DNA of 64,000 bases from positions 124,001 to 188,000 of the forward strand of contig JAFYEA010000018.1 in assembly GCA_017544525.1 (NCBI GenBank), given 5' to 3'. Both the position numbers and the translations under genes were made by a program. The first letter of the stretch is position 1, and each line of letters starts with the position of its first letter. Shown piece after piece: positions 1-64,000 of this stretch. The notes below the pieces were generated by a model. The model saw nothing but the letters and a program-made list of their open reading frames with translations. It searched no databases and was not told the DNA's origin. The DNA comes from Bacilli bacterium (GTDB taxonomy: Bacteria; Bacillota_I; Bacilli_A; RF39; UBA660).

Positions 1-228
1 TATTTAAATAAGTATATTAATCAATTACCAAATACTCCTGAAGAAAGAGAAGATATGATTAATACATTATGTATGTTATTTAATAAATTAATAGTTCGTA
101 TTAATATTAATAATAAATTAGTTGAATGTTCATTTACAGATAATATAGAATATTTGGAAAGAATATTAGAAGGTTTTGATTATTTAGGTTTAGATTGTAA
201 AGAATTAAAACAAAAGAAACTTGTATAA
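1..228 (+). CDS. 3' end of an unknown gene (partial)
   Basis: An open frame enters from the left edge and ends at TAA 226-228, leaving 75 residues. The tail is hydrophilic and mixed in charge, with no signal peptide, membrane segment or motif I recognise. It contains one cysteine-bearing segment (INTLCMLFNKLIV) followed by an acidic helix-like stretch. The next gene starts 61 bases downstream behind its own -10-like TATAAT, so the two are probably separate transcripts. Too little is visible to name a function. Confidence 0.6.
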   Translation, partial: YLNKYINQLPNTPEEREDMINTLCMLFNKLIVRININNKLVECSFTDNIEYLERILEGFDYLGLDCKELKQKKLV

Positions 229-289
229 CTTTATAATTTTAAAATATTATAGTATAATAATTAATAGTGATTATAAATGAGGTGACATT

Positions 290-1462
290 ATGTATAGAAA
301 AACATATGTTGAAGTTAATTTAACTAATTTGAAGATCAATGTTAAAAATATTATTACTAAATATAATAAATATAAATATAGAATAGGTATGGTTAAATCT
401 AATGCTTATGGGCATGGATTATATATAATTAATACTTTGATTGAATCTGGTATTAATTATTTAGCAGTTTCTAATTTAGATGAAGCTATGGAAATAAGAG
501 GATATAATAAGAATATTCCTATATTGATTACTGAAGTAATTGATAAAGATTTAATTGATACAGCAATTGAAAATAATATTACTCTTACTATTGATAATTT
601 GGAATATTTAAAAGAAATTAAAAATAATTGTAAAATTCATATTAAGATTAATACTGGTATGAATAGATTAGGAGTTAGTACAAAAGAAGAATTTAATGAA
701 TTATATAAATATATTAAAGAGAATGATAATATTTATTTAGAAGGTTTATATACTCATTTTGCTACTCCTGGTATTAATGATAAGTATTATGATATGCAAT
801 TAAATAGATTTAAGGAGATAACTAAAGATATTAAATTAAGTGATATACCTATTATTCATTTAAGTAGTAGTTTTATGTTATTAAATCATCCTAGAATACC
901 ATTTGAAAATGGATTTAGAATTGGTACTGTTATGTATGGGTATGATGTATCATTAAGTGAATATGGAGAAAGTATAAAAGATAAAATAAGAAAGTATAGA
1001 GATGATTTCTTAATTAAGAAGGATAATATTAGTCCTGTTATTAGGGGTGTTGAAATACCATTAAAACCTGTTTTAAAGATTAAAACTAATGTTATGGAAA
1101 TTAGAGAAGTTAAAAAAGGTGAATTACTTGGTTATGGAACTCATTTTGTTACTGAAGATACTAAAATAGCAGTTCTTCCAATTGGATATGATAGTGGTAT
1201 TGGAACTAATATGTTAGGTAGGTATGTTTTAATTAATAAAAAGAAATATAAAGCAGTTGGATCTATGTCAATGTGTATGATGTTTGTTAGTGTTGATGAT
1301 AAAGTTAATGTAGGTGATGAAGTTATCATACTAGGTGATGATTTAACACTTGGATATTTAAGTAGATTAAAACATACAGGTATTCAAGAGACATTAGTTT
1401 CTATTGATAAAAGTTTACCTAGAGTATATTTAAAAAATAATAAAATAGATAGAATTATTTAG
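290..1462 (+). CDS. alr: Alanine racemase
   Basis: A fold-type III PLP racemase that interconverts L- and D-alanine (or a related amino acid) in the cytoplasm to supply D-alanine for the wall. The PLP lysine lies in MVKSNAYGHG (Lys36), the catalytic tyrosine in the GYGTHF segment (near residue 282), and the C-terminal beta domain carries SMSMCMMFVSVDD. At 390 residues it is slightly long because about 35 charged residues are inserted around residues 225-260, just before the LKPVLKIKT strand where the barrel meets the C-terminal domain. The ATG follows GAGGTGACATT, a good ribosome site. It heads an apparent operon with an ATP-grasp ligase and a flippase, so the D-amino acid may be used on an exported envelope polymer as well as in peptidoglycan. 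A serine-type racemase cannot be excluded. Confidence 0.9.
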   Translation: MYRKTYVEVNLTNLKINVKNIITKYNKYKYRIGMVKSNAYGHGLYIINTLIESGINYLAVSNLDEAMEIRGYNKNIPILITEVIDKDLIDTAIENNITLTIDNLEYLKEIKNNCKIHIKINTGMNRLGVSTKEEFNELYKYIKENDNIYLEGLYTHFATPGINDKYYDMQLNRFKEITKDIKLSDIPIIHLSSSFMLLNHPRIPFENGFRIGTVMYGYDVSLSEYGESIKDKIRKYRDDFLIKKDNISPVIRGVEIPLKPVLKIKTNVMEIREVKKGELLGYGTHFVTEDTKIAVLPIGYDSGIGTNMLGRYVLINKKKYKAVGSMSMCMMFVSVDDKVNVGDEVIILGDDLTLGYLSRLKHTGIQETLVSIDKSLPRVYLKNNKIDRII

Positions 1463-1471
1463 GAGGTATTT

Positions 1472-2491
1472 ATGTCATTAAAAAGTTATATGGTTAGAAA
1501 AGTTAAAGCCATCGATAAAGAAAAATTGAATAAACTAGCTAGTGATATTGCTAAGAGAAATAATAAAAGTGTTGGTTATGTTAAAAGAGATATGATTAAA
1601 AATTTTATTAGGTATGGTATTGGTTATACTGATTATTTAAAAGGTGATTATATTAATTTAACTAAAGAACAAAAGAAAACTTATGTTACTACTAAATCAT
1701 TTTATAGATTGCTTGCATATTTGAATAATCCTAAATATGATGCGACTATGTCTGATAAAATAGTATTTAATAAAATATTTAATAAATATTTAGGTAGAGA
1801 ATGGATTGATTTAAGAAACAGTAGTATAGATGATTTTAAAAAGTTTATTAAAGGAAAAGATGTTATATTTGCTAAACCTCCTACTGATTTTGGTGGACAT
1901 GGTATTAGAAAAATAGAAACTAAAGATATTAAAAATATTGAAGAATTATATAAAGAATTATTAAAGAAAAAAATAAATCTTATTGAAGAAGCTATTGTTC
2001 AACATAAAGAACTTGATAAATTAAATCCTTATGCAGTTAATTCATTTAGAATTGTTACATTAGTTAAAGATGGTAAAGCATATATACTTGCTAATGCACT
2101 TAGAATTAATGTAGATGATGCTATTGCTATTGGGTGTTCAGATGCTTATATGAGACTTGATGAAAGTGGGAAAATATGTAGTAGAGTAATAGATGATGTT
2201 GCTAATGTATATGAAGAACATCCTATTGCTAAAATAAAGTTTAATACAGTAAAAATTCCATTTGTTAAAGAATCATTTGATATGGCATTGAAAGCTGCAC
2301 TTGAAGTACCAGAAATGAGATATGTTGGATGGGATTTAGCAATTACTCCTAAAGGACCTGTAATTATGGAAGGTAATGAATTTCCTAGTTATGGTTTAGT
2401 TCAATATTATTTATTTAATGATGAACATGAAGGGCATCTAGCACAAATATCTAAAATACTTGGTGATGAGATGAAAAATATTAAATTATGA
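1472..2491 (+). CDS. Sugar-transfer-associated ATP-grasp family protein
   Basis: A cytoplasmic ligase-like protein of 339 residues that resembles the ATP-grasp family associated with sugar transfer (PF14397 type). The ATP-grasp core covers roughly residues 95-330: KPPTDFGGHGI looks like the nucleotide-binding lysine and glycine loop, LIEEAIVQH the adenine-contacting strand, NSFRIVTL a conserved arginine strand, and VIMEGNEFPSYG the metal-binding Glu/Asn motif. The first 90 residues are basic and helical. It starts 10 bases after alr behind GGAGG and its stop overlaps the start of the flippase gene by four bases. Family members join an acid to an amine or hydroxyl using ATP. Given its partners, I infer that it modifies a cell-surface glycan or lipid-linked sugar. 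The substrate is unknown. Confidence 0.7.
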   Translation: MSLKSYMVRKVKAIDKEKLNKLASDIAKRNNKSVGYVKRDMIKNFIRYGIGYTDYLKGDYINLTKEQKKTYVTTKSFYRLLAYLNNPKYDATMSDKIVFNKIFNKYLGREWIDLRNSSIDDFKKFIKGKDVIFAKPPTDFGGHGIRKIETKDIKNIEELYKELLKKKINLIEEAIVQHKELDKLNPYAVNSFRIVTLVKDGKAYILANALRINVDDAIAIGCSDAYMRLDESGKICSRVIDDVANVYEEHPIAKIKFNTVKIPFVKESFDMALKAALEVPEMRYVGWDLAITPKGPVIMEGNEFPSYGLVQYYLFNDEHEGHLAQISKILGDEMKNIKL

Positions 2492-4122
2492 GAAATAAAT
2501 TAAAGAAAAATTCATTTATTCAAGGTACTGTAATTGCATCTTTATCACTTATATTTATTAAAATATTAGGTGCTATATATGTAATTCCTTTTTATAAAAT
2601 AATAGGTGAAGAAGGTGGAACTTTATATAGTTATGCATATAACATATATAGTTTATTCTTGAATATTAGCACTGCAGGTATTCCAATTGCTATGAGCATG
2701 ATAGTTAGTGAATACCTTGCATTAGAAATGTATGATGCTAAAGAAAGAAGTAGAAAAGTTGGTACCAGATTAATAACTGTGCTTGCTATTGTTTCATTTT
2801 TAATAGTGTTTTTTGGTGCACCATATTTAGCTAAATTCTTATTATCTAGTGAATCTGGTGGTCATAGCATTGAAGATGTAGCACTTGTAATTAAAACAAT
2901 TTCGTTTTGTTTATTAATAATTCCTTTTTTAAGTGTATTAAAAGGATATTTACAAGGTCATAAATATATTGCACCATCTTCTGTATCACAAGTAATTGAA
3001 CAAATAGTTAGAATAGTTATTGTCTTATTTGGTTCATATATCGCAATTAATATTTTGAAATTTAGTGTAGCTACAGGAGTTTCAGTCGCACTAACTGGAG
3101 CATTCTTTGGAGGTTTAGTGGCATTTATATATTTAAAACTAAAAGTTAGAAATAATAAAGAAGCATTTCCTAAACCTTTAAAAAAAGATTCAGTTAAGAA
3201 TAAAACAATAATGAAAAAGATATTAACTTATTGTATTCCTATTGTAATGGTAGCAATCATTGATAATTTATATACTTTAGTTGACATTAAATTAATTGTT
3301 AAAGGATTAAATATTGTAGGATTTAGTGCTATGGATGCAGAAGTAATTTCTGGCATAGTAGCTACTTGGGCACCTAAGATTTGTACTATAATTATTGCAA
3401 TTGCCACTGCGTTAACTACAAATATTATTCCACATGTAACATCAAGTTATATTAAAAAAGATATGAATGGTGTTATTTATAGAGTAAATCAAGCAGTATC
3501 TACAATGCTTATTATTACATTACCAATGTCAATGCTTTTAATGGTTTTATCTAATGAAGCATATTCTGTATTCTATGGAGCTAGTAAATATGGTAGTTTA
3601 GTTTTAAAAGCATCTGCCGTTAGCCATTTATTTTTTGGTATGTGGAGTGTACTTAATACTTCATTACAAAGTTTAAAGAAGTTTAAAATTATATATTTAA
3701 ATTCATGTATTGGATTATTTTGTAATGCGTTGTTGGATATTCCTATAATATTATTACTAAATAAATTAGGTTTGCCAGCATATATTGGAACAGTTATTGC
3801 AACATGTATTGGTTATACCATTTCAATTACAATAGTTGTTAAATTTTTAAAGAAAGATATGAATTTTAATTTTAGAAAAGCTATTGAAACATTTAAGAAT
3901 ATAATTATTCCATCAATTATAATGATTATTCCAATTATTATATTGAAACATTTTATTCATATTGAATTAACTAGATGGACAGCGTTAGCTTCAGTAATTA
4001 TATATGGCTTACTAGGTGCATTTATATATTTATTTATAACATATAAAAACAAGTCATTAGAAAATGTATTTGGTAAAGAATTTTTAGATAATATATTTAG
4101 AAAATTACATTTAAAGAAGTAG
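2488..4122 (+). CDS. Polysaccharide/lipid II flippase (MOP superfamily, SpoVB/MurJ-like)
   Basis: A polytopic membrane protein of 544 residues with about 14 hydrophobic segments spread along its length, typical of MOP-superfamily exporters that flip lipid-linked sugars across the cytoplasmic membrane. Family-like segments are GAIYVIPFYKIIGEEGGTLY near the N-terminus, a GYLQGHKYIAPSSVSQVIEQ loop around residue 155, and a charged linker near residue 230. The ATG overlaps the TGA of the ATP-grasp gene (ATGA), indicating translational coupling. The gene ends in a hairpin terminator. A second member of the family lies at 38242-39546. With alr and the ATP-grasp ligase upstream it may export a D-amino-acid-bearing lipid intermediate, but a housekeeping lipid II role is equally possible. 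Confidence 0.85.
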   Translation: MRNKLKKNSFIQGTVIASLSLIFIKILGAIYVIPFYKIIGEEGGTLYSYAYNIYSLFLNISTAGIPIAMSMIVSEYLALEMYDAKERSRKVGTRLITVLAIVSFLIVFFGAPYLAKFLLSSESGGHSIEDVALVIKTISFCLLIIPFLSVLKGYLQGHKYIAPSSVSQVIEQIVRIVIVLFGSYIAINILKFSVATGVSVALTGAFFGGLVAFIYLKLKVRNNKEAFPKPLKKDSVKNKTIMKKILTYCIPIVMVAIIDNLYTLVDIKLIVKGLNIVGFSAMDAEVISGIVATWAPKICTIIIAIATALTTNIIPHVTSSYIKKDMNGVIYRVNQAVSTMLIITLPMSMLLMVLSNEAYSVFYGASKYGSLVLKASAVSHLFFGMWSVLNTSLQSLKKFKIIYLNSCIGLFCNALLDIPIILLLNKLGLPAYIGTVIATCIGYTISITIVVKFLKKDMNFNFRKAIETFKNIIIPSIIMIIPIIILKHFIHIELTRWTALASVIIYGLLGAFIYLFITYKNKSLENVFGKEFLDNIFRKLHLKK

Positions 4123-4145
4123 AATAATGGTTCTACTTTTTATTT
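4117..4145 (+). terminator. Rho-independent terminator after the flippase gene
   Basis: The arms AAGTAGAA (4117-4124) and TTCTACTT (4131-4138) form a stem that overlaps the stop codon and is followed by a T-rich run. Confidence 0.75.
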
Positions 4146-4197
4146 ACTTTTAATGTTGATTAATTTATAATAAAATTACTTTTTTGAGGTGATTAGA

Positions 4198-4950
4198 ATG
4201 AATAAACCAATAATAGGAATTGTATCTAATAGAAACTTTGGTGAAACAAATAGACCTTTTACATATACTACTAATTTTTCTAATTTAGTAGCAGAAAAAA
4301 TATATTCTAATAACGCTTTACCAATTGGTGTTATTTTTCCTTATGGAGTATATGAAGAAGAAACATTAAAACAATGTGATGGTTTAGTTTTACAAGGTGG
4401 TAATAGAATTGAACTATGTCAATTATTAACTGTTGGATATGCACTTAAAAATAATATACCAATATTGGGAATATGTAATGGTATGCAAACTATGGCTGGT
4501 TTTGATTATTTATCTCAACAAGTTAGTATTGATGAACCATATTTTTATCATAAAATAAGTACACTTTATAGTAAATTAGGTGAAGAAGCTTTTCTTTCAA
4601 GTTGTGATGACCATAACAAAGAAAATCCTTTCTATATTCAAAGTTTAGAATTAGCAAAACATAAAGTATATTTTAATGAAGATAGTGAATTTTTTGATTA
4701 TTATAATACTTATATAATTAATGCTTTATCATTACATAACTATGCTTGTAATAAATCAATATTTGATAATAGTAATTATTTTAAAATATCAGGTTTAAGT
4801 GAAGATGGAGTTGTAGAAGCAATTGAAAGTAAAAATGAAAGTCATTTAGCAATTGGAGTTCAATATCATTTAGAAATTGATGATCAAGGTGATCCAATTT
4901 TTAGTGATTTAGTTGAAGAAGCTAAATATATTAGAAAATATAAGAAATAA
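4198..4950 (+). CDS. Gamma-glutamyl-gamma-aminobutyrate hydrolase-like class I glutamine amidotransferase (peptidase C26)
   Basis: A class I glutamine-amidotransferase-like hydrolase of the C26/PuuD type, which cleaves gamma-glutamyl amide bonds. The nucleophile elbow is LGICNGMQ (Cys near residue 92), and GVQYHLEI near residue 220 supplies the His and Glu of the triad. The N-terminal PIIGIVSNRNF and LVLQGG strands are typical. At 250 residues it has normal family length. I chose ATG 4198, six bases after GAGGTG; a GTG at 4189 lies inside that site. It is a single-gene unit between two terminators. The motif here is LGICNGMQ where PuuD has LGICRG, and the central region is rich in Asn and Tyr, so the substrate may not be gamma-glutamyl-GABA. 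Confidence 0.75.
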   Translation: MNKPIIGIVSNRNFGETNRPFTYTTNFSNLVAEKIYSNNALPIGVIFPYGVYEEETLKQCDGLVLQGGNRIELCQLLTVGYALKNNIPILGICNGMQTMAGFDYLSQQVSIDEPYFYHKISTLYSKLGEEAFLSSCDDHNKENPFYIQSLELAKHKVYFNEDSEFFDYYNTYIINALSLHNYACNKSIFDNSNYFKISGLSEDGVVEAIESKNESHLAIGVQYHLEIDDQGDPIFSDLVEEAKYIRKYKK

Positions 4951-4975
4951 AGACTGAATAATCAGTTTTTTCTTT
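4951..4975 (+). terminator. Terminator after the C26 hydrolase
   Basis: Short stem AGACTGA / TCAGTTT (with a G-T pair) around ATAA, followed by a T run. Confidence 0.6.
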
Positions 4976-5030
4976 TGAATTTCTTTATTAAAAATAAATA
5001 ATGTTATATAATAATTATTAGGTGAAACAT

Positions 5031-7598
5031 ATGAAAAAAAGAGCAATATTAATAGATGGAAATAATTTATTATTTAGAAGTTATTATGCTACAGCATATA
5101 ATGGAAATCTTATGAAAAATTCTAAAGGATTACCTACAAATGCACTATATGGTTTTATTAATATGATGAATAAGATTATAAATGAAGAAAAACCTGAATA
5201 TGTTATGGTAGCTTTTGATAAAGGACATAATTTTAGACAGGACATGTACGACAATTATAAAGATGGCAGAATTGAAACTCCTAATGATTTAAAAATACAA
5301 TTTCCTATTGCTAAAGAAATATGTACTTTACTTGGTATTAAATATATTGAAATAGATAATTATGAAGCAGATGATATAATTGGAACATTTGCTAGAATGG
5401 CTGATGAAGATAAAAATTATAATGCAACTATTATAAGTAGTGATAAAGATTTGTTGCAACTAATAAGTGATGAAGTGGATGTAAAATTATTAAAACAAAA
5501 GGATTATATTATGATGAATCCTAAAACATTCTATGAAACATATGGTTTAGAACCTATTAGAATGATTGATTTAAAGAGTTTGATGGGGGACGCTTCTGAT
5601 AATATTCCTGGTGTTAAGGGAATAGGTGAGAAAACTGCATTATCATTATTACAAAAATATGGTACTTTAGAGGGTGTATATCAACATATTGATGAAATAA
5701 GTGGTAAAACTAAAGAAAAATTAATTAATGATAAAGATAATGCTTATTTTTCATATAAACTTGCTACTATATATAAAGAAGTTCCATTGGATTATACTTT
5801 TGAAGATGTTAAATATGATGGACCAAATACTGAAGAATTAATTAATAAATATAAAGAATTAGAATTTAATTCATTTTTAAAAACAATTCCTCAAAAGATG
5901 GATAATAAAAAAGTAAATTCTGAAGAGGTAAAAGGTAAAATTGAAATTAATGGCGACTATAGTTTTTATTTAGAATTAGATAATTCTAATTATCATAATG
6001 CAAAAATAATTGGTGCTTCAATTTATGATGGTAAAAAATCATATTATTTAGATTCTGCTTCATTAATGTTAAATAAAGACCTACTTAAAAATGTATTGGT
6101 TTCTTTTGATAATAAAAAGAATATAGTTGCATTAAATAAAATGGGAATAGAATTTAAATGTAAGTTTGATACATTAATAGCTGCATATTTACTAGGTTTT
6201 AATGTAAAAGATGATATATCTTATTTGAGTACTTCTTTTGGTACTGAAATACCTTATTATGAAACAATTATTAATCCTAAAAAAGGTTTAAGTGAAGAAG
6301 AAACAAAAAATGCTATTATATTAAAAGCTAAATTTTTATATGATACATACAATGATTTTAATGAAAAGTTAAAGAGAGAAGAATTATATGATTTATATTA
6401 TAATATTGAACATCCATTAATTGTTGTTTTGGCTGATATGGAAATGACAGGTATTAAAGTTGATAGTAGTGTAATAGATGATCTTAAAAAAAATATTAAA
6501 GTTAGAATAGAAGATTTAGAAAAGAAAATATATGAACTAGCAGGTGAAGAATTTAATATAGCTAGTCCTAAACAATTAGGAGATATTCTTTATAATAAAT
6601 TGAAACTTCCAAAAGGTAGAGGAAAGAATGCTACTAGCACTGCTCATGATGTGTTAATTAAATATGTTCATTCTCATCCTATAATTAATGAAATACTTGA
6701 ATATAGAAATCTTAGTAAGTTATATACAACTTATTTAGATACATTTAATGATTATATTCATAAAGATGGAAAAATTCATACTATATATAAACAAACTGGG
6801 ACAAGAACTGGTAGATTATCTTCTGTTGAACCAAATCTTCAAAATATTCCTGTTAGAAGTGAAGAGGGTAAGTTAATTAGAAAAGCATTTGTTGCTAGTG
6901 ATAATTCATATTTATTATCAAGTGATTACTCTCAAATAGAACTTAGAATACTTGCACATATAAGCAATAGTGAATCATTAAGACAAGCATTTATTAATGG
7001 AGAAGATATTCATACTCATGTAGCTAGTGATATATTTAATAAAGATGATAGTAAAGTAACTCCTAATGAAAGAAGGACCGCTAAAGCAGTAATATTTGGC
7101 ATAGTTTATGGAATTAGTGGTTATGGGTTAGGTGAGAACTTAGATATAACTCCTACTGAAGCAAAAAAATATATTGATAAGTATTTAGAACTGTACCCTG
7201 AAGTAAATGATTATATGAAAAATATAATTGATAAAACTAGAGAACTTGGGTATGTTAGGACATTATTTAATAGAAAAAGAGAAATTGAAGAAATTAAAAA
7301 CACTAATTATTTAATTAGATCTATGGGTGATAGAATGGCCTTGAACACACCAATTCAAGGTACGGCAGCAGATATATTAAAACTTGCTATGGTTAAGTTA
7401 TATGATTTATTAAAAGAGAAGGGTTATAAAACTAAAATGTTATTACAAGTACACGATGAATTAATATTTGATGTACCCGAAAATGAACTTGATGAAATTA
7501 AAAAAATAGTAAAAGAAACTATGGAAAATATATATAAATTATCTGTACCATTAAAAGTATCAATTGAATATGGTAAAGACTGGTATGAAGCCAAGTAG
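5031..7598 (+). CDS. polA: DNA polymerase I
   Basis: DNA polymerase I fills gaps and removes RNA primers. The N-terminal 5'-nuclease domain (about residues 1-290) shows AILIDGNNLLFRSYYA, VAFDKG, EADDIIGT, SSDKDLLQL and the helix-hairpin-helix GVKGIGEKTA. The polymerase domain shows TGRLSSVEPNLQNIP, motif A DYSQIELRILAHIS, the O-helix RRTAKAVIFGIVYG and motif C QVHDELIFDVP. The middle domain has lost the 3'-5' exonuclease motifs: the usual DTE reads YLE, and the motif II and III aspartates are absent, as in Bacillus-type PolI, so proofreading is not expected. I chose ATG 5031, six bases after AGGTG, over a GTG inside that site. It appears to be transcribed alone. Confidence 0.97.
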   Translation: MKKRAILIDGNNLLFRSYYATAYNGNLMKNSKGLPTNALYGFINMMNKIINEEKPEYVMVAFDKGHNFRQDMYDNYKDGRIETPNDLKIQFPIAKEICTLLGIKYIEIDNYEADDIIGTFARMADEDKNYNATIISSDKDLLQLISDEVDVKLLKQKDYIMMNPKTFYETYGLEPIRMIDLKSLMGDASDNIPGVKGIGEKTALSLLQKYGTLEGVYQHIDEISGKTKEKLINDKDNAYFSYKLATIYKEVPLDYTFEDVKYDGPNTEELINKYKELEFNSFLKTIPQKMDNKKVNSEEVKGKIEINGDYSFYLELDNSNYHNAKIIGASIYDGKKSYYLDSASLMLNKDLLKNVLVSFDNKKNIVALNKMGIEFKCKFDTLIAAYLLGFNVKDDISYLSTSFGTEIPYYETIINPKKGLSEEETKNAIILKAKFLYDTYNDFNEKLKREELYDLYYNIEHPLIVVLADMEMTGIKVDSSVIDDLKKNIKVRIEDLEKKIYELAGEEFNIASPKQLGDILYNKLKLPKGRGKNATSTAHDVLIKYVHSHPIINEILEYRNLSKLYTTYLDTFNDYIHKDGKIHTIYKQTGTRTGRLSSVEPNLQNIPVRSEEGKLIRKAFVASDNSYLLSSDYSQIELRILAHISNSESLRQAFINGEDIHTHVASDIFNKDDSKVTPNERRTAKAVIFGIVYGISGYGLGENLDITPTEAKKYIDKYLELYPEVNDYMKNIIDKTRELGYVRTLFNRKREIEEIKNTNYLIRSMGDRMALNTPIQGTAADILKLAMVKLYDLLKEKGYKTKMLLQVHDELIFDVPENELDEIKKIVKETMENIYKLSVPLKVSIEYGKDWYEAK

Positions 7599-7661
7599 AA
7601 CTTTACATAATAACTAAATTATATTATATTGAAAATGCAAAGAAATATTGCATAAAATAAA

Positions 7662-7704
7662 AAAGGAACGTCTGATTACACTAAGTTAGACGTTTCTTTT
7701 ATTA
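7662..7704. terminator. Bidirectional terminator between polA and tmcAL
   Basis: AAAGGAACGTCT (7662-7673) pairs with AGACGTTTCTTT (7688-7699) with one G-T pair. T-runs on both strands let it serve the convergent genes. Confidence 0.8.
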
Positions 7705-7781
7705 TAATATTGTTATAAAAAGTAATATTATAAGTAAAATAATAATTATTGAATACAAAAGATTTTTTGTAAAGTTATGCT

Positions 7782-8918
7782 TTACATTTTTGATGGTTTG
7801 TTTTTTATTTCTAAATCATTTATATCTTCATATATTAAAGAGTATATATTAGTTACTCTTTTTTCAATGTTTAATGATTTATATTTTTTTGTATCATATT
7901 TATTTAAAATAGGCATTTTAATATTTGATTTAATACTTTTTAAATAGTTTTGTCCTTCTTTACTAAATCCTAATATTCTAATATATTCTAAATCGTTTAT
8001 ACTTTTTACTTCTTCTTTAGTTAAAGAACATAATATATGATTTAACATTCTTGATATTTTATTATATGTATATCTTTTAGTTTTAATATTTTGAATTAGT
8101 TCTTCTAATGAATCAGATTTTTTTATTACATTTTTTATTCTTGTACTTAAACCTTCATCTACGTCTAAATATTTATTTAAATCTTCTTCTGATAATATTT
8201 TATATTTTAAATATTCAAAATATTTGTTATTTAGTTTTTTCATCTTTAATAAATTAAATACATCATTTGGAACATTCTTCTTTATATCTATATTATTTAA
8301 TAATTTATTTCTTATGTTAGAAGCAGATATTATATTATCATTTGAATTAACATCATGATAATCGCTTGTTCTTTTTATGCTTTTAATTTCTATATTATAA
8401 TTATTATTTAATACTTCTTTTATATAAGATAAACCTAGTAAATCATTAGGAGTATTAATACTAGATCCATTTAAATCTTTTAAAGCATTATTTAAGGCTG
8501 TAGGATAATTAATTCCATTATTCATGTATTCTTTTACCTTGATATCAAAATCATTGTTATAAAGTTGTATTTTAGCGTTATTTAATAGTTCATCTATATT
8601 ATCGCTTTCACTACCAAATATTAATGTATTGATTTTTAACTCATTTAATAGTTTTATTGAATACTTAGCAAATATATCACTAGATTGAGTCGAATATAAA
8701 TAAGGAAGTTCTATAACAATATCTATACCATGATTTAATGCAACAATTGTTTTATCCCATTTATTTAATATAGATAATTCTCCTCTTTGTGTGAAAGAAG
8801 AAGACATACAAACTATAATTAAAGAATTAGGGTATAATTCCTTAATCTTATTTATTTGATATAAGTGTCCATTATGAAATGGATTATATTCTACTACTAT
8901 TCCTATTACATTTTTCAT
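7782..8918 (-). CDS. tmcAL: tRNA(Met) cytidine acetate ligase TmcAL
   Basis: TmcAL (formerly YlbM/DUF795) activates acetate with ATP and acetylates the wobble cytidine of elongator tRNA-Met (ac4C34). The N-terminal nucleotidyltransferase fold is clear: GIVVEYNPFHNGHLYQI carries the HxGH-like signature (HNGH), followed by VIELPYLYSTQSSDIFAKYS and the conserved LIFGSESD. The middle has a LKRTSDYHD-type segment and SASNIRNKL. The C-terminus has TKRYTYNKISRMLNHIL and RILGFSKEGQNYL. At 378 residues it has the usual family size. It reads opposite to its neighbours, between the polA terminator and a short divergent promoter region shared with rpmF. Confidence 0.93.
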   Translation of the reverse strand: MKNVIGIVVEYNPFHNGHLYQINKIKELYPNSLIIVCMSSSFTQRGELSILNKWDKTIVALNHGIDIVIELPYLYSTQSSDIFAKYSIKLLNELKINTLIFGSESDNIDELLNNAKIQLYNNDFDIKVKEYMNNGINYPTALNNALKDLNGSSINTPNDLLGLSYIKEVLNNNYNIEIKSIKRTSDYHDVNSNDNIISASNIRNKLLNNIDIKKNVPNDVFNLLKMKKLNNKYFEYLKYKILSEEDLNKYLDVDEGLSTRIKNVIKKSDSLEELIQNIKTKRYTYNKISRMLNHILCSLTKEEVKSINDLEYIRILGFSKEGQNYLKSIKSNIKMPILNKYDTKKYKSLNIEKRVTNIYSLIYEDINDLEIKNKPSKM

Positions 8919-9065
8919 AATAATCCCTCTTTATAACGAGAATATTATAGCAAAATATATTAATTTCTTCAATTTTTACTTGATATTTTTGAATATTTGT
9001 GAGAAAATACATTAGCAATGCAAAAAATGTATATATACAAAGAATCGCGCGAAGGAGGAATAAAA

Positions 9066-9278
9066 ATGAAATTAGATATCACTTTATTTGGTGCACTACC
9101 TTTTAGAAGAATTAGTAAAACTGCTAAAAGACAAAGAAGAACTCATTTAAAGAAAACTGCTCCAACTACTACTACATGTAGTAATTGTGGTGCTGTTGTT
9201 GCTCCACACAGAGCTTGTACAAAATGTGGTTTTTATAAAGGAAAAGAAACTTTAAAAGTTAAAAAAGAAGAAGAATAG
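9066..9278 (+). CDS. rpmF: 50S ribosomal protein L32
   Basis: A 70-residue large-subunit protein in the zinc-binding form of L32. It has the basic stretch RISKTAKRQRRTHLKK and the zinc ribbon CSNCG..CTKCG. The start is fixed by AAGGAGG at 9052-9058, seven bases before ATG 9066; open frame further upstream lacks a ribosome site. The common partner yceD (DUF177) is absent; instead the divergent neighbour is tmcAL. It ends in a strong terminator, so it is probably a single-gene unit. Confidence 0.96.
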   Translation: MKLDITLFGALPFRRISKTAKRQRRTHLKKTAPTTTTCSNCGAVVAPHRACTKCGFYKGKETLKVKKEEE

Positions 9279-9304
9279 TCAATCATTAGATTGACTTTTT
9301 TATT
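9277..9304 (+). terminator. Terminator after rpmF
   Basis: AGTCAATC / GATTGACT with a four-base loop, followed by six T residues. Confidence 0.85.
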
Positions 9305-9341
9305 TGTGTGTTTATAATATATTTTACTTGGAGGGTTTTGT

Positions 9342-9776
9342 ATGAATAAAAAGAATAAAGCAATAATTTTATCAGCACTATTATCAGCTACCTTATTAGC
9401 AGGTTGCGATGATAAAAAAGAAGTAGTAGAGATTGATGGTAAAAATTATGTTAAAAATGGTGAAGAGTATATAGAAGTTTTTGAAAAAACAAAAATTTTT
9501 GAACCAGGTACACATTATATTCATTATTACAATTATATATCTTATAATAATCCTGATAGACAGTCTGGTTTTAGTGATAGTTATAATGTTCCTGTTTTAG
9601 AAGGATATGAAGTTTTTTCTGTTGAACCTGTTTTACGAAATGGGTATACATATGGTTATATGTACATATTTGTAAATACTCAAAGAGTAGAAGCAACTGC
9701 TAGTTATGATTATAATAAAAATGAATATTATTTTTGTAATCCAGGAGTTTTAGTAGAAGAACATAAATTATCATAA
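9342..9776 (+). CDS. Small predicted lipoprotein, unknown function
   Basis: A 144-residue protein with a lipoprotein signal: a basic start, a hydrophobic core, and a LLAGC lipobox placing the lipidated cysteine at residue 22. It should therefore be processed by Lgt and LspA and anchored outside the membrane. The mature part starts with a charged linker (DDKKEVVEI), then a short GKNYVKNGEEYIEV repeat-like strand and a Tyr/Asn-rich beta-type region. I recognise no enzymatic motif. The ribosome site is GGAGGGTTTTGT before ATG. It stands between two terminators as a single-gene unit, about 1.1 kb upstream of lgt. Confidence 0.8.
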   Translation: MNKKNKAIILSALLSATLLAGCDDKKEVVEIDGKNYVKNGEEYIEVFEKTKIFEPGTHYIHYYNYISYNNPDRQSGFSDSYNVPVLEGYEVFSVEPVLRNGYTYGYMYIFVNTQRVEATASYDYNKNEYYFCNPGVLVEEHKLS

Positions 9777-9777
9777 T

Positions 9778-9803
9778 GTAGGTGTAAAAACCTACTTTTT
9801 TTA
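9778..9803 (+). terminator. Terminator after the lipoprotein gene
   Basis: GTAGGT / ACCTAC stem with GTAAAA loop, followed by seven T residues. Confidence 0.8.
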
Positions 9804-9849
9804 TTGAATATTGATATCTAAAAGTGTTAATATAATATTAGGTGATGAT

Positions 9850-10356
9850 ATGAATAGAAAAGGTTTTACATTAGTTGAAATACTAGCTGTTATTGCTATT
9901 ATTGCAGTTTTATCTATTGTATTAGTTCCTAATATTATAGAAAACTATAAAAATAGTACTGATAAAGCAATGCAATTACAAGAAAATGAATCATTAGATG
10001 GAGCAAAACTATTTGTTGAAGATTTTTGTAGAAATCCAATAAGTAGTAATCACAAGTGCAGTAATTATGAAAAAACATCTACATCTGGATTTGTATATTT
10101 TTGTTTGAGTACTTTACAATCCAATATTGCAATACCAGGTTTTGATTCGGAACCATATTTACCAGGAGTTAATTTTAAAGGTGGGGTCCCTTGTGATGGA
10201 TTTATAAAGTTTACTAAAAATGGTAATGCTTATGAAGACGGGAAAGCTTACTTAGTTTGTAAAAATCCTGATGAAACTGAATACGGTTATGCAACTGAAG
10301 GATATGAAGCTTATACTACTGAATTGAATTCTTGTTTAAGTAAGACTAAGAATTAA
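9850..10356 (+). CDS. Type IV prepilin-like protein
   Basis: A 168-residue protein with a class III/type IV prepilin signal: short basic leader MNRKG, cleavage expected before FTLVE, conserved glutamate at mature position 5, and a hydrophobic helix (ILAVIAIIAVLSIVLV). The remaining 130 residues form a polar head with six cysteines, probably disulfide-bonded if exported. I chose ATG 9850 behind TTAGGTGATG because the leader then has normal length; an earlier in-frame codon adds 13 atypical residues. No ATPase, platform protein or prepilin peptidase is encoded in the window, so the assembly machinery must be elsewhere. A ComGC-like or other pseudopilin role is possible. Confidence 0.8.
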   Translation: MNRKGFTLVEILAVIAIIAVLSIVLVPNIIENYKNSTDKAMQLQENESLDGAKLFVEDFCRNPISSNHKCSNYEKTSTSGFVYFCLSTLQSNIAIPGFDSEPYLPGVNFKGGVPCDGFIKFTKNGNAYEDGKAYLVCKNPDETEYGYATEGYEAYTTELNSCLSKTKN

Positions 10357-10365
10357 AATTTAAAG

Positions 10366-10392
10366 TAAAAAAGTATTTTAAATACTTTTTTT
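10366..10392 (+). terminator. Terminator after the prepilin gene
   Basis: AGTATTT / AAATACT palindrome flanked by an A run and a T run. Confidence 0.7.
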
Positions 10393-10444
10393 ATTATTTG
10401 ATTAATTAATTAAATTAAAGTATAATTTATGTTAGGTGATTTAT

Positions 10445-10873
10445 ATGAGTAAAACTAAAATTTTTAAGATAGAAAAAGAAGAATATAATAAAAAAGATAA
10501 TAAAAATGATTTATTAAGTATGGCTATTGGTATAGCAATATATGCATTTATTTTAATCATTAGTTCAAATTTATTTACTAATTTTTATATTGATAATTAT
10601 TTTTGGGCAATAATTGCTGCTGTTTTAATAAGTGCATTAAACTATACTATTAAACCTTTCTTAGTATTTTTAACTTTACCGCTTACTATTATTACTTTTG
10701 GTATTGCGTATCCTTTAGTAAATATGATTATATTAAAAATATGTGATTTATTAATGGGTGATAAGTTTGTTATTTCTGGTTTTTTCTCATTATTCTTTAT
10801 TGCAATATTTATAAGCATATTAAAGATTATATTAGATAAATTCATTACTAAAAACTTTAAAGGAAGTGATTAA
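10445..10873 (+). CDS. Phage-holin-4-superfamily membrane protein (YvlD-like)
   Basis: A 142-residue integral membrane protein with four hydrophobic segments after a charged N-terminal tail of about 25 residues. The segment ALNYTIKPFLVFLTLPLTII followed by FGIAYPLVNMIIL matches my memory of the YvlD family (PF04020, misleadingly called phage holin 4), which occurs in bacterial chromosomes without phages. ATG 10445 follows TTAGGTGATTTAT; an earlier GTG lies inside the ribosome site. lgt begins one base after its stop codon, and yvlD homologues also lie beside lgt in Bacillus, which supports the call. The molecular role is not known to me. Confidence 0.78.
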   Translation: MSKTKIFKIEKEEYNKKDNKNDLLSMAIGIAIYAFILIISSNLFTNFYIDNYFWAIIAAVLISALNYTIKPFLVFLTLPLTIITFGIAYPLVNMIILKICDLLMGDKFVISGFFSLFFIAIFISILKIILDKFITKNFKGSD

Positions 10874-10874
10874 T

Positions 10875-11687
10875 ATGTCTCCAGTTATATTTACTATATT
10901 TGGGTTTGAAGTAAGATGGTATAGTGTTTTAATTTTATTATCTGTAATTATTTCTTATTTTTTAATTATAATTGAAACAAGAAAGTTTAAAATTAAATCA
11001 GAATATGTAACTAATTTATTATTTTGGACTATTATTTTTGGAATATTAGGAGCTAGAATATATTATGTTTTATTTAATCTAGATTATTATTTAGCCAATC
11101 CTAAAGAAATTGTTATGGTATGGCATGGTGGTTTGGCAATTCATGGGGGAATTATTGCTGGCTTGATTACGATTATATTTTATACAAGAAGATATAATGT
11201 AAAGACTCTTAAAATATTAGATATAATGGCTCCAGCACTTATTATTTCACAAGCAATAGGTAGATGGGGTAATTTCTTTAATTCGGAAGCATATGGAAGC
11301 ATAGTTGAATACAATACTCTTGTTAATATGAAAATAATACCTCAATATATAATAGATCATATGTATATAGATGGTGCGTATAGATTACCAATGTTCTATT
11401 TTGAATCTTTGGCATGTTTGATTGGGTTTTTAATAATATTATTTATTAGAAGAAGAAAGTATATTAAGAATGGGCAAGTATTTTCATTTTATTTAATATG
11501 GTATGGTATAGTTAGATTTATTATTGAGATCTTTAGATCAGATAGTTTGATGCTATTTAATATAAAAGTCGCTCAAATTGTTAGTGTTTTAATGGTACTA
11601 GCAGGTATCGTAATAATTATCAAACAAAGAAGAAAACCTTTGCTTGATGAATTATATAATAAACAATATGAAGATATACAGTTCTAA
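10875..11687 (+). CDS. lgt: Prolipoprotein diacylglyceryl transferase
   Basis: Lgt transfers diacylglycerol from phosphatidylglycerol to the lipobox cysteine of prolipoproteins in the cytoplasmic membrane. The 270-residue protein has about seven hydrophobic segments and the family signatures VWHGGLAIHGGIIAG and AIGRWGNFFNSEAYG, which include the essential His, Arg and Asn/Glu positions. Near the end, WYGIVRFIIEIFRSD is also characteristic. ATG 10875 is preceded by AAGGAAGTGATTAAT. It is the second gene of an operon with the YvlD-like protein and ends in a good terminator. Candidate substrates here are the lipoproteins at 9342 and 22962. Confidence 0.95.
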   Translation: MSPVIFTIFGFEVRWYSVLILLSVIISYFLIIIETRKFKIKSEYVTNLLFWTIIFGILGARIYYVLFNLDYYLANPKEIVMVWHGGLAIHGGIIAGLITIIFYTRRYNVKTLKILDIMAPALIISQAIGRWGNFFNSEAYGSIVEYNTLVNMKIIPQYIIDHMYIDGAYRLPMFYFESLACLIGFLIILFIRRRKYIKNGQVFSFYLIWYGIVRFIIEIFRSDSLMLFNIKVAQIVSVLMVLAGIVIIIKQRRKPLLDELYNKQYEDIQF

Positions 11688-11708
11688 ATTTAATTTAGAA
11701 CTTTTTAT
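11681..11708 (+). terminator. Terminator after lgt
   Basis: GTTCTAAAT / ATTTAGAAC with a three-base loop, overlapping the end of lgt and followed by five T residues. Confidence 0.8.
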
Positions 11709-11757
11709 TTGCTTTTTTTTATGATAAAATGATACCTAGTAGGATAGGAGTAAAAAA

Positions 11758-14700
11758 ATGAATAATCTATTAGCATTCACTGAAAAACCGAGTAAGAATT
11801 TAATTATAAAATTTATTAATAATATTTCATCTTTAAGGAGAGATTATAAGATTTTTGGTATGATTAGAACAAACAATTATAATGATTCAGATGCAAATGT
11901 TGAACTATTATTTAATATAATGATTGCTTTGTTTGAATCTGGAATGTCAATTGAACAAGTAATTGAAAAAACATGTTATTTTGCTAGTAGATGTTATTTT
12001 GAACCCAATAGTATTGATGTATATGAATTAAAAGATTTATTTAATGGTAGAAGTAAAGATGAAATATTTACATTTTTAGTTGTTTTAAAAAAATATAGTG
12101 ATAATAATGTATTTGATTTTGATGAATTATTTTCTGTATTTAATGATTTTTTTGTAGATAATACTACCAAACTTGACTTTTTGCTTTTTCTATCTAATCA
12201 TTATCATATATATATCGATACTAATAATCCATGTAGATTTGTTATTGATCTATTAAAAGAAGAAAACCCTAACATTTTAAAATATAAAGATGTTTTTGAT
12301 AGTTTACATGTCGATCATAATAGAAATTTTATTTATGATTTAGTTCATACTTGTAGTGATGTTGAAAAATACAATTTTATTAATAATGCATCAAAAATGA
12401 ATTGTTTTTATTTTCCTACTGGTATAAACGCTTTATTAAGTTCAATGAATGACCATACATTATTATATAAATCACTAATTTCTATATATGATGGGGAATC
12501 TCCTTATTCATTTTATTCTTATGACCTTCCATCTTTTCTTTTAAAAAATATACCAAAAAAAGAGAATGAATTAGGTCCATTTATAGAATTATTAGATTTT
12601 ATACGTAGTAAAGGAAATGATATATCTATTCCGCTTATGACTCGATTGATTAATAACTTTAATGATTCTCCATTATCTAATGAAGTCTTTAAGTATGTTT
12701 TAAATTTTTTAAAAACTAGTAAATTTGATTCACTAAATCATAATACCTTTTCAGATTTATACTTTGTTATATTACTAAATACTAAAACTTTAAAAGAAAG
12801 AGTTATCTATTCATATGATATGGTTGAAGTATTAAACAATTGTAATCATGATGATAAATATAAATCAGATGAAAAAAACTACGTATTTTCTTGCACTTTT
12901 TTCGAAGATTTGGGTTCAACTTTTACATGTACAGATGAAGAATTTATTGAATCATTAGAAATAATAGCTAACTCAAACGAATTAGAATCAGAAGTTTTTT
13001 ATAGAGATTTGTTTTCTAATTGTCCTATTGATTTTCATAAAAATAGTACTTATAGAAGCGAAAGATTAGATAAAATACTATATAAAATTGCACATAAATA
13101 CTTGGAAGTTTTAAGATTAACGTATAAAGATATGGATTATTTTCATTCCACATCATATAATAATTATGATCATACTAAAGGAATTGATGGTGTTATTGAA
13201 AAGTTTGTTTATATGTTTTCTGATCCAAAATATAACGATATGATATATGAAGAATATTCTGCATTACTTGATTCCTTTAATGCTTATGATGATGGTGATT
13301 TAAATCTCATTAAAAACAATGCATTATTTGCTCTTAAATCTAGGCTTATTATTAATAATGAAGATGATTTAAATCAAATTTTAAATATAATTTCTTCTAC
13401 ATATAGTAGTTCTTATAATTTTACAGTTTTTCTTTCAAATATACTTGTCAATAATCCTAATTATTTAGATATAATATTTAATTTTATCGTAGATAATAAT
13501 TATAATTCTTCTATTAATTTGATTGGTTTAGGTCAATATATTTCCAATCAATCTTCTTACGATTTCTTTGATAAGTATATGAGTAAAATATATGACTTAT
13601 TAAGTAAAAAAGAATATGATGACTATAAATTTAAATATAGTAAAGAAGAATTCTTACGTTGTTATATTTTAATGTTTAATAAGATTTTTAATAAAGAAGG
13701 TAATATAGATGTTTTTGCTGAATTTATCAATAAGTTTGATGATGAAAATTCTATATTTGATAAAGTAGACTTTAGTTATTTTTTAGATTCTTTGTTTGAA
13801 GGTTTTGAAATAGATAAACTTAAAATTGATAATTATAATATTCTTGAAAAATTAGCAAATTCTTATTATTCTTCAATTGTTTCTTATTCTAAAGGTTTAG
13901 ATGAATATGATGACTTTTATTCAGCTGAATATAGATCAATTAACAAGTATATATATTTAGAAAGATTTATAAACAGTTTAAGTAGTTTTGAAGATAAATA
14001 TAAGTTAACAAAAAGTATTGTTACTAAAATTAACGATTTTGCAACTTGTAATAATTTTGTTTTTAATAATAGTAGTAGTTCTTTCCATTACTATTTTGAC
14101 CTATCACAAAATATAGATAATATTATTTTTCAAATGAAAAAAGTGTTTGAAGATCCTGATATTGGTATATATTTTAAAAAAGATGATGTTTTTAATGATG
14201 TAGTTTATTCTCTTCATAATTTTTCGGATGCTAAGGATTTATTCTTTAAATTTATTAATACATTTAATATTACACCTGATTCTAACAAATATAATTATGC
14301 TGATATGGTTTTAAATGTTATAAGAATAACTGATATGCATGATATGGAGTTATTAGATTTTCTAAGAAAAACAAAACCTAACACTTCATATTTACCAATT
14401 TTTAAAAAAAGAATTATAAATAAAGAATTATTATTAGATTATGATTTAATGAAAGATTATTATAAATTAAGTGATTTTTATCATGGAACAATTGCTGAAT
14501 TATACATGAATTATTCAAGAAATACTATAACTGCTCGTTCTTCTTATCGTGAAGAAATGAGTAGAGCATATATTTATGGTAATGAGGAAAGAGATTATAT
14601 TAGTTCAGGAAGATTAAATGAATTATTAGACAAATATAAAAAAATTGGGATTGTTTCAGATACAGTTTTAAATGATTTATATGTAACATTATTACCTTCA

Positions 14701-17265
14701 ATGAAAAATCTTACTTATGAAGAATTCTTAAAAAGATTAATAGAAAACGTTGATACACATACTTTGTTTAGTAAAATGTATTATAATAGTGAACTTTTAT
14801 CAAAAATTAAAATTTTGCTTCCTAAAACAAGATTTAAAGAATTACCTCCTGCTGAAGTAATTGAAGATATGGACTTAGAATTTTGCAAAAAGTTTAATTT
14901 AGGTGTTTGGAGAAAATTATTAAATAATCCATTATTTGCTTGCAATATGGAAACTAAAAAAGCAATGATTAAAGTAATTAATTTTGCAGGATTATTTGAA
15001 AATGATTCAGAAGTAAAAACTAGAATTGATACTATTTTAGATTTATTTAGTGTTGACAGGATGATTTTTAGCTTAAATGATATTAGTATTTTAGATAATA
15101 CAAGTGGTTTGTTTGTTTCATATTTAGAAAACGGTTATGAAATAAAACCTGGTGTAAATATTCCAGAAAGTTTACAACCTTATTTACCAAGAACATTTGG
15201 TGAAGTAGAAAGAAAAAGATTATTAGATTTATATGGTAATGTTGGTTCAGACATTAATAAATTTATTTATCCTTATTCTAAGGAAGGTAATGTATGGACT
15301 CTTAAAAGGGGAGTTGACATTAGTAGATTTGTTCCTAGATTAAAAGAACAAATGACTAACGAAGAAATGCAAGCAATAATTAATAAAGAAGATCCATTGT
15401 CAGAAATTATGTGTTTTTTAAATCCTTATTCTGTAGTTCAATATAAAAGATATAAAGTTAAACCAGGTTTAAAAGATTACTCTAAGTTATCAAAGTTATT
15501 TACTTATGATAGTAGAACTCTTAGTTTAGAGTGCTTACTTAGATTATTTGAAAGAAACACAGGTTATTTAAAAGAAGTATTTGATTTCTTTGTTAAGTAT
15601 TATGATCAAATAATGTTAAGTAATGGAACACAATCAATTTTCCCAATAGTTATTAAAAAAGTAGAAAAGATTAAAAAGTTTTATATGGAGAGAGGTAATT
15701 CAAATCCTGATTATATTGATATGTATAATTATTGTATTTCCAATGGTTATAATCCTGATTTTGGAAATGAAGAATTTGCACAAGAAGCAAAAGTAAATGA
15801 GGTATCTAAAGAAGGTTTTGATTTTTATCAAGAGTTATTAAAGAAAACAAGAGCAAGAAAATTAAGTACTATTCCTAGACATGAAAAAGTATATGAAATT
15901 ACAGCAAAAAATGGTAAAAAGTTTAAAATATTAACTAAAACATTAAGAGGCGATGATCCTTTAAATCTTATTGTAGGTGAAAATAGATTTGCAGGTTGTT
16001 GTCAAAAATATGGTGGTCCTGGGGAAACTTGTATGGTTCATGCCGCTTCTAGTCAAAGTGGTGGAATATTTGTAACATACTTACTTGAAGGAGATGAAAA
16101 AATTCTTTTAACTCAATCTTGGACTTGGACTAATGAATCTAAGTTATGTTTTGATAATGTTGAAGCATCTGAGTATTTTAAAGATCATAGAAGAAGAGAT
16201 GTACTTACAGAAGTTGTTATGGAAGCTTTGCTTCTTGCTAGTAAAGATTTAGTAGAAACAAGTGATAGAGAAATTGATGAATATTGTTCTAAAGAAGCTG
16301 CTAAGATTAAAAAATCCAATTTATCTAATGAAGAAAAAGTTAAAATGTTGGATGAATTAGAAGAATTTAGAAAAAGACAAAAGTTAAGCATTGTAACAGT
16401 AGGAGAAGGTTGTGACGATTTAAGAGTTAAGGAAAGATTCCCACAAAAAGATTTAGATGAAACAACTGTTAGAGCGAAAGATTCTGATTTTGTAACTTAT
16501 AGTGATTCCAAATTAGGTCAGCAACATATTATCTATCAAACGGATGCTAAACGTATTCCTTCTTCTGATAAATTTAAAGATAGACCAATTTATAGAGATC
16601 CAAGACAAGTAAAAGTTGAAAGAGGAAGAGATATTAAATCATTTACATTAAAAAGAATTGCCGATATTGAAAAAATAGCTCATAAAGAAAACATGTTACA
16701 ATATTCTCGCGGGGAATCTTATTATGCCAGAACTCCTGAAGCATTAGCAAGCATCAATAATTGTGATGTTGATAATTTAAGAGTGGTTATTGGTGAAGAT
16801 TGGTATTATATATATGGCGTAGAAGATGATTTTATTGAAGTATATGATATGGCCAAGACTTCTTCTAGATTTGAAGATGAATCAATTTCCCAAACTATGG
16901 AATTATCATCAACATTTAATAATATATTAAAAGAATCAATTATTGTAGATTCTCAAGGAAAAGTTGCTGGTGTCAAAGAAATTAAAGCGGATTTAAGGGA
17001 AGATACATCTTATCTATTATTCTTAGCAGAAATTAGAAGAGGTGTAATTGAACAAGTTGGTGATGATTATGCATATGGTTATTCTAATTCGTCAAATAGA
17101 AGAGTTGTAAGTAAAGAAGAACAAAAAGATATATTATCAAGAGCTAAGGAAATAAAAAATGCTGGTAATGAAGATATGATAATGCATAGAGTTACATTTA
17201 AACCAACTATTAAAACAATTGAAAAAATGTATGGAAAAATAGATATAGAAGGGAGAAATATATAA
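11758..17265 (+). CDS. Giant protein of unknown function with a C-terminal CC-GG-C domain
   Basis: An intact 1835-residue frame, the longest gene in the window. There is no signal peptide and I see no long hydrophobic segment, so it is probably cytoplasmic. The first 1200 residues or so are Asn/Asp/Ser/Tyr-rich and look all-helical, as in large repeat scaffolds, with recurring short units such as LLDFLRK and FKYVLNFLK. Residues about 1370-1490 differ in character: a basic entry (KKTRARKLSTIPRHEK), a strand pair ending LRGDDPLNLIVGENRFAG, a cysteine cluster CCQKYGGPGETC, then FVTYLLEGDEKILLTQSWTW and CFDNVEASEY, a pattern like a small catalytic or ligand-binding domain with a faint GNAT-like flavour. 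The C-terminal 350 residues are charged and end in GRDIKSFTLKRIADIEKIA-type helices. The start follows TAGGAGTAAAAA. The next gene overlaps by one base, so the two products probably act together. Confidence 0.75.
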   Translation: MNNLLAFTEKPSKNLIIKFINNISSLRRDYKIFGMIRTNNYNDSDANVELLFNIMIALFESGMSIEQVIEKTCYFASRCYFEPNSIDVYELKDLFNGRSKDEIFTFLVVLKKYSDNNVFDFDELFSVFNDFFVDNTTKLDFLLFLSNHYHIYIDTNNPCRFVIDLLKEENPNILKYKDVFDSLHVDHNRNFIYDLVHTCSDVEKYNFINNASKMNCFYFPTGINALLSSMNDHTLLYKSLISIYDGESPYSFYSYDLPSFLLKNIPKKENELGPFIELLDFIRSKGNDISIPLMTRLINNFNDSPLSNEVFKYVLNFLKTSKFDSLNHNTFSDLYFVILLNTKTLKERVIYSYDMVEVLNNCNHDDKYKSDEKNYVFSCTFFEDLGSTFTCTDEEFIESLEIIANSNELESEVFYRDLFSNCPIDFHKNSTYRSERLDKILYKIAHKYLEVLRLTYKDMDYFHSTSYNNYDHTKGIDGVIEKFVYMFSDPKYNDMIYEEYSALLDSFNAYDDGDLNLIKNNALFALKSRLIINNEDDLNQILNIISSTYSSSYNFTVFLSNILVNNPNYLDIIFNFIVDNNYNSSINLIGLGQYISNQSSYDFFDKYMSKIYDLLSKKEYDDYKFKYSKEEFLRCYILMFNKIFNKEGNIDVFAEFINKFDDENSIFDKVDFSYFLDSLFEGFEIDKLKIDNYNILEKLANSYYSSIVSYSKGLDEYDDFYSAEYRSINKYIYLERFINSLSSFEDKYKLTKSIVTKINDFATCNNFVFNNSSSSFHYYFDLSQNIDNIIFQMKKVFEDPDIGIYFKKDDVFNDVVYSLHNFSDAKDLFFKFINTFNITPDSNKYNYADMVLNVIRITDMHDMELLDFLRKTKPNTSYLPIFKKRIINKELLLDYDLMKDYYKLSDFYHGTIAELYMNYSRNTITARSSYREEMSRAYIYGNEERDYISSGRLNELLDKYKKIGIVSDTVLNDLYVTLLPSMKNLTYEEFLKRLIENVDTHTLFSKMYYNSELLSKIKILLPKTRFKELPPAEVIEDMDLEFCKKFNLGVWRKLLNNPLFACNMETKKAMIKVINFAGLFENDSEVKTRIDTILDLFSVDRMIFSLNDISILDNTSGLFVSYLENGYEIKPGVNIPESLQPYLPRTFGEVERKRLLDLYGNVGSDINKFIYPYSKEGNVWTLKRGVDISRFVPRLKEQMTNEEMQAIINKEDPLSEIMCFLNPYSVVQYKRYKVKPGLKDYSKLSKLFTYDSRTLSLECLLRLFERNTGYLKEVFDFFVKYYDQIMLSNGTQSIFPIVIKKVEKIKKFYMERGNSNPDYIDMYNYCISNGYNPDFGNEEFAQEAKVNEVSKEGFDFYQELLKKTRARKLSTIPRHEKVYEITAKNGKKFKILTKTLRGDDPLNLIVGENRFAGCCQKYGGPGETCMVHAASSQSGGIFVTYLLEGDEKILLTQSWTWTNESKLCFDNVEASEYFKDHRRRDVLTEVVMEALLLASKDLVETSDREIDEYCSKEAAKIKKSNLSNEEKVKMLDELEEFRKRQKLSIVTVGEGCDDLRVKERFPQKDLDETTVRAKDSDFVTYSDSKLGQQHIIYQTDAKRIPSSDKFKDRPIYRDPRQVKVERGRDIKSFTLKRIADIEKIAHKENMLQYSRGESYYARTPEALASINNCDVDNLRVVIGEDWYYIYGVEDDFIEVYDMAKTSSRFEDESISQTMELSSTFNNILKESIIVDSQGKVAGVKEIKADLREDTSYLLFLAEIRRGVIEQVGDDYAYGYSNSSNRRVVSKEEQKDILSRAKEIKNAGNEDMIMHRVTFKPTIKTIEKMYGKIDIEGRNI

Positions 17266-18113
17266 TGTTAGAAGAAAAAATTAATAGTATGAAAGAAAAA
17301 AGATTAAAGGTTGATTCTTATGACGTTAAAGATGTTATGAGTGATATTGTTTCAAATATTAAAAATAATATTGATACACTTAAGAAAACTTTTAATCAAG
17401 AATATGAAGAAGAATTAGATGTTAATATGCTTTTTAATTCATTTGATTTAGTAGATTTTTATACTGAAATATATAAAAATGATTTTGGTTTAGTTACTAA
17501 TTCTTTTTCTCCATATGGTTTAATTGGATTAATTGTTGATAACGAGATTTCTATATACAATTTAGCTAATATATTAAGTCTTATTATTCAAAGTAGGAAT
17601 TCTATTATATTAGAATTAAAAAAATCAAAAAAATCTTTAATTCTATTGATTAGTATGATTAATAAAGTATTGAATGAAAAAAGAATTGTACCTATAGAAA
17701 CTAATAAATATTTATCTAATATGAACACTTATGATTTATTAATATTTATTGGTGATAAAGATAAATTTAATAGACTAAATAATACTTGTGAAAAAAAATA
17801 TTATGGTATAGGTAATTATGAATTAATTATTGATACTGAACTTGATAAAAAGTTGATTGAAACAGCCAAAAAGAAAAACGTATTAATTACTTATAAAACT
17901 AAAGATGATAGATTCTATACTAATTTTAGTAGAATAAGTAGTAATTATTGTGTTTCTTTAATGACTGATAGTAAAGAAGAAGCAAGAGTGTTTTTTAGAG
18001 ATATGAAAGCGAGTTTCCTACTAGTAAATATAATTCCTACTTTAGAAAAAAGAATTAATATTAGATTTGAAGATCTAATATATCAAAAATCTTGTATAGT
18101 TTATGAAGAATAG
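17265..18113 (+). CDS. Degenerate aldehyde-dehydrogenase-like protein
   Basis: A 282-residue protein whose start overlaps the last base of the giant gene (TAATG), implying coupled translation. Residues 84-130 read PYGLIGLIVDNEISIYNLAN, then SRNSIILELKKSKKS, which follows the nucleotide-fold pattern of aldehyde dehydrogenases, including ProA-type glutamate-semialdehyde dehydrogenases (P-x-GxI ... N ... gNa-x-ilk). The C-terminal EEARVFFRDMKASFLLVNI resembles the ALDH segment ending in a conserved Asn. I do not find the catalytic cysteine motif, and the protein is much shorter than a normal ALDH (400-500 residues). It may be a non-catalytic ALDH fold used for binding. The assignment rests on pattern memory only; a plain unknown is the alternative. 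Confidence 0.6.
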   Translation: MLEEKINSMKEKRLKVDSYDVKDVMSDIVSNIKNNIDTLKKTFNQEYEEELDVNMLFNSFDLVDFYTEIYKNDFGLVTNSFSPYGLIGLIVDNEISIYNLANILSLIIQSRNSIILELKKSKKSLILLISMINKVLNEKRIVPIETNKYLSNMNTYDLLIFIGDKDKFNRLNNTCEKKYYGIGNYELIIDTELDKKLIETAKKKNVLITYKTKDDRFYTNFSRISSNYCVSLMTDSKEEARVFFRDMKASFLLVNIIPTLEKRINIRFEDLIYQKSCIVYEE

Positions 18114-18169
18114 ATATTGATTTTTAAGTTATAATTGATAAAATATATTTAACTTTTTGGAGGTATGTT

Positions 18170-18868
18170 ATGCTTGTTTATGGAAAAAATGTTGTTAATG
18201 AAGTTTTAGATAATAATACTAAAGTATATAAAGCATTTTTAGATAATAAATTTGATGATCAAAATATTTTAACTAAAATAAATAAAAAAAATATTAAAAA
18301 GTTTCATATTGATAAGAATAAATTAGATAAAATGTGCTCTAATAGTGTTAATCAAGGTGTTGCTTTAGATATCGAAGAATATAAATATCATGATTTAAAA
18401 GAATTAGAAAAAGATAATAATGCTAATTTTGTTATTATGCTTGATTCTTTAGAAGATCCACATAACTTTGGCGCTATTATAAGGACATGTGAATGTGCAG
18501 GAGTAAATTATATTATTATTCCTAGAAATAGAAGTGTTTCTGTTAATAGCACTGTATATAAAACTGCTTGTGGTGCTGTATCTCATGTTAAAATAATAGA
18601 AGTAGTAAATTTATCTAACACTATTAGAAAACTACAAGATTTAGGTTTTTGGGTTTACGCTTCTGATATGGGTGGTAAGGATTATAAATCAATTGATTTT
18701 AATGGCAAAACATGTTTAGTTATTGGTAGTGAAGGACATGGAATCAAGCAAATAGTTAGAAATACTTGTGATGAAGTTATTTCTTTACCTATGAAAGGTA
18801 AAATTAATTCATTAAATGCAAGTGTTGCTGCTGGAATATTTATTTATGAAATTATGAAATATAAATAG
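18170..18868 (+). CDS. rlmB: 23S rRNA (guanosine-2'-O-)-methyltransferase RlmB (SpoU/TrmH family)
   Basis: A SPOUT-class, AdoMet-dependent 2'-O-methyltransferase of 232 residues. The N-terminal substrate-binding domain begins LVYGKNVVNEVLDNNTKVYK. The three SpoU motifs are present: LDSLEDPHNFGAIIRTCE, CLVIGSEGHGIKQIVRNTC and VISLPMKGKINSLNASVAAG, where the Asn/Arg and Ser residues bind cofactor and substrate. Family knowledge assigns G2251 of 23S rRNA. A sigma-H-like gene follows, matching the Bacillus order in which rlmB lies just upstream of sigH. The ribosome site is GGAGG six bases before ATG. Confidence 0.93.
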   Translation: MLVYGKNVVNEVLDNNTKVYKAFLDNKFDDQNILTKINKKNIKKFHIDKNKLDKMCSNSVNQGVALDIEEYKYHDLKELEKDNNANFVIMLDSLEDPHNFGAIIRTCECAGVNYIIIPRNRSVSVNSTVYKTACGAVSHVKIIEVVNLSNTIRKLQDLGFWVYASDMGGKDYKSIDFNGKTCLVIGSEGHGIKQIVRNTCDEVISLPMKGKINSLNASVAAGIFIYEIMKYK

Positions 18869-18875
18869 GTGAAAA

Positions 18876-19478
18876 ATGATATTAAATGATTTGAATGATT
18901 ATGAACTAGTATATTTATGTAATGATGGAAATGAAGATGCTGCTAATATATTAATTTCTAAATATAAAAGCATTATTTTATCTACTTTAAAAGAATATCT
19001 AAAAGAATATAATGTATATGGGATTGATATATCTGATTTATATCAAGAGGGTTTAATTGGACTTATACATGCTATTCATACATATTCTGAATCAAAAGAT
19101 ACAACTTTTTATACATATGCTTTAAAATGTATTAAAAACAATTTAATGACTGCATTAAAAAAGACTTTTAGAATGAAAAATAGAATATTAAATAATTCTT
19201 ATTCATTAGATAAATTAATTGAAGATTCTAATAGTAATTTTTATGATTTATTTATTGATGAAAAAAATGATCCTAATAATTTATTAATTAAAGAAGAAGA
19301 AACAGAAGATTTAATATACTTATTAAGAAATAAATTAAGTAAAAATGAAAAAATAATATTTGATTTAAAACTTAATGGATTGTCAAATACTGAAATTAGT
19401 GAATTAATTGATAAAGATAAAAAATTTGTTGAAAACACTATATTTAGAATAGGGAAAAAATATAAAGAATTATTTTAA
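18876..19478 (+). CDS. sigH: Sigma-70 family RNA polymerase sigma factor, SigH-like
   Basis: A 200-residue alternative sigma factor. Region 2 is visible as LISKYKSIILSTLKEYL, the core-binding DLYQEGLIGLIHAIHTY and the promoter-recognition stretch TFYTYALKCIKNNL. Region 4 is LSKNEKIIFDLKLNGLSNTEISELI followed by a helix-turn-helix-like end. The separation of the two regions with no region 3, the size, and the place directly after rlmB match SigH of Bacilli, which governs transition-state, competence and early sporulation genes in Bacillus. Sporulation genes other than SpoVB-like flippases are not visible here, so the regulon may be limited to competence or stress. The first base of its start lies seven bases after the rlmB stop, behind AGGTGAAAA. 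Confidence 0.8.
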   Translation: MILNDLNDYELVYLCNDGNEDAANILISKYKSIILSTLKEYLKEYNVYGIDISDLYQEGLIGLIHAIHTYSESKDTTFYTYALKCIKNNLMTALKKTFRMKNRILNNSYSLDKLIEDSNSNFYDLFIDEKNDPNNLLIKEEETEDLIYLLRNKLSKNEKIIFDLKLNGLSNTEISELIDKDKKFVENTIFRIGKKYKELF

Positions 19479-19490
19479 TTCTTTTTTATT
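19464..19490 (+). terminator. Weak terminator after the sigma factor gene
   Basis: AAAGAAT / ATTCTTT stem spanning the stop codon, followed by a T run. Confidence 0.55.
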
Positions 19491-19538
19491 TGTCTTCAAT
19501 ATATTACTTATGATATAATTTTAATGAGGATGATAAAT

Positions 19539-20087
19539 ATGTATGAATACTTAAAAGGGAATATAACTAAACAAATTGCAAACTATATTGTTATAGATGT
19601 AAATGGTATAGGATATAAAGTTTTTACTCCTAATCCATATAGTTTTAAAGATACAAATAATATAACAGTATTTGTTTATAATCATGTTAGAGAAGAAGAA
19701 AATAGTTTATATGGTTTTAAAACTGAGGAAGAAAGAGATTTGTTTTTAAGATTAATAGATGTAAAGGGATTAGGTCCTAAAATGGCAATAACAATACTTG
19801 CGAGTTGTTCTTTAAATGGTTTAATAGACGCTATCGATAGAGAAAACATATTATATTTAAAGAAAATACCTAAGGTTGGTGAAAAACTAGCTAGACAAAT
19901 TATATTAGATTTAAAGGGTAAATTAGCATCCATAGAGAATGAAAATATTGAAAGTGATGAATTATCACTTGCATTAGAAAGTCTTGGATATAAGACAAAT
20001 GATATAAAAAATGTAGTTGGTAAAGTAGATAGAGATTTACCTATTGAGAATCAAATAAAAGAAGCATTAAAGTTATTATTAAAGTGA
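19539..20087 (+). CDS. ruvA: Holliday junction branch migration protein RuvA
   Basis: RuvA binds four-way junctions as a tetramer and loads the RuvB motor. Domain I has the OB-fold start MYEYLKGNITK and DVNGIGYKVFTPNP. Domain II has two helix-hairpin-helix motifs, VKGLGPKMAITIL and IPKVGEKLARQIILDLKGK. The C-terminal RuvB-binding helix domain ends LPIENQIKEALKLL. The 182-residue length is typical. ATG 19539 is chosen because MYEYLKG is the standard N-terminus and GAGGATG lies nine bases upstream. A -10 box of the form TGATATAAT lies 20-30 bases before it. A nucleotidase gene and ruvB follow with very tight spacing, so all three probably form one operon. Confidence 0.95.
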   Translation: MYEYLKGNITKQIANYIVIDVNGIGYKVFTPNPYSFKDTNNITVFVYNHVREEENSLYGFKTEEERDLFLRLIDVKGLGPKMAITILASCSLNGLIDAIDRENILYLKKIPKVGEKLARQIILDLKGKLASIENENIESDELSLALESLGYKTNDIKNVVGKVDRDLPIENQIKEALKLLLK

Positions 20088-20097
20088 GGTGTTTTAT

Positions 20098-20673
20098 ATG
20101 GTATTAGGTTTAGATATGGATGATACTATTTGTTCTACTAATGAATTAATTATAGAAACAGCAGATAAATATGATAAAGAAGTATTAGGTGGAACAGGCG
20201 TTAAGGATATTAATGCATATGAATTTACTGATATGATGGGTTGGGAAGAAGACATGAAAGGTAAATTCTTTTCTGATAGACTTGAATATATTATGAATAA
20301 TTCACCAATAAAAGAAGGTGCTCGTGATGTAATTAATGATTTGCATGATAAAGGATGGAAAATAGTTATTATTTCATTTCGAAAAGATAAATATTTACAT
20401 GATCCTTTTAATCTTACTAAAAATTGGTTAGATAGAAATGGTATAAAATATGATAAAATATTTGTTAATACTGGTACTAAAGAAGATGAGTGTCTTGAAA
20501 ATAATGTTACATTATTTATTGATGATAAAGAATCCCATTGTGAAGATGTAAGTAATGTTGGAGTAGATGTTTTATTATTTACTAATGCTTATAATCATGA
20601 TGAAAAAAGATTTAAAAGAGCGAATAATTGGTATGAAGTAAAAAAATATATAGAGGAGAAATATAATGGATGA
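20098..20673 (+). CDS. 5'(3')-deoxyribonucleotidase-like HAD phosphatase
   Basis: A HAD-superfamily phosphatase of 191 residues resembling 5'-nucleotidase type C (NT5C), which dephosphorylates (deoxy)nucleoside monophosphates. Motif I is [14 protein letters not shown] with the nucleophile and acid aspartates, motif II is VIISFRKD, motif III uses the lysine region [16 protein letters not shown], and motif IV is [15 protein letters not shown] 20098 follows GAGGTGTTTTAT, with a GTG inside that site ignored. It is inserted between ruvA and ruvB: its start is eleven bases after ruvA, and its last eight bases overlap the start of ruvB. A role in trimming nucleotide pools near DNA repair is a guess from position. 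Confidence 0.82.
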
Positions 20674-21679
20674 AAGAATAGTTACTAATCATGAACTTGA
20701 AAGCGATACATTTGAAAAGAGTATAAGGCCTGATTCGTTTGATGAATATATTGGTCAAACAGATGTAAAAGAGAACATTAAGGTATTTGTAAAAGCTGCT
20801 AAAATTAGAAATACTAATCTTGATCATGTGTTATTATATGGTCCTCCTGGTTTAGGAAAAACTACTCTTGCCCATATTATAGCTAATGAACTTGGAAGTA
20901 ACATTAAGACAGCTAGTGGCCCAACTATTGAAAAAAGTGGCGATTTAGCAGCAATTTTATCTACTTTAGAACCAAATGATGTTTTGTTTATTGATGAAAT
21001 ACATAGAATTCCTCGATATATAGAAGAAATATTATATAGTGCTATGGAAGACTTTAAATTAGACATTATTATTGGTAGTGATGGTCAAAGTAGAAATATC
21101 AAAATAGATTTACCTCCATTTACTTTAGTTGGTGCAACTACTAGAGCTGGTGATTTATCTAGTCCTTTAAGAGATAGATTTGGTATTGTTAGTAAGTTGG
21201 AATTTTATAGTGATGATGAACTTACTCAAATAGTTGAAAGAACTGCTAGGGTAATAGGTACTAAAATTAATAAAGATGCTGCTCATGAAATAGCTATTAG
21301 GAGTAGAAAAACTCCTAGAATTGCTAACAGATTATTAAAAAGAGTTAGTGATTTTGCTTTAGTTGAAGGTGTTAAAACAATAAATTTAGATATTGTTAAG
21401 AAATCACTTGAAAGACTTAAAATAAATCCTTCTGGTCTTGATAGTACTGATATTGAATATTTGTTGAGTATTGTTAACAAGTTTAATGGAGGTCCTGTTG
21501 GAATTGAATCAATAGCTTCATCTATTGGAGAAGAGGCTACTACTATTGAAGACGTAATTGAACCTTTCTTATTACAAGAAGGATATGTCAAAAGAACTTC
21601 TAGAGGAAGGGTAGTAACTGAAAAAACATACAAAGAATTTAAATTAAATCAACAGCAAAGTTTATTTGATTATGAATAG
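20666..21679 (+). CDS. ruvB: Holliday junction branch migration ATPase RuvB
   Basis: RuvB is the AAA+ hexameric motor that drives branch migration with RuvA. The 337-residue protein begins with the conserved [11 protein letters not shown]. It has Walker [14 protein letters not shown], Walker [11 protein letters not shown], sensor 1 [20 protein letters not shown] with the arginine finger, and the winged-helix end TPRGRVV-like segment ([15 protein letters not shown]). It overlaps the nucleotidase gene by eight bases, so expression is coupled to ruvA. queA and tgt, which follow ruvB in Bacillus, lie 12 kb downstream here. Confidence 0.96.
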
Positions 21680-21704
21680 ATATCTTAAAGATATCTTTTT
21701 TATT
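21678..21704 (+). terminator. Terminator after ruvB
   Basis: AGATATCT / AGATATCT with a TAA loop, spanning the stop and followed by six T residues. Confidence 0.7.
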
Positions 21705-21752
21705 GAATAAAATGAATGTTTTTGATATAATATAAATCCGTCGAGGGGTTAT

Positions 21753-22946
21753 ATGATTAGTTTTAAAGGTAATTATTATAATTTGAATAATTCAAAAAAT
21801 GAAACATTAGATTTTGTTAATGATTCTTTAATGCGCTCATATGAAGCAATTGATTATTTTTTCGATTATTTGCAATTAGATAAAACTTTGTTTTCTCATC
21901 TTAAAAATGTAGATATTGTTGTTGATAATAATGAAGAAGCAGGATTAAATAATATGGCAGCATACTTTATTGTAAGAGATAATATAACAAATGAACCAGT
22001 GATTCATCTTTCGTCAACTTATGTAGATAAAGTATTAACCATATCAAAAAGAGATTTACAATATAATGATTCAGTTAATCAGTTAGCATGGTCTATTATA
22101 CATGAAACAATCCATTGCAATAGATGTATTATTATTGATAGTTTAATTACATTACAAGATACTAATATAATTTTACACGGTGATTCAAAAAAATTTAAAA
22201 ATACTTATATAGAAATAGAAGATTTATTATCAAATTATTATAATCCAAATAAAGAACCTTTCATTTATGATATTTTAAAAGTTATAGAAGATAGAGAATA
22301 TTATGATGTTTATTCATATAATGAAAAAGAAGATAGATATGAGTTTTACTTGATAGATAAAAAAGATATAGTTAATTTTTCAATGACTGAATTAAATAAA
22401 TTTTTAACTATAAATTATATAAAAAATTATTTATGTAATAAACCTTATGGAACTATCAAAAGAAATATTAAATATAATGAAGAAGATATGGTTATGAATT
22501 ATGATTTAGATAGTTGTTCTATAATGGTTCCATTTGAAAAAGAAGAATCAATAAAAGAAAAAGAAAAAATATCTTTAAATGAAGGATTAGAAGAATCAAT
22601 TACTGAAGTGTTTGCTGGATTAATAATAATTATGAATAAAGACAGATCTTTAAATATATATGAAGCATGTGACATTTTAAGGCAAATAATAAATAATTAT
22701 GATATTCAATTAGGAATAGAACTAGTTAAAAACATGAGTTTAGATGATATTAGATGGTTTTTCTTATCATGCTATCAAGATGAATATAATAATAGATTTA
22801 AAGAAATATATAGTGAAGAATATGATAAATTGTTGGAATGTTTTTCTGAATTATATAAAAATACAACTGATTTATCAAAAGAAAACAAAGAATTTTTAAC
22901 TGAAGGTAAAAATATTATTTATAGAAATAAAGTATTAAAAAAATAA
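21753..22946 (+). CDS. Putative zincin-like protein (HExxH), unknown function
   Basis: A 397-residue protein without signal peptide or membrane segment, hence probably cytoplasmic. It contains SIIHETIHCNR near residue 125, an HExxH metal-site motif preceded by a hydrophobic turn, as in zinc metallopeptidases. A possible third ligand is in LEESITEVFAGL near residue 285 (Glu followed by a helix). The rest is Asp/Asn/Tyr/Lys-rich and unfamiliar. ATG follows GAGGGGTTAT, and a TGATATAAT box lies 24-32 bases upstream. It is transcribed alone between two terminators. Proteolytic activity is inferred from one motif only; a structural metal site is possible. Confidence 0.6.
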   Translation: MISFKGNYYNLNNSKNETLDFVNDSLMRSYEAIDYFFDYLQLDKTLFSHLKNVDIVVDNNEEAGLNNMAAYFIVRDNITNEPVIHLSSTYVDKVLTISKRDLQYNDSVNQLAWSIIHETIHCNRCIIIDSLITLQDTNIILHGDSKKFKNTYIEIEDLLSNYYNPNKEPFIYDILKVIEDREYYDVYSYNEKEDRYEFYLIDKKDIVNFSMTELNKFLTINYIKNYLCNKPYGTIKRNIKYNEEDMVMNYDLDSCSIMVPFEKEESIKEKEKISLNEGLEESITEVFAGLIIIMNKDRSLNIYEACDILRQIINNYDIQLGIELVKNMSLDDIRWFFLSCYQDEYNNRFKEIYSEEYDKLLECFSELYKNTTDLSKENKEFLTEGKNIIYRNKVLKK

Positions 22947-22970
22947 TAGTAAAGATTACTATTATTTTTT
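22941..22970. terminator. Bidirectional terminator between convergent genes
   Basis: Twelve-base stem AAATAATAGTAA / TTACTATTATTT with an AGA loop, and T runs on both strands. Confidence 0.85.
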
Positions 22971-23822
22971 ATATAATTCTTTTTTATAATTATCTATTAT
23001 TTCATTCATTATTGTAAGATAATTTTTTTCTTCTTTCTTTTCAGTTTCTGTTAATGAATGAATATCATTTATTTCTACTTTTACTAGTGAATTGTCATTA
23101 ATTAATTTTTGTTGAGTTATATTTAACTCGTCACCTTCAAGATAATAAATATATTGAATTTTTTTATCATTAATTAATTTTTTAGCATCTGAATATGCTT
23201 TATCAATAGTTTCATTATTTGGATCTAATGATATTACATTAATATTATATTTAGTTAAATAATTAAAAACATTATTAGTAACTAGTATAGTATTATAATT
23301 ACCATTTTTGCCTATATCATATAGTTGAACATCAATCTCTGATATTTTTTCATTTAGTTTTTTATAGTTATTTTCTATTCCTTCTTTAACATATACGTTA
23401 TTGTTATAATCAATTAAACTTGATTTAATATTACTACATATCATTAAATAATTTGATGGATCTAACCATATACTTGCGATATTATTATTTTTTTGCATAC
23501 CTTTAGTAGCATCAATTATTTTAATTTTATTATTTAAATTTATAAGATCTTTTGCTAGTATTGCTTCATCAGCTACTCCTGAATATATAAATATTTCAGC
23601 ATTTGAATATGTTTGTTTCTTTTTATCAGTTAATTTATAATTTAATGTAGCATCAGTGGGATAAACGCTTGATACGTTTCCATAGTCGCTATAAATCATT
23701 TGCGTAGCATATTCAATAGGATACAGTGTAGTATATACATGTTTATCACTAAAATCCTCTTTAAATTCACAGCCAGTTATAAATATTAGTAAAGTTAAAA
23801 CAAATAGTAATTTCTTTTTCAT
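22962..23822 (-). CDS. ZnuA/adhesin-like metal-binding lipoprotein, ligand-poor
   Basis: A 286-residue predicted lipoprotein (lipobox FITGC, Cys18) with the overall order of ZnuA/PsaA-type cluster A-I substrate-binding proteins: [15 protein letters not shown], a mid segment [26 protein letters not shown], and a C-terminal [20 protein letters not shown]. In the family these positions carry metal-binding histidines (in the PHDYEPT and H-x-WLDP regions). Here they read [11 protein letters not shown] and SIWLDP, so the usual histidines are missing. No ABC permease or ATPase gene is adjacent. It overlaps yidD by four bases and is translated after it. It may bind something other than zinc or manganese, or act as a surface lipoprotein. 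Confidence 0.7.
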
Positions 23823-24037
23823 AATTTTTCTCCCTTAATAACAGGATCATATCCAATTTTACCAAATGGATGACACCTTAATATTCTTTTAATTCCTTTT
23901 ATAATTCCTTTATATCCATATTCTTCAATACATTCTTTCATATATTCACTACAAGTGGGAGTAAACCTACACATAGAATGCGAATGTAATGGAGTTATTT
24001 GATATAATTTGATTAACTTAATTAATAACTTTTTCAT
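23819..24037 (-). CDS. yidD: Membrane protein insertion efficiency factor YidD
   Basis: A 72-residue YidD-family protein that assists YidC/Sec-dependent insertion of membrane proteins. The family signature is complete: a short basic amphipathic N-terminus, [19 protein letters not shown], the [16 protein letters not shown] core and GYDPV near the end. It reads on the minus strand from the short divergent region shared with the gene at 24131, and its last four bases overlap the next gene, a ZnuA-like lipoprotein. rnpA, rpmH and yidC, frequent neighbours elsewhere, are not in this window. Confidence 0.95.
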
Positions 24038-24103
24038 ATTTATAATTATATAATATTTTTAAATAAAATGAAACTATTACTAATTCATTTTTACTATTAA
24101 ATA

Positions 24104-24112
24104 TGTTATAAT
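24104..24112 (+). promoter_or_regulatory. Extended -10 element before the exported membrane protein gene
   Basis: TGTTATAAT, 19 bases before the ATG at 24131. Confidence 0.6.
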
Positions 24113-24130
24113 TTTAAAGTAGGTGAGTAT

Positions 24131-25582
24131 ATGAAAAAAATATTATTCTTTTTATTATTTTTTATTTTATTTATTCCGTTTATAAAAGCAGAAACATATA
24201 TTACAGATTATATTGATATAAATGATAAAGTAACTTTTGTTGATGATAATAATTCTTTTAATATTGTAAAAATTGAAAGAAATGATAGATCTTTCTTATA
24301 TTTAAAATATAGCAATACAGGTAAAAAATATATGCCTGTTGTTATTTTATATGATGAAATGCATAACGAAATTGATAGAATAACTCAAGGATATTATTCT
24401 TCTTATAGTGATTCTATTTTTCTTGATATAGATCTAAAAGAGATTAAATATTATAAGTTAATATTAAAAGTTGAAAATAAGGAAAAAACTAATAGTTATA
24501 ATGAAAAAATATCTGATGAAGAAATTGAAAATGCTATTAAGATAAAAACTGATATAATTTATTCTGATAATAACAAAGAATTAGAGAAATTCTATTTTGA
24601 TAATTTTATAATTAATTTAAACACAACAAAAGTAGATGAAAAAAAATATGAAGTAATATATGAATATAATTTTGATATTATTGCTAATGAAGATATAGAG
24701 GAATTTGAATTTTATATACCAAAATTCGATTATTATGGATTTAAAAACGATGATTCTTCAAATAATTTAGAAGTGTTTATTAATAATGAATCTGTAAGAT
24801 TCGGCACTGATTATCATCTTGTTAAATTAAAAGACATAAATAGAGGTAAAACTAGTGTAATAATTAAATATACTATTTTGGAAGAATATAGTTCTTCTTA
24901 TGGAATATATTTAAATATTTATAAAAATATATATGAGAATAATATATATGATTATTTTAAAGTAAATGTATATAACGATTATAATATAAATGTTGATAAT
25001 TCTACTTTGTTTTGTGGTTATGATACATGTATGAATTATTATTACAATGTTAATGGTAAAATATATACTGCAGATGTAAAAGGACATTTTGATAAAGATA
25101 CATTTGGTATATTTGTTGTAGGAGATAGTAAATCTAACTTTTTTGATAAAATAAAAGATATCTTTAAAACCAAAAGTTTTTGGGGTTCCAAATCATATAT
25201 AATAATATTGGGCATAATAGCTGCAGTTGTATTGGCTATAATCGTTATACTTTCTCTTCGTGGATTTGCAACTGAAAATCCTAATGAAGTCGTTGGACTA
25301 TCATTAAGTATTTTCCTTTGTAATTGGTTTGTAAATTTTATTTATTGTGATTATGATAGTGAATATAATAGTCTAATATTTTTTATAATAGTATCTTGTT
25401 TTATTAACATTTTTATTATTAATGCTATTCATGATAAGAAGAAGAAAAAATATTTAATATATGCTAATATTTTTTTAAATGTTTTATTAGTTTTATTGGA
25501 TGTATATACAGCAACATTTGCATATATTTTATTATCAATAATAATGCTAATGTATATAAAAATAATTAAAATACTTAAATAG
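24131..25582 (+). CDS. Exported multi-pass membrane protein with large ectodomain, unknown
   Basis: A 483-residue protein with an N-terminal signal (KKILFFLLFFILFIPFIKA), then about 325 residues of beta-rich, Asn/Asp/Tyr-rich extracellular sequence, then a C-terminal membrane part. The first transmembrane helix is at about residues 360-380 (IIILGIIAAVVLAIIVILS), with three or four more up to the end. The layout resembles DUF2207-type predicted membrane proteins, but I cannot confirm that family. ATG 24131 follows AGGTGAGTAT, and an extended -10 box TGTTATAAT sits at 24104-24112. It stands alone, with a terminator after its stop. Confidence 0.65.
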   Translation: MKKILFFLLFFILFIPFIKAETYITDYIDINDKVTFVDDNNSFNIVKIERNDRSFLYLKYSNTGKKYMPVVILYDEMHNEIDRITQGYYSSYSDSIFLDIDLKEIKYYKLILKVENKEKTNSYNEKISDEEIENAIKIKTDIIYSDNNKELEKFYFDNFIINLNTTKVDEKKYEVIYEYNFDIIANEDIEEFEFYIPKFDYYGFKNDDSSNNLEVFINNESVRFGTDYHLVKLKDINRGKTSVIIKYTILEEYSSSYGIYLNIYKNIYENNIYDYFKVNVYNDYNINVDNSTLFCGYDTCMNYYYNVNGKIYTADVKGHFDKDTFGIFVVGDSKSNFFDKIKDIFKTKSFWGSKSYIIILGIIAAVVLAIIVILSLRGFATENPNEVVGLSLSIFLCNWFVNFIYCDYDSEYNSLIFFIIVSCFINIFIINAIHDKKKKKYLIYANIFLNVLLVLLDVYTATFAYILLSIIMLMYIKIIKILK

Positions 25583-25609
25583 GTTTCTTTTATAGAAGAA
25601 ACTTATTTT
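25577..25609 (+). terminator. Terminator between the membrane protein gene and rnc
   Basis: Thirteen-base stem AAATAGGTTTCTT / AAGAAACTTATTT, including one G-T pair, with a TTATAG loop; the following T run is weak. Confidence 0.6.
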
Positions 25610-25612
25610 ATA

Positions 25613-25621
25613 TGTTATAAT
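25613..25621 (+). promoter_or_regulatory. Extended -10 element before rnc
   Basis: TGTTATAAT, 15 bases before the rnc ATG at 25637; the ribosome site lies between. Confidence 0.6.
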
Positions 25622-25636
25622 TGGAGTGTGATTAAT

Positions 25637-26284
25637 ATGAAAAATATATTTAAAAAATTTGGAATTGTTTTTAAAAATGATAACTTATTAAAACAAGCAT
25701 TAACTCATTCAAGTTATTCAAATGAACATGGTGGATTATGTTATGAGAGATTAGAATATTTAGGTGATGCAGTTTTAGAAATAGTCTGTAGTGATTATTT
25801 ATATAATAATACGGATTATCCTGAAGGTGAAATGAGTAGACTTAGAAGTTTATATGTTTGTGAAAATGCATTATATGAATATTCTAAGGAAATTGATCTA
25901 TCTAGTTATATTTTATTAGGTAATGGAATGGATAAACCAAATAAAACAATTATAGCAGATTCATTTGAAGCTTGTATGGCTGTAATATATATTGAAAATG
26001 GATTAGATGCTGTTAAGAAAATTTTTAATGATTTAATTGTTCCATATATTGAGAGACATGAAGATTTTCTTATGGATTATAAAAGTTTATTGCAAGAAAG
26101 TGTTCAAACTGTTAAAAAAAGTGTTGAATATGTTTTGGTTAATGAAAGTGGACCAGCACACAAGCGTTTATTTGAAGTAGAAGTGGTTATAGATGGACTT
26201 GTATATGGTAAAGCAACTGGTAATTCTAAAAAAGAAGCAGAACAAAATGCTGCTAAAGAAGCATATATGAAAAGAGCAAATTAA
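25637..26284 (+). CDS. rnc: Ribonuclease III
   Basis: RNase III cleaves double-stranded RNA during rRNA and mRNA processing. The 215-residue protein carries the catalytic signature ERLEYLGDAVLEIV (Glu and Asp ligands), a second acidic motif DSFEACMAVIYIENG, and a C-terminal double-stranded RNA-binding domain starting at DYKSLLQESVQ and ending KKEAEQNAAKEAY. ATG 25637 follows GGAGTGTGATTAAT, and an extended -10 TGTTATAAT lies at 25613-25621. smc follows about 65 bases later, the usual rnc-smc order of Firmicutes. acpP and plsX are not adjacent. Confidence 0.95.
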   Translation: MKNIFKKFGIVFKNDNLLKQALTHSSYSNEHGGLCYERLEYLGDAVLEIVCSDYLYNNTDYPEGEMSRLRSLYVCENALYEYSKEIDLSSYILLGNGMDKPNKTIIADSFEACMAVIYIENGLDAVKKIFNDLIVPYIERHEDFLMDYKSLLQESVQTVKKSVEYVLVNESGPAHKRLFEVEVVIDGLVYGKATGNSKKEAEQNAAKEAYMKRAN

Positions 26285-26312
26285 AAATATACTAGAAATA
26301 TAAATATTACTT

Positions 26313-26321
26313 TGTTATAAT
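26313..26321 (+). promoter_or_regulatory. Extended -10 element before smc
   Basis: TGTTATAAT, 27 bases before the smc ATG. Confidence 0.6.
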
Positions 26322-26348
26322 TATTAAGATTGATAGTAGGTGAAATAG

Positions 26349-29279
26349 ATGTACATTAAAGAAATAATTATTCATGGATTTAAAAGTTTTGCTGATAAAA
26401 TGACTATTGAACTTGATCCAACGTTTACAGGTATAGTTGGACCTAATGGTAGTGGTAAGAGTAATATAGTTGATGCAGTTAAATGGGTACTTGGTGAACA
26501 AAGTATCAAGTCTTTGCGTGGTTCAAATAATATGACTGATGTTATTTTTAATGGTTCTAGTTCTAGAAATCCATCTAATTTTGCCAGTGTCTCTATTATA
26601 TTTGATAATAGTGATAGAACTTTAAATGTAGATTATAATGAAGTATCAATTAAAAGAGTTGTATATAAAACAGGAGAGAATGAATATTTTATTAATAATG
26701 ATAAATGTAGATTGAAAGATATTACTAATTTATTCTTAGATTCAAAATCTTCTAAAGAATCATTTAATATTATTCCTCAAAATAAAATAGATCAAATATT
26801 AAGTGAAAGACCAGAAGATAGAAGAGTTATTTTTGAAGATGCTGCAGGTGTTTTAAAGTATAAAAAAAGAAAAGAAGAGAGTTTATCTAAATTATCAAAA
26901 ACACATGATAACATTGATAGAATTAATTTAATTATAAGCGAAAATAGTGAAAACTTAGAACCTTTAGAAGAATCTGCTAAAAAAGCAAGAGAATATAAAG
27001 ATGCTTTAAGTGAACTAGAAAGTGTAGAAATAGCACTTATAGCTAAAGATATTACAACATATAATAATGAACTTGAAAATAATAATAACAGAAAATTAAA
27101 ATTGGAAGAAGAAATATCTAAATTAGATAGTTCATCTTCTACTGATAATACTGAGGTAGAAAAGATAAAAGTAAAGATATTAGAAGTAGATGAAAAAATC
27201 AAAGATACTAGTAATGATATTTTTAAAAACAACGAAAGCCTAATTAGTTTATCTAACAAAAAGACATTATTAACAGAAAGAAATAAATATGATAAAACAA
27301 GTGAAACTGTTAAGAATAATTTAATAGCATTAAGAGATAGGGAAGGGACATTAAAAAATAATATATCTGTATGTGAACTTGATATTAAATTATGTGAAGA
27401 AACTAAAGAAGATTTAAGCAATAAACTTAGTGAATTAACTAAGGATTATAATAGTTTAAATAAAGAAGCAGAAAAGGTTAATTATGAAATTAGCAATAAA
27501 AGAAAAAAATTATTGGAAATTAATAATAAAATTGATATATTAGAGAATAATCTTTCTAGTATGAATAAAATTCCTTTTAGTGTAAGGAGTGTTATTGATA
27601 ATCCAACATTAAGAGGTATTCATAATATTCTTGGAAACATAATTGATACAAAGGAAGAATATGTAAATATGTTAGATGTTGCGCTTGGTGCTTCTTCTAA
27701 TAATATAATTACTGATGATGAAGCATGTGCTAAAGAAGCAATAGAATATTTAAAAAGGAAAAATCTTGGTAGAGCCACATTCTTCCCATTAAATGTTATT
27801 AAACCTAGAAGCATTGATCCCGAAACTTTAAGAGAAGTAGCAAATTTAATTGGATATATAGGAACTGCAGCTGATCTAGTTACTTATGATTCAAAATATT
27901 ATAATATTATAATGAATCAACTAGGTAATATTATAGTTACAGATAATATTAATAATGCTATTAGTATTAGTAAAAAAATAAATCATAGATATAGAGTAAT
28001 ATCACTTGATGGTGAAATAATACATGTTGGTGGTATTATGACTGGTGGAAGTTTAAAATCAAACAATTCATATATAAGTGATAAATATGAATTAGATAGA
28101 TTAAAATCAAATATTGATGTTATTAATAATGAGATTAAAGAAGATGAATTAAAATACAATTCAATTAATGAAGAATTAAATATTTTAAAAGATAATATAT
28201 ATAATAATAGTATTGAAACAATTAAGAATGAAGAATTATATAATAATAAAAAACAAACATTAGATAGTTTAAATAATGATTTAGAAATGGTTTCTAATGA
28301 AATTAGTAATCTAAATGATAAATCTTTAGATAAAGAATTAGAAATGGTGATTGAAGCTTTTTATGAGCATCAAGAGAAAAAATTAGAACTTGAAAAGAAT
28401 TTAGAAGTTTTAAATAAAGAAAAATTAGAATTAAATTCAACATTGAATGATTTAGAATCTTCAATTAAAAAGATTAATACTGATTATAATAAGTATAATA
28501 GTGAACTAAATAGTATTGAGATTAATATAACAAAATTAAATATGAATTTGGACTCTTTATTAAATAGATTAAGTGAAGATTATAGTTTAACATATGAAAG
28601 AGCTAAAAATGAATATATTCTTGAAATTGATGAAAAAATTGCTCGTGAAAAAGTAACTAGTTTAAGAAGAAAAATTAAATCTTTAGGTGAAGTAAATTTA
28701 GGAAGTATTGATGAATATGAAAGAATATCTAAAAGAGTTAATTTCTTAACTAAACAAAAAGAAGACTTAGAAAAAAGTGAAAAAGATTTATTGACTATAA
28801 TTAATGATATGGATAGTGTAATGGAAGATAAATTTAAAGACACTTTTGATGATATAAATGTTGAGTTTAGCAAAGTATTTAAAACATTATTTAAGGGTGG
28901 AGATGCTCATTTAGAACTTACTGATCCAGATAATATTTTAGAAACAGGTATCGATATAATAGCTGTTCCTCCAGGAAAAAATCAAAAACCTTTAAGTTTA
29001 CTATCTGGTGGTGAAAGAACTTTAACTGCGATTAGTTTATTGTTTTCAATTATGAATTTAGAAAAAGTGCCTTTTGTAATTCTTGATGAAGTTGAATCAG
29101 CATTAGATGAGAATAACGCAACTATATTTGGTGAATATCTAAAGAATTATAAAAACAAAACTCAGTTATTAATAATTACACACAAAAAGAAAACTATGGA
29201 ATACTTAGATAAACTATATGGAATAACAATGCAAGAGAGTGGTGTAAGTAAAATAGTTAGTGTTAAACTTGAAAATTAG
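26349..29279 (+). CDS. smc: Chromosome segregation ATPase SMC, short-armed
   Basis: SMC forms the dimeric ATPase of condensin, working with ScpA and ScpB to organise the chromosome. The N-terminal head has GFKSFADKM and Walker A IVGPNGSGKSNIVDAV; Q-loop IIPQNKIDQIL; then a coiled coil (about residues 170-405). The hinge is at about 410-565 (NILGNIIDT, ending GGIMTGGS), followed by a second coil to about 830 and the C-terminal head with signature LLSGGERTLTA and Walker B FVILDEVESALDE. At 976 residues it is about 200 shorter than typical Smc (near 1190), both arms being reduced while heads and hinge look intact. An extended -10 box precedes it at 26313-26321. ftsY does not follow. Confidence 0.95.
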   Translation: MYIKEIIIHGFKSFADKMTIELDPTFTGIVGPNGSGKSNIVDAVKWVLGEQSIKSLRGSNNMTDVIFNGSSSRNPSNFASVSIIFDNSDRTLNVDYNEVSIKRVVYKTGENEYFINNDKCRLKDITNLFLDSKSSKESFNIIPQNKIDQILSERPEDRRVIFEDAAGVLKYKKRKEESLSKLSKTHDNIDRINLIISENSENLEPLEESAKKAREYKDALSELESVEIALIAKDITTYNNELENNNNRKLKLEEEISKLDSSSSTDNTEVEKIKVKILEVDEKIKDTSNDIFKNNESLISLSNKKTLLTERNKYDKTSETVKNNLIALRDREGTLKNNISVCELDIKLCEETKEDLSNKLSELTKDYNSLNKEAEKVNYEISNKRKKLLEINNKIDILENNLSSMNKIPFSVRSVIDNPTLRGIHNILGNIIDTKEEYVNMLDVALGASSNNIITDDEACAKEAIEYLKRKNLGRATFFPLNVIKPRSIDPETLREVANLIGYIGTAADLVTYDSKYYNIIMNQLGNIIVTDNINNAISISKKINHRYRVISLDGEIIHVGGIMTGGSLKSNNSYISDKYELDRLKSNIDVINNEIKEDELKYNSINEELNILKDNIYNNSIETIKNEELYNNKKQTLDSLNNDLEMVSNEISNLNDKSLDKELEMVIEAFYEHQEKKLELEKNLEVLNKEKLELNSTLNDLESSIKKINTDYNKYNSELNSIEINITKLNMNLDSLLNRLSEDYSLTYERAKNEYILEIDEKIAREKVTSLRRKIKSLGEVNLGSIDEYERISKRVNFLTKQKEDLEKSEKDLLTIINDMDSVMEDKFKDTFDDINVEFSKVFKTLFKGGDAHLELTDPDNILETGIDIIAVPPGKNQKPLSLLSGGERTLTAISLLFSIMNLEKVPFVILDEVESALDENNATIFGEYLKNYKNKTQLLIITHKKKTMEYLDKLYGITMQESGVSKIVSVKLEN

Positions 29280-29284
29280 TTATA

Positions 29285-29314
29285 AAAAAACCTTCATTTT
29301 GAAGGTTTTTATTT
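29285..29314. terminator. Bidirectional terminator after smc
   Basis: Ten-base stem AAAAACCTTC / GAAGGTTTTT with a five-base loop, between convergent genes. Confidence 0.85.
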
Positions 29315-30229
29315 TCTGTTTTCAGGTTTAGGAATTATTATTCTTAATATACTTGAATCAGAGTTAAATACATCAACTTCAGTAAATGTAGCATTTAATC
29401 TTACTTCATATAAAGAATCTTTACTATTTTTATTAAGTCTATCTCCAGCACTTCTTATTTGATTTAGTGATTGATCATTTAATAGTTTTATTACATTAAC
29501 TAAGGAATTGTATAAGTCATCATCTGAATTCAAATCTAAATTCTCTGCAAATATATCATATGTTTCTCCATTATCTCTTATATAAACTGTTATATTTCTT
29601 TTATGAACTCTAAATGATTTATGTTCTTCCAAATAATCTAACATACTTGATAAATCACCTTGAGTAATATATCCTGTAACAGCTTTTTCTAAATCAAGTC
29701 CACTACATAATTCAATAACATTAGCATTAATATCTAATTTAACAGTTGTATCTTTACCTGAAGTAACTGTAATACCATTTTCTAATGATGTTGATGTAAA
29801 CGCTGAGAATTTATAAGTTGCTAATATGCTTTCAGTACCACCATGTAATTTATATATAGCATCCATCATTCCCCCAGCAACTAAATCTCCTAAATATACG
29901 TCTTCACTAGAATAAGTGTTTGATATTATTTCTTTATTTCCTTCTTCTAAATATTCATAAACGAATTTCTTTTTATCTGCTTTTTCTGGTTTATATGTAA
30001 CAACTATTTTGCTTCCTTTTACAACGGCTGTTATATCACCATATCTAATTATTGAATCTTGTTTATTAAATTCATTTGCTATTGGAATTAGTTTCAATCT
30101 AGCTCTTCCTGTTTTCCCATATCCTTCTTCATATTTTTTAACTCCAATAATAGCTAGAACAACACATAATATTAATACTAAACCCCAAAATATAATTCTA
30201 CCTTTATTCTTTTTTATATTACTTACCAT
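29309..30229 (-). CDS. Membrane-anchored protein of unknown function
   Basis: A 306-residue protein with a basic cytoplasmic start (SNIKKNKGR), one transmembrane helix at residues 13-31 (IFWGLVLILCVVLAIIGV) and a large extracellular part. The ectodomain has a glycine-rich region VYLGDLVAGGMMDAIYKL near residue 110, a repeated beta-strand character, and no cysteine-based catalytic motif. It should lie outside the membrane with an uncleaved anchor. ATG 30229 follows AGGAGAAAAGTAATT. It is read toward the terminator shared with smc; def lies upstream on the same strand, separated by its own terminator. I cannot assign a family. Confidence 0.65.
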   Translation of the reverse strand: MVSNIKKNKGRIIFWGLVLILCVVLAIIGVKKYEEGYGKTGRARLKLIPIANEFNKQDSIIRYGDITAVVKGSKIVVTYKPEKADKKKFVYEYLEEGNKEIISNTYSSEDVYLGDLVAGGMMDAIYKLHGGTESILATYKFSAFTSTSLENGITVTSGKDTTVKLDINANVIELCSGLDLEKAVTGYITQGDLSSMLDYLEEHKSFRVHKRNITVYIRDNGETYDIFAENLDLNSDDDLYNSLVNVIKLLNDQSLNQIRSAGDRLNKNSKDSLYEVRLNATFTEVDVFNSDSSILRIIIPKPENRK

Positions 30230-30267
30230 AATTACTTTTCTCCTATGATAATTATAAAATAATATAT

Positions 30268-30302
30268 AAAAAAAGTAAATAAATATTTAAATTTATTTAC
30301 TA
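30268..30302 (-). terminator. Terminator after def
   Basis: GTAAATAAAT / ATTTATTTAC stem at 30275-30300; on the minus strand it is followed by seven T residues. Confidence 0.8.
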
Positions 30303-30854
30303 TATGCTTCTCATATTTGCTTGATTTTTAAATGGATTCTTTTTATCTATTCTATCAATAAACAATATACCATTTAAATGATCTATTTCATGTTGAAACG
30401 CAACGGCAATTTCTTCTCTTACTCTTATACTTTTTTTATTACCAAATTCATCATAGTATTCAATTGTTACTCTAGCATATCTTGGAACAATTCCTTCCAC
30501 ATATTTATTAACGCTTAAACAGCCTTCACCTTCTTCAACATATATAAGTTCTTCTGAATTTGATACAATTTTTGGATTAACTACTTTATATTCATCAAAT
30601 GTTCCATCATCTCTTTTATAAGATATGACAAAAAATCTTTTTAATACGCCTAATTGTACAGCAGATAGTCCCATACCAGCACGAATATTATTTTTTTTAG
30701 CATATTCTTCATCTTGACTTAATCTCAAATACATAATCATGCTATTTAAAAGTGTAATATCTTCTTCATTCATAGGAAATGTTACTTCTTTACTTTTTTC
30801 TCTTAGAATTTTTCCTTTTTTTTCAAAATCCAATATATCACATTGCTCAAACAT
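30300..30854 (-). CDS. def: Peptide deformylase
   Basis: Peptide deformylase removes the N-formyl group from new polypeptides and is a metal-dependent hydrolase. The three motifs are present: GMGLSAVQLG, EEGEGCLSV with the metal cysteine, and VAFQHEIDHLNGILF with the HExxH metal site. The 184-residue product, with an N-terminal extension and an insertion between motifs I and II, fits the type II enzymes of Bacilli. I chose ATG 30854 because GAGGAG lies nine bases upstream; the longer frame from 30905 has no ribosome site. It appears to be a single-gene unit ending in a strong terminator. Confidence 0.94.
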   Translation of the reverse strand: MFEQCDILDFEKKGKILREKSKEVTFPMNEEDITLLNSMIMYLRLSQDEEYAKKNNIRAGMGLSAVQLGVLKRFFVISYKRDDGTFDEYKVVNPKIVSNSEELIYVEEGEGCLSVNKYVEGIVPRYARVTIEYYDEFGNKKSIRVREEIAVAFQHEIDHLNGILFIDRIDKKNPFKNQANMRSI

Positions 30855-30967
30855 AACTCTTTTCTCCTCAAAAATTATTTTATCAAATTTATATAAATAT
30901 TTCAATTTTTATTGAAAAAATGGACTAATAATTATATAATTATTTTATATTATAATAGGTGATAAAT

Positions 30968-32389
30968 ATGAATAAATACAAAATTAGTATCATATTTGCA
31001 AGTATTGGAATTATACTTGTTTGCCTTTTAATGATTTTATCTACTTATGCTTATTTTACTGTCGATGTTGAAGGAGAAGGAGAAGATATATCTTTAAAAG
31101 CATTTAATGATAATACTGATGTTATATATAATGATACAAGTAATGTTTCATTAGTAAATGCTTATACAGGTGATGAAATAATTAAAACTTTTACAGTTGA
31201 AAATACAAGTGATTATTTAATATATTATGATATTTTATTAGAAGATGTAGTTAATAATTTTGAAAATAAAGATGATTTAGTTTATGAGTTATCTTCGGAT
31301 AATAATGGAGCTATTAGAAATGAAACAATTTTACCATCATCCGATACTTATATTGCTTCTAAAATTAAACTTCCAAAAGGAGTTAAGCATTCTTATCAAT
31401 TAAAAATTACGTTTTTAAAAACAAATAATGATCAAAGTAATAATATGAATAAAACATTTTCTTCAAAAATTAGAATATTACCTACAAATGGAATTAATGT
31501 TGGAGAACAAATATATAAAAATAATACTTTAGGTAAAAAAATTGAAGACAGTTTAGATAATATTAATGTATTATATACAAATTCTAGTATTAATGGTGTA
31601 ACAATTTATTATTATAAAGGTAATAATGAATTAAATAATAATGTTATATTTGATAATTCTTGCTATAAAATTATTAGAACAACTGAAGATAACGGAATTA
31701 GATTAATTTATAATGGTAAATATGAAAATCAAGAATGTGGTAATAAGATTTTAGAAGAAAAATCTGTATTTAATTCTAAGACAAATTACAATGCTTATAT
31801 TGGGTATATGTATGGGGATGCTAATAGTAATAATTATAATGATGAACATAAAAATATTACAACAAGTATTATCAAATCAAATGTTGAAAAGTGGTATAGT
31901 GAGAATGTTAAAAGTACTAATTTAGTATCTAGTAGTAGTATATATTGCAATAATAGAAAAACAACTGAATTTACACTTAAAAATGTATTATATTCAACAC
32001 TTGGATATGGAAGTAACAATAGTGGTTATTATAACAATATAAATAATAATTATACATTTGATTGTTATAATATAAATGATAGATTAACAATATCTAGTGT
32101 TAATGGTAGTAAAGTGTTAAATCATCCAGTTGGATTAATTACAGCTGATGAACTATTATTAATTGGAATTGGTAATGATAGTTATTTATATTCTAATGAT
32201 GAATATTGGACTATGTCACCAGCATATTATAATGCTAGTGGGGCATATAATTATAGTGTTAATCAAAGTTCATTAGTAGCTAGAAAAGTAGACACAGAAT
32301 TAGGTGTTAGACCTGTTATAACATTAAATAAGGATGTAAAAATAAAATCAGGTGATGGAAGTAATATTAATCCATACATACTTGAATAG
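30968..32389 (+). CDS. Exported surface protein, DUF6273-like C-terminus
   Basis: A 473-residue protein with an N-terminal hydrophobic segment (ISIIFASIGIILVCLLMILS) and a Tyr/Asn/Ser-rich outer part. Residues 25-175 resemble SipW-dependent/TasA-type beta domains: AYFTVDVEGEG, then FTVENTSDYLIYYDILLEDV. The C-terminal 300 residues have KIIRTTEDNGIRLIYNGKY, a TLGYGSNNSG linker, EYWTMSPAYYN and LGVRPVITLNKDVKIKSGDG, a pattern I associate with DUF6273-like surface domains. Both the family links and any wall-binding role are inferences. ATG 30968 follows TAGGTGATAAAT. The cvpA gene begins nine bases after its stop. Confidence 0.65.
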   Translation: MNKYKISIIFASIGIILVCLLMILSTYAYFTVDVEGEGEDISLKAFNDNTDVIYNDTSNVSLVNAYTGDEIIKTFTVENTSDYLIYYDILLEDVVNNFENKDDLVYELSSDNNGAIRNETILPSSDTYIASKIKLPKGVKHSYQLKITFLKTNNDQSNNMNKTFSSKIRILPTNGINVGEQIYKNNTLGKKIEDSLDNINVLYTNSSINGVTIYYYKGNNELNNNVIFDNSCYKIIRTTEDNGIRLIYNGKYENQECGNKILEEKSVFNSKTNYNAYIGYMYGDANSNNYNDEHKNITTSIIKSNVEKWYSENVKSTNLVSSSSIYCNNRKTTEFTLKNVLYSTLGYGSNNSGYYNNINNNYTFDCYNINDRLTISSVNGSKVLNHPVGLITADELLLIGIGNDSYLYSNDEYWTMSPAYYNASGAYNYSVNQSSLVARKVDTELGVRPVITLNKDVKIKSGDGSNINPYILE

Positions 32390-32398
32390 GAGGAAAAC

Positions 32399-33067
32399 AT
32401 GAATATATTAGATGCAGTTATTATTATATTTTTTATACTTGGAATTATGTCTGGGTTTAGAAGAGGATTTATTAAACAAACAGTTTTATTAATAGGTATT
32501 GTTGCTATTCTTATTTTTTCATTTTATTTAAGAATTCCAATTGCAACATTTTTATATAAACATCTACCATTTTTTAAATTTTATGGAATATTTAAAGGTG
32601 TAACGATACTTAATATTCTATTGTATGAAACTATTGCTTTCTTAATTGTATTTTCATTATTATATCTATTATTAAGAATTGTTTTAAAAATTACAGGATG
32701 GATTGAAAAACTATTAAAAGCCACTGTAATTTTAGGGTTCTTTTCTAAAATAGCAGGTGGAGTAGTTGGTTTAATTGAGGCATATATTTTAGTTTTCATA
32801 TTATTATTCTTATTTTCACAACCATTTATGAAAGTAACTGGTATTGAGGATTCATATTTAGCAAGTAAAATACTTGATAATACTCCAGTTATGAGTGGTG
32901 CTGTAGAAAAAACAAGAATTGTTATGAATGAACTAAGTGATTTAGCAGTTGAGTTTAAAAAAGATAATAAAAAATTTAATGAAGAAGCAATTAAATTATT
33001 TATTAAATATGAAATTGTTTCGGAAGAAAACGTAAAATACTTACGAGAAAAAGGTAAATTAGATTGA
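32399..33067 (+). CDS. CvpA family membrane protein
   Basis: A 222-residue protein of the CvpA/colicin V production family. The start NILDAVIIIFFILGIMSGFRRG, an aspartate followed by a hydrophobic helix and an arginine-glycine turn, is characteristic. Three further hydrophobic segments follow at about residues 30-47, 72-95 and 115-140, and the C-terminal 60 residues are charged and probably cytoplasmic. The ribosome site GGAGGAAAAC lies just after the stop of the upstream surface-protein gene, suggesting co-transcription. The molecular function of this family in Bacilli is not established. Confidence 0.8.
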   Translation: MNILDAVIIIFFILGIMSGFRRGFIKQTVLLIGIVAILIFSFYLRIPIATFLYKHLPFFKFYGIFKGVTILNILLYETIAFLIVFSLLYLLLRIVLKITGWIEKLLKATVILGFFSKIAGGVVGLIEAYILVFILLFLFSQPFMKVTGIEDSYLASKILDNTPVMSGAVEKTRIVMNELSDLAVEFKKDNKKFNEEAIKLFIKYEIVSEENVKYLREKGKLD

Positions 33068-33068
33068 A

Positions 33069-33094
33069 AAAACACTGAATATTCAGTGTTTTAA
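33069..33094. terminator. Bidirectional terminator between cvpA-like and the minus-strand HExxH gene
   Basis: Palindrome AAAACACTGAAT / ATTCAGTGTTTT between convergent genes. Confidence 0.85.
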
Positions 33095-33946
33095 TTTTAA
33101 ATATAATTCATCATATTCTTTTGTATTTATTGGTAATCCCAATCGTAATCTTTCTTCTAATGACATATTAATATAATTTGGAAAATAAAACTGTCTTTCA
33201 CCCGTTAAATTAATAAAGAATTCAGTTGTTGGAGAAATAAATGAATAATCATAACCCTGCAATTTTCGTTCCAATATTAATTTATCCAAAAGAATATATA
33301 AATTTGGAATATATGATTTTATTTCTTCGCACATATTATATAGTTTTGTCATAGCATCTAAATCAGCTAATCTTTCTAATAAAGATATATCATAATTTGA
33401 TTTATACAATCTATTTTCTTTATTATAAGCATGAATATATTTTATATATTCAAAAGAACTTAAATCAAATTCATCTGTTTCTAAATCATATTTGCTAGGA
33501 TCTAATACTTTTTTACCCATATTATCTAAAAAATCATTTTCAATTTTTATCAATTTTTGTTCTAAACTTCTAGGAGTATTTTTTGATATCTGTGCTTGAA
33601 TTGCATGTTCCATTTCATGACATACATTTAATAAAATAAATAGATTTCTTCTATAGAATCCTTCTAAGATGCTTAGTATATCTTCTTCCATAAAATCACT
33701 TTTAAAGTCATTTATTCTAATAGCGCACATTATTCTACTATAGTATATATCTATATAATCATCCACATATGTTCCAACTACAGGATGACCAAATATTATT
33801 TCAAATTTGTCTATAATATTTAGTTTTTTTAATATATCAATATTAAATTCTTTTTTATATGATTTAAATATTTTTTCAATTGCGGCTATATCAAATATTT
33901 TTCTTTTCATTGAATAATCAAATAAGACATCTAATATTTCTTTCAT
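33083..33946 (-). CDS. Putative zincin-like protein (HExxH), unknown function
   Basis: A 287-residue soluble protein containing VCHEMEHAIQAQI near residue 110, an HExxH motif inside a predicted helix, as in zinc metalloproteins. A later ISLLERLADLDAM near residue 187 could give the third glutamate ligand. The remainder is helical and rich in Asp, Lys and Tyr. I chose ATG 33946, preceded closely by GAGGAG, over a TTG 21 bases upstream. It is read away from queA across a 119-base promoter region. It is not similar in sequence to the HExxH protein at 21753 apart from the motif. Peptidase activity is not proven. Confidence 0.6.
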   Translation of the reverse strand: MKEILDVLFDYSMKRKIFDIAAIEKIFKSYKKEFNIDILKKLNIIDKFEIIFGHPVVGTYVDDYIDIYYSRIMCAIRINDFKSDFMEEDILSILEGFYRRNLFILLNVCHEMEHAIQAQISKNTPRSLEQKLIKIENDFLDNMGKKVLDPSKYDLETDEFDLSSFEYIKYIHAYNKENRLYKSNYDISLLERLADLDAMTKLYNMCEEIKSYIPNLYILLDKLILERKLQGYDYSFISPTTEFFINLTGERQFYFPNYINMSLEERLRLGLPINTKEYDELYLKLKH

Positions 33947-34006
33947 AATCTCCTCTTTAAAACGCAAAATATTGTAACAAAATTACTTTAAATAGTCAAT
34001 AAAATA

Positions 34007-34015
34007 TGTTATAAT
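34007..34015 (+). promoter_or_regulatory. Extended -10 promoter element of queA
   Basis: TGTTATAAT: TG at 34007-34008, one base, then TATAAT at 34010-34015. A start near 34022 would give a leader of about 44 bases with the hairpin described next. Confidence 0.7.
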
Positions 34016-34027
34016 CACTACGAAAAA

Positions 34028-34065
34028 GGAAGGTGAAGTACTAGGCTGTTTTCCTAGTATTAATT
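34028..34065 (+). promoter_or_regulatory. Structured queA leader: ribosome site and start codon separated by a hairpin
   Basis: GGAAGGTG (34028-34035) is the only good ribosome site, but it is 30 bases from ATG 34066. Between them TACTAGG (34039-34045) pairs exactly with CCTAGTA (34053-34059) around CTGTTTT. Folding the stem shortens the spacing to about 9 bases, so translation may depend on the hairpin. An in-frame TAG inside the stem rules out an earlier start. It does not match the preQ1-I consensus I remember. Confidence 0.6.
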
Positions 34066-36243
<2,178 letters not shown>

Positions 36244-36298
36244 TTGCAAACAAAAATTCTTTTTGTTATTATAGACATTAAATCTTGAGGTGAGTTAT

Positions 36299-36682
36299 AT
36301 GGAAAGTAATAATTATATATTAGGCAGAATACCTGGGAATTCTGGGGGTGTTCATAAAACATATGAAGAAAGCATTATAATGAAATTACATCATCTAAAT
36401 TACAGAGAATTATTTAATAATGGACCTTATGATGTAAATAATCCATTTAAATTATATTATAGTAAGAGTGATAAATCTTTTGTAACTTTAAGAAAAAAAC
36501 ATGTTGAATTATCAGAAGAAAAAGACAATTATAATGAATATGAAATAATTAATTTATATATACTAGGACCTGAAAATGTAATAGTTGAAGTAATAGATAA
36601 AAAAATACTGCGTCAGCATTTGCTTAGTGAAAGAATGATTATAGAGAGAATATTACGTAAAGAGGAGGAATTAAATTTATAA
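36299..36682 (+). CDS. Conserved-looking hypothetical protein (127 aa)
   Basis: A 127-residue soluble protein that I do not recognise. It opens with a glycine-rich segment YILGRIPGNSGGVHKT, is Asn/Tyr-rich in the middle, and ends in a basic then acidic helix (LSERMIIERILRKEEEL). ATG 36299 follows GAGGTGAGTTAT; an earlier GTG lies in that site. The next gene overlaps its stop by one base, so the two small proteins are probably made together. No signal or membrane segment is present. Confidence 0.6.
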   Translation: MESNNYILGRIPGNSGGVHKTYEESIIMKLHHLNYRELFNNGPYDVNNPFKLYYSKSDKSFVTLRKKHVELSEEKDNYNEYEIINLYILGPENVIVEVIDKKILRQHLLSERMIIERILRKEEELNL

Positions 36683-37173
36683 TGACAAATAGTAAAATCA
36701 ATTTTTATATAGTAGAATTACATAATAATTATTACTATAAAGATTGGAAAAACGCTGATCCTGCAAGTGGGTTAACAAATAAAGATTTAAGAAAAGATAA
36801 AATTAGATGTTATATGAGAAGATATCCAGGAGATGGATTTGAAGCAGATATGGTTCCAATTTTAGCAGTAGATTCACCAGATAAAAATGGATTAATAGAA
36901 TATTTTACACACAAACATATTTATGAAAAAAATGATATAGCTATTGATGGACTTTCATATATATCTAAAAGAGAACCAACTAGTGATGAATTAAAATGTA
37001 TAGCTTATTATTCTAAAATGTTAAAAGAATTTCCAGATACAACTAAACATTATGTGAACGCTATTGAAGAAATTGAAAAATATTGTAAATCAGAATATGA
37101 AGAATATATTAGTTCATTAGAAGAATTAGAGCAAATATATAATAGTCCAGATTTGCAAATGAGAAGAGATTAA
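36682..37173 (+). CDS. Hypothetical protein (163 aa), coupled to its upstream neighbour
   Basis: A 163-residue soluble protein starting on the last base of the preceding stop codon (TAATG), behind GAGGAGG about 15 bases upstream. Features are a Tyr/Asn-rich start, a basic patch RKDKIRCYMRRYPGDGFE near residue 40, and an acidic, helical C-terminus rich in Glu and Tyr. I recognise no family motif. It ends at a terminator shared with the convergent TIGR04086-type gene. Confidence 0.6.
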   Translation: MTNSKINFYIVELHNNYYYKDWKNADPASGLTNKDLRKDKIRCYMRRYPGDGFEADMVPILAVDSPDKNGLIEYFTHKHIYEKNDIAIDGLSYISKREPTSDELKCIAYYSKMLKEFPDTTKHYVNAIEEIEKYCKSEYEEYISSLEELEQIYNSPDLQMRRD

Positions 37174-37190
37174 ACTCTTCTTATTTTTTT
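37162..37190. terminator. Bidirectional terminator at the convergent ends
   Basis: AGAAGAG / CTCTTCT stem around ATTAAA with T-rich 3' flank. It spans the end of the plus-strand gene. Confidence 0.7.
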
Positions 37191-37534
37191 GTGACACCAA
37201 TAATACCTCCTGTTATTGATGATAGAATTAGTGATAAATAATATATAAGTGAGGATAAGGTGATTTTAGAAGATATAAGAGATATAAGTATGAAAAGTAT
37301 AATTATACAAATTGATATAATAAATCCTTTAAAATAACCTTTATTTCTTTCTAAAGACGATATTTTAAATCCTGTTATAAAGAATAATATAATCATAAAA
37401 ACAAAATTTATAACAGATATTGTTTTATAACTAAATAATTCAAAATAATATATTGCGCTTATAATAATTAAATAAATTAAAAATATGGTTATAAATAATA
37501 TATAACTTTTTAAATAATTGTATATTTTGTTCAT
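37181..37534 (-). CDS. TIGR04086-type small membrane protein (YrzE-like)
   Basis: A 117-residue protein with four hydrophobic segments: residues 11-30, 38-57, 70-87 and 93-112. The last ends with a glycine-rich SSITGGIIGVTKK, as in TIGR04086/YrzE proteins. In Bacillus, yrzE sits between tgt/yrbF and yrbG; here the same neighbours (tgt, the DUF421 gene and spoVB-like gene) are present although orientation differs, and this context is the main support. ATG 37534 follows TAGGTGAAAAA. Function unknown. Confidence 0.65.
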   Translation of the reverse strand: MNKIYNYLKSYILFITIFLIYLIIISAIYYFELFSYKTISVINFVFMIILFFITGFKISSLERNKGYFKGFIISICIIILFILISLISSKITLSSLIYYLSLILSSITGGIIGVTKK

Positions 37535-37605
37535 TTTTTCACCTAATTAATTATATTGATGATTAAAAATAATATGAATAAAACATAATAATATTAGGTG
37601 ATATC

Positions 37606-38256
37606 ATGGATTTATTTATGGTTAGTATTAAAACAGTATTTTTTTATTTTTTTATTCTTGTTATATTTAGATTAATGGGTAAAAGAGAAGTAGGTGAATT
37701 ATCTATTCAAGATCTTGTAGTTAGTTTATTAATTACAGAATTAGCATCTATTTCAATTGAAAACTATAAATCGTCAATTTTATTGACTATTGTTCCAATT
37801 ATAATATTATTGTTTTTTGAATATACAACAGGTTATTTATCATTAAAGTTTAATAAATTTAGGAATTTAATTGAAGGTAAACCAGCTTTAATTATTAATA
37901 AAGGTAAAATAAATTATAAAGAAATGATGAGACAGAGATATAATTTGGATGATTTATTATTAGAACTTAGAAATAATGGAATAAAAAATCTAAAAGATGT
38001 AGAATTTGCCATATTAGAAAATAATGGTCATTTAAATATATTTAAGTATAATTATATGAATAAGAATAATAATCCTTTCCCATTAATACTGGATGGCGAG
38101 ATACAAAGTGATACTTTAAAATACATTAAAAAAAATGAAAAATGGTTAAATGAATATTTAGATAATAATAATTTAATACTAGATGATATTTTTTATGCGT
38201 TTTATAAAAATGAAAGAGTATATGTAATAAAAAAAGATGAGTTAAATTACGAGTGA
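37606..38256 (+). CDS. DUF421 family membrane protein (YrbG/YetF-like)
   Basis: A 216-residue protein with three N-terminal transmembrane helices and a cytoplasmic C-terminal domain. The DUF421 signature is clear: IFRLMGKREVGELSIQDLV and LLITELASISIEN, then the soluble part with GKPALIINKGKI and LDDLLLELRNNGI, followed by VEFAILENNGHL. Members of this family in Bacillus are implicated in membrane or spore resistance functions. It is read divergently from the TIGR04086 gene and its 3' end overlaps the 3' end of the SpoVB-like gene by 15 bases, an antisense tail-to-tail overlap. ATG 37606 follows TTAGGTGATATC. Confidence 0.88.
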   Translation: MDLFMVSIKTVFFYFFILVIFRLMGKREVGELSIQDLVVSLLITELASISIENYKSSILLTIVPIIILLFFEYTTGYLSLKFNKFRNLIEGKPALIINKGKINYKEMMRQRYNLDDLLLELRNNGIKNLKDVEFAILENNGHLNIFKYNYMNKNNNPFPLILDGEIQSDTLKYIKKNEKWLNEYLDNNNLILDDIFYAFYKNERVYVIKKDELNYE

Positions 38257-39546
38257 TTTTTTAATTTCTTTATAATATAAAAGTGTGGAGAAGAACATAT
38301 TAATAATTATTGATATAACTAATGAATACATTCCAATTTTTAATAAAGAAAAAACAACAATAGATATAATTCTAATAATAGATGATATTAAAACAATATT
38401 GAATGTTTCTTTTACTTTTCCAAGCGCCTGCAATGCATTGTTTAGTGGTGATTCTATATAGAATAAAATAGTAAAAGGGGATAATAATCTTATATAATCT
38501 ATTCCTTCATTGGTATTATATAGTAAATTTAAAAATAAATTTGGAAATATAGTTATTATTACAGTAGAAAGTCCCCCAATTAGACATGATATTAATACTA
38601 TTTGTTTAATTCTTTTCTTACATAATTCTATATTATTTAATTTATAATTTTTAGATAATTCTGGTATTAATGATGTTGCCATGTTTTGTGTAAAGAATTG
38701 CGGAATTAAAAGAGTTGATAAAGCATAAGCATTTATTACTCCATATTCATAAACTATATAGTTTTCTGTATATCCTACTTTTAAAAGTATATGTGTCAAA
38801 ATAATGGGTTCTAGAAAGTATGCTATTGAACCAATGATTTTGCTAAATGTTGATGGAATACAAAAATCCATCACTTTTTTAATCTCATTAAATGAAATTT
38901 TTATATCATTTTTATTAATTTTAAATTTTGGAAAAAATAATATCATTACTAATTGAGATGATATTTCACCAATTATATTAATTAAAATAATAAAGCAAAT
39001 TGAATATATTATATTAATACTCTTTACTTTATTTAAAAATAATAATATTAGTATTAATCTAACTATTTGTTCAATAAAATTAGATAGCATATAAGGATAC
39101 ATGTTTTGTTTACCCCAAAAATATCCTTTTATGATAGCAGATATACTCATAAATGGCATTGTAAATGCTATTGAAATAATTGGTAAATATAAATCTTTTT
39201 CATTTAATAACTTACTAGATAAGTGTGGTGCAAACAATAACATAATAATTATAAATATTATATTTAATAGAATTGATATTGGAATAATTGATATAAATAA
39301 ATCTTTTGATTTTGAACTTTCTTCCGATACTATTTTAGAAATAGCATTTGAATAAGAAAAAACAGCCAATACTGTTAATAAAGATATAGTAGGGGATAAC
39401 ATACTATATAATCCCATCCCTCTAGCTCCTAGCATCCTTGTTACTATTATTCTTATAAAGAAACCAACTGTTTTGCCTAGAATTCCTCCAATTAATAAAA
39501 TGATTGTTGATTTATAAAAAGAATTCTCTTTAATTTTTCTTAACAT
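38242..39546 (-). CDS. SpoVB-like polysaccharide/lipid flippase
   Basis: A 434-residue polytopic membrane protein of the MOP exporter superfamily with about 12 hydrophobic segments. Typical segments are IILLIGGILGKTVGFFIRII, TRMLGARGMGLYSMLSPT near the N-terminus, and GYFWGKQNMYPYMLSNFIEQ near residue 145. Context (TIGR04086, DUF421, tgt) matches the Bacillus spoVB neighbourhood, so this copy, rather than the one at 2488, is the better SpoVB positional match. It is short relative to SpoVB (about 520). No ribosome site precedes ATG 39546; a TATAAT box ends five bases upstream, suggesting a leaderless message. Confidence 0.85.
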   Translation of the reverse strand: MLRKIKENSFYKSTIILLIGGILGKTVGFFIRIIVTRMLGARGMGLYSMLSPTISLLTVLAVFSYSNAISKIVSEESSKSKDLFISIIPISILLNIIFIIIMLLFAPHLSSKLLNEKDLYLPIISIAFTMPFMSISAIIKGYFWGKQNMYPYMLSNFIEQIVRLILILLFLNKVKSINIIYSICFIILINIIGEISSQLVMILFFPKFKINKNDIKISFNEIKKVMDFCIPSTFSKIIGSIAYFLEPIILTHILLKVGYTENYIVYEYGVINAYALSTLLIPQFFTQNMATSLIPELSKNYKLNNIELCKKRIKQIVLISCLIGGLSTVIITIFPNLFLNLLYNTNEGIDYIRLLSPFTILFYIESPLNNALQALGKVKETFNIVLISSIIRIISIVVFSLLKIGMYSLVISIIINMFFSTLLYYKEIKKSLVI

Positions 39547-39551
39547 AATAA

Positions 39552-39557
39552 ATTATA
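39552..39557 (-). promoter_or_regulatory. -10 box directly before the SpoVB-like start codon
   Basis: On the minus strand TATAAT is separated from the ATG at 39546 by only five bases (TTATT) and there is no Shine-Dalgarno sequence. Transcription would start at or next to the A of ATG. Confidence 0.5.
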
Positions 39558-39598
39558 TGTACAATTTTATTTTTCTTCACAAAATTATTAATTATTTG

Positions 39599-39607
39599 TG
39601 ATATAAT
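39599..39607 (+). promoter_or_regulatory. Extended -10 promoter for the metK riboswitch transcript
   Basis: TGATATAAT: TG at 39599-39600 and TATAAT at 39602-39607. Transcription would begin around 39614, just before the riboswitch aptamer. Confidence 0.65.
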
Positions 39608-39626
39608 ATATGTGTCGAAAGACAAA

Positions 39627-39768
39627 AATTACCTTATAAAGAGTGATTTAGAGACTGGCTCGTAGATCACACCAACCTATTTAGTTAGGTGGTAAACCCA
39701 GACGGATGAGGATAACTTATGCTAACAATACCTAAGTTATCTTAGGTATTTTTCTTTCTAAGGTAATT
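39627..39768 (+). promoter_or_regulatory. SAM-I (S-box) riboswitch upstream of metK
   Basis: The aptamer (about 39631-39718) has the S-box core: AGAGTGAT, the GAGACTGGCTCG kink-turn/SAM element, a P2 closure GTGAT/ATCAC, P3 ACCAACCTA/TTAGGTGGT, and GATGAGGATAA at the P1 3' side. The expression platform fits termination control: GATAACTTA (39711-39719) can pair with TAAGTTATC (39733-39741) as antiterminator, whereas AATACCTAAG (39727-39736) pairs with CTTAGGTATT (39741-39750) as terminator followed by TTTCTTT. High SAM should therefore shut off metK. In addition, AATTACCTTA (39627-39636) is exactly complementary to TAAGGTAATT (39759-39768), beyond the terminator. Confidence 0.88.
39727..39757 (+). 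terminator. SAM riboswitch-controlled terminator
   Basis: Ten-base stem AATACCTAAG / CTTAGGTATT with a TTAT loop and a T-rich tail; it is mutually exclusive with the upstream antiterminator pairing. Confidence 0.85.
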
Positions 39769-39836
39769 CATTGAAAGGAGGTATATATAAATAATTAAAT
39801 AACTATCAATGAAATATATTAGAAAGGAGTTTTAGT

Positions 39837-40859
39837 ATGAAATTATATAGTAATGAGATAGTATTTAGAGGACATCCAGATAAAGTATGTGATCAAATAA
39901 GTGATGCCTTATTAGATGAATATTTAAAAGGGGATAAAAATTCTAGATGTGGTATTGAAGTATGCGGTGGTAAAGGAAAAATATTTATTACGGGAGAAGT
40001 AACATCTAAAAGTAAAGTAAATATTGAAAAAGTTGTAAAAAATGTTTTAAAAGATGTAGGTTATAACACAAACTATGAAATTATAGATAATTTAGGAGTT
40101 CAAAGCAAAGATATTGCTCTTGGTACAAACGATAAAGTAGGAGGAGCAGGGGATCAAGGTATGATGTATGGATTTGCTTGCGATGAAACAATCAATTATC
40201 TACCTCTATCTATGATTATTTTACAAACTTTATCAATAAAATATGATGAATTAAGAAAAAAAGATAATAGATTTAAAAGTGATGGCAAAGCACAAATTAC
40301 AGGATATTATGACGAAGATATGAGATTATATAGAATTAAAACATTTACTGTTTCATACCAAAATACTGAAGAAAACAGAAAAGAGACTGATAAAATTATT
40401 AAAAATATAATACTTGATATATGTAATTATTTTGATATTAAAATAGAAGAATTCTTGATTAATCCAACTGGAAGATTTGAAATAGGAGGATTTGAAGGAG
40501 ATTCAGGTCTTACTGGTAGAAAAATATTAGTAGATAATTATCACTCATTTTCTAAAGTAGGTGGTGGCGCTTTTTCAGGTAAAGACCCAACAAAAGTAGA
40601 TAGGAGTGCTGCTTATAAAGCAAGAAAAATTGCAGTTAGATATTTAAAAGAATACCATTTAAAATGGTGCGAAGTTCAAATAAGTTACGCTATTGGAATA
40701 AGAAAACCACTTGCTATTAGTATTACATCAAATATTGGAGAAATAAATCCTAGTGAAAAATTATATACCGAATGTGAACCAAAGAACATTATTAAAGATT
40801 TAAAACTACTTGATAAATGTTATTATGATACAGCTAAATTTGGACATTTTATAAATTGA
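39837..40859 (+). CDS. metK: S-adenosylmethionine synthetase, compact and divergent
   Basis: MetK makes AdoMet from methionine and ATP. The family signatures are present: FRGHPDKVCDQISDALLDEY, GGAGDQGMMYGFACDET, GDSGLTGRKILVD and the P-loop-like GGGAFSGKDPTKVDRSAAY, then RYLKEYHLKWCEVQISYAIG and a C-terminal AKFGHF. At 340 residues it is about 50 shorter than usual, several loops being trimmed. The N-terminal SESVTEGHPDK consensus is altered to SNEIVFRGHPDK. The upstream SAM-I riboswitch supports the assignment. ATG 39837 follows AGAAAGGAGTTTTAGT. The eight-codon frame 39809-39835 just before it is probably not functional. Confidence 0.93.
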   Translation: MKLYSNEIVFRGHPDKVCDQISDALLDEYLKGDKNSRCGIEVCGGKGKIFITGEVTSKSKVNIEKVVKNVLKDVGYNTNYEIIDNLGVQSKDIALGTNDKVGGAGDQGMMYGFACDETINYLPLSMIILQTLSIKYDELRKKDNRFKSDGKAQITGYYDEDMRLYRIKTFTVSYQNTEENRKETDKIIKNIILDICNYFDIKIEEFLINPTGRFEIGGFEGDSGLTGRKILVDNYHSFSKVGGGAFSGKDPTKVDRSAAYKARKIAVRYLKEYHLKWCEVQISYAIGIRKPLAISITSNIGEINPSEKLYTECEPKNIIKDLKLLDKCYYDTAKFGHFIN

Positions 40860-40903
40860 CAATATATAATTCATATGTTAGTATATTGACTTAGGTGATT
40901 AAA

Positions 40904-41593
40904 GTGAAATATGATGCAAATGATTATTTAAGAAGAAAATTAGAATCTAAAGAAGGAATGAATGAAGAATCAGTTAAATTGTATTTATCTGTATTAAGCG
41001 GATTAATGTTAAAAGATTCAAAGATTAATAATTTCCCTGATAATTCAATGCGTATTTATTTAGAATATTCAAATAAAGAATTCGTAGGTATAACATGGAG
41101 CAAAAAGATATTTTCAAAAGTAGATAAAAATAATAATCTAACTATTGGAATAGATGTTGAATCAAGAGAAAATAGAATAGAATGGAACATTGGATTTGAT
41201 GGTAAACACTATGAAATTTCAATATTTAATAACTTATATTCACAAGATGATCATGACATGTATTCAGGAATATATTATATTAATAAAGATAAATCAGGAT
41301 TAATTACACAAAAATTTTATTCTTATGATGCATACGATAAATTAAATGGATATCATATTTCTAAAGATGATGAAATGTTTTTTTATAATCCTAATTATTT
41401 TTATTGTAATGGATTTAATCCTGATTATCTTTTAGTTCAAGAAACAAATAATCAAATTAGCGAAGAACAACTAGCTACTGAATTAAATGATATTATTAAA
41501 AATATGAGTGTTGAATATTCATTAGGTTTATTTAAGAAATTCTTATCTGATTATAAGCAAAAAGACCCTGAAATAAATTTAGTTTTAAAGTAA
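40904..41593 (+). CDS. Hypothetical protein (229-232 aa)
   Basis: A soluble protein of about 230 residues without a recognised family. It opens with a charged helix (DYLRRKLESKEGMNEESVKLY) and has a central beta-type, aromatic-rich region with FSKVDKNNNLTIGIDVES and YEISIFNNLYSQDDH, ending in a Lys-rich helix. I prefer GTG 40904, six bases after AGGTG (40893-40897); a GTG at 40895 lies within that site. It follows metK by 44 bases with no terminator between them, so partial co-transcription under the riboswitch is possible. The 6S RNA candidate follows. Confidence 0.6.
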   Translation: MKYDANDYLRRKLESKEGMNEESVKLYLSVLSGLMLKDSKINNFPDNSMRIYLEYSNKEFVGITWSKKIFSKVDKNNNLTIGIDVESRENRIEWNIGFDGKHYEISIFNNLYSQDDHDMYSGIYYINKDKSGLITQKFYSYDAYDKLNGYHISKDDEMFFYNPNYFYCNGFNPDYLLVQETNNQISEEQLATELNDIIKNMSVEYSLGLFKKFLSDYKQKDPEINLVLK

Positions 41594-41650
41594 GTGTAAA
41601 GTTGATTTTGAAATGTTGAAAACTTTTATTAAATGTGATAATATATAATT

Positions 41651-41818
41651 AACCTAGAGATAGATATAGACACAATAAACCGCCTAGTAATAATTATCGG
41701 GGGATTAATTAGTGTAAGGAGTTGAATACTGCTTTTATTGCAGGATCCCGAATACATTATGTATCCTACCACCTCGTGTGAAGCGAGTTTTTATTACCTA
41801 TATTTACACTAGGTTTTT
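41651..41818 (+). ncRNA. ssrS: Candidate 6S RNA
   Basis: A gene-free 168-base stretch that folds as one long irregular hairpin. The closing stem is AACCTAG (41651-41657) with CTAGGTT (41809-41815), then GATATAG (41663-41669) with CTATATT (41798-41804), then AATAAAC with GT..TTTATT (41787-41795). Above it is an open bubble whose 3' strand forms a small hairpin CTCG/CGAG (41773-41787), then an apical helix with CGGG/CCCG and ATAAT/ATTAT, capped by CTGC/GCAG. Closing stem, bubble with 3' hairpin, and apical arm are the 6S RNA plan. A T run follows the closing stem. tcdA follows with its own TATAAT at 41826, and in Bacillus 6S-1 RNA (bsrA) lies immediately upstream of yrvM (tcdA). It would bind the housekeeping RNA polymerase holoenzyme. 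Confidence 0.65.
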
Positions 41819-41825
41819 TATTTGG

Positions 41826-41831
41826 TATAAT
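41826..41831 (+). promoter_or_regulatory. -10 element of tcdA
   Basis: TATAAT after the T run of the candidate 6S RNA, 27 bases before ATG 41859, showing that tcdA has its own promoter and the upstream RNA is a separate unit. Confidence 0.55.
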
Positions 41832-41858
41832 ATATGCACCAAAAAGGAGTGTATTTTT

Positions 41859-42530
41859 ATGAATTTATCTAGACTTGAAAGTTTAGTTGGAGAAGAGAAT
41901 ATACAAAAAATAAAGAATTTGAAGGTTTTAATATTAGGATTAGGTGGAGTAGGCGGTTACACTGTTGAATCACTTGTAAGATGTGGTATTAATAATATTA
42001 CTTTAGTAGATGGTGATACAATAAAACCAAGTAATATAAATAGACAAATAATAGCAACATCCAAAAATAATAATAAATATAAAACTAAAGAATGGAAAAA
42101 AAGAATAAAAAAGATTAATCCTGATGCTATAGTAAATATAATTAATACAATGATTAATGAAGATAATATGGAAATATTATTTAGTGAGCATTATGATTAT
42201 ATAGTTGATTGTTGTGATACAAGTAAAGTAAAGATTAAATTAATAAAGGAATGCTATAATAAAGGAATTAAAGTTGTTTCATCAATGGGAATGGCCAATA
42301 AAATGGATGCTACTAAAATTATAATTAGTACACTTGATAAAACTGAAACTGATCCACTTGCTAAAAAAATAAGAAGTGAGATTAGAAATAAAGAAATTAT
42401 GAGAAATGTTCCTGTTGTATATTCAAATGAAAAACCAATAAATAATACTATGTTAGGTTCAACATCGTTTGTACCAGCAGTAGCAGGTCTTTATATTACC
42501 AATTATATAATAAATGATATAATAAAATGA
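41859..42530 (+). CDS. tcdA: tRNA threonylcarbamoyladenosine dehydratase (TcdA/YrvM-type)
   Basis: An E1-like/ThiF-fold enzyme that uses ATP to dehydrate t6A37 of tRNA to the cyclic ct6A form. The 223-residue protein has the nucleotide loop VLILGLGGVGGYTVESLVRCGI, then LVDGDTIKPSNINRQI with the Arg-finger-like RQ, YIVDCCDTSKVKI, and the SMGMANKMD segment. Its short length and lack of a UFD domain match TcdA rather than ThiF or MoeB. I chose ATG 41859 behind AAAAAGGAG; longer open frame reaches into the upstream RNA and is not used. rarA follows on the opposite strand, as yrvN follows yrvM in Bacillus. Confidence 0.9.
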   Translation: MNLSRLESLVGEENIQKIKNLKVLILGLGGVGGYTVESLVRCGINNITLVDGDTIKPSNINRQIIATSKNNNKYKTKEWKKRIKKINPDAIVNIINTMINEDNMEILFSEHYDYIVDCCDTSKVKIKLIKECYNKGIKVVSSMGMANKMDATKIIISTLDKTETDPLAKKIRSEIRNKEIMRNVPVVYSNEKPINNTMLGSTSFVPAVAGLYITNYIINDIIK

Positions 42531-42557
42531 AAAAGTACATGAAAATGTACTTTTTAT
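42530..42557. terminator. Bidirectional terminator after tcdA
   Basis: AAAAAGTACAT / ATGTACTTTTT with a four-base loop at convergent gene ends. Confidence 0.85.
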
Positions 42558-42760
42558 AATTTTCTTCCATTTAGTAAATTATTCTGTTCTTCAATATAAG
42601 CTAAAATTACTTGCATTTGTTCTTCAGAATATTGAAATATAAATGGGTCATAGTTTGAGAAATATACAACAATTTTATCATCTATAATTTCATAATTTGT
42701 AATTATAGGTCTTAGAATTACATCATCTGTAATTGGTTTTAACATTATATCTTTATACAT
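42554..42760 (-). CDS. Small hypothetical protein (68 aa)
   Basis: A 68-residue acidic protein with alternating beta-like stretches (DDVILRPIITNYEIIDDKIVV) and a C-terminal helix QMQVILAYIEEQNN. I chose ATG 42760, preceded by AGGGGGAATTTGT; open frame further upstream has no ribosome site and would overlap rarA. It lies 43 bases downstream of rarA on the same strand and probably shares its transcript. No family recognised. Confidence 0.6.
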   Translation of the reverse strand: MYKDIMLKPITDDVILRPIITNYEIIDDKIVVYFSNYDPFIFQYSEEQMQVILAYIEEQNNLLNGRKL

Positions 42761-42803
42761 ACAAATTCCCCCTAAAAAATTAATTAATATTATAAGATTG
42801 TAA

Positions 42804-44003
42804 TTATTGTTTATCAATTTTTATTTTTTGATTAAAATTATACATTTCAGTTTCAAATTTGTTTTTTCTAGGTAAATAATATTTTCTTCCTTTTAAATTA
42901 TCTGGTAAATATTGTTGATCTACCCAATAATTAGGATAATTATGTGGGTATTTATAATTTGGACTTGTTGTTTTTATATGTTCGGGAATCCTACCAACAT
43001 TTCCCGACACAATATCATTAATTGCAGCATCAATTGCACAATTTGCTGAATTTGATTTTGGAGATAAAGCCATTTCAATTATTACAACACTTAATGGTTT
43101 TACTAGTTCAGGATATCCAACTCTTTCACTTGCTTCAATAGCAGCTATTACTTTAGGTCCAATACTTGGATTAGCAAGTCCAATATCTTCATAAGCAATA
43201 ACTATCATTCTTCTATAAATTGAATCATAATCTCCAGATACTATTAATCTTCCCAAATAATGAAGAGCGGCATCTACATCACTTCCTCTAATACTTTTTT
43301 GAAAAGCTGATAACATATCATAGTGTCCATCTTCATTTTTATCAGTAAAGAATGATGGTTTTGAATTTACTTCATTAATATTTTCAATAGTTATTTCTTT
43401 ATTGTATCCATAATAAATAAATTCTACTAAATTATATGCATATCTAATATCACCATCAGATAATTTTGCTATATATTTAATTACTTTATTATCCATTTTT
43501 ATATCTGGTAGTACATCTTTAATTCTTTTTAATCCTTTTTCAATATCTTTTTCCTCTAATGATTGAAGTTCTAATAATTGACATCTACTTCTAATAGCAG
43601 GATTTATTGAATGATATGGATTAGAACTAGTAAGACCTATTAATGTAATTAAACCACTTTCTATATATGAAAGTAATATATCTTGTTTATCCTTATTCAT
43701 TCTATGAATTTCATCTACTATAAGAATAATACCTCCATACATTTTTGCTTCTTCTATAACAACTTCAAAATCTTTCTTTGAATTTACAGTTGCATTTAAT
43801 AATCTATATCTTTGTGATAATTCATTCATTAATGCTAAAGCAATGGTTGTTTTACCAACACCACTTTTACCATAAAATATTATATTAAATAGTTTTTTTT
43901 CTTTTACAAGATTGCTTAAAACTTTATTTTTCCCTATTAAATGTGTTTGACCTAAAACATCATTTAATTTATTTGGTCTTAGTTTATTTTGAAGTAATTC
44001 CAT
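42804..44003 (-). CDS. rarA: Replication-associated recombination protein A (RarA/MgsA)
   Basis: RarA is an AAA+ ATPase that acts at stalled replication forks. The 399-residue protein has the family start LRPNKLNDVLGQTHLIG, Walker A YGKSGVGKTTIALAL, Walker B ILIVDEIHRMNKDKQD, sensor 1 LIGLTSSNPYHSINPAIRSRC with the arginine finger, and the C-terminal RarA-specific AFQKSIRGSDVDAALHYLGR, YEDIGLANP and NYPNYWVDQQYLP. ATG 44003 follows GGTGATTTAT. Its place beside tcdA matches yrvM-yrvN of Bacillus. A small gene follows on the same strand. Confidence 0.95.
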   Translation of the reverse strand: MELLQNKLRPNKLNDVLGQTHLIGKNKVLSNLVKEKKLFNIIFYGKSGVGKTTIALALMNELSQRYRLLNATVNSKKDFEVVIEEAKMYGGIILIVDEIHRMNKDKQDILLSYIESGLITLIGLTSSNPYHSINPAIRSRCQLLELQSLEEKDIEKGLKRIKDVLPDIKMDNKVIKYIAKLSDGDIRYAYNLVEFIYYGYNKEITIENINEVNSKPSFFTDKNEDGHYDMLSAFQKSIRGSDVDAALHYLGRLIVSGDYDSIYRRMIVIAYEDIGLANPSIGPKVIAAIEASERVGYPELVKPLSVVIIEMALSPKSNSANCAIDAAINDIVSGNVGRIPEHIKTTSPNYKYPHNYPNYWVDQQYLPDNLKGRKYYLPRKNKFETEMYNFNQKIKIDKQ

Positions 44004-44114
44004 ATAAATCACCAATAATATTTTATCATATAATATTATAAAAAATATACCTTTACTTTATCTAAAAAAATTTATATAATATATAATGAAAGATAATGAA
44101 GAATAAAGAGGGAA

Positions 44115-45980
44115 GTGATCAAATTGAACTATAATATTTTTCTAAGTATTGGTTTTTCAGTTTGCGCTTTAGCTTTTGAACTTGTTATCATTTTTTTATA
44201 TTCAAATAAAAAAATATTTAGAAATATAGAAAACACATTATTTATTACGTTATTAGTATTAACATCACTATTAATCACATCAGAAATAATATATGTCTTA
44301 GCTTTGGCAAAAAATAATACTATTACATTTACTGCTAGATTTTTTAGCAGATTATACTTAAATTATATGATTGCATGGTTATACTTATTTATGTTTTATA
44401 TTTCTGTTTTAAGAACAAAAAGATATACAGATCCAACATTAAAACATGAAAAAAGAAAGAAATATGCCTATATTATAGGTGGTTTTTTGATTGCAAGTTT
44501 AATAGTATCAAACCTACTTGGAATTGAATTTTATGATTATACTGATCATATATATAATTTTACAGGAGATGCCCCATATGTTGCTTTTGCATCTGCTGGT
44601 GTTGTAATATTTTTGATGGTTTATGGATTTATATTTAACTCTGATATTAAAACATATCAAAGAATTCCAATTATATATTGTGTTGGACTAATTGTATTAA
44701 GTACTTTACTTCAATTTATGATTCCAAACGCAGATTATAATATTCAAAATTTTCAATTTACTTTAATGCTTTTAACTTTATATTTTACTATTGAAAGTCA
44801 AGATACAAAGTTATTAGATGAGCACGAAAAGTCAAAAGCAGAAGCTGAGAAAGCTAATCAAGATCAAACAAAGTTTTTAACTAGTATGTCTCACGAAATA
44901 AGAACACCTATGAATACAATAATGGGTTTTAGTGATGCTATGCTAAGAGAAAAAGATTTGACAAAAGAAACTATTACAAGTGATACAAATAATATTCATA
45001 TAGCTGCTGTATCACTATTAGAATTAATCAATAATATTCTTGATTTATCTAGAATTGAATCTGGAAAAGAAACACTTGTTGAAAAAGAATATGATTTAGA
45101 AGATCTATTTATTGAAATTAATAATTATATTTCAAATAAAATTGATAGAAGTAAGATAGAATTTATTCCTAAGATTGATACAACACTTGCTAAAAAATAC
45201 TTGGGTGACTATACCAAAATATCTAAAATAGTTTTAAATGTTTTATCAAATATTAGTTATTATATAAAAAATGGTTCAATTATATTTGATGTACATAAAC
45301 TTCAAATCGAAAATAAAAATATGATTGAATTTAACATTTTAGCTGTTGGAAGCAACATGGAAAAAGAAGAATTTGAAAAATATTATAAAGATTTTGAGCA
45401 TATTGGAAATGATGTTAATGATGTTGTTTTAGGAATAAATGTATCTAAAATGTATTCTGAAATGTTAGGTGGAAATTTAGAATTAAAATTTAATGAAAAC
45501 GATGATTTAAATTATATTGTTAGAGTAGAGGAACAAATTGTAGATCCAAATCCAATAGGTGATATTTCATATTTATTTTCAGTTATAAATTCAGAAAATA
45601 GAATTTTGGATTTATCTAACAAAAACATATTAGTAGTAGATGATAATCAAATTAATATTAACTTACTAAAAAGATTATTAAAGGATTATAAAGTTAATAT
45701 TGATTCTGTAACAAGCGGTATGGAAGCATTAGATATTGTTAAAAATAAAAAATATGATTTAATTTTTTTAGATCATATGATGCCAGTTATGGATGGAATA
45801 GAAACAATACATAAATTGAAGGATATTAAACAAAATTTATGTCCAGTTATTGCATTAACAGCGAATTCTTATACGGGAATTAAAGAGATGTATATAGGAG
45901 AAGGTTTTAAAGATTATCTAGCAAAACCAATCAATAGGAATGAACTAAATAAATTATTAAATGAAATATTTAGTAGTTAG
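44115..45980 (+). CDS. Hybrid histidine kinase with degenerate ATP-binding domain
   Basis: A 621-residue membrane protein. Residues 1-225 hold about seven transmembrane helices. The HisKA dimerisation domain has FLTSMSHEIRTPMNTIMGFS with the phospho-accepting histidine near residue 259. In the following HATPase region the N box is present in weakened form (LNVLSNISYYI), but the G1 box expected as DTGxG reads LAVGSNM and the G2 box expected as GTGLGL reads VVLGINV. A C-terminal receiver has VVDDNQ, FLDHMMPVMDG with the acceptor Asp near 552, and ALTANS, AKPI. It probably cannot autophosphorylate but may receive phosphate or dimerise with the next gene product. Starts GTG 44115 or TTG 44124 are both possible; no ATG is near. 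Confidence 0.82.
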   Translation: MIKLNYNIFLSIGFSVCALAFELVIIFLYSNKKIFRNIENTLFITLLVLTSLLITSEIIYVLALAKNNTITFTARFFSRLYLNYMIAWLYLFMFYISVLRTKRYTDPTLKHEKRKKYAYIIGGFLIASLIVSNLLGIEFYDYTDHIYNFTGDAPYVAFASAGVVIFLMVYGFIFNSDIKTYQRIPIIYCVGLIVLSTLLQFMIPNADYNIQNFQFTLMLLTLYFTIESQDTKLLDEHEKSKAEAEKANQDQTKFLTSMSHEIRTPMNTIMGFSDAMLREKDLTKETITSDTNNIHIAAVSLLELINNILDLSRIESGKETLVEKEYDLEDLFIEINNYISNKIDRSKIEFIPKIDTTLAKKYLGDYTKISKIVLNVLSNISYYIKNGSIIFDVHKLQIENKNMIEFNILAVGSNMEKEEFEKYYKDFEHIGNDVNDVVLGINVSKMYSEMLGGNLELKFNENDDLNYIVRVEEQIVDPNPIGDISYLFSVINSENRILDLSNKNILVVDDNQININLLKRLLKDYKVNIDSVTSGMEALDIVKNKKYDLIFLDHMMPVMDGIETIHKLKDIKQNLCPVIALTANSYTGIKEMYIGEGFKDYLAKPINRNELNKLLNEIFSS

Positions 45981-45993
45981 AAAGGAATAATAT

Positions 45994-47844
45994 ATGATAG
46001 CAAGAATAATTCTTTCATTAAGTAGTTTCTTAGTACTTATTTTACTTATATTAGTTTATTATTCAAAGAAGAATGAAAGTAGTTTAAGTAGTAAATTTTA
46101 TAGAGTACTATTATTTTCATGTGTTTTATTACTAATATTTCAAATTTTAACATACAGTTTATATTCAGAAGGAGAAATAACATTTTATTCTAAGTTATTT
46201 TATAAAATATATTGGTTAATAGGTGTTGAATGGGCTTATATTACTATATGTTATTTTATAGTATTCTTAAATGATACTGAAGAAAAAAGTATTTTACTTT
46301 TAATAAAAAAGAACAAGTCATTTAAAATATATTTAATATTTACAATTATATTTATTTTTGTAATTTTTTCAATTAAAATACCTGTAAAAAACAGTGATAA
46401 TTATTTGTTTGGTCTAACGTCATATTTAAGTGCTGGATATTCAGTAGTTACAAATTTTTTGATATTAATTCCAATTTTTTTAAATCATGGTAAATATGAA
46501 AATGAAAAAATTAGAAATGTTATTTTGGTTCCTGTAACTCTTGGTATATTCTTTATATTTCAAATAATATTCCCAACAATAATTATCATGGGATTAGGAT
46601 ATGTTGTTCAAATAGTTTTAATGTATTTTATGATTGAAAATCCTGATTTAAAGTTAATAAAGAAGATCGATCAATTAAAAACAAGTGTTGAGAGAAGTAG
46701 TAAAGCAAAATCAGATTTTTTATCAAATATGTCTCATGAAATACGTTCGCCTATGAATGCTATTATTGGTTTTAGTGAAACAATTTTAAATGAAGAAAAC
46801 TATGATTTAGCAAGTGTAATAAATGATGTTAATCATATTAAATCTTCAAGTAAAACATTACTTGAGATAATTAATAATATTTTAGATATTTCTAAAATAG
46901 AAACAGGTAGCGATACCCTTGAAATGAAAGAATATTCTTTAAAAAATCTTATTGTTGACTGGACAGGTATAGTAGATGCAAGACTTGAAGGAAAAAATAT
47001 TAAATTTATATTAGAAGTAGACAAAGAAATTCCTAATAAATTATATGGAGATTCAACAAAGATATTTCAAGTTGTATTAAATATACTTACAAATGCAGTT
47101 AAATATACAGAAGTAGGTAGAATTAAAATGTCAATTTCTAGAACATATGATGAAAATAGAAATTTAATATTACATTTTAAAGTATCAGATACAGGATTTG
47201 GAATTAAAGAAGAAGATTATGATAAAGTATTTCAAAAGTTTTCAAGACTTGATTCTGCAAAAACAAATGAAATTGAAGGTACAGGGTTAGGTTTAGTACT
47301 TACCAAAAAATATGCTGAGTTAATGGGTGGAAGTATTTGGTTTGAAAGTGAATATGGAGCTGGAACAACATTTTATTTCAATGTTCCTCAAAGAATAATA
47401 GATCCTACACCTATGGGAGATATTACTGAATCAATTAATGAAGAAACAAATAAAGATTTAATTGATTGTTCAAAATATAGTGTATTAATAGTTGACGATG
47501 ATGAATTAAATTTAAAAGTTACCGAGAGATTATTAGGAGGATATAAATTTAAAATTGATAAATTATCTAATCCAGAAGAATGTATAACAAGATTTAAAAT
47601 GGGATATCATTATGATATTGTGTTTTTAGATCATGTTATGCCAAGAGTAGATGGAATAGAGTTGGTACATGTAATAAAAAATTTAAAAGGATACTATGTG
47701 CCACCTGTAATTGCATTAACTGCTAATGCTATAACCGGTGTTAGAGAAATGTATTTAAAAGAAGGTTTTGATGAATATTTATCTAAACCAATAGATATAA
47801 ATGAACTTGATAGAATAATTGAAAAATATTTTAAAAAACAATAG
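45994..47844 (+). CDS. Hybrid histidine kinase, intact paralogue
   Basis: A 616-residue paralogue of the preceding gene with the same plan: about seven transmembrane helices (residues 1-225), HisKA (LSNMSHEIRSPMNAIIGFS, His near 248), HATPase and receiver. Here the ATP-binding boxes are intact: N box LNILTNAVKYT, G1 VSDTGFGI, F box VFQKFSR, G2 GTGLGLVL. The receiver has VDDDELN, FLDHVMPRVDG and ALTANA, SKPI. It starts 13 bases after the first kinase stop behind AAAGGAATAATAT, so both are made together. No separate response regulator or HTH output gene is adjacent, so the output path is unknown. The membrane sensor has no recognised ligand motif. Confidence 0.88.
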   Translation: MIARIILSLSSFLVLILLILVYYSKKNESSLSSKFYRVLLFSCVLLLIFQILTYSLYSEGEITFYSKLFYKIYWLIGVEWAYITICYFIVFLNDTEEKSILLLIKKNKSFKIYLIFTIIFIFVIFSIKIPVKNSDNYLFGLTSYLSAGYSVVTNFLILIPIFLNHGKYENEKIRNVILVPVTLGIFFIFQIIFPTIIIMGLGYVVQIVLMYFMIENPDLKLIKKIDQLKTSVERSSKAKSDFLSNMSHEIRSPMNAIIGFSETILNEENYDLASVINDVNHIKSSSKTLLEIINNILDISKIETGSDTLEMKEYSLKNLIVDWTGIVDARLEGKNIKFILEVDKEIPNKLYGDSTKIFQVVLNILTNAVKYTEVGRIKMSISRTYDENRNLILHFKVSDTGFGIKEEDYDKVFQKFSRLDSAKTNEIEGTGLGLVLTKKYAELMGGSIWFESEYGAGTTFYFNVPQRIIDPTPMGDITESINEETNKDLIDCSKYSVLIVDDDELNLKVTERLLGGYKFKIDKLSNPEECITRFKMGYHYDIVFLDHVMPRVDGIELVHVIKNLKGYYVPPVIALTANAITGVREMYLKEGFDEYLSKPIDINELDRIIEKYFKKQ

Positions 47845-47870
47845 TAAGTGTAAAACTATTGTTTTTATTA
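47836..47870 (+). terminator. Terminator after the histidine kinase pair
   Basis: AAACAATAGT / ACTATTGTTT stem with a nine-base loop and a T-rich tail. Confidence 0.75.
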
Positions 47871-47903
47871 TGTAAACTTCTATTATTTTAAAAAAAACTA
47901 TTA

Positions 47904-47909
47904 TATAAT
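47904..47909 (+). promoter_or_regulatory. -10 box directly before the xerD start codon
   Basis: TATAAT ends six bases before ATG 47916 and there is no Shine-Dalgarno sequence in between, so the transcript would begin at or beside the A of ATG (leaderless). Confidence 0.5.
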
Positions 47910-47915
47910 AAATAT

Positions 47916-48812
47916 ATGATAGAGATAGATAATAAAGAATATTTAAATGATTTTGAAGAATACTTAAAAATAGACAAGAATTATTCAAAAAATACACTTG
48001 AATCTTATATAAGAGATATTAGATTTTTTTTAGAGTGGGTTAATAAAAATATTGAAGATATTAGTAAAAAAGACATAGATAATTATATTTTAAATGCTTT
48101 ACCTAATTATAATGAAAGTTCTGTAAATAGAATTATTGCTAGCATTAAAAGTTTTTATAAATACTTATCTATATATAAAGGATTAATTAATGTAGCAAGT
48201 GATGTTAGTAGTTTAAAAAGGAAGAAAAAATTGCCAAAATATTTAAGTATTGAAGAAGTAGATAAACTACTAGATATTAAATTAGAAACTCCTTTTGACT
48301 ATAGAAATAAAACAATGCTAGAAGTATTATATGCAACAGGACTTAGAGCATCAGAATTAATAAATCTTGATATAATGAATGTAGATACAGCTAATATGGT
48401 AATAAATGTATATGGAAAGGGAAGCAAAGAAAGAATAGTCCCTTTATCGAAATTAGCAGTTAATTATTTAAATATATACTTAAATGTATATAGAGAGAAA
48501 CTATTTGTTAAAAATCAAAAACCAACTGAAGCTTTATTTTTAAATAATCATGGAAATAGGATAACAAGACAAGGTCTTTATAAAATGATTGGTGAAACAG
48601 CAAAAAAACAAGGAATAAATAAAGAAATTACTCCACATGTTTTAAGACATAGTTTTGCAACACATATGATTGAATGTGGCGCTGATATTAGAAGCGTACA
48701 AGAATTATTAGGTCATGAAAATGTAGTAACGACAGAAATTTATACTCATTTAGCAAATAATTTTATTAAAGATAATTACAATGAATATTTTAACAGGAGT
48801 ACAAAGGAGTAA
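47916..48812 (+). CDS. xerD: Tyrosine recombinase XerD
   Basis: XerD acts with a partner to resolve chromosome dimers at dif. The 298-residue protein has the N-terminal SAM-like core-binding domain (FEEYLKIDKNYSKNTLESY) and catalytic domain with ATGLRASELINL, VYGKGSKERIVPL, TPHVLRHSFATHM, LLGHENVVTTEIYTHL, giving the R-K-H-R-H-Y set. deoB begins three bases after its stop, and xerD-deoB is the Bacillus order (ripX-drm), which favours XerD over an integrase. No ribosome site precedes ATG 47916, while a TATAAT box ends six bases upstream. Confidence 0.93.
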   Translation: MIEIDNKEYLNDFEEYLKIDKNYSKNTLESYIRDIRFFLEWVNKNIEDISKKDIDNYILNALPNYNESSVNRIIASIKSFYKYLSIYKGLINVASDVSSLKRKKKLPKYLSIEEVDKLLDIKLETPFDYRNKTMLEVLYATGLRASELINLDIMNVDTANMVINVYGKGSKERIVPLSKLAVNYLNIYLNVYREKLFVKNQKPTEALFLNNHGNRITRQGLYKMIGETAKKQGINKEITPHVLRHSFATHMIECGADIRSVQELLGHENVVTTEIYTHLANNFIKDNYNEYFNRSTKE

Positions 48813-48815
48813 AAT

Positions 48816-49976
48816 ATGTTTAAAAGAATATTTTTAGTTGTAATGGATAGTCTTGGAATTGGAGAAACAAAAGATGCATATAAATATGGTGATGAAGGGG
48901 CTAACACATTATTACATACAATAAAAGATAGTTATAATTTAGATGTTTTAGAAAAATTAGGACTTACTATTCTTGTTGGGAAAGAAGAAAATGGTACTAG
49001 AGGATTATATATGAGAGCAAATCCATTAAATCCTATGAAAGATTCATTAAATGGCCATTATGAAATGATGGGCGCGATATGTAAAAATCCTTATCAAACT
49101 TATCCTGATGGTTTTCCTTTAGAATTAATATCTAAAATTCAACATACGATAGGAAGGGATGTAATAGGTAATATTGCAAGTGATGGCATAGAAATAATTA
49201 ATGAATTAGGCGAAATGCATGCTAAAACAGGAGCAGTCATTATATATACATCTAATGATTCAGTGTTACAAGTAGCTGCACACGAAGATATAATAAGTGT
49301 CGATGAATTATATGATATTTGTGAAAAAATAAGAGAATTAACATTAAATGAAGAATATAATATTGCAAGAATAATTGCAAGACCATTTGCTGGTAAAAAT
49401 GGAAGTTATTATAGAATAGATAAAAGAAAAGACTATGCATTAGATCCGCCAATTAATGTCCTAGATTTATTAACAAGAAATGGAGTACAAACTATAACAA
49501 TTGGTAAAATAGCTGATATGTTTAATAATAAAAGTATAGATGTAAAAATTAAAACTAAAAATAATATAGATGGAATGATGAAATTAATCGACTTTGCAAA
49601 AGGTGAATTTAAAGGATTCTTATGGGCAAATTTAAATGATTTTGATAGTGATTTTGGTCATAGAAGAGATAGAGAAGGGTATTTAAAAGCTCTAGAAGAA
49701 TTTAATTATTATTTACCAATATTATTAAAAAACCTAAAAAAAGATGATCTACTTATATTAACTGCAGATCATGGATGTGATCCTACATTTAAAGGTCATG
49801 ATCACACAAGAGAAATGGTTCCAATATTAATATATAGTCCGATATTTAAAAAAGGTAAAAAATTAGATGATAGGGAATCATTAGCAGATATAGGAGCAAC
49901 GATACTAGATAATTTTAATATTAAAAACTCACTTGGAGTAGGCACATCAATATTTGATACATTAAGAAAAGAGTAA
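48816..49976 (+). CDS. deoB: Phosphopentomutase
   Basis: DeoB interconverts (deoxy)ribose 1- and 5-phosphate, linking nucleoside salvage with pentose metabolism. It is an alkaline-phosphatase-fold metalloenzyme: the N-terminal VVMDSLGIGETKDA metal site with the threonine nucleophile in DEGANTLLH, and the C-terminal LTADHGCDPTFKGHDHTREM metal site. A central DeoB-specific cap includes FLWANLNDFDSDFGHRRD. The 386-residue length is normal. AAAGGAGTAAAAT precedes the ATG and xerD is immediately upstream, so the two are co-transcribed. Confidence 0.95.
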   Translation: MFKRIFLVVMDSLGIGETKDAYKYGDEGANTLLHTIKDSYNLDVLEKLGLTILVGKEENGTRGLYMRANPLNPMKDSLNGHYEMMGAICKNPYQTYPDGFPLELISKIQHTIGRDVIGNIASDGIEIINELGEMHAKTGAVIIYTSNDSVLQVAAHEDIISVDELYDICEKIRELTLNEEYNIARIIARPFAGKNGSYYRIDKRKDYALDPPINVLDLLTRNGVQTITIGKIADMFNNKSIDVKIKTKNNIDGMMKLIDFAKGEFKGFLWANLNDFDSDFGHRRDREGYLKALEEFNYYLPILLKNLKKDDLLILTADHGCDPTFKGHDHTREMVPILIYSPIFKKGKKLDDRESLADIGATILDNFNIKNSLGVGTSIFDTLRKE

Positions 49977-49990
49977 TCTTTTCTTTTTAT
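49964..49990 (+). terminator. Terminator after deoB
   Basis: AAGAAAAGA / TCTTTTCTT with GTAA loop, spanning the stop, followed by T-rich sequence. Confidence 0.75.
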
Positions 49991-50028
49991 TTTATACTTA
50001 TTATGATATTATAAATATAGGTGATAGT

Positions 50029-50772
50029 ATGAAAATAGAATTTGAAAAACCAAATCTTATTCAAGAATATTTTACTTTATTATTAAGTGATAAAGTAAAA
50101 GGAAATGGAAATAATGATGTAAGTAGTGTTACAAATAAAATAGATTACTATGTTAGTAAAATAGATACATATAAATTATTAATGAATAAAGATAGAGCAT
50201 TACCAAATTCTGTTTTTTTAGATTTATTAAAAGAAATATCAAGAATCAAATTAGAAGAAAAAGATATATTGAATATTCTTTCATTAAAAGAAAATGCAAA
50301 CTATAATAGAATACTAATTTTAAGCACTGATATGATTGCTAAAAGAAAGAATACAACATATGTATCATTAAAAGTGGCTTCTACTTCATTATTAAATACA
50401 AAGCATATTTATACAATAGATGAAATCAATAATCTAATTGAAGATAAAACAATAGTAGTATTAGGTGAATATTTAAAATCATTTAATCTAGAAAAATATA
50501 AAACGCATGAAAAATATATGAAATATGACTATTTCTCTAATAGTGATTTTGTAGATAAAGAAGGCAGATTATATGTTTGTACATTACAATATATTAGAAA
50601 TACAATAAAAGATGAAATGTTAAAAAAAGAATTAGATAATTATATTAGATTATTAAAAATTGAAATAGATAAAGTAACTAACAATAAATATTTAATAAAT
50701 AATTCAAGTATAATATCAAAGGATATTAGTGAGCAATTAGATGAAAAACAAATTACATTAAAATTAATATAA
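50029..50772 (+). CDS. Hypothetical protein (247 aa)
   Basis: A soluble, Lys/Asn-rich protein of 247 residues. I do not recognise it. Charged helices dominate, with a short beta-like core (TIVVLGEYLKSFN) near residue 145 and one cysteine in LYVCTLQYIRN near residue 185. There is no signal peptide or membrane segment. ATG 50029 follows ATAGGTGATAGT. It is transcribed as a single-gene unit between the deoB terminator and its own terminator. Confidence 0.6.
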   Translation: MKIEFEKPNLIQEYFTLLLSDKVKGNGNNDVSSVTNKIDYYVSKIDTYKLLMNKDRALPNSVFLDLLKEISRIKLEEKDILNILSLKENANYNRILILSTDMIAKRKNTTYVSLKVASTSLLNTKHIYTIDEINNLIEDKTIVVLGEYLKSFNLEKYKTHEKYMKYDYFSNSDFVDKEGRLYVCTLQYIRNTIKDEMLKKELDNYIRLLKIEIDKVTNNKYLINNSSIISKDISEQLDEKQITLKLI

Positions 50773-50791
50773 CAAAGTAATTTGTTTTTTA
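50771..50791 (+). terminator. Terminator before rlmD
   Basis: AACAAA / TTTGTT with GTAA loop and a T run. Confidence 0.6.
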
Positions 50792-50794
50792 ATA

Positions 50795-50803
50795 TGTTAT
50801 AAT
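50795..50803 (+). promoter_or_regulatory. Extended -10 element before rlmD
   Basis: TGTTATAAT, 18 bases before the rlmD ATG. Confidence 0.6.
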
Positions 50804-50821
50804 AAAAATGTGGTGTTATAG

Positions 50822-51982
50822 ATGAACGTAAATGATAAGTATATAGTAAAAATAATTGATGAAGACAATATAGGAAATGGAATCTGCAAAATAAATAATT
50901 TTGTTGTTTTTGTCAAGAATGCTTTATTAGATGAAGAATTAGAATTAATAATAACAGATATTAAAAAACACTATGCAATTGGAAAAATAATAAAATATAT
51001 TTCAAAAAATAAAAATAGAATAAATGTTGAATGCAAATATTATGATATATGTGGAGGATGTAATTTCTTACATACTAATTATATAAATGAAAGAAATATT
51101 AAACAAAAATATTTAGAAAAATTATTTAATAGAAAAATTGAATATCTAGATACAAAAGAAATATTAAATTATAGAAATAAAGTAACATTACATGTTTTAA
51201 AGGGTAAATTAGGCTTTTATAACGATAAAACACATGAATTATGTGAAATAGATAAATGTCTATTATTAAACCCTAAAATTAACATTATAATTAGTGAATT
51301 AAAAACAATTAATTTAAATAATATATCTGAAATAATGATAAGGTCTATAAATAATAAAATAATGATTAATATAAATGGAAATATTAAAGACATTAATATA
51401 GATTGTGATTCTTTATATATAAATAACAAATATATAAGAGGAGAAAAGTATTTAATTGATGTAATAAATAATTATAAGTTTAGTATATATCCTAATAGTT
51501 TTTATCAAATAAATAAAGAAGGCATGATAAATATATATAATAAAGCATTACAACTAATAAGAGAAGATAATTCATTATTAGATTTATATTGTGGTACTGG
51601 AACAATTGGAATATGGATGCATAGTAAATTTAAAAATATTTTAGGAGTTGAGATTAATAAAGAGGCAATAAATAATGCAAATATAAATAAAAAAATAAAT
51701 AATATTTCAAATATAGAATTTAAACACGAAGATGCTAAAGAGTTTAAAGGAAATTTTGACTGTATTATTGTTGACCCACCAAGAATTGGGCTATCAAAAG
51801 ATGTAAGTAAGTATCTTAATAATTCTAAAAGCAAACAAATAATCTATATATCTTGTAATCCTAACACATTAAAAAGAGATATAGATCTTTTAAATAATTA
51901 TGAAGTTAAAAAAATATCATGTTGTGATATGTTTCCAAGAACAAAGCATATAGAATGTATCACATTTCTTAAAAGGAGATAG
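50822..51982 (+). CDS. rlmD: 23S rRNA (uracil-5-)-methyltransferase RlmD/RlmCD-like (TrmA/RumA family)
   Basis: A RumA-type enzyme that methylates C5 of specific uridines in 23S rRNA with AdoMet. The N-terminal TRAM-like domain (VKIIDEDNIGNGICKINNFVV without the first residues) is followed by the iron-sulfur cysteines in CKYYDICGGCNFLH. The methyltransferase core has SFYQINKEGM, LDLYCGTGTIGIW, IIVDPPRIGLS and the nucleophile loop ISCNPNTLKRDI, ending MFPRTKHIECITFL. At 386 residues it is shorter than typical (about 450). An extended -10 box TGTTATAAT lies at 50795-50803. Bacilli often have one dual-specificity copy (RlmCD), so exact target sites are uncertain. Confidence 0.9.
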   Translation: MNVNDKYIVKIIDEDNIGNGICKINNFVVFVKNALLDEELELIITDIKKHYAIGKIIKYISKNKNRINVECKYYDICGGCNFLHTNYINERNIKQKYLEKLFNRKIEYLDTKEILNYRNKVTLHVLKGKLGFYNDKTHELCEIDKCLLLNPKINIIISELKTINLNNISEIMIRSINNKIMININGNIKDINIDCDSLYINNKYIRGEKYLIDVINNYKFSIYPNSFYQINKEGMINIYNKALQLIREDNSLLDLYCGTGTIGIWMHSKFKNILGVEINKEAINNANINKKINNISNIEFKHEDAKEFKGNFDCIIVDPPRIGLSKDVSKYLNNSKSKQIIYISCNPNTLKRDIDLLNNYEVKKISCCDMFPRTKHIECITFLKRR

Positions 51983-51990
51983 GATTAAAT

Positions 51991-52593
51991 ATGTTAAAAA
52001 TGATTAAAGGCGTAAAAATAGATGATTCAGATAAGTTAAATGAAGAATATATGATTACAGAAAACTGTATAATAGCAAATATTAATGCAAATAAGATATT
52101 AAACTTAATTAATGATTTTATTAATATACAAAAAGACCCTCTATTTTTAATAATTGAAGTCCCTAGCAATGAAAAAAATGAAATAATTGAAGAAAATATT
52201 ATTAAAAAATTTCATAAAGATGTTTATTATCTTGATAATATGTCTAAACAATTTGCAAAAGAATTAATAAAAACATTTGGTAATTTGTTTATAAATGATG
52301 GATTATCACAAATTGGTATAGGAAATCACATTAGTAATGCAGAAATAATAACTGACAAATATAATGTAATAGAAATTTTTAATGGAAAAGACAAAATTGA
52401 AAAATATGAAAAGTTGATGGATAAACATAAGATTAAAATAGTTGAAGATTTAGTAACAGCATGGGATTTCTTTAGCGATTCTAATCAAGGAGAATGTAAT
52501 CGTGTTGATGAAGATGGAAAGTCAGTATATGATGCTATTGAAGTGTTAACAAAAGAAGCAGGATTATATTTTGCAGAAAGAAGAGAAGATTGA
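51991..52593 (+). CDS. Hypothetical protein (200 aa)
   Basis: A 200-residue soluble protein starting eight bases after rlmD behind AAAGGAGATAGGAT, so likely in the same transcript. It has a hydrophobic beta strand DPLFLIIEVPSNEKNE near residue 50, a FGNLFINDGLSQIGIGNHIS segment near residue 105, and an acidic C-terminal half with DFFSDSNQGECNRVDEDG. No catalytic motif is obvious to me. The next gene, a HipA-like kinase, begins 60 bases later with its own ribosome site, so a functional pair is possible but not shown. Confidence 0.6.
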   Translation: MLKMIKGVKIDDSDKLNEEYMITENCIIANINANKILNLINDFINIQKDPLFLIIEVPSNEKNEIIEENIIKKFHKDVYYLDNMSKQFAKELIKTFGNLFINDGLSQIGIGNHISNAEIITDKYNVIEIFNGKDKIEKYEKLMDKHKIKIVEDLVTAWDFFSDSNQGECNRVDEDGKSVYDAIEVLTKEAGLYFAERRED

Positions 52594-52653
52594 TAGTAGA
52601 AATAGATATATAAATACAAAATAATTAATAAACACAATAAAGGAGGTAATTTG

Positions 52654-53469
52654 ATGGTAACAAAAGATGATTTAAAAAATATAGGATGGAAAGATATGTT
52701 ACCAATTTATCTTGGCGGAACTGGTAGAATGTTTTTAATAACTATAAGTGGTATTGATTACTTATTTAAACCTGCAGAAAAAAAGTGGACACATGAAAAA
52801 CAAAGATTTAGAGGTATAGTACAAGAAGTAGCTTCTAAAATTCAAAAAATTGTAGATGAAGAATCATATGTACCATGTATATATTTTGAAAATAAAGAAT
52901 TAGCAGGATCATTACAAATAAAATATAAAATAGATACGAATGCACCTCATTATCAAATAGTACAAACAGATGATTCATTCGATATAACTCGAGAAGAAAC
53001 AAAACAATTTTTAAGAGAATTTATTACAGATTATTTATTATGTAATTTTGATGCACATGGAAGTAATTTTATTACAGATTCTAACGGTATAATAAGAGGT
53101 GTAGATAAAGAACAATGTTTTAGATATATAGCAACTAAAAATGATTATTTTAATATATTTATTAATCCAAATGAAGAATATGGTGAGAGTGAAACAATAT
53201 ATAACTATTTGTTTAAAAGATATATTAATGGAACGTTAGATATTGATTTTGACATTCTAGAAAAGTATATTGAAAAAATTGAAAATATAAGTGATGAAGA
53301 TTATATAAGTATATTTGAAGAATACATAGATGCAAGAAAGCATAGAATTGAAACAAGTTATTTAAGAAAACTAATACTTGAAAGAAAACAACAAGTAAGA
53401 GTAAAAATGAATGATTTTGTTTCATATCTAAAAGAGGAAAGAGATAAAATGGTAGGTAAAAAATTATGA
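52654..53469 (+). CDS. HipA/CtkA-like atypical protein kinase
   Basis: A 271-residue protein that looks like a minimal HipA-fold kinase. IDYLFKPAEKKW near residue 35 supplies the ATP-binding lysine, RGIVQEVASKI the helix-C glutamate, and LLCNFDAHGSNFI near residue 130 the catalytic Asp and Asn (HRD-like DxHxxN). GIIRGVDKEQC supplies the metal-binding Asp in the DFG position. The N-terminal HipA regulatory domain and any HipB-like antitoxin are absent, as in CtkA-type kinases. ATG 52654 follows AGGAGGTAATTTG. Its stop overlaps the start of the Cof-type phosphatase gene by four bases. Confidence 0.62.
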   Translation: MVTKDDLKNIGWKDMLPIYLGGTGRMFLITISGIDYLFKPAEKKWTHEKQRFRGIVQEVASKIQKIVDEESYVPCIYFENKELAGSLQIKYKIDTNAPHYQIVQTDDSFDITREETKQFLREFITDYLLCNFDAHGSNFITDSNGIIRGVDKEQCFRYIATKNDYFNIFINPNEEYGESETIYNYLFKRYINGTLDIDFDILEKYIEKIENISDEDYISIFEEYIDARKHRIETSYLRKLILERKQQVRVKMNDFVSYLKEERDKMVGKKL

Positions 53470-54266
53470 ATTACAAATTAATATCAATGGATTTTGATGG
53501 GACACTATTAACTAGTGAAAAAATAATAACCCAAAATACTAAAAGAGTATTAGAAATATTAAAAAATAATGGATATTATATTGTAGGAGTTACTGGAAGA
53601 AATATAAATAGTGCTAAGAGTGTATGTGATTTAAAAATGTTTAATTATCTTATACTCAATAATGGAGCATTTATATATGATGTAAAAAAAGATAATGCTG
53701 AAAATATTGGTGGTTTAGATGAAAAATTACAAAAAGAAATATTTAACCATTTTAAAGATAAAAGTTATGCAATAGATTTTTGCTCATATGATAAATACTT
53801 TATGTATAGAAAAGTAATTGATGAAAGTAAAAAATTTTTAGTTAAAATAAATGATTTAAATGATATAAATGAACCAATATGTAGAATAAATATATTTGCA
53901 GATGATTCGTTAATTGATGAATATTATACATATTTAATTAATAAATATAGTGATAAAGCAAACATATTTATTATGAAAGATTCAGATGATGCCAGTAATT
54001 TAAGATGGATTGCAATTATTCCTAAAAATATTAATAAGGGAATTGCTATTGAAAAACTATGTAATAAATTAAACATTAAATTAGATGAATGTATGTTTTT
54101 TGCTGATGGTCCAAATGATATCGAAGCCTTGGATATTGTAGGATTAGGAATAGCAATGGATAATGCTTTTGAAGAAGTTAAAAGATATGCTGATGATATA
54201 ACTTTATCAAATGATAAGGAAGGTATAGCAGTATATTTAAGAAACAAATTTAATATAAAGATATGA
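53466..54266 (+). CDS. Cof-type HAD-IIB phosphatase
   Basis: A 266-residue HAD-superfamily phosphatase of the Cof/YidA group, which dephosphorylates sugar phosphates or cofactors such as pyridoxal phosphate. Motif I is ISMDFDGTLLTSEK with the nucleophilic aspartate. Motif II is VGVTGRN, motif III the lysine in NINKGIAIEKLCNKL, and motif IV FFADGPNDIEALDIVGLGIAM. The IIB cap lies between residues 80 and 180. The start overlaps the kinase-like gene (ATGA), so translation is coupled. The substrate cannot be told. Confidence 0.88.
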   Translation: MNYKLISMDFDGTLLTSEKIITQNTKRVLEILKNNGYYIVGVTGRNINSAKSVCDLKMFNYLILNNGAFIYDVKKDNAENIGGLDEKLQKEIFNHFKDKSYAIDFCSYDKYFMYRKVIDESKKFLVKINDLNDINEPICRINIFADDSLIDEYYTYLINKYSDKANIFIMKDSDDASNLRWIAIIPKNINKGIAIEKLCNKLNIKLDECMFFADGPNDIEALDIVGLGIAMDNAFEEVKRYADDITLSNDKEGIAVYLRNKFNIKI

Positions 54267-54291
54267 TATAAATATTAATAGGAGGGAAATT

Positions 54292-54651
54292 ATGGAAATC
54301 ATATTTAAAAAATGTAATACATGCGGAAATGTTTTGTGGGAATTTGGTGATAGAAATTTGGCTTGCTGTAGTAAAGATATGAGGACACTAAAAGCAAATG
54401 AAGTTGATGCATCATTTGAAAAACATATACCAAATTATAAGGTGATTGATAACAAGATTGTTATTGAAGTAAATCACGTTATGGAAGATAATCACTATAT
54501 AATGTGGATTATGATGGTGTGTGATAATGAAATATATTATAAAGAATTTATACCTGGCGAAAGGCCAATAGTAACATTTGATTATAAAGAAAATGCTACT
54601 ATATACTCTTATTGTAATTTACATGGTTTATGGTCTAAAGAAGTAGAGTAG
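54292..54651 (+). CDS. dfx: Desulfoferrodoxin / superoxide reductase
   Basis: A 119-residue iron protein that reduces superoxide without making oxygen, typical of anaerobes. The N-terminal desulforedoxin-like part has CNTCGNVLWEFG and CCSKDM, giving the four cysteines of centre I. The superoxide reductase domain has EKHIPNY, VNHVMEDNHYIMW and the C-terminal SYCNLHGLWSKE, giving the four histidines and one cysteine of centre II. The ribosome site is AGGAGGGAAATT. It follows the Cof phosphatase gene by 25 bases and may be co-transcribed. A rubredoxin partner is not visible in the window. Confidence 0.93.
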   Translation: MEIIFKKCNTCGNVLWEFGDRNLACCSKDMRTLKANEVDASFEKHIPNYKVIDNKIVIEVNHVMEDNHYIMWIMMVCDNEIYYKEFIPGERPIVTFDYKENATIYSYCNLHGLWSKEVE

Positions 54652-54742
54652 TATAACATCAATTTTAAAGAATTATTAATAAAAATAATATATTTATACA
54701 TTTTTATAATAAAAACTTTAAAAATGGCTTAATAATCACTTA

Positions 54743-54772
54743 AAAAGATAGTTTAATAAACTATCTTTTATT
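54743..54772. terminator. Bidirectional terminator between dfx and the P60 cluster
   Basis: Twelve-base stem AAAAGATAGTTT / AAACTATCTTTT with an AAT loop. The minus-strand cluster ends into the same structure. Confidence 0.85.
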
Positions 54773-54773
54773 A

Positions 54774-56096
54774 TTACCACATATTAGTTAAATTACCATC
54801 AATTTTATAATATTTATCCATTAATACAACATGAGGGAATGTCTTTTGTAATTCTGACTTTTTAATCTTAGTAATTATTACTCCAATTTCATCATACCAT
54901 AATGCTTGTGCAACATAGTAATAATTATTATCTTTTCCAACAATAATTCCAATATGTCCACCAGCAGCTTCACTATGTAATAAATCTCCTACTTTTATTT
55001 CATCAGAAATAGATATTTCTTTTGTAAGTTTCTTTACTTCACCAAAATCAGTTAAATCTTCTTTATCAGACCATCCAGCTCCGACATCTTTTACATCAAA
55101 ACCTCCATTTAGTAAAGCCCATGATACAAACCCACTACAATCAAGTCCATTATCTATATTTCTATGTGCTGGATAACTATAAATACTACATCCCCATGGT
55201 CCTTTATTATTTGTTGTTGTTGATCCAGTTAAATTATTATATCTAGATGAATCTAAATAGAATCCAACATGATAATATCTTCCTTCACCATCTACTTTAT
55301 TTGTTGTTTGTCTACCATTTTCATAAAAATAATTTATTCTATATGGGAAATCTAATGTTAAAAATCTTGCTGCTTCAACAACTCCAGCTCTTGTTTGATA
55401 TCCGACATTTTCAATTCTAGATTTTAATATTTTATCAATTAAATCATTTTCTTCCTTAGAATATTTATTACAAGTTAAATATTTTTTATTATAATCATAT
55501 CCTTCAGATGGTCTTTTTGTAATAATTGATGTTACAATTACTTTGGTTTCATACGATATATCTTTATATTTTAATTTTAATTGAGTTTCGCCATCTTTTA
55601 GACCGACAATAATACCATTATTATTAAAAGATATAATATCTTTATCATAATCAATTATTTTTATTTTATTACCATTTCCAATTAGATAATTATAATAATT
55701 ATATTTATCTCCTTGAGCAATATATAAAGTATTAATGTTTTTAATATCAAAATAAATATCTTTTTTCGAATTATATATTATTTTACTATTGTTTTTAATG
55801 TATAAAATACTTTTTTCAACATAATCTAAAATACATTCATTATTATTAGATTTAGTCCAATTATCATTATCATTTGGTATTTTATTATCTAAAATACAAT
55901 ATAATTCTTTATCATCACCATATAGATGAACTGTTAGTTTATTGTTGTTGTATTCAATATATTCTACAACATTTTTTTTAAATACTAAGAAATAAAATTT
56001 TACTATTATATAAATAATTACAAATAGTATAAATAATAATTTAAATGTATTAAATATAATTCTTATTTTTCTTTTTAATCTTCTTCTTTTAGCCAT
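54774..56096 (-). CDS. NlpC/P60-type wall peptidase with Big-2-like domain, copy 1
   Basis: A 440-residue membrane-anchored protein: basic start (AKRRRLKRKIR), one transmembrane helix at residues 17-39, a beta-rich middle ending in a Big-2-like domain (about 150-205, GIIVGLKDGETQLKLKY), then a cysteine-peptidase-like domain. The catalytic candidates are GLDCSGFVSWALLNGG (Cys near 320) and GDLLHSEAAGGHIGIIVG (His near 378). A conserved leading block YQTRAGVVEAARFLTLDFPY lies before them. It ends DGNLTNMW, as do the two upstream paralogues. ATG 56096 follows GGTGATAT within the end of copy 2. The protein probably cuts or binds peptidoglycan outside the membrane. Confidence 0.8.
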   Translation of the reverse strand: MAKRRRLKRKIRIIFNTFKLLFILFVIIYIIVKFYFLVFKKNVVEYIEYNNNKLTVHLYGDDKELYCILDNKIPNDNDNWTKSNNNECILDYVEKSILYIKNNSKIIYNSKKDIYFDIKNINTLYIAQGDKYNYYNYLIGNGNKIKIIDYDKDIISFNNNGIIVGLKDGETQLKLKYKDISYETKVIVTSIITKRPSEGYDYNKKYLTCNKYSKEENDLIDKILKSRIENVGYQTRAGVVEAARFLTLDFPYRINYFYENGRQTTNKVDGEGRYYHVGFYLDSSRYNNLTGSTTTNNKGPWGCSIYSYPAHRNIDNGLDCSGFVSWALLNGGFDVKDVGAGWSDKEDLTDFGEVKKLTKEISISDEIKVGDLLHSEAAGGHIGIIVGKDNNYYYVAQALWYDEIGVIITKIKKSELQKTFPHVVLMDKYYKIDGNLTNMW

Positions 56097-56101
56097 ATAT
56101 A

Positions 56102-57445
56102 TCACCACATATTAGTTAAATTACCATCATTTTTATAATATTTATCCATTAATACAACATGAGGAAAATGATTTTTAAGCTTTGATTTTTTAATTTTGGT
56201 AATTACAACTCCTTTTTCTCCATACCACAGTGCCTGAGCAACATAATAATTATTTTTATCTATACCAACGATTATACCAATATGTCCCCCGGCTCTTTCA
56301 GAATGGAGTAGATCTCCAACTTTTATCTTGTTAGAAGTAGATAGGGAAGTGGTGATCTTTTTAACATCACCATAATCAGTTAAATCTCTTTTATTAGACC
56401 AACCAGCACCGACATCTTTTACATTGAAACCTCCATTTAATAGAGCCCATGATACAAATCCACTACAATCAAGACCATTATCCATTTTTCTATGAGCAGG
56501 TTTTGAATAAAGAGAGCATCCCCAAGTCTTAGGACCGGTTCTTGACCCAGTAATATTTTTATATCTACTACTATGAAGATAAAAACCGACATGATAATAT
56601 CTTCCTTCACCATCAACATTGTTAGTTGTTTGTCTACCATTTTCATAAAAATAATTTATTCTATATGGAAAATCAAGTGTTAGAAATCTTGCTGCTTCTA
56701 CAACTCCCGCTCTTGTTTTATATCCAACACTTTCAATTCTACTTTTTAATATTTCATCTATTAAGTCATTATCACTTCTACTATATTTATTACATCCTAA
56801 ATTTTTTTTCTTATAATCAAAACCTTTAGTAGGCCTATTTGTTATTAAATTTGTAACATGTACATCAATATATTCATCTTTATCACCAATTGTTGCATGA
56901 ATTTTAGTTATACCATTTTTAATTCCAGTAATTATACCTTTATCTGATACAGTAGCTATTTTATCATTTTCGCTATAATACTTTAATGTATCATTAATAT
57001 CACCAACATATTCATAATTTGCAACTATTGTATATTTTCCTTTTATAGCTAAATATACTTTTCTTTCATTATTTATTTTTAATGTTATCACTTTACTTAT
57101 ATAATTTATATAATTATCTTTTAAAACAATATTACTAACTTTATTATTCTGTTTTGGTGATAGACTATTAAATAACAAATACAAAACTAATAATATTACA
57201 ATTATTATAATAAGAATATACTTATAATATGATTTTTTAGAATCATACTTTTTGCTTGTTTTTTTATCTTCTATATTTTCTATTTTCTTTTTTGTAGATT
57301 GTGATTTAGAGCTTACTTTTTTAACGTTAGATTTTTTATTTTGTGTTGTTTTTTTCTTATTAGTAGATTTCTTTTTAGTAGTACTTTTCTTCTTTTTAAT
57401 ATTTTTCTTCTTTTTTACTACTTTTCTTTTCTTTTTCTTTGCCAT
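56102..57445 (-). CDS. NlpC/P60-type wall peptidase with Big-2-like domain, copy 2
   Basis: A 447-residue paralogue of the flanking genes. It is marked by a lysine-rich cytoplasmic tail of about 70 residues (repeated KKK, TTKKKSTNKKK-like units), then a transmembrane helix near residues 73-93 and a short linker. The Big-2-like domain contains YYSENDKIATVSDKGIITG. The catalytic domain keeps GLDCSGFVSWALLNGG and LLHSERAGGHIGIIVG and ends NDGNLTNMW. Its catalytic domain is much closer to copy 1 than to copy 3, implying a recent duplication. Five bases separate its stop from the start of copy 1. The Lys tail may contact nucleic acid or membrane phosphates; that is a guess. Confidence 0.8.
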   Translation of the reverse strand: MAKKKKRKVVKKKKNIKKKKSTTKKKSTNKKKTTQNKKSNVKKVSSKSQSTKKKIENIEDKKTSKKYDSKKSYYKYILIIIIVILLVLYLLFNSLSPKQNNKVSNIVLKDNYINYISKVITLKINNERKVYLAIKGKYTIVANYEYVGDINDTLKYYSENDKIATVSDKGIITGIKNGITKIHATIGDKDEYIDVHVTNLITNRPTKGFDYKKKNLGCNKYSRSDNDLIDEILKSRIESVGYKTRAGVVEAARFLTLDFPYRINYFYENGRQTTNNVDGEGRYYHVGFYLHSSRYKNITGSRTGPKTWGCSLYSKPAHRKMDNGLDCSGFVSWALLNGGFNVKDVGAGWSNKRDLTDYGDVKKITTSLSTSNKIKVGDLLHSERAGGHIGIIVGIDKNNYYVAQALWYGEKGVVITKIKKSKLKNHFPHVVLMDKYYKNDGNLTNMW

Positions 57446-57458
57446 AAATCCCCCTTAA

Positions 57459-58835
57459 TTAATACCACATTTTTGTTAATTTGCCATCTTTTTTGTAATA
57501 ATCGTCCATTAACATAACATAATAATATCTTTTAAACAAATTCTTTTTAGAGTAGGGAATAATAACAACTGCTACATTAGGCGGGGTCCATAAACTTTCT
57601 GCTACATAGTAATAATTATCATCTTCACCAACAATGATAGCAATATGCCCACCATTTACACCTCCAGAACTCAATAAATCCCCAACTTTTACTTTACCTG
57701 ATTTAACTACATTAGCATTGAATTTTATTCTTTTTCCATAATCAGTTAAATCTTTATGAGATGCTAAACCGGCTCCAATATCTCCAACATCGAAACCACC
57801 TTGTAACATAACCCATGATACAAAACCACTACAATCAAGACCGTTAGGCCTATATCCATGCGAAGGTCTACTATATAAACTGCACCCCCACGTCTTAGGA
57901 CCAGCAGATCTTTTTTTAATTCCTTTATATCTACTTTCATCTAAATATAAACCAACATGATAATATCTTCCTTCACCATCAACACCATTTGTTGATCCTC
58001 TTCCATTTTCACTAAAATATCTGATTTTATATGGAAATTCTAATGCTAAAAATCTTGCTGCTTCAACAGTAGCAGCTCTAGTTTTATATCCAACATCATT
58101 AATTCTGTCTTTTAATATTTCATCTAACAAATCATTATCTGCTTTTGAGTGCTTCCCACAAGATAGATATGGTTTTTTATTATTATATTTTTTCGGTCTA
58201 ACAGTAATCAAATTGGTAACTATTACTTCAACACCTTTTTTTACATCTCCAACTTTAGCATATATTGTTGTATTACCTTTTTTTATTCCTTTAACATTTC
58301 CATTAGAATCTACTGTTGCTATTTTATCATTTTCACTATACCATTCAACTTTGTCATCAATATATTCTAAATCTCCAATATAATCATATCTTACGCTCAA
58401 AGAATATTTTCCTTTAATAGCAAGATATATCTTTTCTTTACTAACACTAACAGTTGTTACTCTTGAAAATTTATTTAAATCACTAACATTAAATATTTTA
58501 TCATCTTCGTTTTTTAAAAATGCATAATACTTGTTTTTATCCATTTTAAAACTAAATTCATTATTTTCTACTTTTTTCCAATTAGAATCGTATTTTAATG
58601 GTAAGTCATTATCATTTTTGTATAAATAATATATATTACTATTAGAACTATCTTCAGAATCTACTTTAACTGTTAAAATATTATCATCATTTATAGATAT
58701 ATCTTTAACAATAGGAGTAGGTGCTTCAGTTTCAATAAAAGATATTTGTTTGTTTTTAAAATCACATAAAAATATAGTAATAAAGATTACTAAAATAGTT
58801 GAAAAAACAATTATCTTCATTATATTATTTCTCAT
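57459..58835 (-). CDS. NlpC/P60-type wall peptidase with Big-2-like domain, copy 3
   Basis: A paralogue of about 458 residues, the first gene of the three. It has an N-terminal transmembrane segment (IIVFSTILVIFITIFLCDF), a longer extracellular linker, a Big-2-like domain with WYSENDKIATVDSNG, and the peptidase domain with GLDCSGFVSWVMLQGG and GDLLSSGGVNGGHIAIIVG. The end DGKLTKMW matches the family. The start is uncertain: ATG 58835 abuts a TATAAT box, ATG 58820 lies 15 bases further in, and neither has a ribosome site; a TTG at 58871 is unlikely. Copies 2 and 1 follow on the same strand, 13 and 5 bases apart. Confidence 0.78.
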   Translation of the reverse strand: MRNNIMKIIVFSTILVIFITIFLCDFKNKQISFIETEAPTPIVKDISINDDNILTVKVDSEDSSNSNIYYLYKNDNDLPLKYDSNWKKVENNEFSFKMDKNKYYAFLKNEDDKIFNVSDLNKFSRVTTVSVSKEKIYLAIKGKYSLSVRYDYIGDLEYIDDKVEWYSENDKIATVDSNGNVKGIKKGNTTIYAKVGDVKKGVEVIVTNLITVRPKKYNNKKPYLSCGKHSKADNDLLDEILKDRINDVGYKTRAATVEAARFLALEFPYKIRYFSENGRGSTNGVDGEGRYYHVGLYLDESRYKGIKKRSAGPKTWGCSLYSRPSHGYRPNGLDCSGFVSWVMLQGGFDVGDIGAGLASHKDLTDYGKRIKFNANVVKSGKVKVGDLLSSGGVNGGHIAIIVGEDDNYYYVAESLWTPPNVAVVIIPYSKKNLFKRYYYVMLMDDYYKKDGKLTKMWY

Positions 58836-58875
58836 ATTATATATTTTATCATTTATATAAATTATTCTCAAGAAA

Positions 58876-58906
58876 AAAGATATTCATAATAATCTTGAAT
58901 ATCTCT
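58876..58906 (-). terminator. Terminator after the repeat microprotein gene
   Basis: AGATATTCA / TGAATATCT stem at 58878-58904; on the minus strand it is followed by six T residues. Confidence 0.8.
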
Positions 58907-58914
58907 TTCTATAA

Positions 58915-59019
58915 TTAACGACATCTTGAATTTGATGTACTACTTTTTGCATTAGATCTAGCTCTTGAATTAGATCTAGCTTTAGCATTACTTCTAGCAT
59001 TGCTTTTAGCTTTTGCCAT
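58915..59019 (-). CDS. 34-residue basic repeat microprotein
   Basis: A short complete gene with a strong ribosome site (GGTGGTGATTTATA before ATG 59019) and a good terminator. The product is made almost only of Ala, Lys, Arg, Ser and Asn in a drifting RSNA/KSNA repeat: AKAKSNARSNAKARSNSRAR, then a Ser/Thr-rich end with one Cys (SRCR). It has no hydrophobic segment. The charge pattern suggests binding to nucleic acid or to anionic wall or membrane polymers. It is encoded just upstream of the P60 cluster on the same strand, but its terminator separates it. I know no family for it. Confidence 0.62.
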   Translation of the reverse strand: MAKAKSNARSNAKARSNSRARSNAKSSTSNSRCR

Positions 59020-59141
59020 TATAAATCACCACCCACTATTATTATGGTTATTCTATAATTTATAATGTATTAATTAAATGGAAATAATTGGGACATATTG
59101 AAATATTTATAATGTAATTATATAATTGAGTTGGTGAAATT

Positions 59142-59714
59142 ATGAAAGAGATAGAAATATTGGTACAATTATATGACAATATAGAAAAATGTAAAAACAG
59201 TTTAAATAGTAAATACGTATATGAAGGGACAAACATGACTATAGATGAATATTATTATGATCCTCTAAGAAATAATCTTAAACCAAACAAATATAATCAA
59301 ATAGATGAATGCTTAAGATTACGTCATAAAGAAGATTCATGTTATATTACCTATAAAGTGGACAAATTTGAAGGAAAAAAATGGTTATATTCAGATGAAT
59401 ATGAGACAAAAGTTGAAGATATTACCCAATTACATAAAATATTTGATTTATTAGGATTAAAACAATTATTAATTATTAAAAACAAAAAAAGCAATTATAA
59501 ATCTGACAAATATGAAATAACAATTGAAGAAGTAGAAGATTTAGGCAATTTTATGGAAGTTGAATATTGTACAACTGAAGAAGTAGATGTTAAAAAAATT
59601 AAAAAAGATATTGATATTTTTATTAAAGAATTAGGTTTTAATGTTTCAGAAGAATTAAATATTGGAAAACCAGAAATGATGTTAAAAGAAAAAAATATAA
59701 AGATTACTGATTAG
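59142..59714 (+). CDS. CYTH domain protein (class IV adenylate cyclase/ThTPase-like)
   Basis: A 190-residue protein of the CYTH/triphosphate tunnel metalloenzyme fold. Its N-terminus EIEILVQL is a shortened form of the ExExK signature. It is followed by DEYYYDP, the basic strand ECLRLRHKED, YITYKVDKFEG, and the paired acidic strands YEITIEEVEDLGNFMEVEY near residue 125. Such enzymes hydrolyse inorganic or organic triphosphates or form cyclic AMP; the lack of the full ExExK lysine (ILV instead of a charged residue) makes activity uncertain. ATG 59142 follows TTGGTGAAATT. It is a single-gene unit ending in a terminator. Confidence 0.8.
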   Translation: MKEIEILVQLYDNIEKCKNSLNSKYVYEGTNMTIDEYYYDPLRNNLKPNKYNQIDECLRLRHKEDSCYITYKVDKFEGKKWLYSDEYETKVEDITQLHKIFDLLGLKQLLIIKNKKSNYKSDKYEITIEEVEDLGNFMEVEYCTTEEVDVKKIKKDIDIFIKELGFNVSEELNIGKPEMMLKEKNIKITD

Positions 59715-59727
59715 TAGTCTTTTTTAT
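59700..59727 (+). terminator. Terminator after the CYTH gene
   Basis: AAGATTACT / AGTAGTCTT (one G-T pair) with GATT loop, spanning the stop, followed by a T run. Confidence 0.7.
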
Positions 59728-59738
59728 TTAAATAAATA

Positions 59739-59744
59739 TATACT
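59739..59744 (+). promoter_or_regulatory. -10 box directly before the ZIP transporter start codon
   Basis: TATACT ends five bases before ATG 59750 and no Shine-Dalgarno sequence is present, consistent with a leaderless transcript. Confidence 0.4.
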
Positions 59745-59749
59745 TTATT

Positions 59750-60484
59750 ATGAATCCATATATATGTCTTACGTTATCTTTATTAGCAGGTCTATCTACT
59801 TTACTTGGATGTATCTTTATATTTATAAAAGTAAAGAAAGTAGGGGAGTACATTGTTTTTTCATTATCAATTTCAATGACTATAATGATTTTAATATCAC
59901 TAATAGACTTAATACCAACTTCATTACCAGTTATAATTAATAAATATAATTATTTAGGTATAATTATTTCTTTATTAATATTCATACTAGGTTATTTATC
60001 TATATATATGATTAATAAAAAACTTAATTATAAAGATTCTAATTTAAAAAGAATTGGTATTTTAAGTATGATATCTTTAATTATTCATAATATTCCAGAA
60101 GGAATAGCAGTTTTTATGAGTTCATATACAAATATATCATTGGGAGTTAAATTATTTTTAGCAATAGTATTACATAACATACCTGAAGGTATAGCTATAT
60201 CCGTACCACTTTATTATGGCGGAGAAAGTAGGGGACAAGTAATAAAAAAAACACTTATATCAGGATTAAGTGAACCAATAGGTGCCCTATTTTCTTTTTT
60301 ATTTATAAAAGAGAGGATAAGTCAATTATTTTTAGCATTTATATTATTATTTGTAGCTGGATTAATGATAAGCCTATCTATTAATGATATATATAAAGAA
60401 ATTAAAAATTATAATAAAAATAAATATATATTATATGGAATAACAACAGGTATTATAATCTCAATACTACTCTTTTTACTCTAA
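59750..60484 (+). CDS. ZIP family divalent metal transporter
   Basis: A 244-residue ZIP-type transporter with eight hydrophobic segments that moves zinc, iron or related ions into the cytoplasm. The two metal-binding helices carry LIIHNIPEGIAVFMSS (helix 4) and IVLHNIPEGIAISVPLYYGG (helix 5), the exact His-Asn-x-Pro-Glu-Gly motif of the ZupT/GufA group. The helix 2 segment SLIDLIPTSLP supplies another conserved Pro. It is short, without a His-rich loop. No ribosome site is visible, as noted for the -10 box. It may meet zinc needs in place of an ABC transporter for the ligand-poor ZnuA-like lipoprotein. Confidence 0.9.
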   Translation: MNPYICLTLSLLAGLSTLLGCIFIFIKVKKVGEYIVFSLSISMTIMILISLIDLIPTSLPVIINKYNYLGIIISLLIFILGYLSIYMINKKLNYKDSNLKRIGILSMISLIIHNIPEGIAVFMSSYTNISLGVKLFLAIVLHNIPEGIAISVPLYYGGESRGQVIKKTLISGLSEPIGALFSFLFIKERISQLFLAFILLFVAGLMISLSINDIYKEIKNYNKNKYILYGITTGIIISILLFLL

Positions 60485-60528
60485 AAGTAGGGGAGTATTA
60501 ATACTACATAAAATAATCATTTTTCTAT

Positions 60529-60576
60529 TTGGAATCGAGATATAAAAAGATGAATAGTTATTCAACTCAATTCCAA
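60529..60576. repeat. TTGGAAT stem-loop, copy 1
   Basis: TTGGAAT (60529-60535) pairs with ATTCCAA (60570-60576), extended inside by GAG/CTC; an inner hairpin GAATA-GT-TATTC sits within. The same outer arms recur at 60654-60703. Confidence 0.65.
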
Positions 60577-60653
60577 TTTCAAAAATGCAATTTATTAAAA
60601 TAGAACAAAAAACAATACAAAATATAATGAATATATAATATATAAATAATTAA

Positions 60654-60703
60654 TTGGAATCGAAAGTATAGAAGATGTATAAAATTATCTATCTCGGTTC
60701 CAA
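60654..60703. repeat. TTGGAATCG stem-loop, copy 2
   Basis: TTGGAATCG (60654-60662) pairs with CGGTTCCAA (60695-60703). Length and arm sequence match copy 1, while the loop sequence differs, with an AGAAGAT/AAAGATG-like shared patch. Confidence 0.65.
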
Positions 60704-60837
60704 TCAAAATATATAATATATATATAATGTATTATATTATAAATCAAAATTCATTATAAATTTTAAAATCTATAACAATTATAATTTATTCTTTTATAAT
60801 GCAAAAGAGAAATATAAATTTTGTTTTTTAAAATAAA

Positions 60838-60868
60838 AAAGATTACTATTAATAAATAATAATCTTAA
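60838..60868. terminator. Probable terminator for the XRE gene (minus strand)
   Basis: AAGATTA / TAATCTT with an AT-rich loop. The minus-strand T run is long; a shorter T run follows on the plus strand. Confidence 0.5.
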
Positions 60869-60925
60869 TTTTTATATACAAGTTAACATAACATATATTA
60901 TTGGAAGTTGCCCTAAGACTGCTTT

Positions 60926-61693
60926 TTATACTTTTCTAGATTGAATTTCAGCCATACGATTTAAAACTTCAGAAGCATTTTCTTTAGTAATCTCTGTATA
61001 ACCTAATTCTTTTAACGCTTGAACTTTAAAAGTATTTAGTTGTTGAGTACGACTTAATTTTTCTTCCTTGTCATTTTCAATTTCTTGTTCAAATCTATTA
61101 TGTGATTCAACCAATTTAGATTTAGAAGCGCCACCATTGTTGTATAAATTAAACGCTGTAAATACAATACTTTCTAATATAAATTGTTTAGTCTCATTAA
61201 ATTTAAATTCTTTAGGATTAGTAAATCCACATTTCTTTGATAAATATGCAAATATATATTTAATTTCTTGTACATTATCTAATGATTGTAGTACATGATA
61301 TAAATATAAGAAAATCCAATAAGTTTCTTTTGTTTTTTCTTCAGTAAATTTTTCTTTAATTAAGAATACAAGATCATTTAATAATTCTTGTTCTTCACGA
61401 GTTAAATTCTTATAATTAAATTGTTGAGAATTCATATCTCTCACGTTTTGATTTAATCTTGCTTCAACATTTTCTAAATATTCACTTGTAATTTTAATAT
61501 TCTTTATTACCTTATCACTACCCTCTTCAATATCAAGTAGTTTTAATAATAAAATTCTTTTTTCCTGAGGCCATTTACTTAATGAATCTAATTCTAAATA
61601 ATTATAAATCATTTGTCTTGATACACCTAAGTATTTAGCTAATTTTACTTTTGATATTCCTATTTCACTTAATAGTTTGTTTAATTCTTCCAT
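60926..61693 (-). CDS. XRE-family helix-turn-helix regulator
   Basis: A 255-residue protein with an N-terminal helix-turn-helix (ISKVKLAKYLGVSRQMIYNYLE, residues 13-34), here in the form seen in XRE/Cro-like regulators that bind short palindromes. The remaining 200 residues are helical and charged, with no recognised sensor domain; FLYLYHVLQSLDNVQEIKY in the middle may form a dimer core. ATG 61693 follows GGAGAAGATAAAAC. The promoter holds a perfect palindrome, so autoregulation is likely. The gene-free region downstream contains two stem-loops of unknown purpose. Confidence 0.8.
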   Translation of the reverse strand: MEELNKLLSEIGISKVKLAKYLGVSRQMIYNYLELDSLSKWPQEKRILLLKLLDIEEGSDKVIKNIKITSEYLENVEARLNQNVRDMNSQQFNYKNLTREEQELLNDLVFLIKEKFTEEKTKETYWIFLYLYHVLQSLDNVQEIKYIFAYLSKKCGFTNPKEFKFNETKQFILESIVFTAFNLYNNGGASKSKLVESHNRFEQEIENDKEEKLSRTQQLNTFKVQALKELGYTEITKENASEVLNRMAEIQSRKV

Positions 61694-61714
61694 GTTTTAT
61701 CTTCTCCTCTACTC

Positions 61715-61753
61715 TACAATATAATTGTATAATAGTTTACATAAGGTTGTCAA
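61715..61753 (-). promoter_or_regulatory. Promoter and palindromic operator of the XRE gene
   Basis: On the minus strand TTGACA (61748-61753) is followed after 16 bases by TATACA (61726-61731). The palindrome TACAAT-ATA-ATTGTA (61715-61729) overlaps the -10 box and start region, a position that would block transcription when bound. Confidence 0.65.
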
Positions 61754-61786
61754 TAATTTTAAATAAAAATAGTAACAATTAAGTTG

Positions 61787-62566
61787 CTATTTCAAATTAA
61801 ACATTCCCATTACATTATCGCCAGCATAAGTTGTTGGTAGTTTTCCATCCCATTTTTCAATCATTTGTTTTTCTATTAATTCCTTTGTTAATGATTGCTT
61901 CATAAGGTCATTTGCTTTCTTAGTTGCTTCTGCTTCTATTACTTTTGCTTCTGCTTCAAGTTTTGCTTTTTGAAGTTTTTGTTCTGCTACTTGTTTTTCT
62001 TCAATTGCTTTTGTATATTCTGCACTAAAATTAAAATCTGTTAAATTAAAATCTTCAACAATAATTCCGTATTTTTCTACTTTGCTTTGAAGTGCTTCTA
62101 AACATTTTTTTGAAACTTCACTACGTTTTGTAGTTATTTCTTCAGCGTTATATTGAGCAATAGCACTCTTAATGCTTTCTTGAATAGCAGGTGTTAAAAC
62201 TGTTTGCTCATATGTATTACCTACTGTTCTATATAAATTACTTGCTTTTTGACTATCAACTCTATAATTTACCGCTATTGTAGAATCAATTAATTGCATA
62301 TCTTTAGTAGAACTTTCAGTAGGAATTTCTACTTTTTGAACTTTAATATTTACTTTTTTTATTTCTTCAATATAAGGAATTTTTAAATTCAATCCTTCAT
62401 TTAAACTTGAATCAACGATTTTACCAAATCTTACTTTTAATCCAACTTCTCCAGATTCAATTGTTTGAAAACTACTTAATATTGTAACAAAAATAAATAA
62501 TATTATTGCTCCATATATAAAAACCTTTTTTGGATTAGTACCATAAACATCTCTAAATTTTTTCAT
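61787..62566 (-). CDS. SPFH/Band-7 (prohibitin-like) membrane protein
   Basis: A 259-residue protein with an N-terminal transmembrane helix (residues 15-35) and a prohibitin-type SPFH domain: ESGEVGLKVRFGKIV, GLNLKIPYIEEIKKV, and IDSTIAVNYRV. It is followed by a helical region rich in Ala, Glu and Lys (AEQKLQKAKLEAEAKVIEAE) that forms the family coiled coil. Such proteins assemble into large membrane rings around proteases or domains. The C-terminus is short (YAGDNVMGMFNLK). ATG 62566 follows AAGAAGGAAAAA. No FtsH gene is adjacent. It is read on the minus strand, separate from the XRE gene. Confidence 0.9.
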   Translation of the reverse strand: MKKFRDVYGTNPKKVFIYGAIILFIFVTILSSFQTIESGEVGLKVRFGKIVDSSLNEGLNLKIPYIEEIKKVNIKVQKVEIPTESSTKDMQLIDSTIAVNYRVDSQKASNLYRTVGNTYEQTVLTPAIQESIKSAIAQYNAEEITTKRSEVSKKCLEALQSKVEKYGIIVEDFNLTDFNFSAEYTKAIEEKQVAEQKLQKAKLEAEAKVIEAEATKKANDLMKQSLTKELIEKQMIEKWDGKLPTTYAGDNVMGMFNLK

Positions 62567-62681
62567 TTTTTCCTTCTTTCTTATTAAATATTAATTGTAT
62601 TATAACATAAATCCTATTATATTTAAAGTTATGCTTTACTATTTTATCTATTAAATATAAAATAAGGTTAAGAGGTTTATT

Positions 62682-63587
62682 ATGAAAAAATATTATGATA
62701 AGAATAATCAAACAATATATAATTGTGATAATTTAGAATTATTAAAAAGTTTAGAAAGTAATTCAATTAATTTAATATATTGTGATATATTGTATAACAC
62801 TGGTAAACAATTTGATTACTATAATGATAATTTAGGGAGTCCAACAGAAGCAGTTGAATGGTATAGACCCAGAATAATAGAAATGAAAAGAGTTTTAAAA
62901 CCAAATGGAAGTATATTCTTACATTGCAACTGGAGACTCGACTCTTATATGAGAGTATTAATGGATGAAATATTTGGAGGAGATCATTTTAGAAACAGAA
63001 TATATAGAAAACATAGTAATGAGAGAGGATCATACTTAAATTTTGATTCACAAATTGATGTTATATTATATTATGTAAAAAATAAAGTTGATTTTATCTT
63101 TAATGAAGAAAAAACAAATGATAAAAAAATATATCCAATATTTGAAAATGGTTATATGAAAGATAGAAGTGATACATTAATATTTGGTAAAAGAAAAATC
63201 AATTTTAAAAAAATTAATAAGCATTATTTATTACCCAAGGAAATAATATATAAAATGTATGATAATAACGAAATAATATTTATTGATGACTTACCATATA
63301 GAGTAACTTGTAGTAAAGCATTAGGAAATATTTGGGTGAGTGATGAAACATTAGATGATTATAGTAGAAATGTAAAAAATGAATTATATGATACACCTAA
63401 ACCACAAGAAATTGTAAAAAGAATCATTACTACATGTAGTAATGAAGGCGACACCGTCGCTGATTTCTTCTTAGGAGGTGGGACAACAGCGATTGTTGCA
63501 AAAAAATTAAAAAGAAAAGGAATATATTGCGATATAAATAAAAATGCATGTGATGTCGCCATTAAAAAATTAGAAGAGATTAAATAG
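62682..63587 (+). CDS. Orphan DNA methyltransferase (N4/N6 type) with DILY motif
   Basis: A 301-residue site-specific DNA methyltransferase of the beta-type order. The catalytic motif is NLIYCDILYNTGKQF (Asp35-Ile-Leu-Tyr38), in place of DPPY, followed by the SIFLHCNWRLDSYMR strand. The target-recognition stretch is about residues 105-220. The AdoMet-binding motif is near the end: TVADFFLGGGTTAIVAKKL and GIYCDIN. The DILY form is known to me from some methyltransferases in this group, so it need not be dead. No restriction endonuclease gene is adjacent. ATG 62682 follows AAGAGGTTTATT. Confidence 0.82.
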   Translation: MKKYYDKNNQTIYNCDNLELLKSLESNSINLIYCDILYNTGKQFDYYNDNLGSPTEAVEWYRPRIIEMKRVLKPNGSIFLHCNWRLDSYMRVLMDEIFGGDHFRNRIYRKHSNERGSYLNFDSQIDVILYYVKNKVDFIFNEEKTNDKKIYPIFENGYMKDRSDTLIFGKRKINFKKINKHYLLPKEIIYKMYDNNEIIFIDDLPYRVTCSKALGNIWVSDETLDDYSRNVKNELYDTPKPQEIVKRIITTCSNEGDTVADFFLGGGTTAIVAKKLKRKGIYCDINKNACDVAIKKLEEIK

Positions 63588-63603
63588 TCTCTTCTATTTT
63601 AAG
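63570..63603. terminator. Bidirectional terminator between the methyltransferase and mnmA
   Basis: TAGAAGAGA / TCTCTTCTA stem at the convergent ends. Confidence 0.75.
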
Positions 63604-64000
63604 TACCATAATTCTTTATTATCTTTAAATACTTTTTTAATGATTCCACCCATAATACATTCTTCTTTATCGTAAATTACACATGCTTGACCAGGTGTTA
63701 CTGCTTTACTATTTTTATATTTAACTCTTATATGATTATTATCAATATATTCAATAGAAACAGGTATATCCTCACTTCTATATCTAAATTTAGCTGTTGC
63801 TTCAGTAGGCTTTTTATCAGATATATAATTCATATCCTCAATTATAGCTTCATCTGATAATAAATATTTTGAATCTTCACCATATGCTACATATAATGTG
63901 TTAGTTTTTGAATCTTTTCCACATACATAATGTCTTTTATCATCTCCAGAAAGACCAACATTTCTTCTTTGACCAATAGTATAATTCATAAGACCTTTAT
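63594..64000 (-). CDS. mnmA: tRNA-specific 2-thiouridylase MnmA, C-terminal part
   Basis: The 3' third of mnmA enters from the right edge of the window. MnmA adds sulfur to U34 of Lys, Glu and Gln tRNAs. The visible part starts KGLMNYTIGQRRNVGLSG, the family PP-loop/central-domain signature, followed by the C-terminal beta-barrel EATAKFRYRSEDIPVSIEY and AVTPGQACVIYDKEECIMGGG-type end (CIMGGIIKKVF). The window cuts the gene, so only about 135 residues are seen. The stop is the minus-strand TTA-side codon at 63594-63596. tcdA, rarA and mnmA are near each other in Bacillus too, though not contiguous here. Confidence 0.92.
   Translation of the reverse strand, partial: KGLMNYTIGQRRNVGLSGDDKRHYVCGKDSKTNTLYVAYGEDSKYLLSDEAIIEDMNYISDKKPTEATAKFRYRSEDIPVSIEYIDNNHIRVKYKNSKAVTPGQACVIYDKEECIMGGIIKKVFKDNKELWYLK

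Follow-up and report, generated by a model that had tools for sequence, protein, structure and literature searches.

GNAT domains have already been described in polyvalent proteins and in jumbo-phage proteins (PMC5512222, PMC7824862), and the portions of these papers at hand mention no partner protein of the kind reported below. Giant conserved proteins are costly in the small genomes of gut bacteria and mostly unexplained. One of them is encoded in the window, i.e. the whole stretch of 64,000 nucleotides of a Bacilli contig that was analysed, together with a smaller protein that resembles gamma-glutamyl phosphate reductase (ProA) and lacks its catalytic block. Pseudoenzyme partners of such kind are, to our knowledge, little known in bacteria. 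The pair exists and is conserved, and within what was searched it is undescribed: an earlier note, made from the letters of this DNA, knew of no system with the two proteins, and neither the libraries nor the open-licence PMC literature yielded a description of a giant/pseudo-ProA pair.

The gene of the giant protein (positions 11758 to 17265, forward strand) is a single open frame of 5.5 kb with an ATG start, 1835 codons and no interruption in the ORF list, just as the earlier note had described it. The GC content at the locus is 21-26% in a low-GC genome of about 23%; with about 9 stops per 100 random codons, by our own estimate, a frame of 1835 codons is not a product of chance at this composition. 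A plausible ribosome site, AGGAG (11746-11750), lies 7 bases upstream of the ATG. The TAA stop shares one base with the ATG of the partner gene (17265 to 18113, forward strand, 282 amino acids), which gives the TAATG junction at 17263 to 17267. Within the 3' end of the giant's gene, 8 bases upstream of the partner ATG, AAGGGAGA (17249 to 17256, same strand) is similar to a ribosome site. Thus the one-base overlap from which translational coupling had been proposed is present in the window. Yet such coupling is not universal because the partner gene precedes that of the giant in 4 of 15 paired loci, and the fixed ratio of both products that had also been proposed does not follow from an overlap. 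The 5' neighbours of the giant are polA, a gene encoding a pilin-type motif at the N-terminus, a holin-like gene and lgt; the pair is followed by genes for a SpoU-type methylase and a sigma factor, ruvA and ruvB. The locus is an ordinary chromosomal stretch. The holin-like gene (10436-10873), which overlaps lgt two genes upstream of the giant, codes for a membrane protein of the Phage_holin_4_2 type.

Neither protein of the window matched Pfam or NCBIfam above the cut-offs; below these cut-offs the giant had matches to, e.g., NFACT-C and HAD-IB, which were treated as noise. Because the whole giant as a query retrieved nothing but itself among 7,988 scored candidates, we used the tail of L001, a relative from Clostridia, as a query. 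This search, which admitted proteins of about 750-2380 amino acids, scored 7,989 candidates and detected 91 proteins of 774 to 1874 amino acids with E<=0.001, the window giant included. The giant is thus a member of a large family without a named match in Pfam, NCBIfam or PADLOC, and no known family with an established role was found for it. The C-terminal part is common to the 91 proteins and the N-terminal part is variable, with no named domain in most long members, BspA-type LRR_5 in many and DUF4116 in two. DUF4116 has been modelled as an alpha-solenoid, according to the part of the source at hand (PMC8078820). Conservation of the giant was borne out by P0034, a relative of nearly equal length (1815 amino acids) with 47% identity over residues 685-1835. 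P0039, also of 1815 amino acids, was alignable only from residue 737 on with 40% identity, and P0002 is 37% identical from residue 1017 on. Residues 685-1349 (13810 to 15804, forward strand) constitute a middle region conserved among these long relatives. Because the two relatives of 1815 amino acids are alignable only from residue 685 or 737, the first third of the giant is fast-evolving; residues 1-684 (11758 to 13809, forward strand) had no blastp match even there, and among PDB sequences the best match had an E of 0.25 with nothing below.

The final 486 residues of the giant consist of two domains. Residues 1350-1612 (15805 to 16593, forward strand), the CCQ domain, are tentatively predicted to be GNAT-like without the acetyl-CoA loop motif, and residues 1613-1826 (16594 to 17235, forward strand; GEDWYYIY...LREDTSYLL) are predicted to have a clear GNAT fold. 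The earlier note had marked a distinct domain at about residues 1370-1490; the block around CCQ is real, while the extent had to be replaced by that of the two domains. This block, CCQKYGGPGETC...QSWTW...CFDNVE, is the most conserved part of the giant, and its core G..CCQ..G..H..QSWxW..CxDNxE spans residues 1407-1469 (15976 to 16164, forward strand), as judged by conservation. G1407, C1415, Q1416, W1457, D1466 and E1469 are invariant (105 of 105 letters, 106 aligned domains); outside this set the CCQ glutamine is replaced at two loci, L022 (CCF) and L071 (CCM). We know of no GNAT with the CCQ/QSWxW/DNxE core. Membership of the CCQ domain in PcfJ, an idea by eye (HCVGxY vs CCQxY), gained no support from a profile comparison with a single PcfJ sequence (hhalign probability of 0.6%). 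Matches in PHROGs, those of LRR type aside, were to unnamed families, i.e. phrog_19262 over the CCQ part of L011 (E 2.8e-4) and phrog_13417 on the L001 partner (E 8.4e-5). In P0067 a PLP-dependent decarboxylase of the ornithine/DAP/arginine type stands ahead of the CCQ protein in one frame.

The second gene had been taken for a degenerate ALDH, and it is indeed related to ProA and devoid of the catalytic-cysteine block. The L001 partner alone matched ProA weakly (E 2e-4), the L085 partner alone with E 5e-9, a profile of three partners with E 2.9e-7, and a profile of 13 partners (A9) matched the ProA structure 1o20 with E 6.4e-26. On this sequence evidence the partner descended from gamma-glutamyl phosphate reductase, a member of the ALDH superfamily. 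In the 100 columns around the catalytic cysteine all 16 paired partners have 26-55 residues, compared to 101-107 in four of four real ProA. The cysteine column is occupied in these four and empty in 15 of the 16 paired partners and in seven of seven others, i.e. 22 of 23 partner-like genes have no catalytic cysteine. The G939 partner has a C in this column, but with 42 residues only in the 100-column block the cysteine looks like a chance occurrence. Because the frames of all 16 paired partners are free of internal stops, at 14-52% identity to that of the window, the partner is by its sequence no pseudogene but a pseudoenzyme that arose by deletion. When proteins were searched with the partner profile, 22 were returned, namely eight of 282-295 amino acids, 13 of ProA size with an Aldedh domain and one fragment; the eight include the window's own, and the rest of them are 24-53% identical to it.

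Co-occurrence of both genes was then seen in other genomes, only distant relatives of one another among them. With long-tailed giants defined by 200 or more amino acids after the CCQ core, split frames joined, the partner lies beside the giant in 15 of the 20 long-tailed loci found through the giant, the window included; homologues that lack the second gene throughout are not the case. It follows the giant in the window, G001, G009, G633, G099, G202, G717, G753, G770, G814 and G883 and precedes it in G723, G758, G856 and G764, in the last with one gene between. For 14 of the 15 paired loci the genes either overlap or are no more than 60 bases apart. In G821 a different contig ends with the partner and, after it, the beginning of an LRR protein whose sequence matches the cut end of the giant; here the pair is implied, not seen. 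The loci of G761 and G783 are cut upstream by contig ends, and the long-tailed giants of G874 and G407 are without a partner. Two genomes stand outside this count: G892, which was found through its partner and also carries the pair, and G725, which has a tail relative without a CCQ match and no partner-like gene seen within 3.3 kb. The short-tailed CCQ loci L009-L012 and L023 have no partner gene. The family of G001 has 28 matched genomes. Of these, G001 and G633 are long-tailed, and in 23 short-tailed genomes the CCQ frame ends about 100 amino acids or less after the domain; of the other three, G951 and G1005 are truncated by contig ends and the piece from G935 lacks a CCQ match. Both long-tailed genomes have a partner-like gene, as does one of the 23 short-tailed ones (E<1e-10), G939. 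In the family of G202 partner-like genes were present in 9 of 13 CCQ-positive genomes vs 30 of 182 others (Fisher p 9e-5); these 39 genomes were hand-picked, with E from 3e-126 to 1.5e-10 and frames shorter than real ProA. The distribution of giant relatives is patchy with 4 of 391 genomes of the class and 28 of 197 of G001's family, both counts including G001. The divergence of the CCQ domain and that of the partner were correlated over 16 loci (r 0.94, Spearman 0.74, 0 of 5000 permutations), to which shared descent contributes. This set includes G892 and G939 and excludes G753 and G764; for one locus, P0034/P0098, pairing was inferred from contigs of equal size (10653) and not seen as a locus.

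The association is not exclusive, because several genomes have a partner-like gene next to CCQ-less large proteins (L139-L144), or alone; in L145 and L146 it stands beside unrelated genes. Thus pseudo-ProA may accompany large proteins more generally. The CCQ-less large proteins of L139 (1798-7457), L141 (4020-6533) and L142 (2309-4558), of 749-957 amino acids, have C-termini alike by eye with pseudo-ProA adjoining, and none of the three matched Pfam. A third small gene of 103-160 amino acids, again alike by eye, adjoins the giant or the partner in L020 (4493-4927), L083 (7668-8126), L085 (243-554), L088 (4877-5338) and L149 (7047-7529); two of these were tested against Pfam and gave no match. 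In L020 the partner is followed by a protein (10220-12148) that had the look of an ADP-ribosyltransferase by eye only; this idea was dropped, as Pfam gave nothing. In G202 (L021/L096) giant and partner lie directly upstream of rpsO-pnp (named by eye), the position held by proB-proA in G771 (L119), a genome of the same family. The pair of G202 may have arisen at, or moved into, a proBA site.

We read the two genes as one conserved two-protein module on the basis of their sequence, the domain predictions, the conservation, the adjacency and the correlated divergence. That the partner is the ligand-binding or regulatory subunit of a complex appears quite possible to us, if still short of probable. 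In such a module, assumed to be cytosolic, the variable N-terminal arm of the giant, often repeat-rich in relatives, would pick the target, and the C-terminus would contribute two GNAT-like domains. Sensing or modification of the target would fall to two folds devoid of the catalytic elements normal for them. The partner, an ex-gamma-glutamyl phosphate reductase with the rest of the ALDH core kept and the catalytic-cysteine block lost, would bind via the C-terminal tail of the giant, because it accompanies long-tailed giants and not CCQ-only proteins, and may serve as a ligand-binding or allosteric subunit. C1415-Q1416, Q1453/W1455/W1457 and D1466-N1467-E1469 form a putative site at which an acyl or aminoacyl group might be handled though the usual coenzyme A loop is missing, or a ligand bound that switches the complex. 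A wider proposal strikes us as rather doubtful: a new two-component machine made from two retired enzymes, i.e. a CoA-less GNAT-type pair and a ProA without its catalytic block, with an exchangeable target-reading arm, would have a regulatory or modifying role in gut Bacillota, and phages would have the CCQ form with a CoA loop.

Alternatively, the giant may be an active protein-modifying enzyme, where one of the GNAT-like domains still acylates a cellular protein with acyl-CoA or acyl carrier protein as the donor, an activity also assumed for polyvalent phage proteins, and the partner inhibits or aims it. This we regard as unlikely. The ExxGxG acyl-CoA loop was found in none of 91 bacterial CCQ domains, and the Q/RxxGxG/A loop after beta-4 in none of 62 second domains, i.e. 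those of the 91 proteins in which the strand was placed by pattern.

Relatives in phages were searched by tblastn with the tail. Three of 50,697 phage records responded, all of them from two Microcystis phages (MaMV-DC, MaMV-DH01); the match of 36% over query residues 67-156 is restricted to the CCQ part, and the MaMV-DC relative is an unnamed protein of 697 amino acids. A search for plasmid relatives with the tail gave no match. In IMG/VR (query A7) three loci on contigs of 129-379 kb had a relative, L027 and L028 being alike. One CCQ locus there adjoins a PcfJ gene and another lies about 3.4 kb from an ART-PolyVal gene. On the 379-kb phage contig of L029 (6402-9892) the CCQ protein gene and a PcfJ gene are arranged tail to tail. 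A phage or prophage origin of the window locus was rejected, as viral contig scans with the window's tail and A8 gave no relative. ExxGxG follows directly after DNxE in five of five phage CCQ sequences (three independent), where it sits at the GNAT position of the CoA loop. Because no bacterial sequence of the 91 has it, this one motif suggests a loss of CoA binding from the CCQ domain of the bacterial giants. Phage relatives, the fast-evolving N-terminus, its mosaic repeats and the patchy distribution would all suit a conflict system, either phage or plasmid defence or a toxin-antitoxin-like pair with pseudo-ProA as the antidote. Yet PADLOC anti-phage models gave 0 families at E<=1 for 6 proteins, the window locus stands among the housekeeping genes polA, lgt, SpoU-type methylase, ruvA and ruvB, partner-like genes are also found alone, and plasmids gave no match. 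Thus a conflict system is improbable.

Equally, we see little chance for a non-catalytic scaffold, in which the giant is a structural or assembly protein, the partner its chaperone or anchoring subunit and no bond is made or broken. It would account for the loss of the usual catalytic parts in both proteins, the great length of the giant and the LRR_5 and DUF4116 repeats of relatives, but the polar core (C, Q, D, N, E) is kept across phages and bacteria and looks like a functional site, not packing alone. That the second gene is a decaying proA placed there by chance, as the lost catalytic block and the G202 pair at the proB-proA place of G771 might suggest, is very improbable and already largely refuted by the stop-free frames of all 16 divergent paired partners, their recurrence next to the giant, before or after it, in 15 of 20 loci, and no proB seen adjoining a partner.

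With the two-protein module as the preferred reading, the giant now has an anatomy of two predicted GNAT-like domains with a conserved core, a recurrent ProA-pseudoenzyme partner and phage relatives with a CoA-type loop. An anonymous 5.5-kb gene has become a set of testable questions: do the two proteins bind, what occupies the CCQ site, and what is bound by a ProA that has no active site?

Compared with the GNAT superfamily (RimI, LasI, PatZ, EryM) the giant differs by the missing acetyl-CoA loop motif, and its GNAT-like domains sit within a giant protein. The partner is similar to ProA in sequence ancestry, as seen in the profile match to 1o20; it differs by the deleted catalytic-cysteine block and is not beside proB in the pairs seen. 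Some relatives of the giant carry the repeats of the BspA-type LRR and DUF4116 proteins of gut Bacillota before the CCQ domain. The window giant has neither by Pfam, and the repeats are not family-defining. The polyvalent proteins of phages and conjugative elements are likewise large mosaic proteins with GNAT domains, as far as the portion of the source at hand goes (PMC5512222), and jumbo phages encode the CCQ domain itself in proteins whose genes are close to those of ART-PolyVal and PcfJ. In contrast, the copy in the window belongs to a chromosome and is accompanied by a pseudoenzyme; its housekeeping neighbours, the lack of a plasmid match and a phage-record match on the CCQ part only gave no sign of carriage by a mobile element. 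Taken together, we rate the pair as new as a system and made of known folds.
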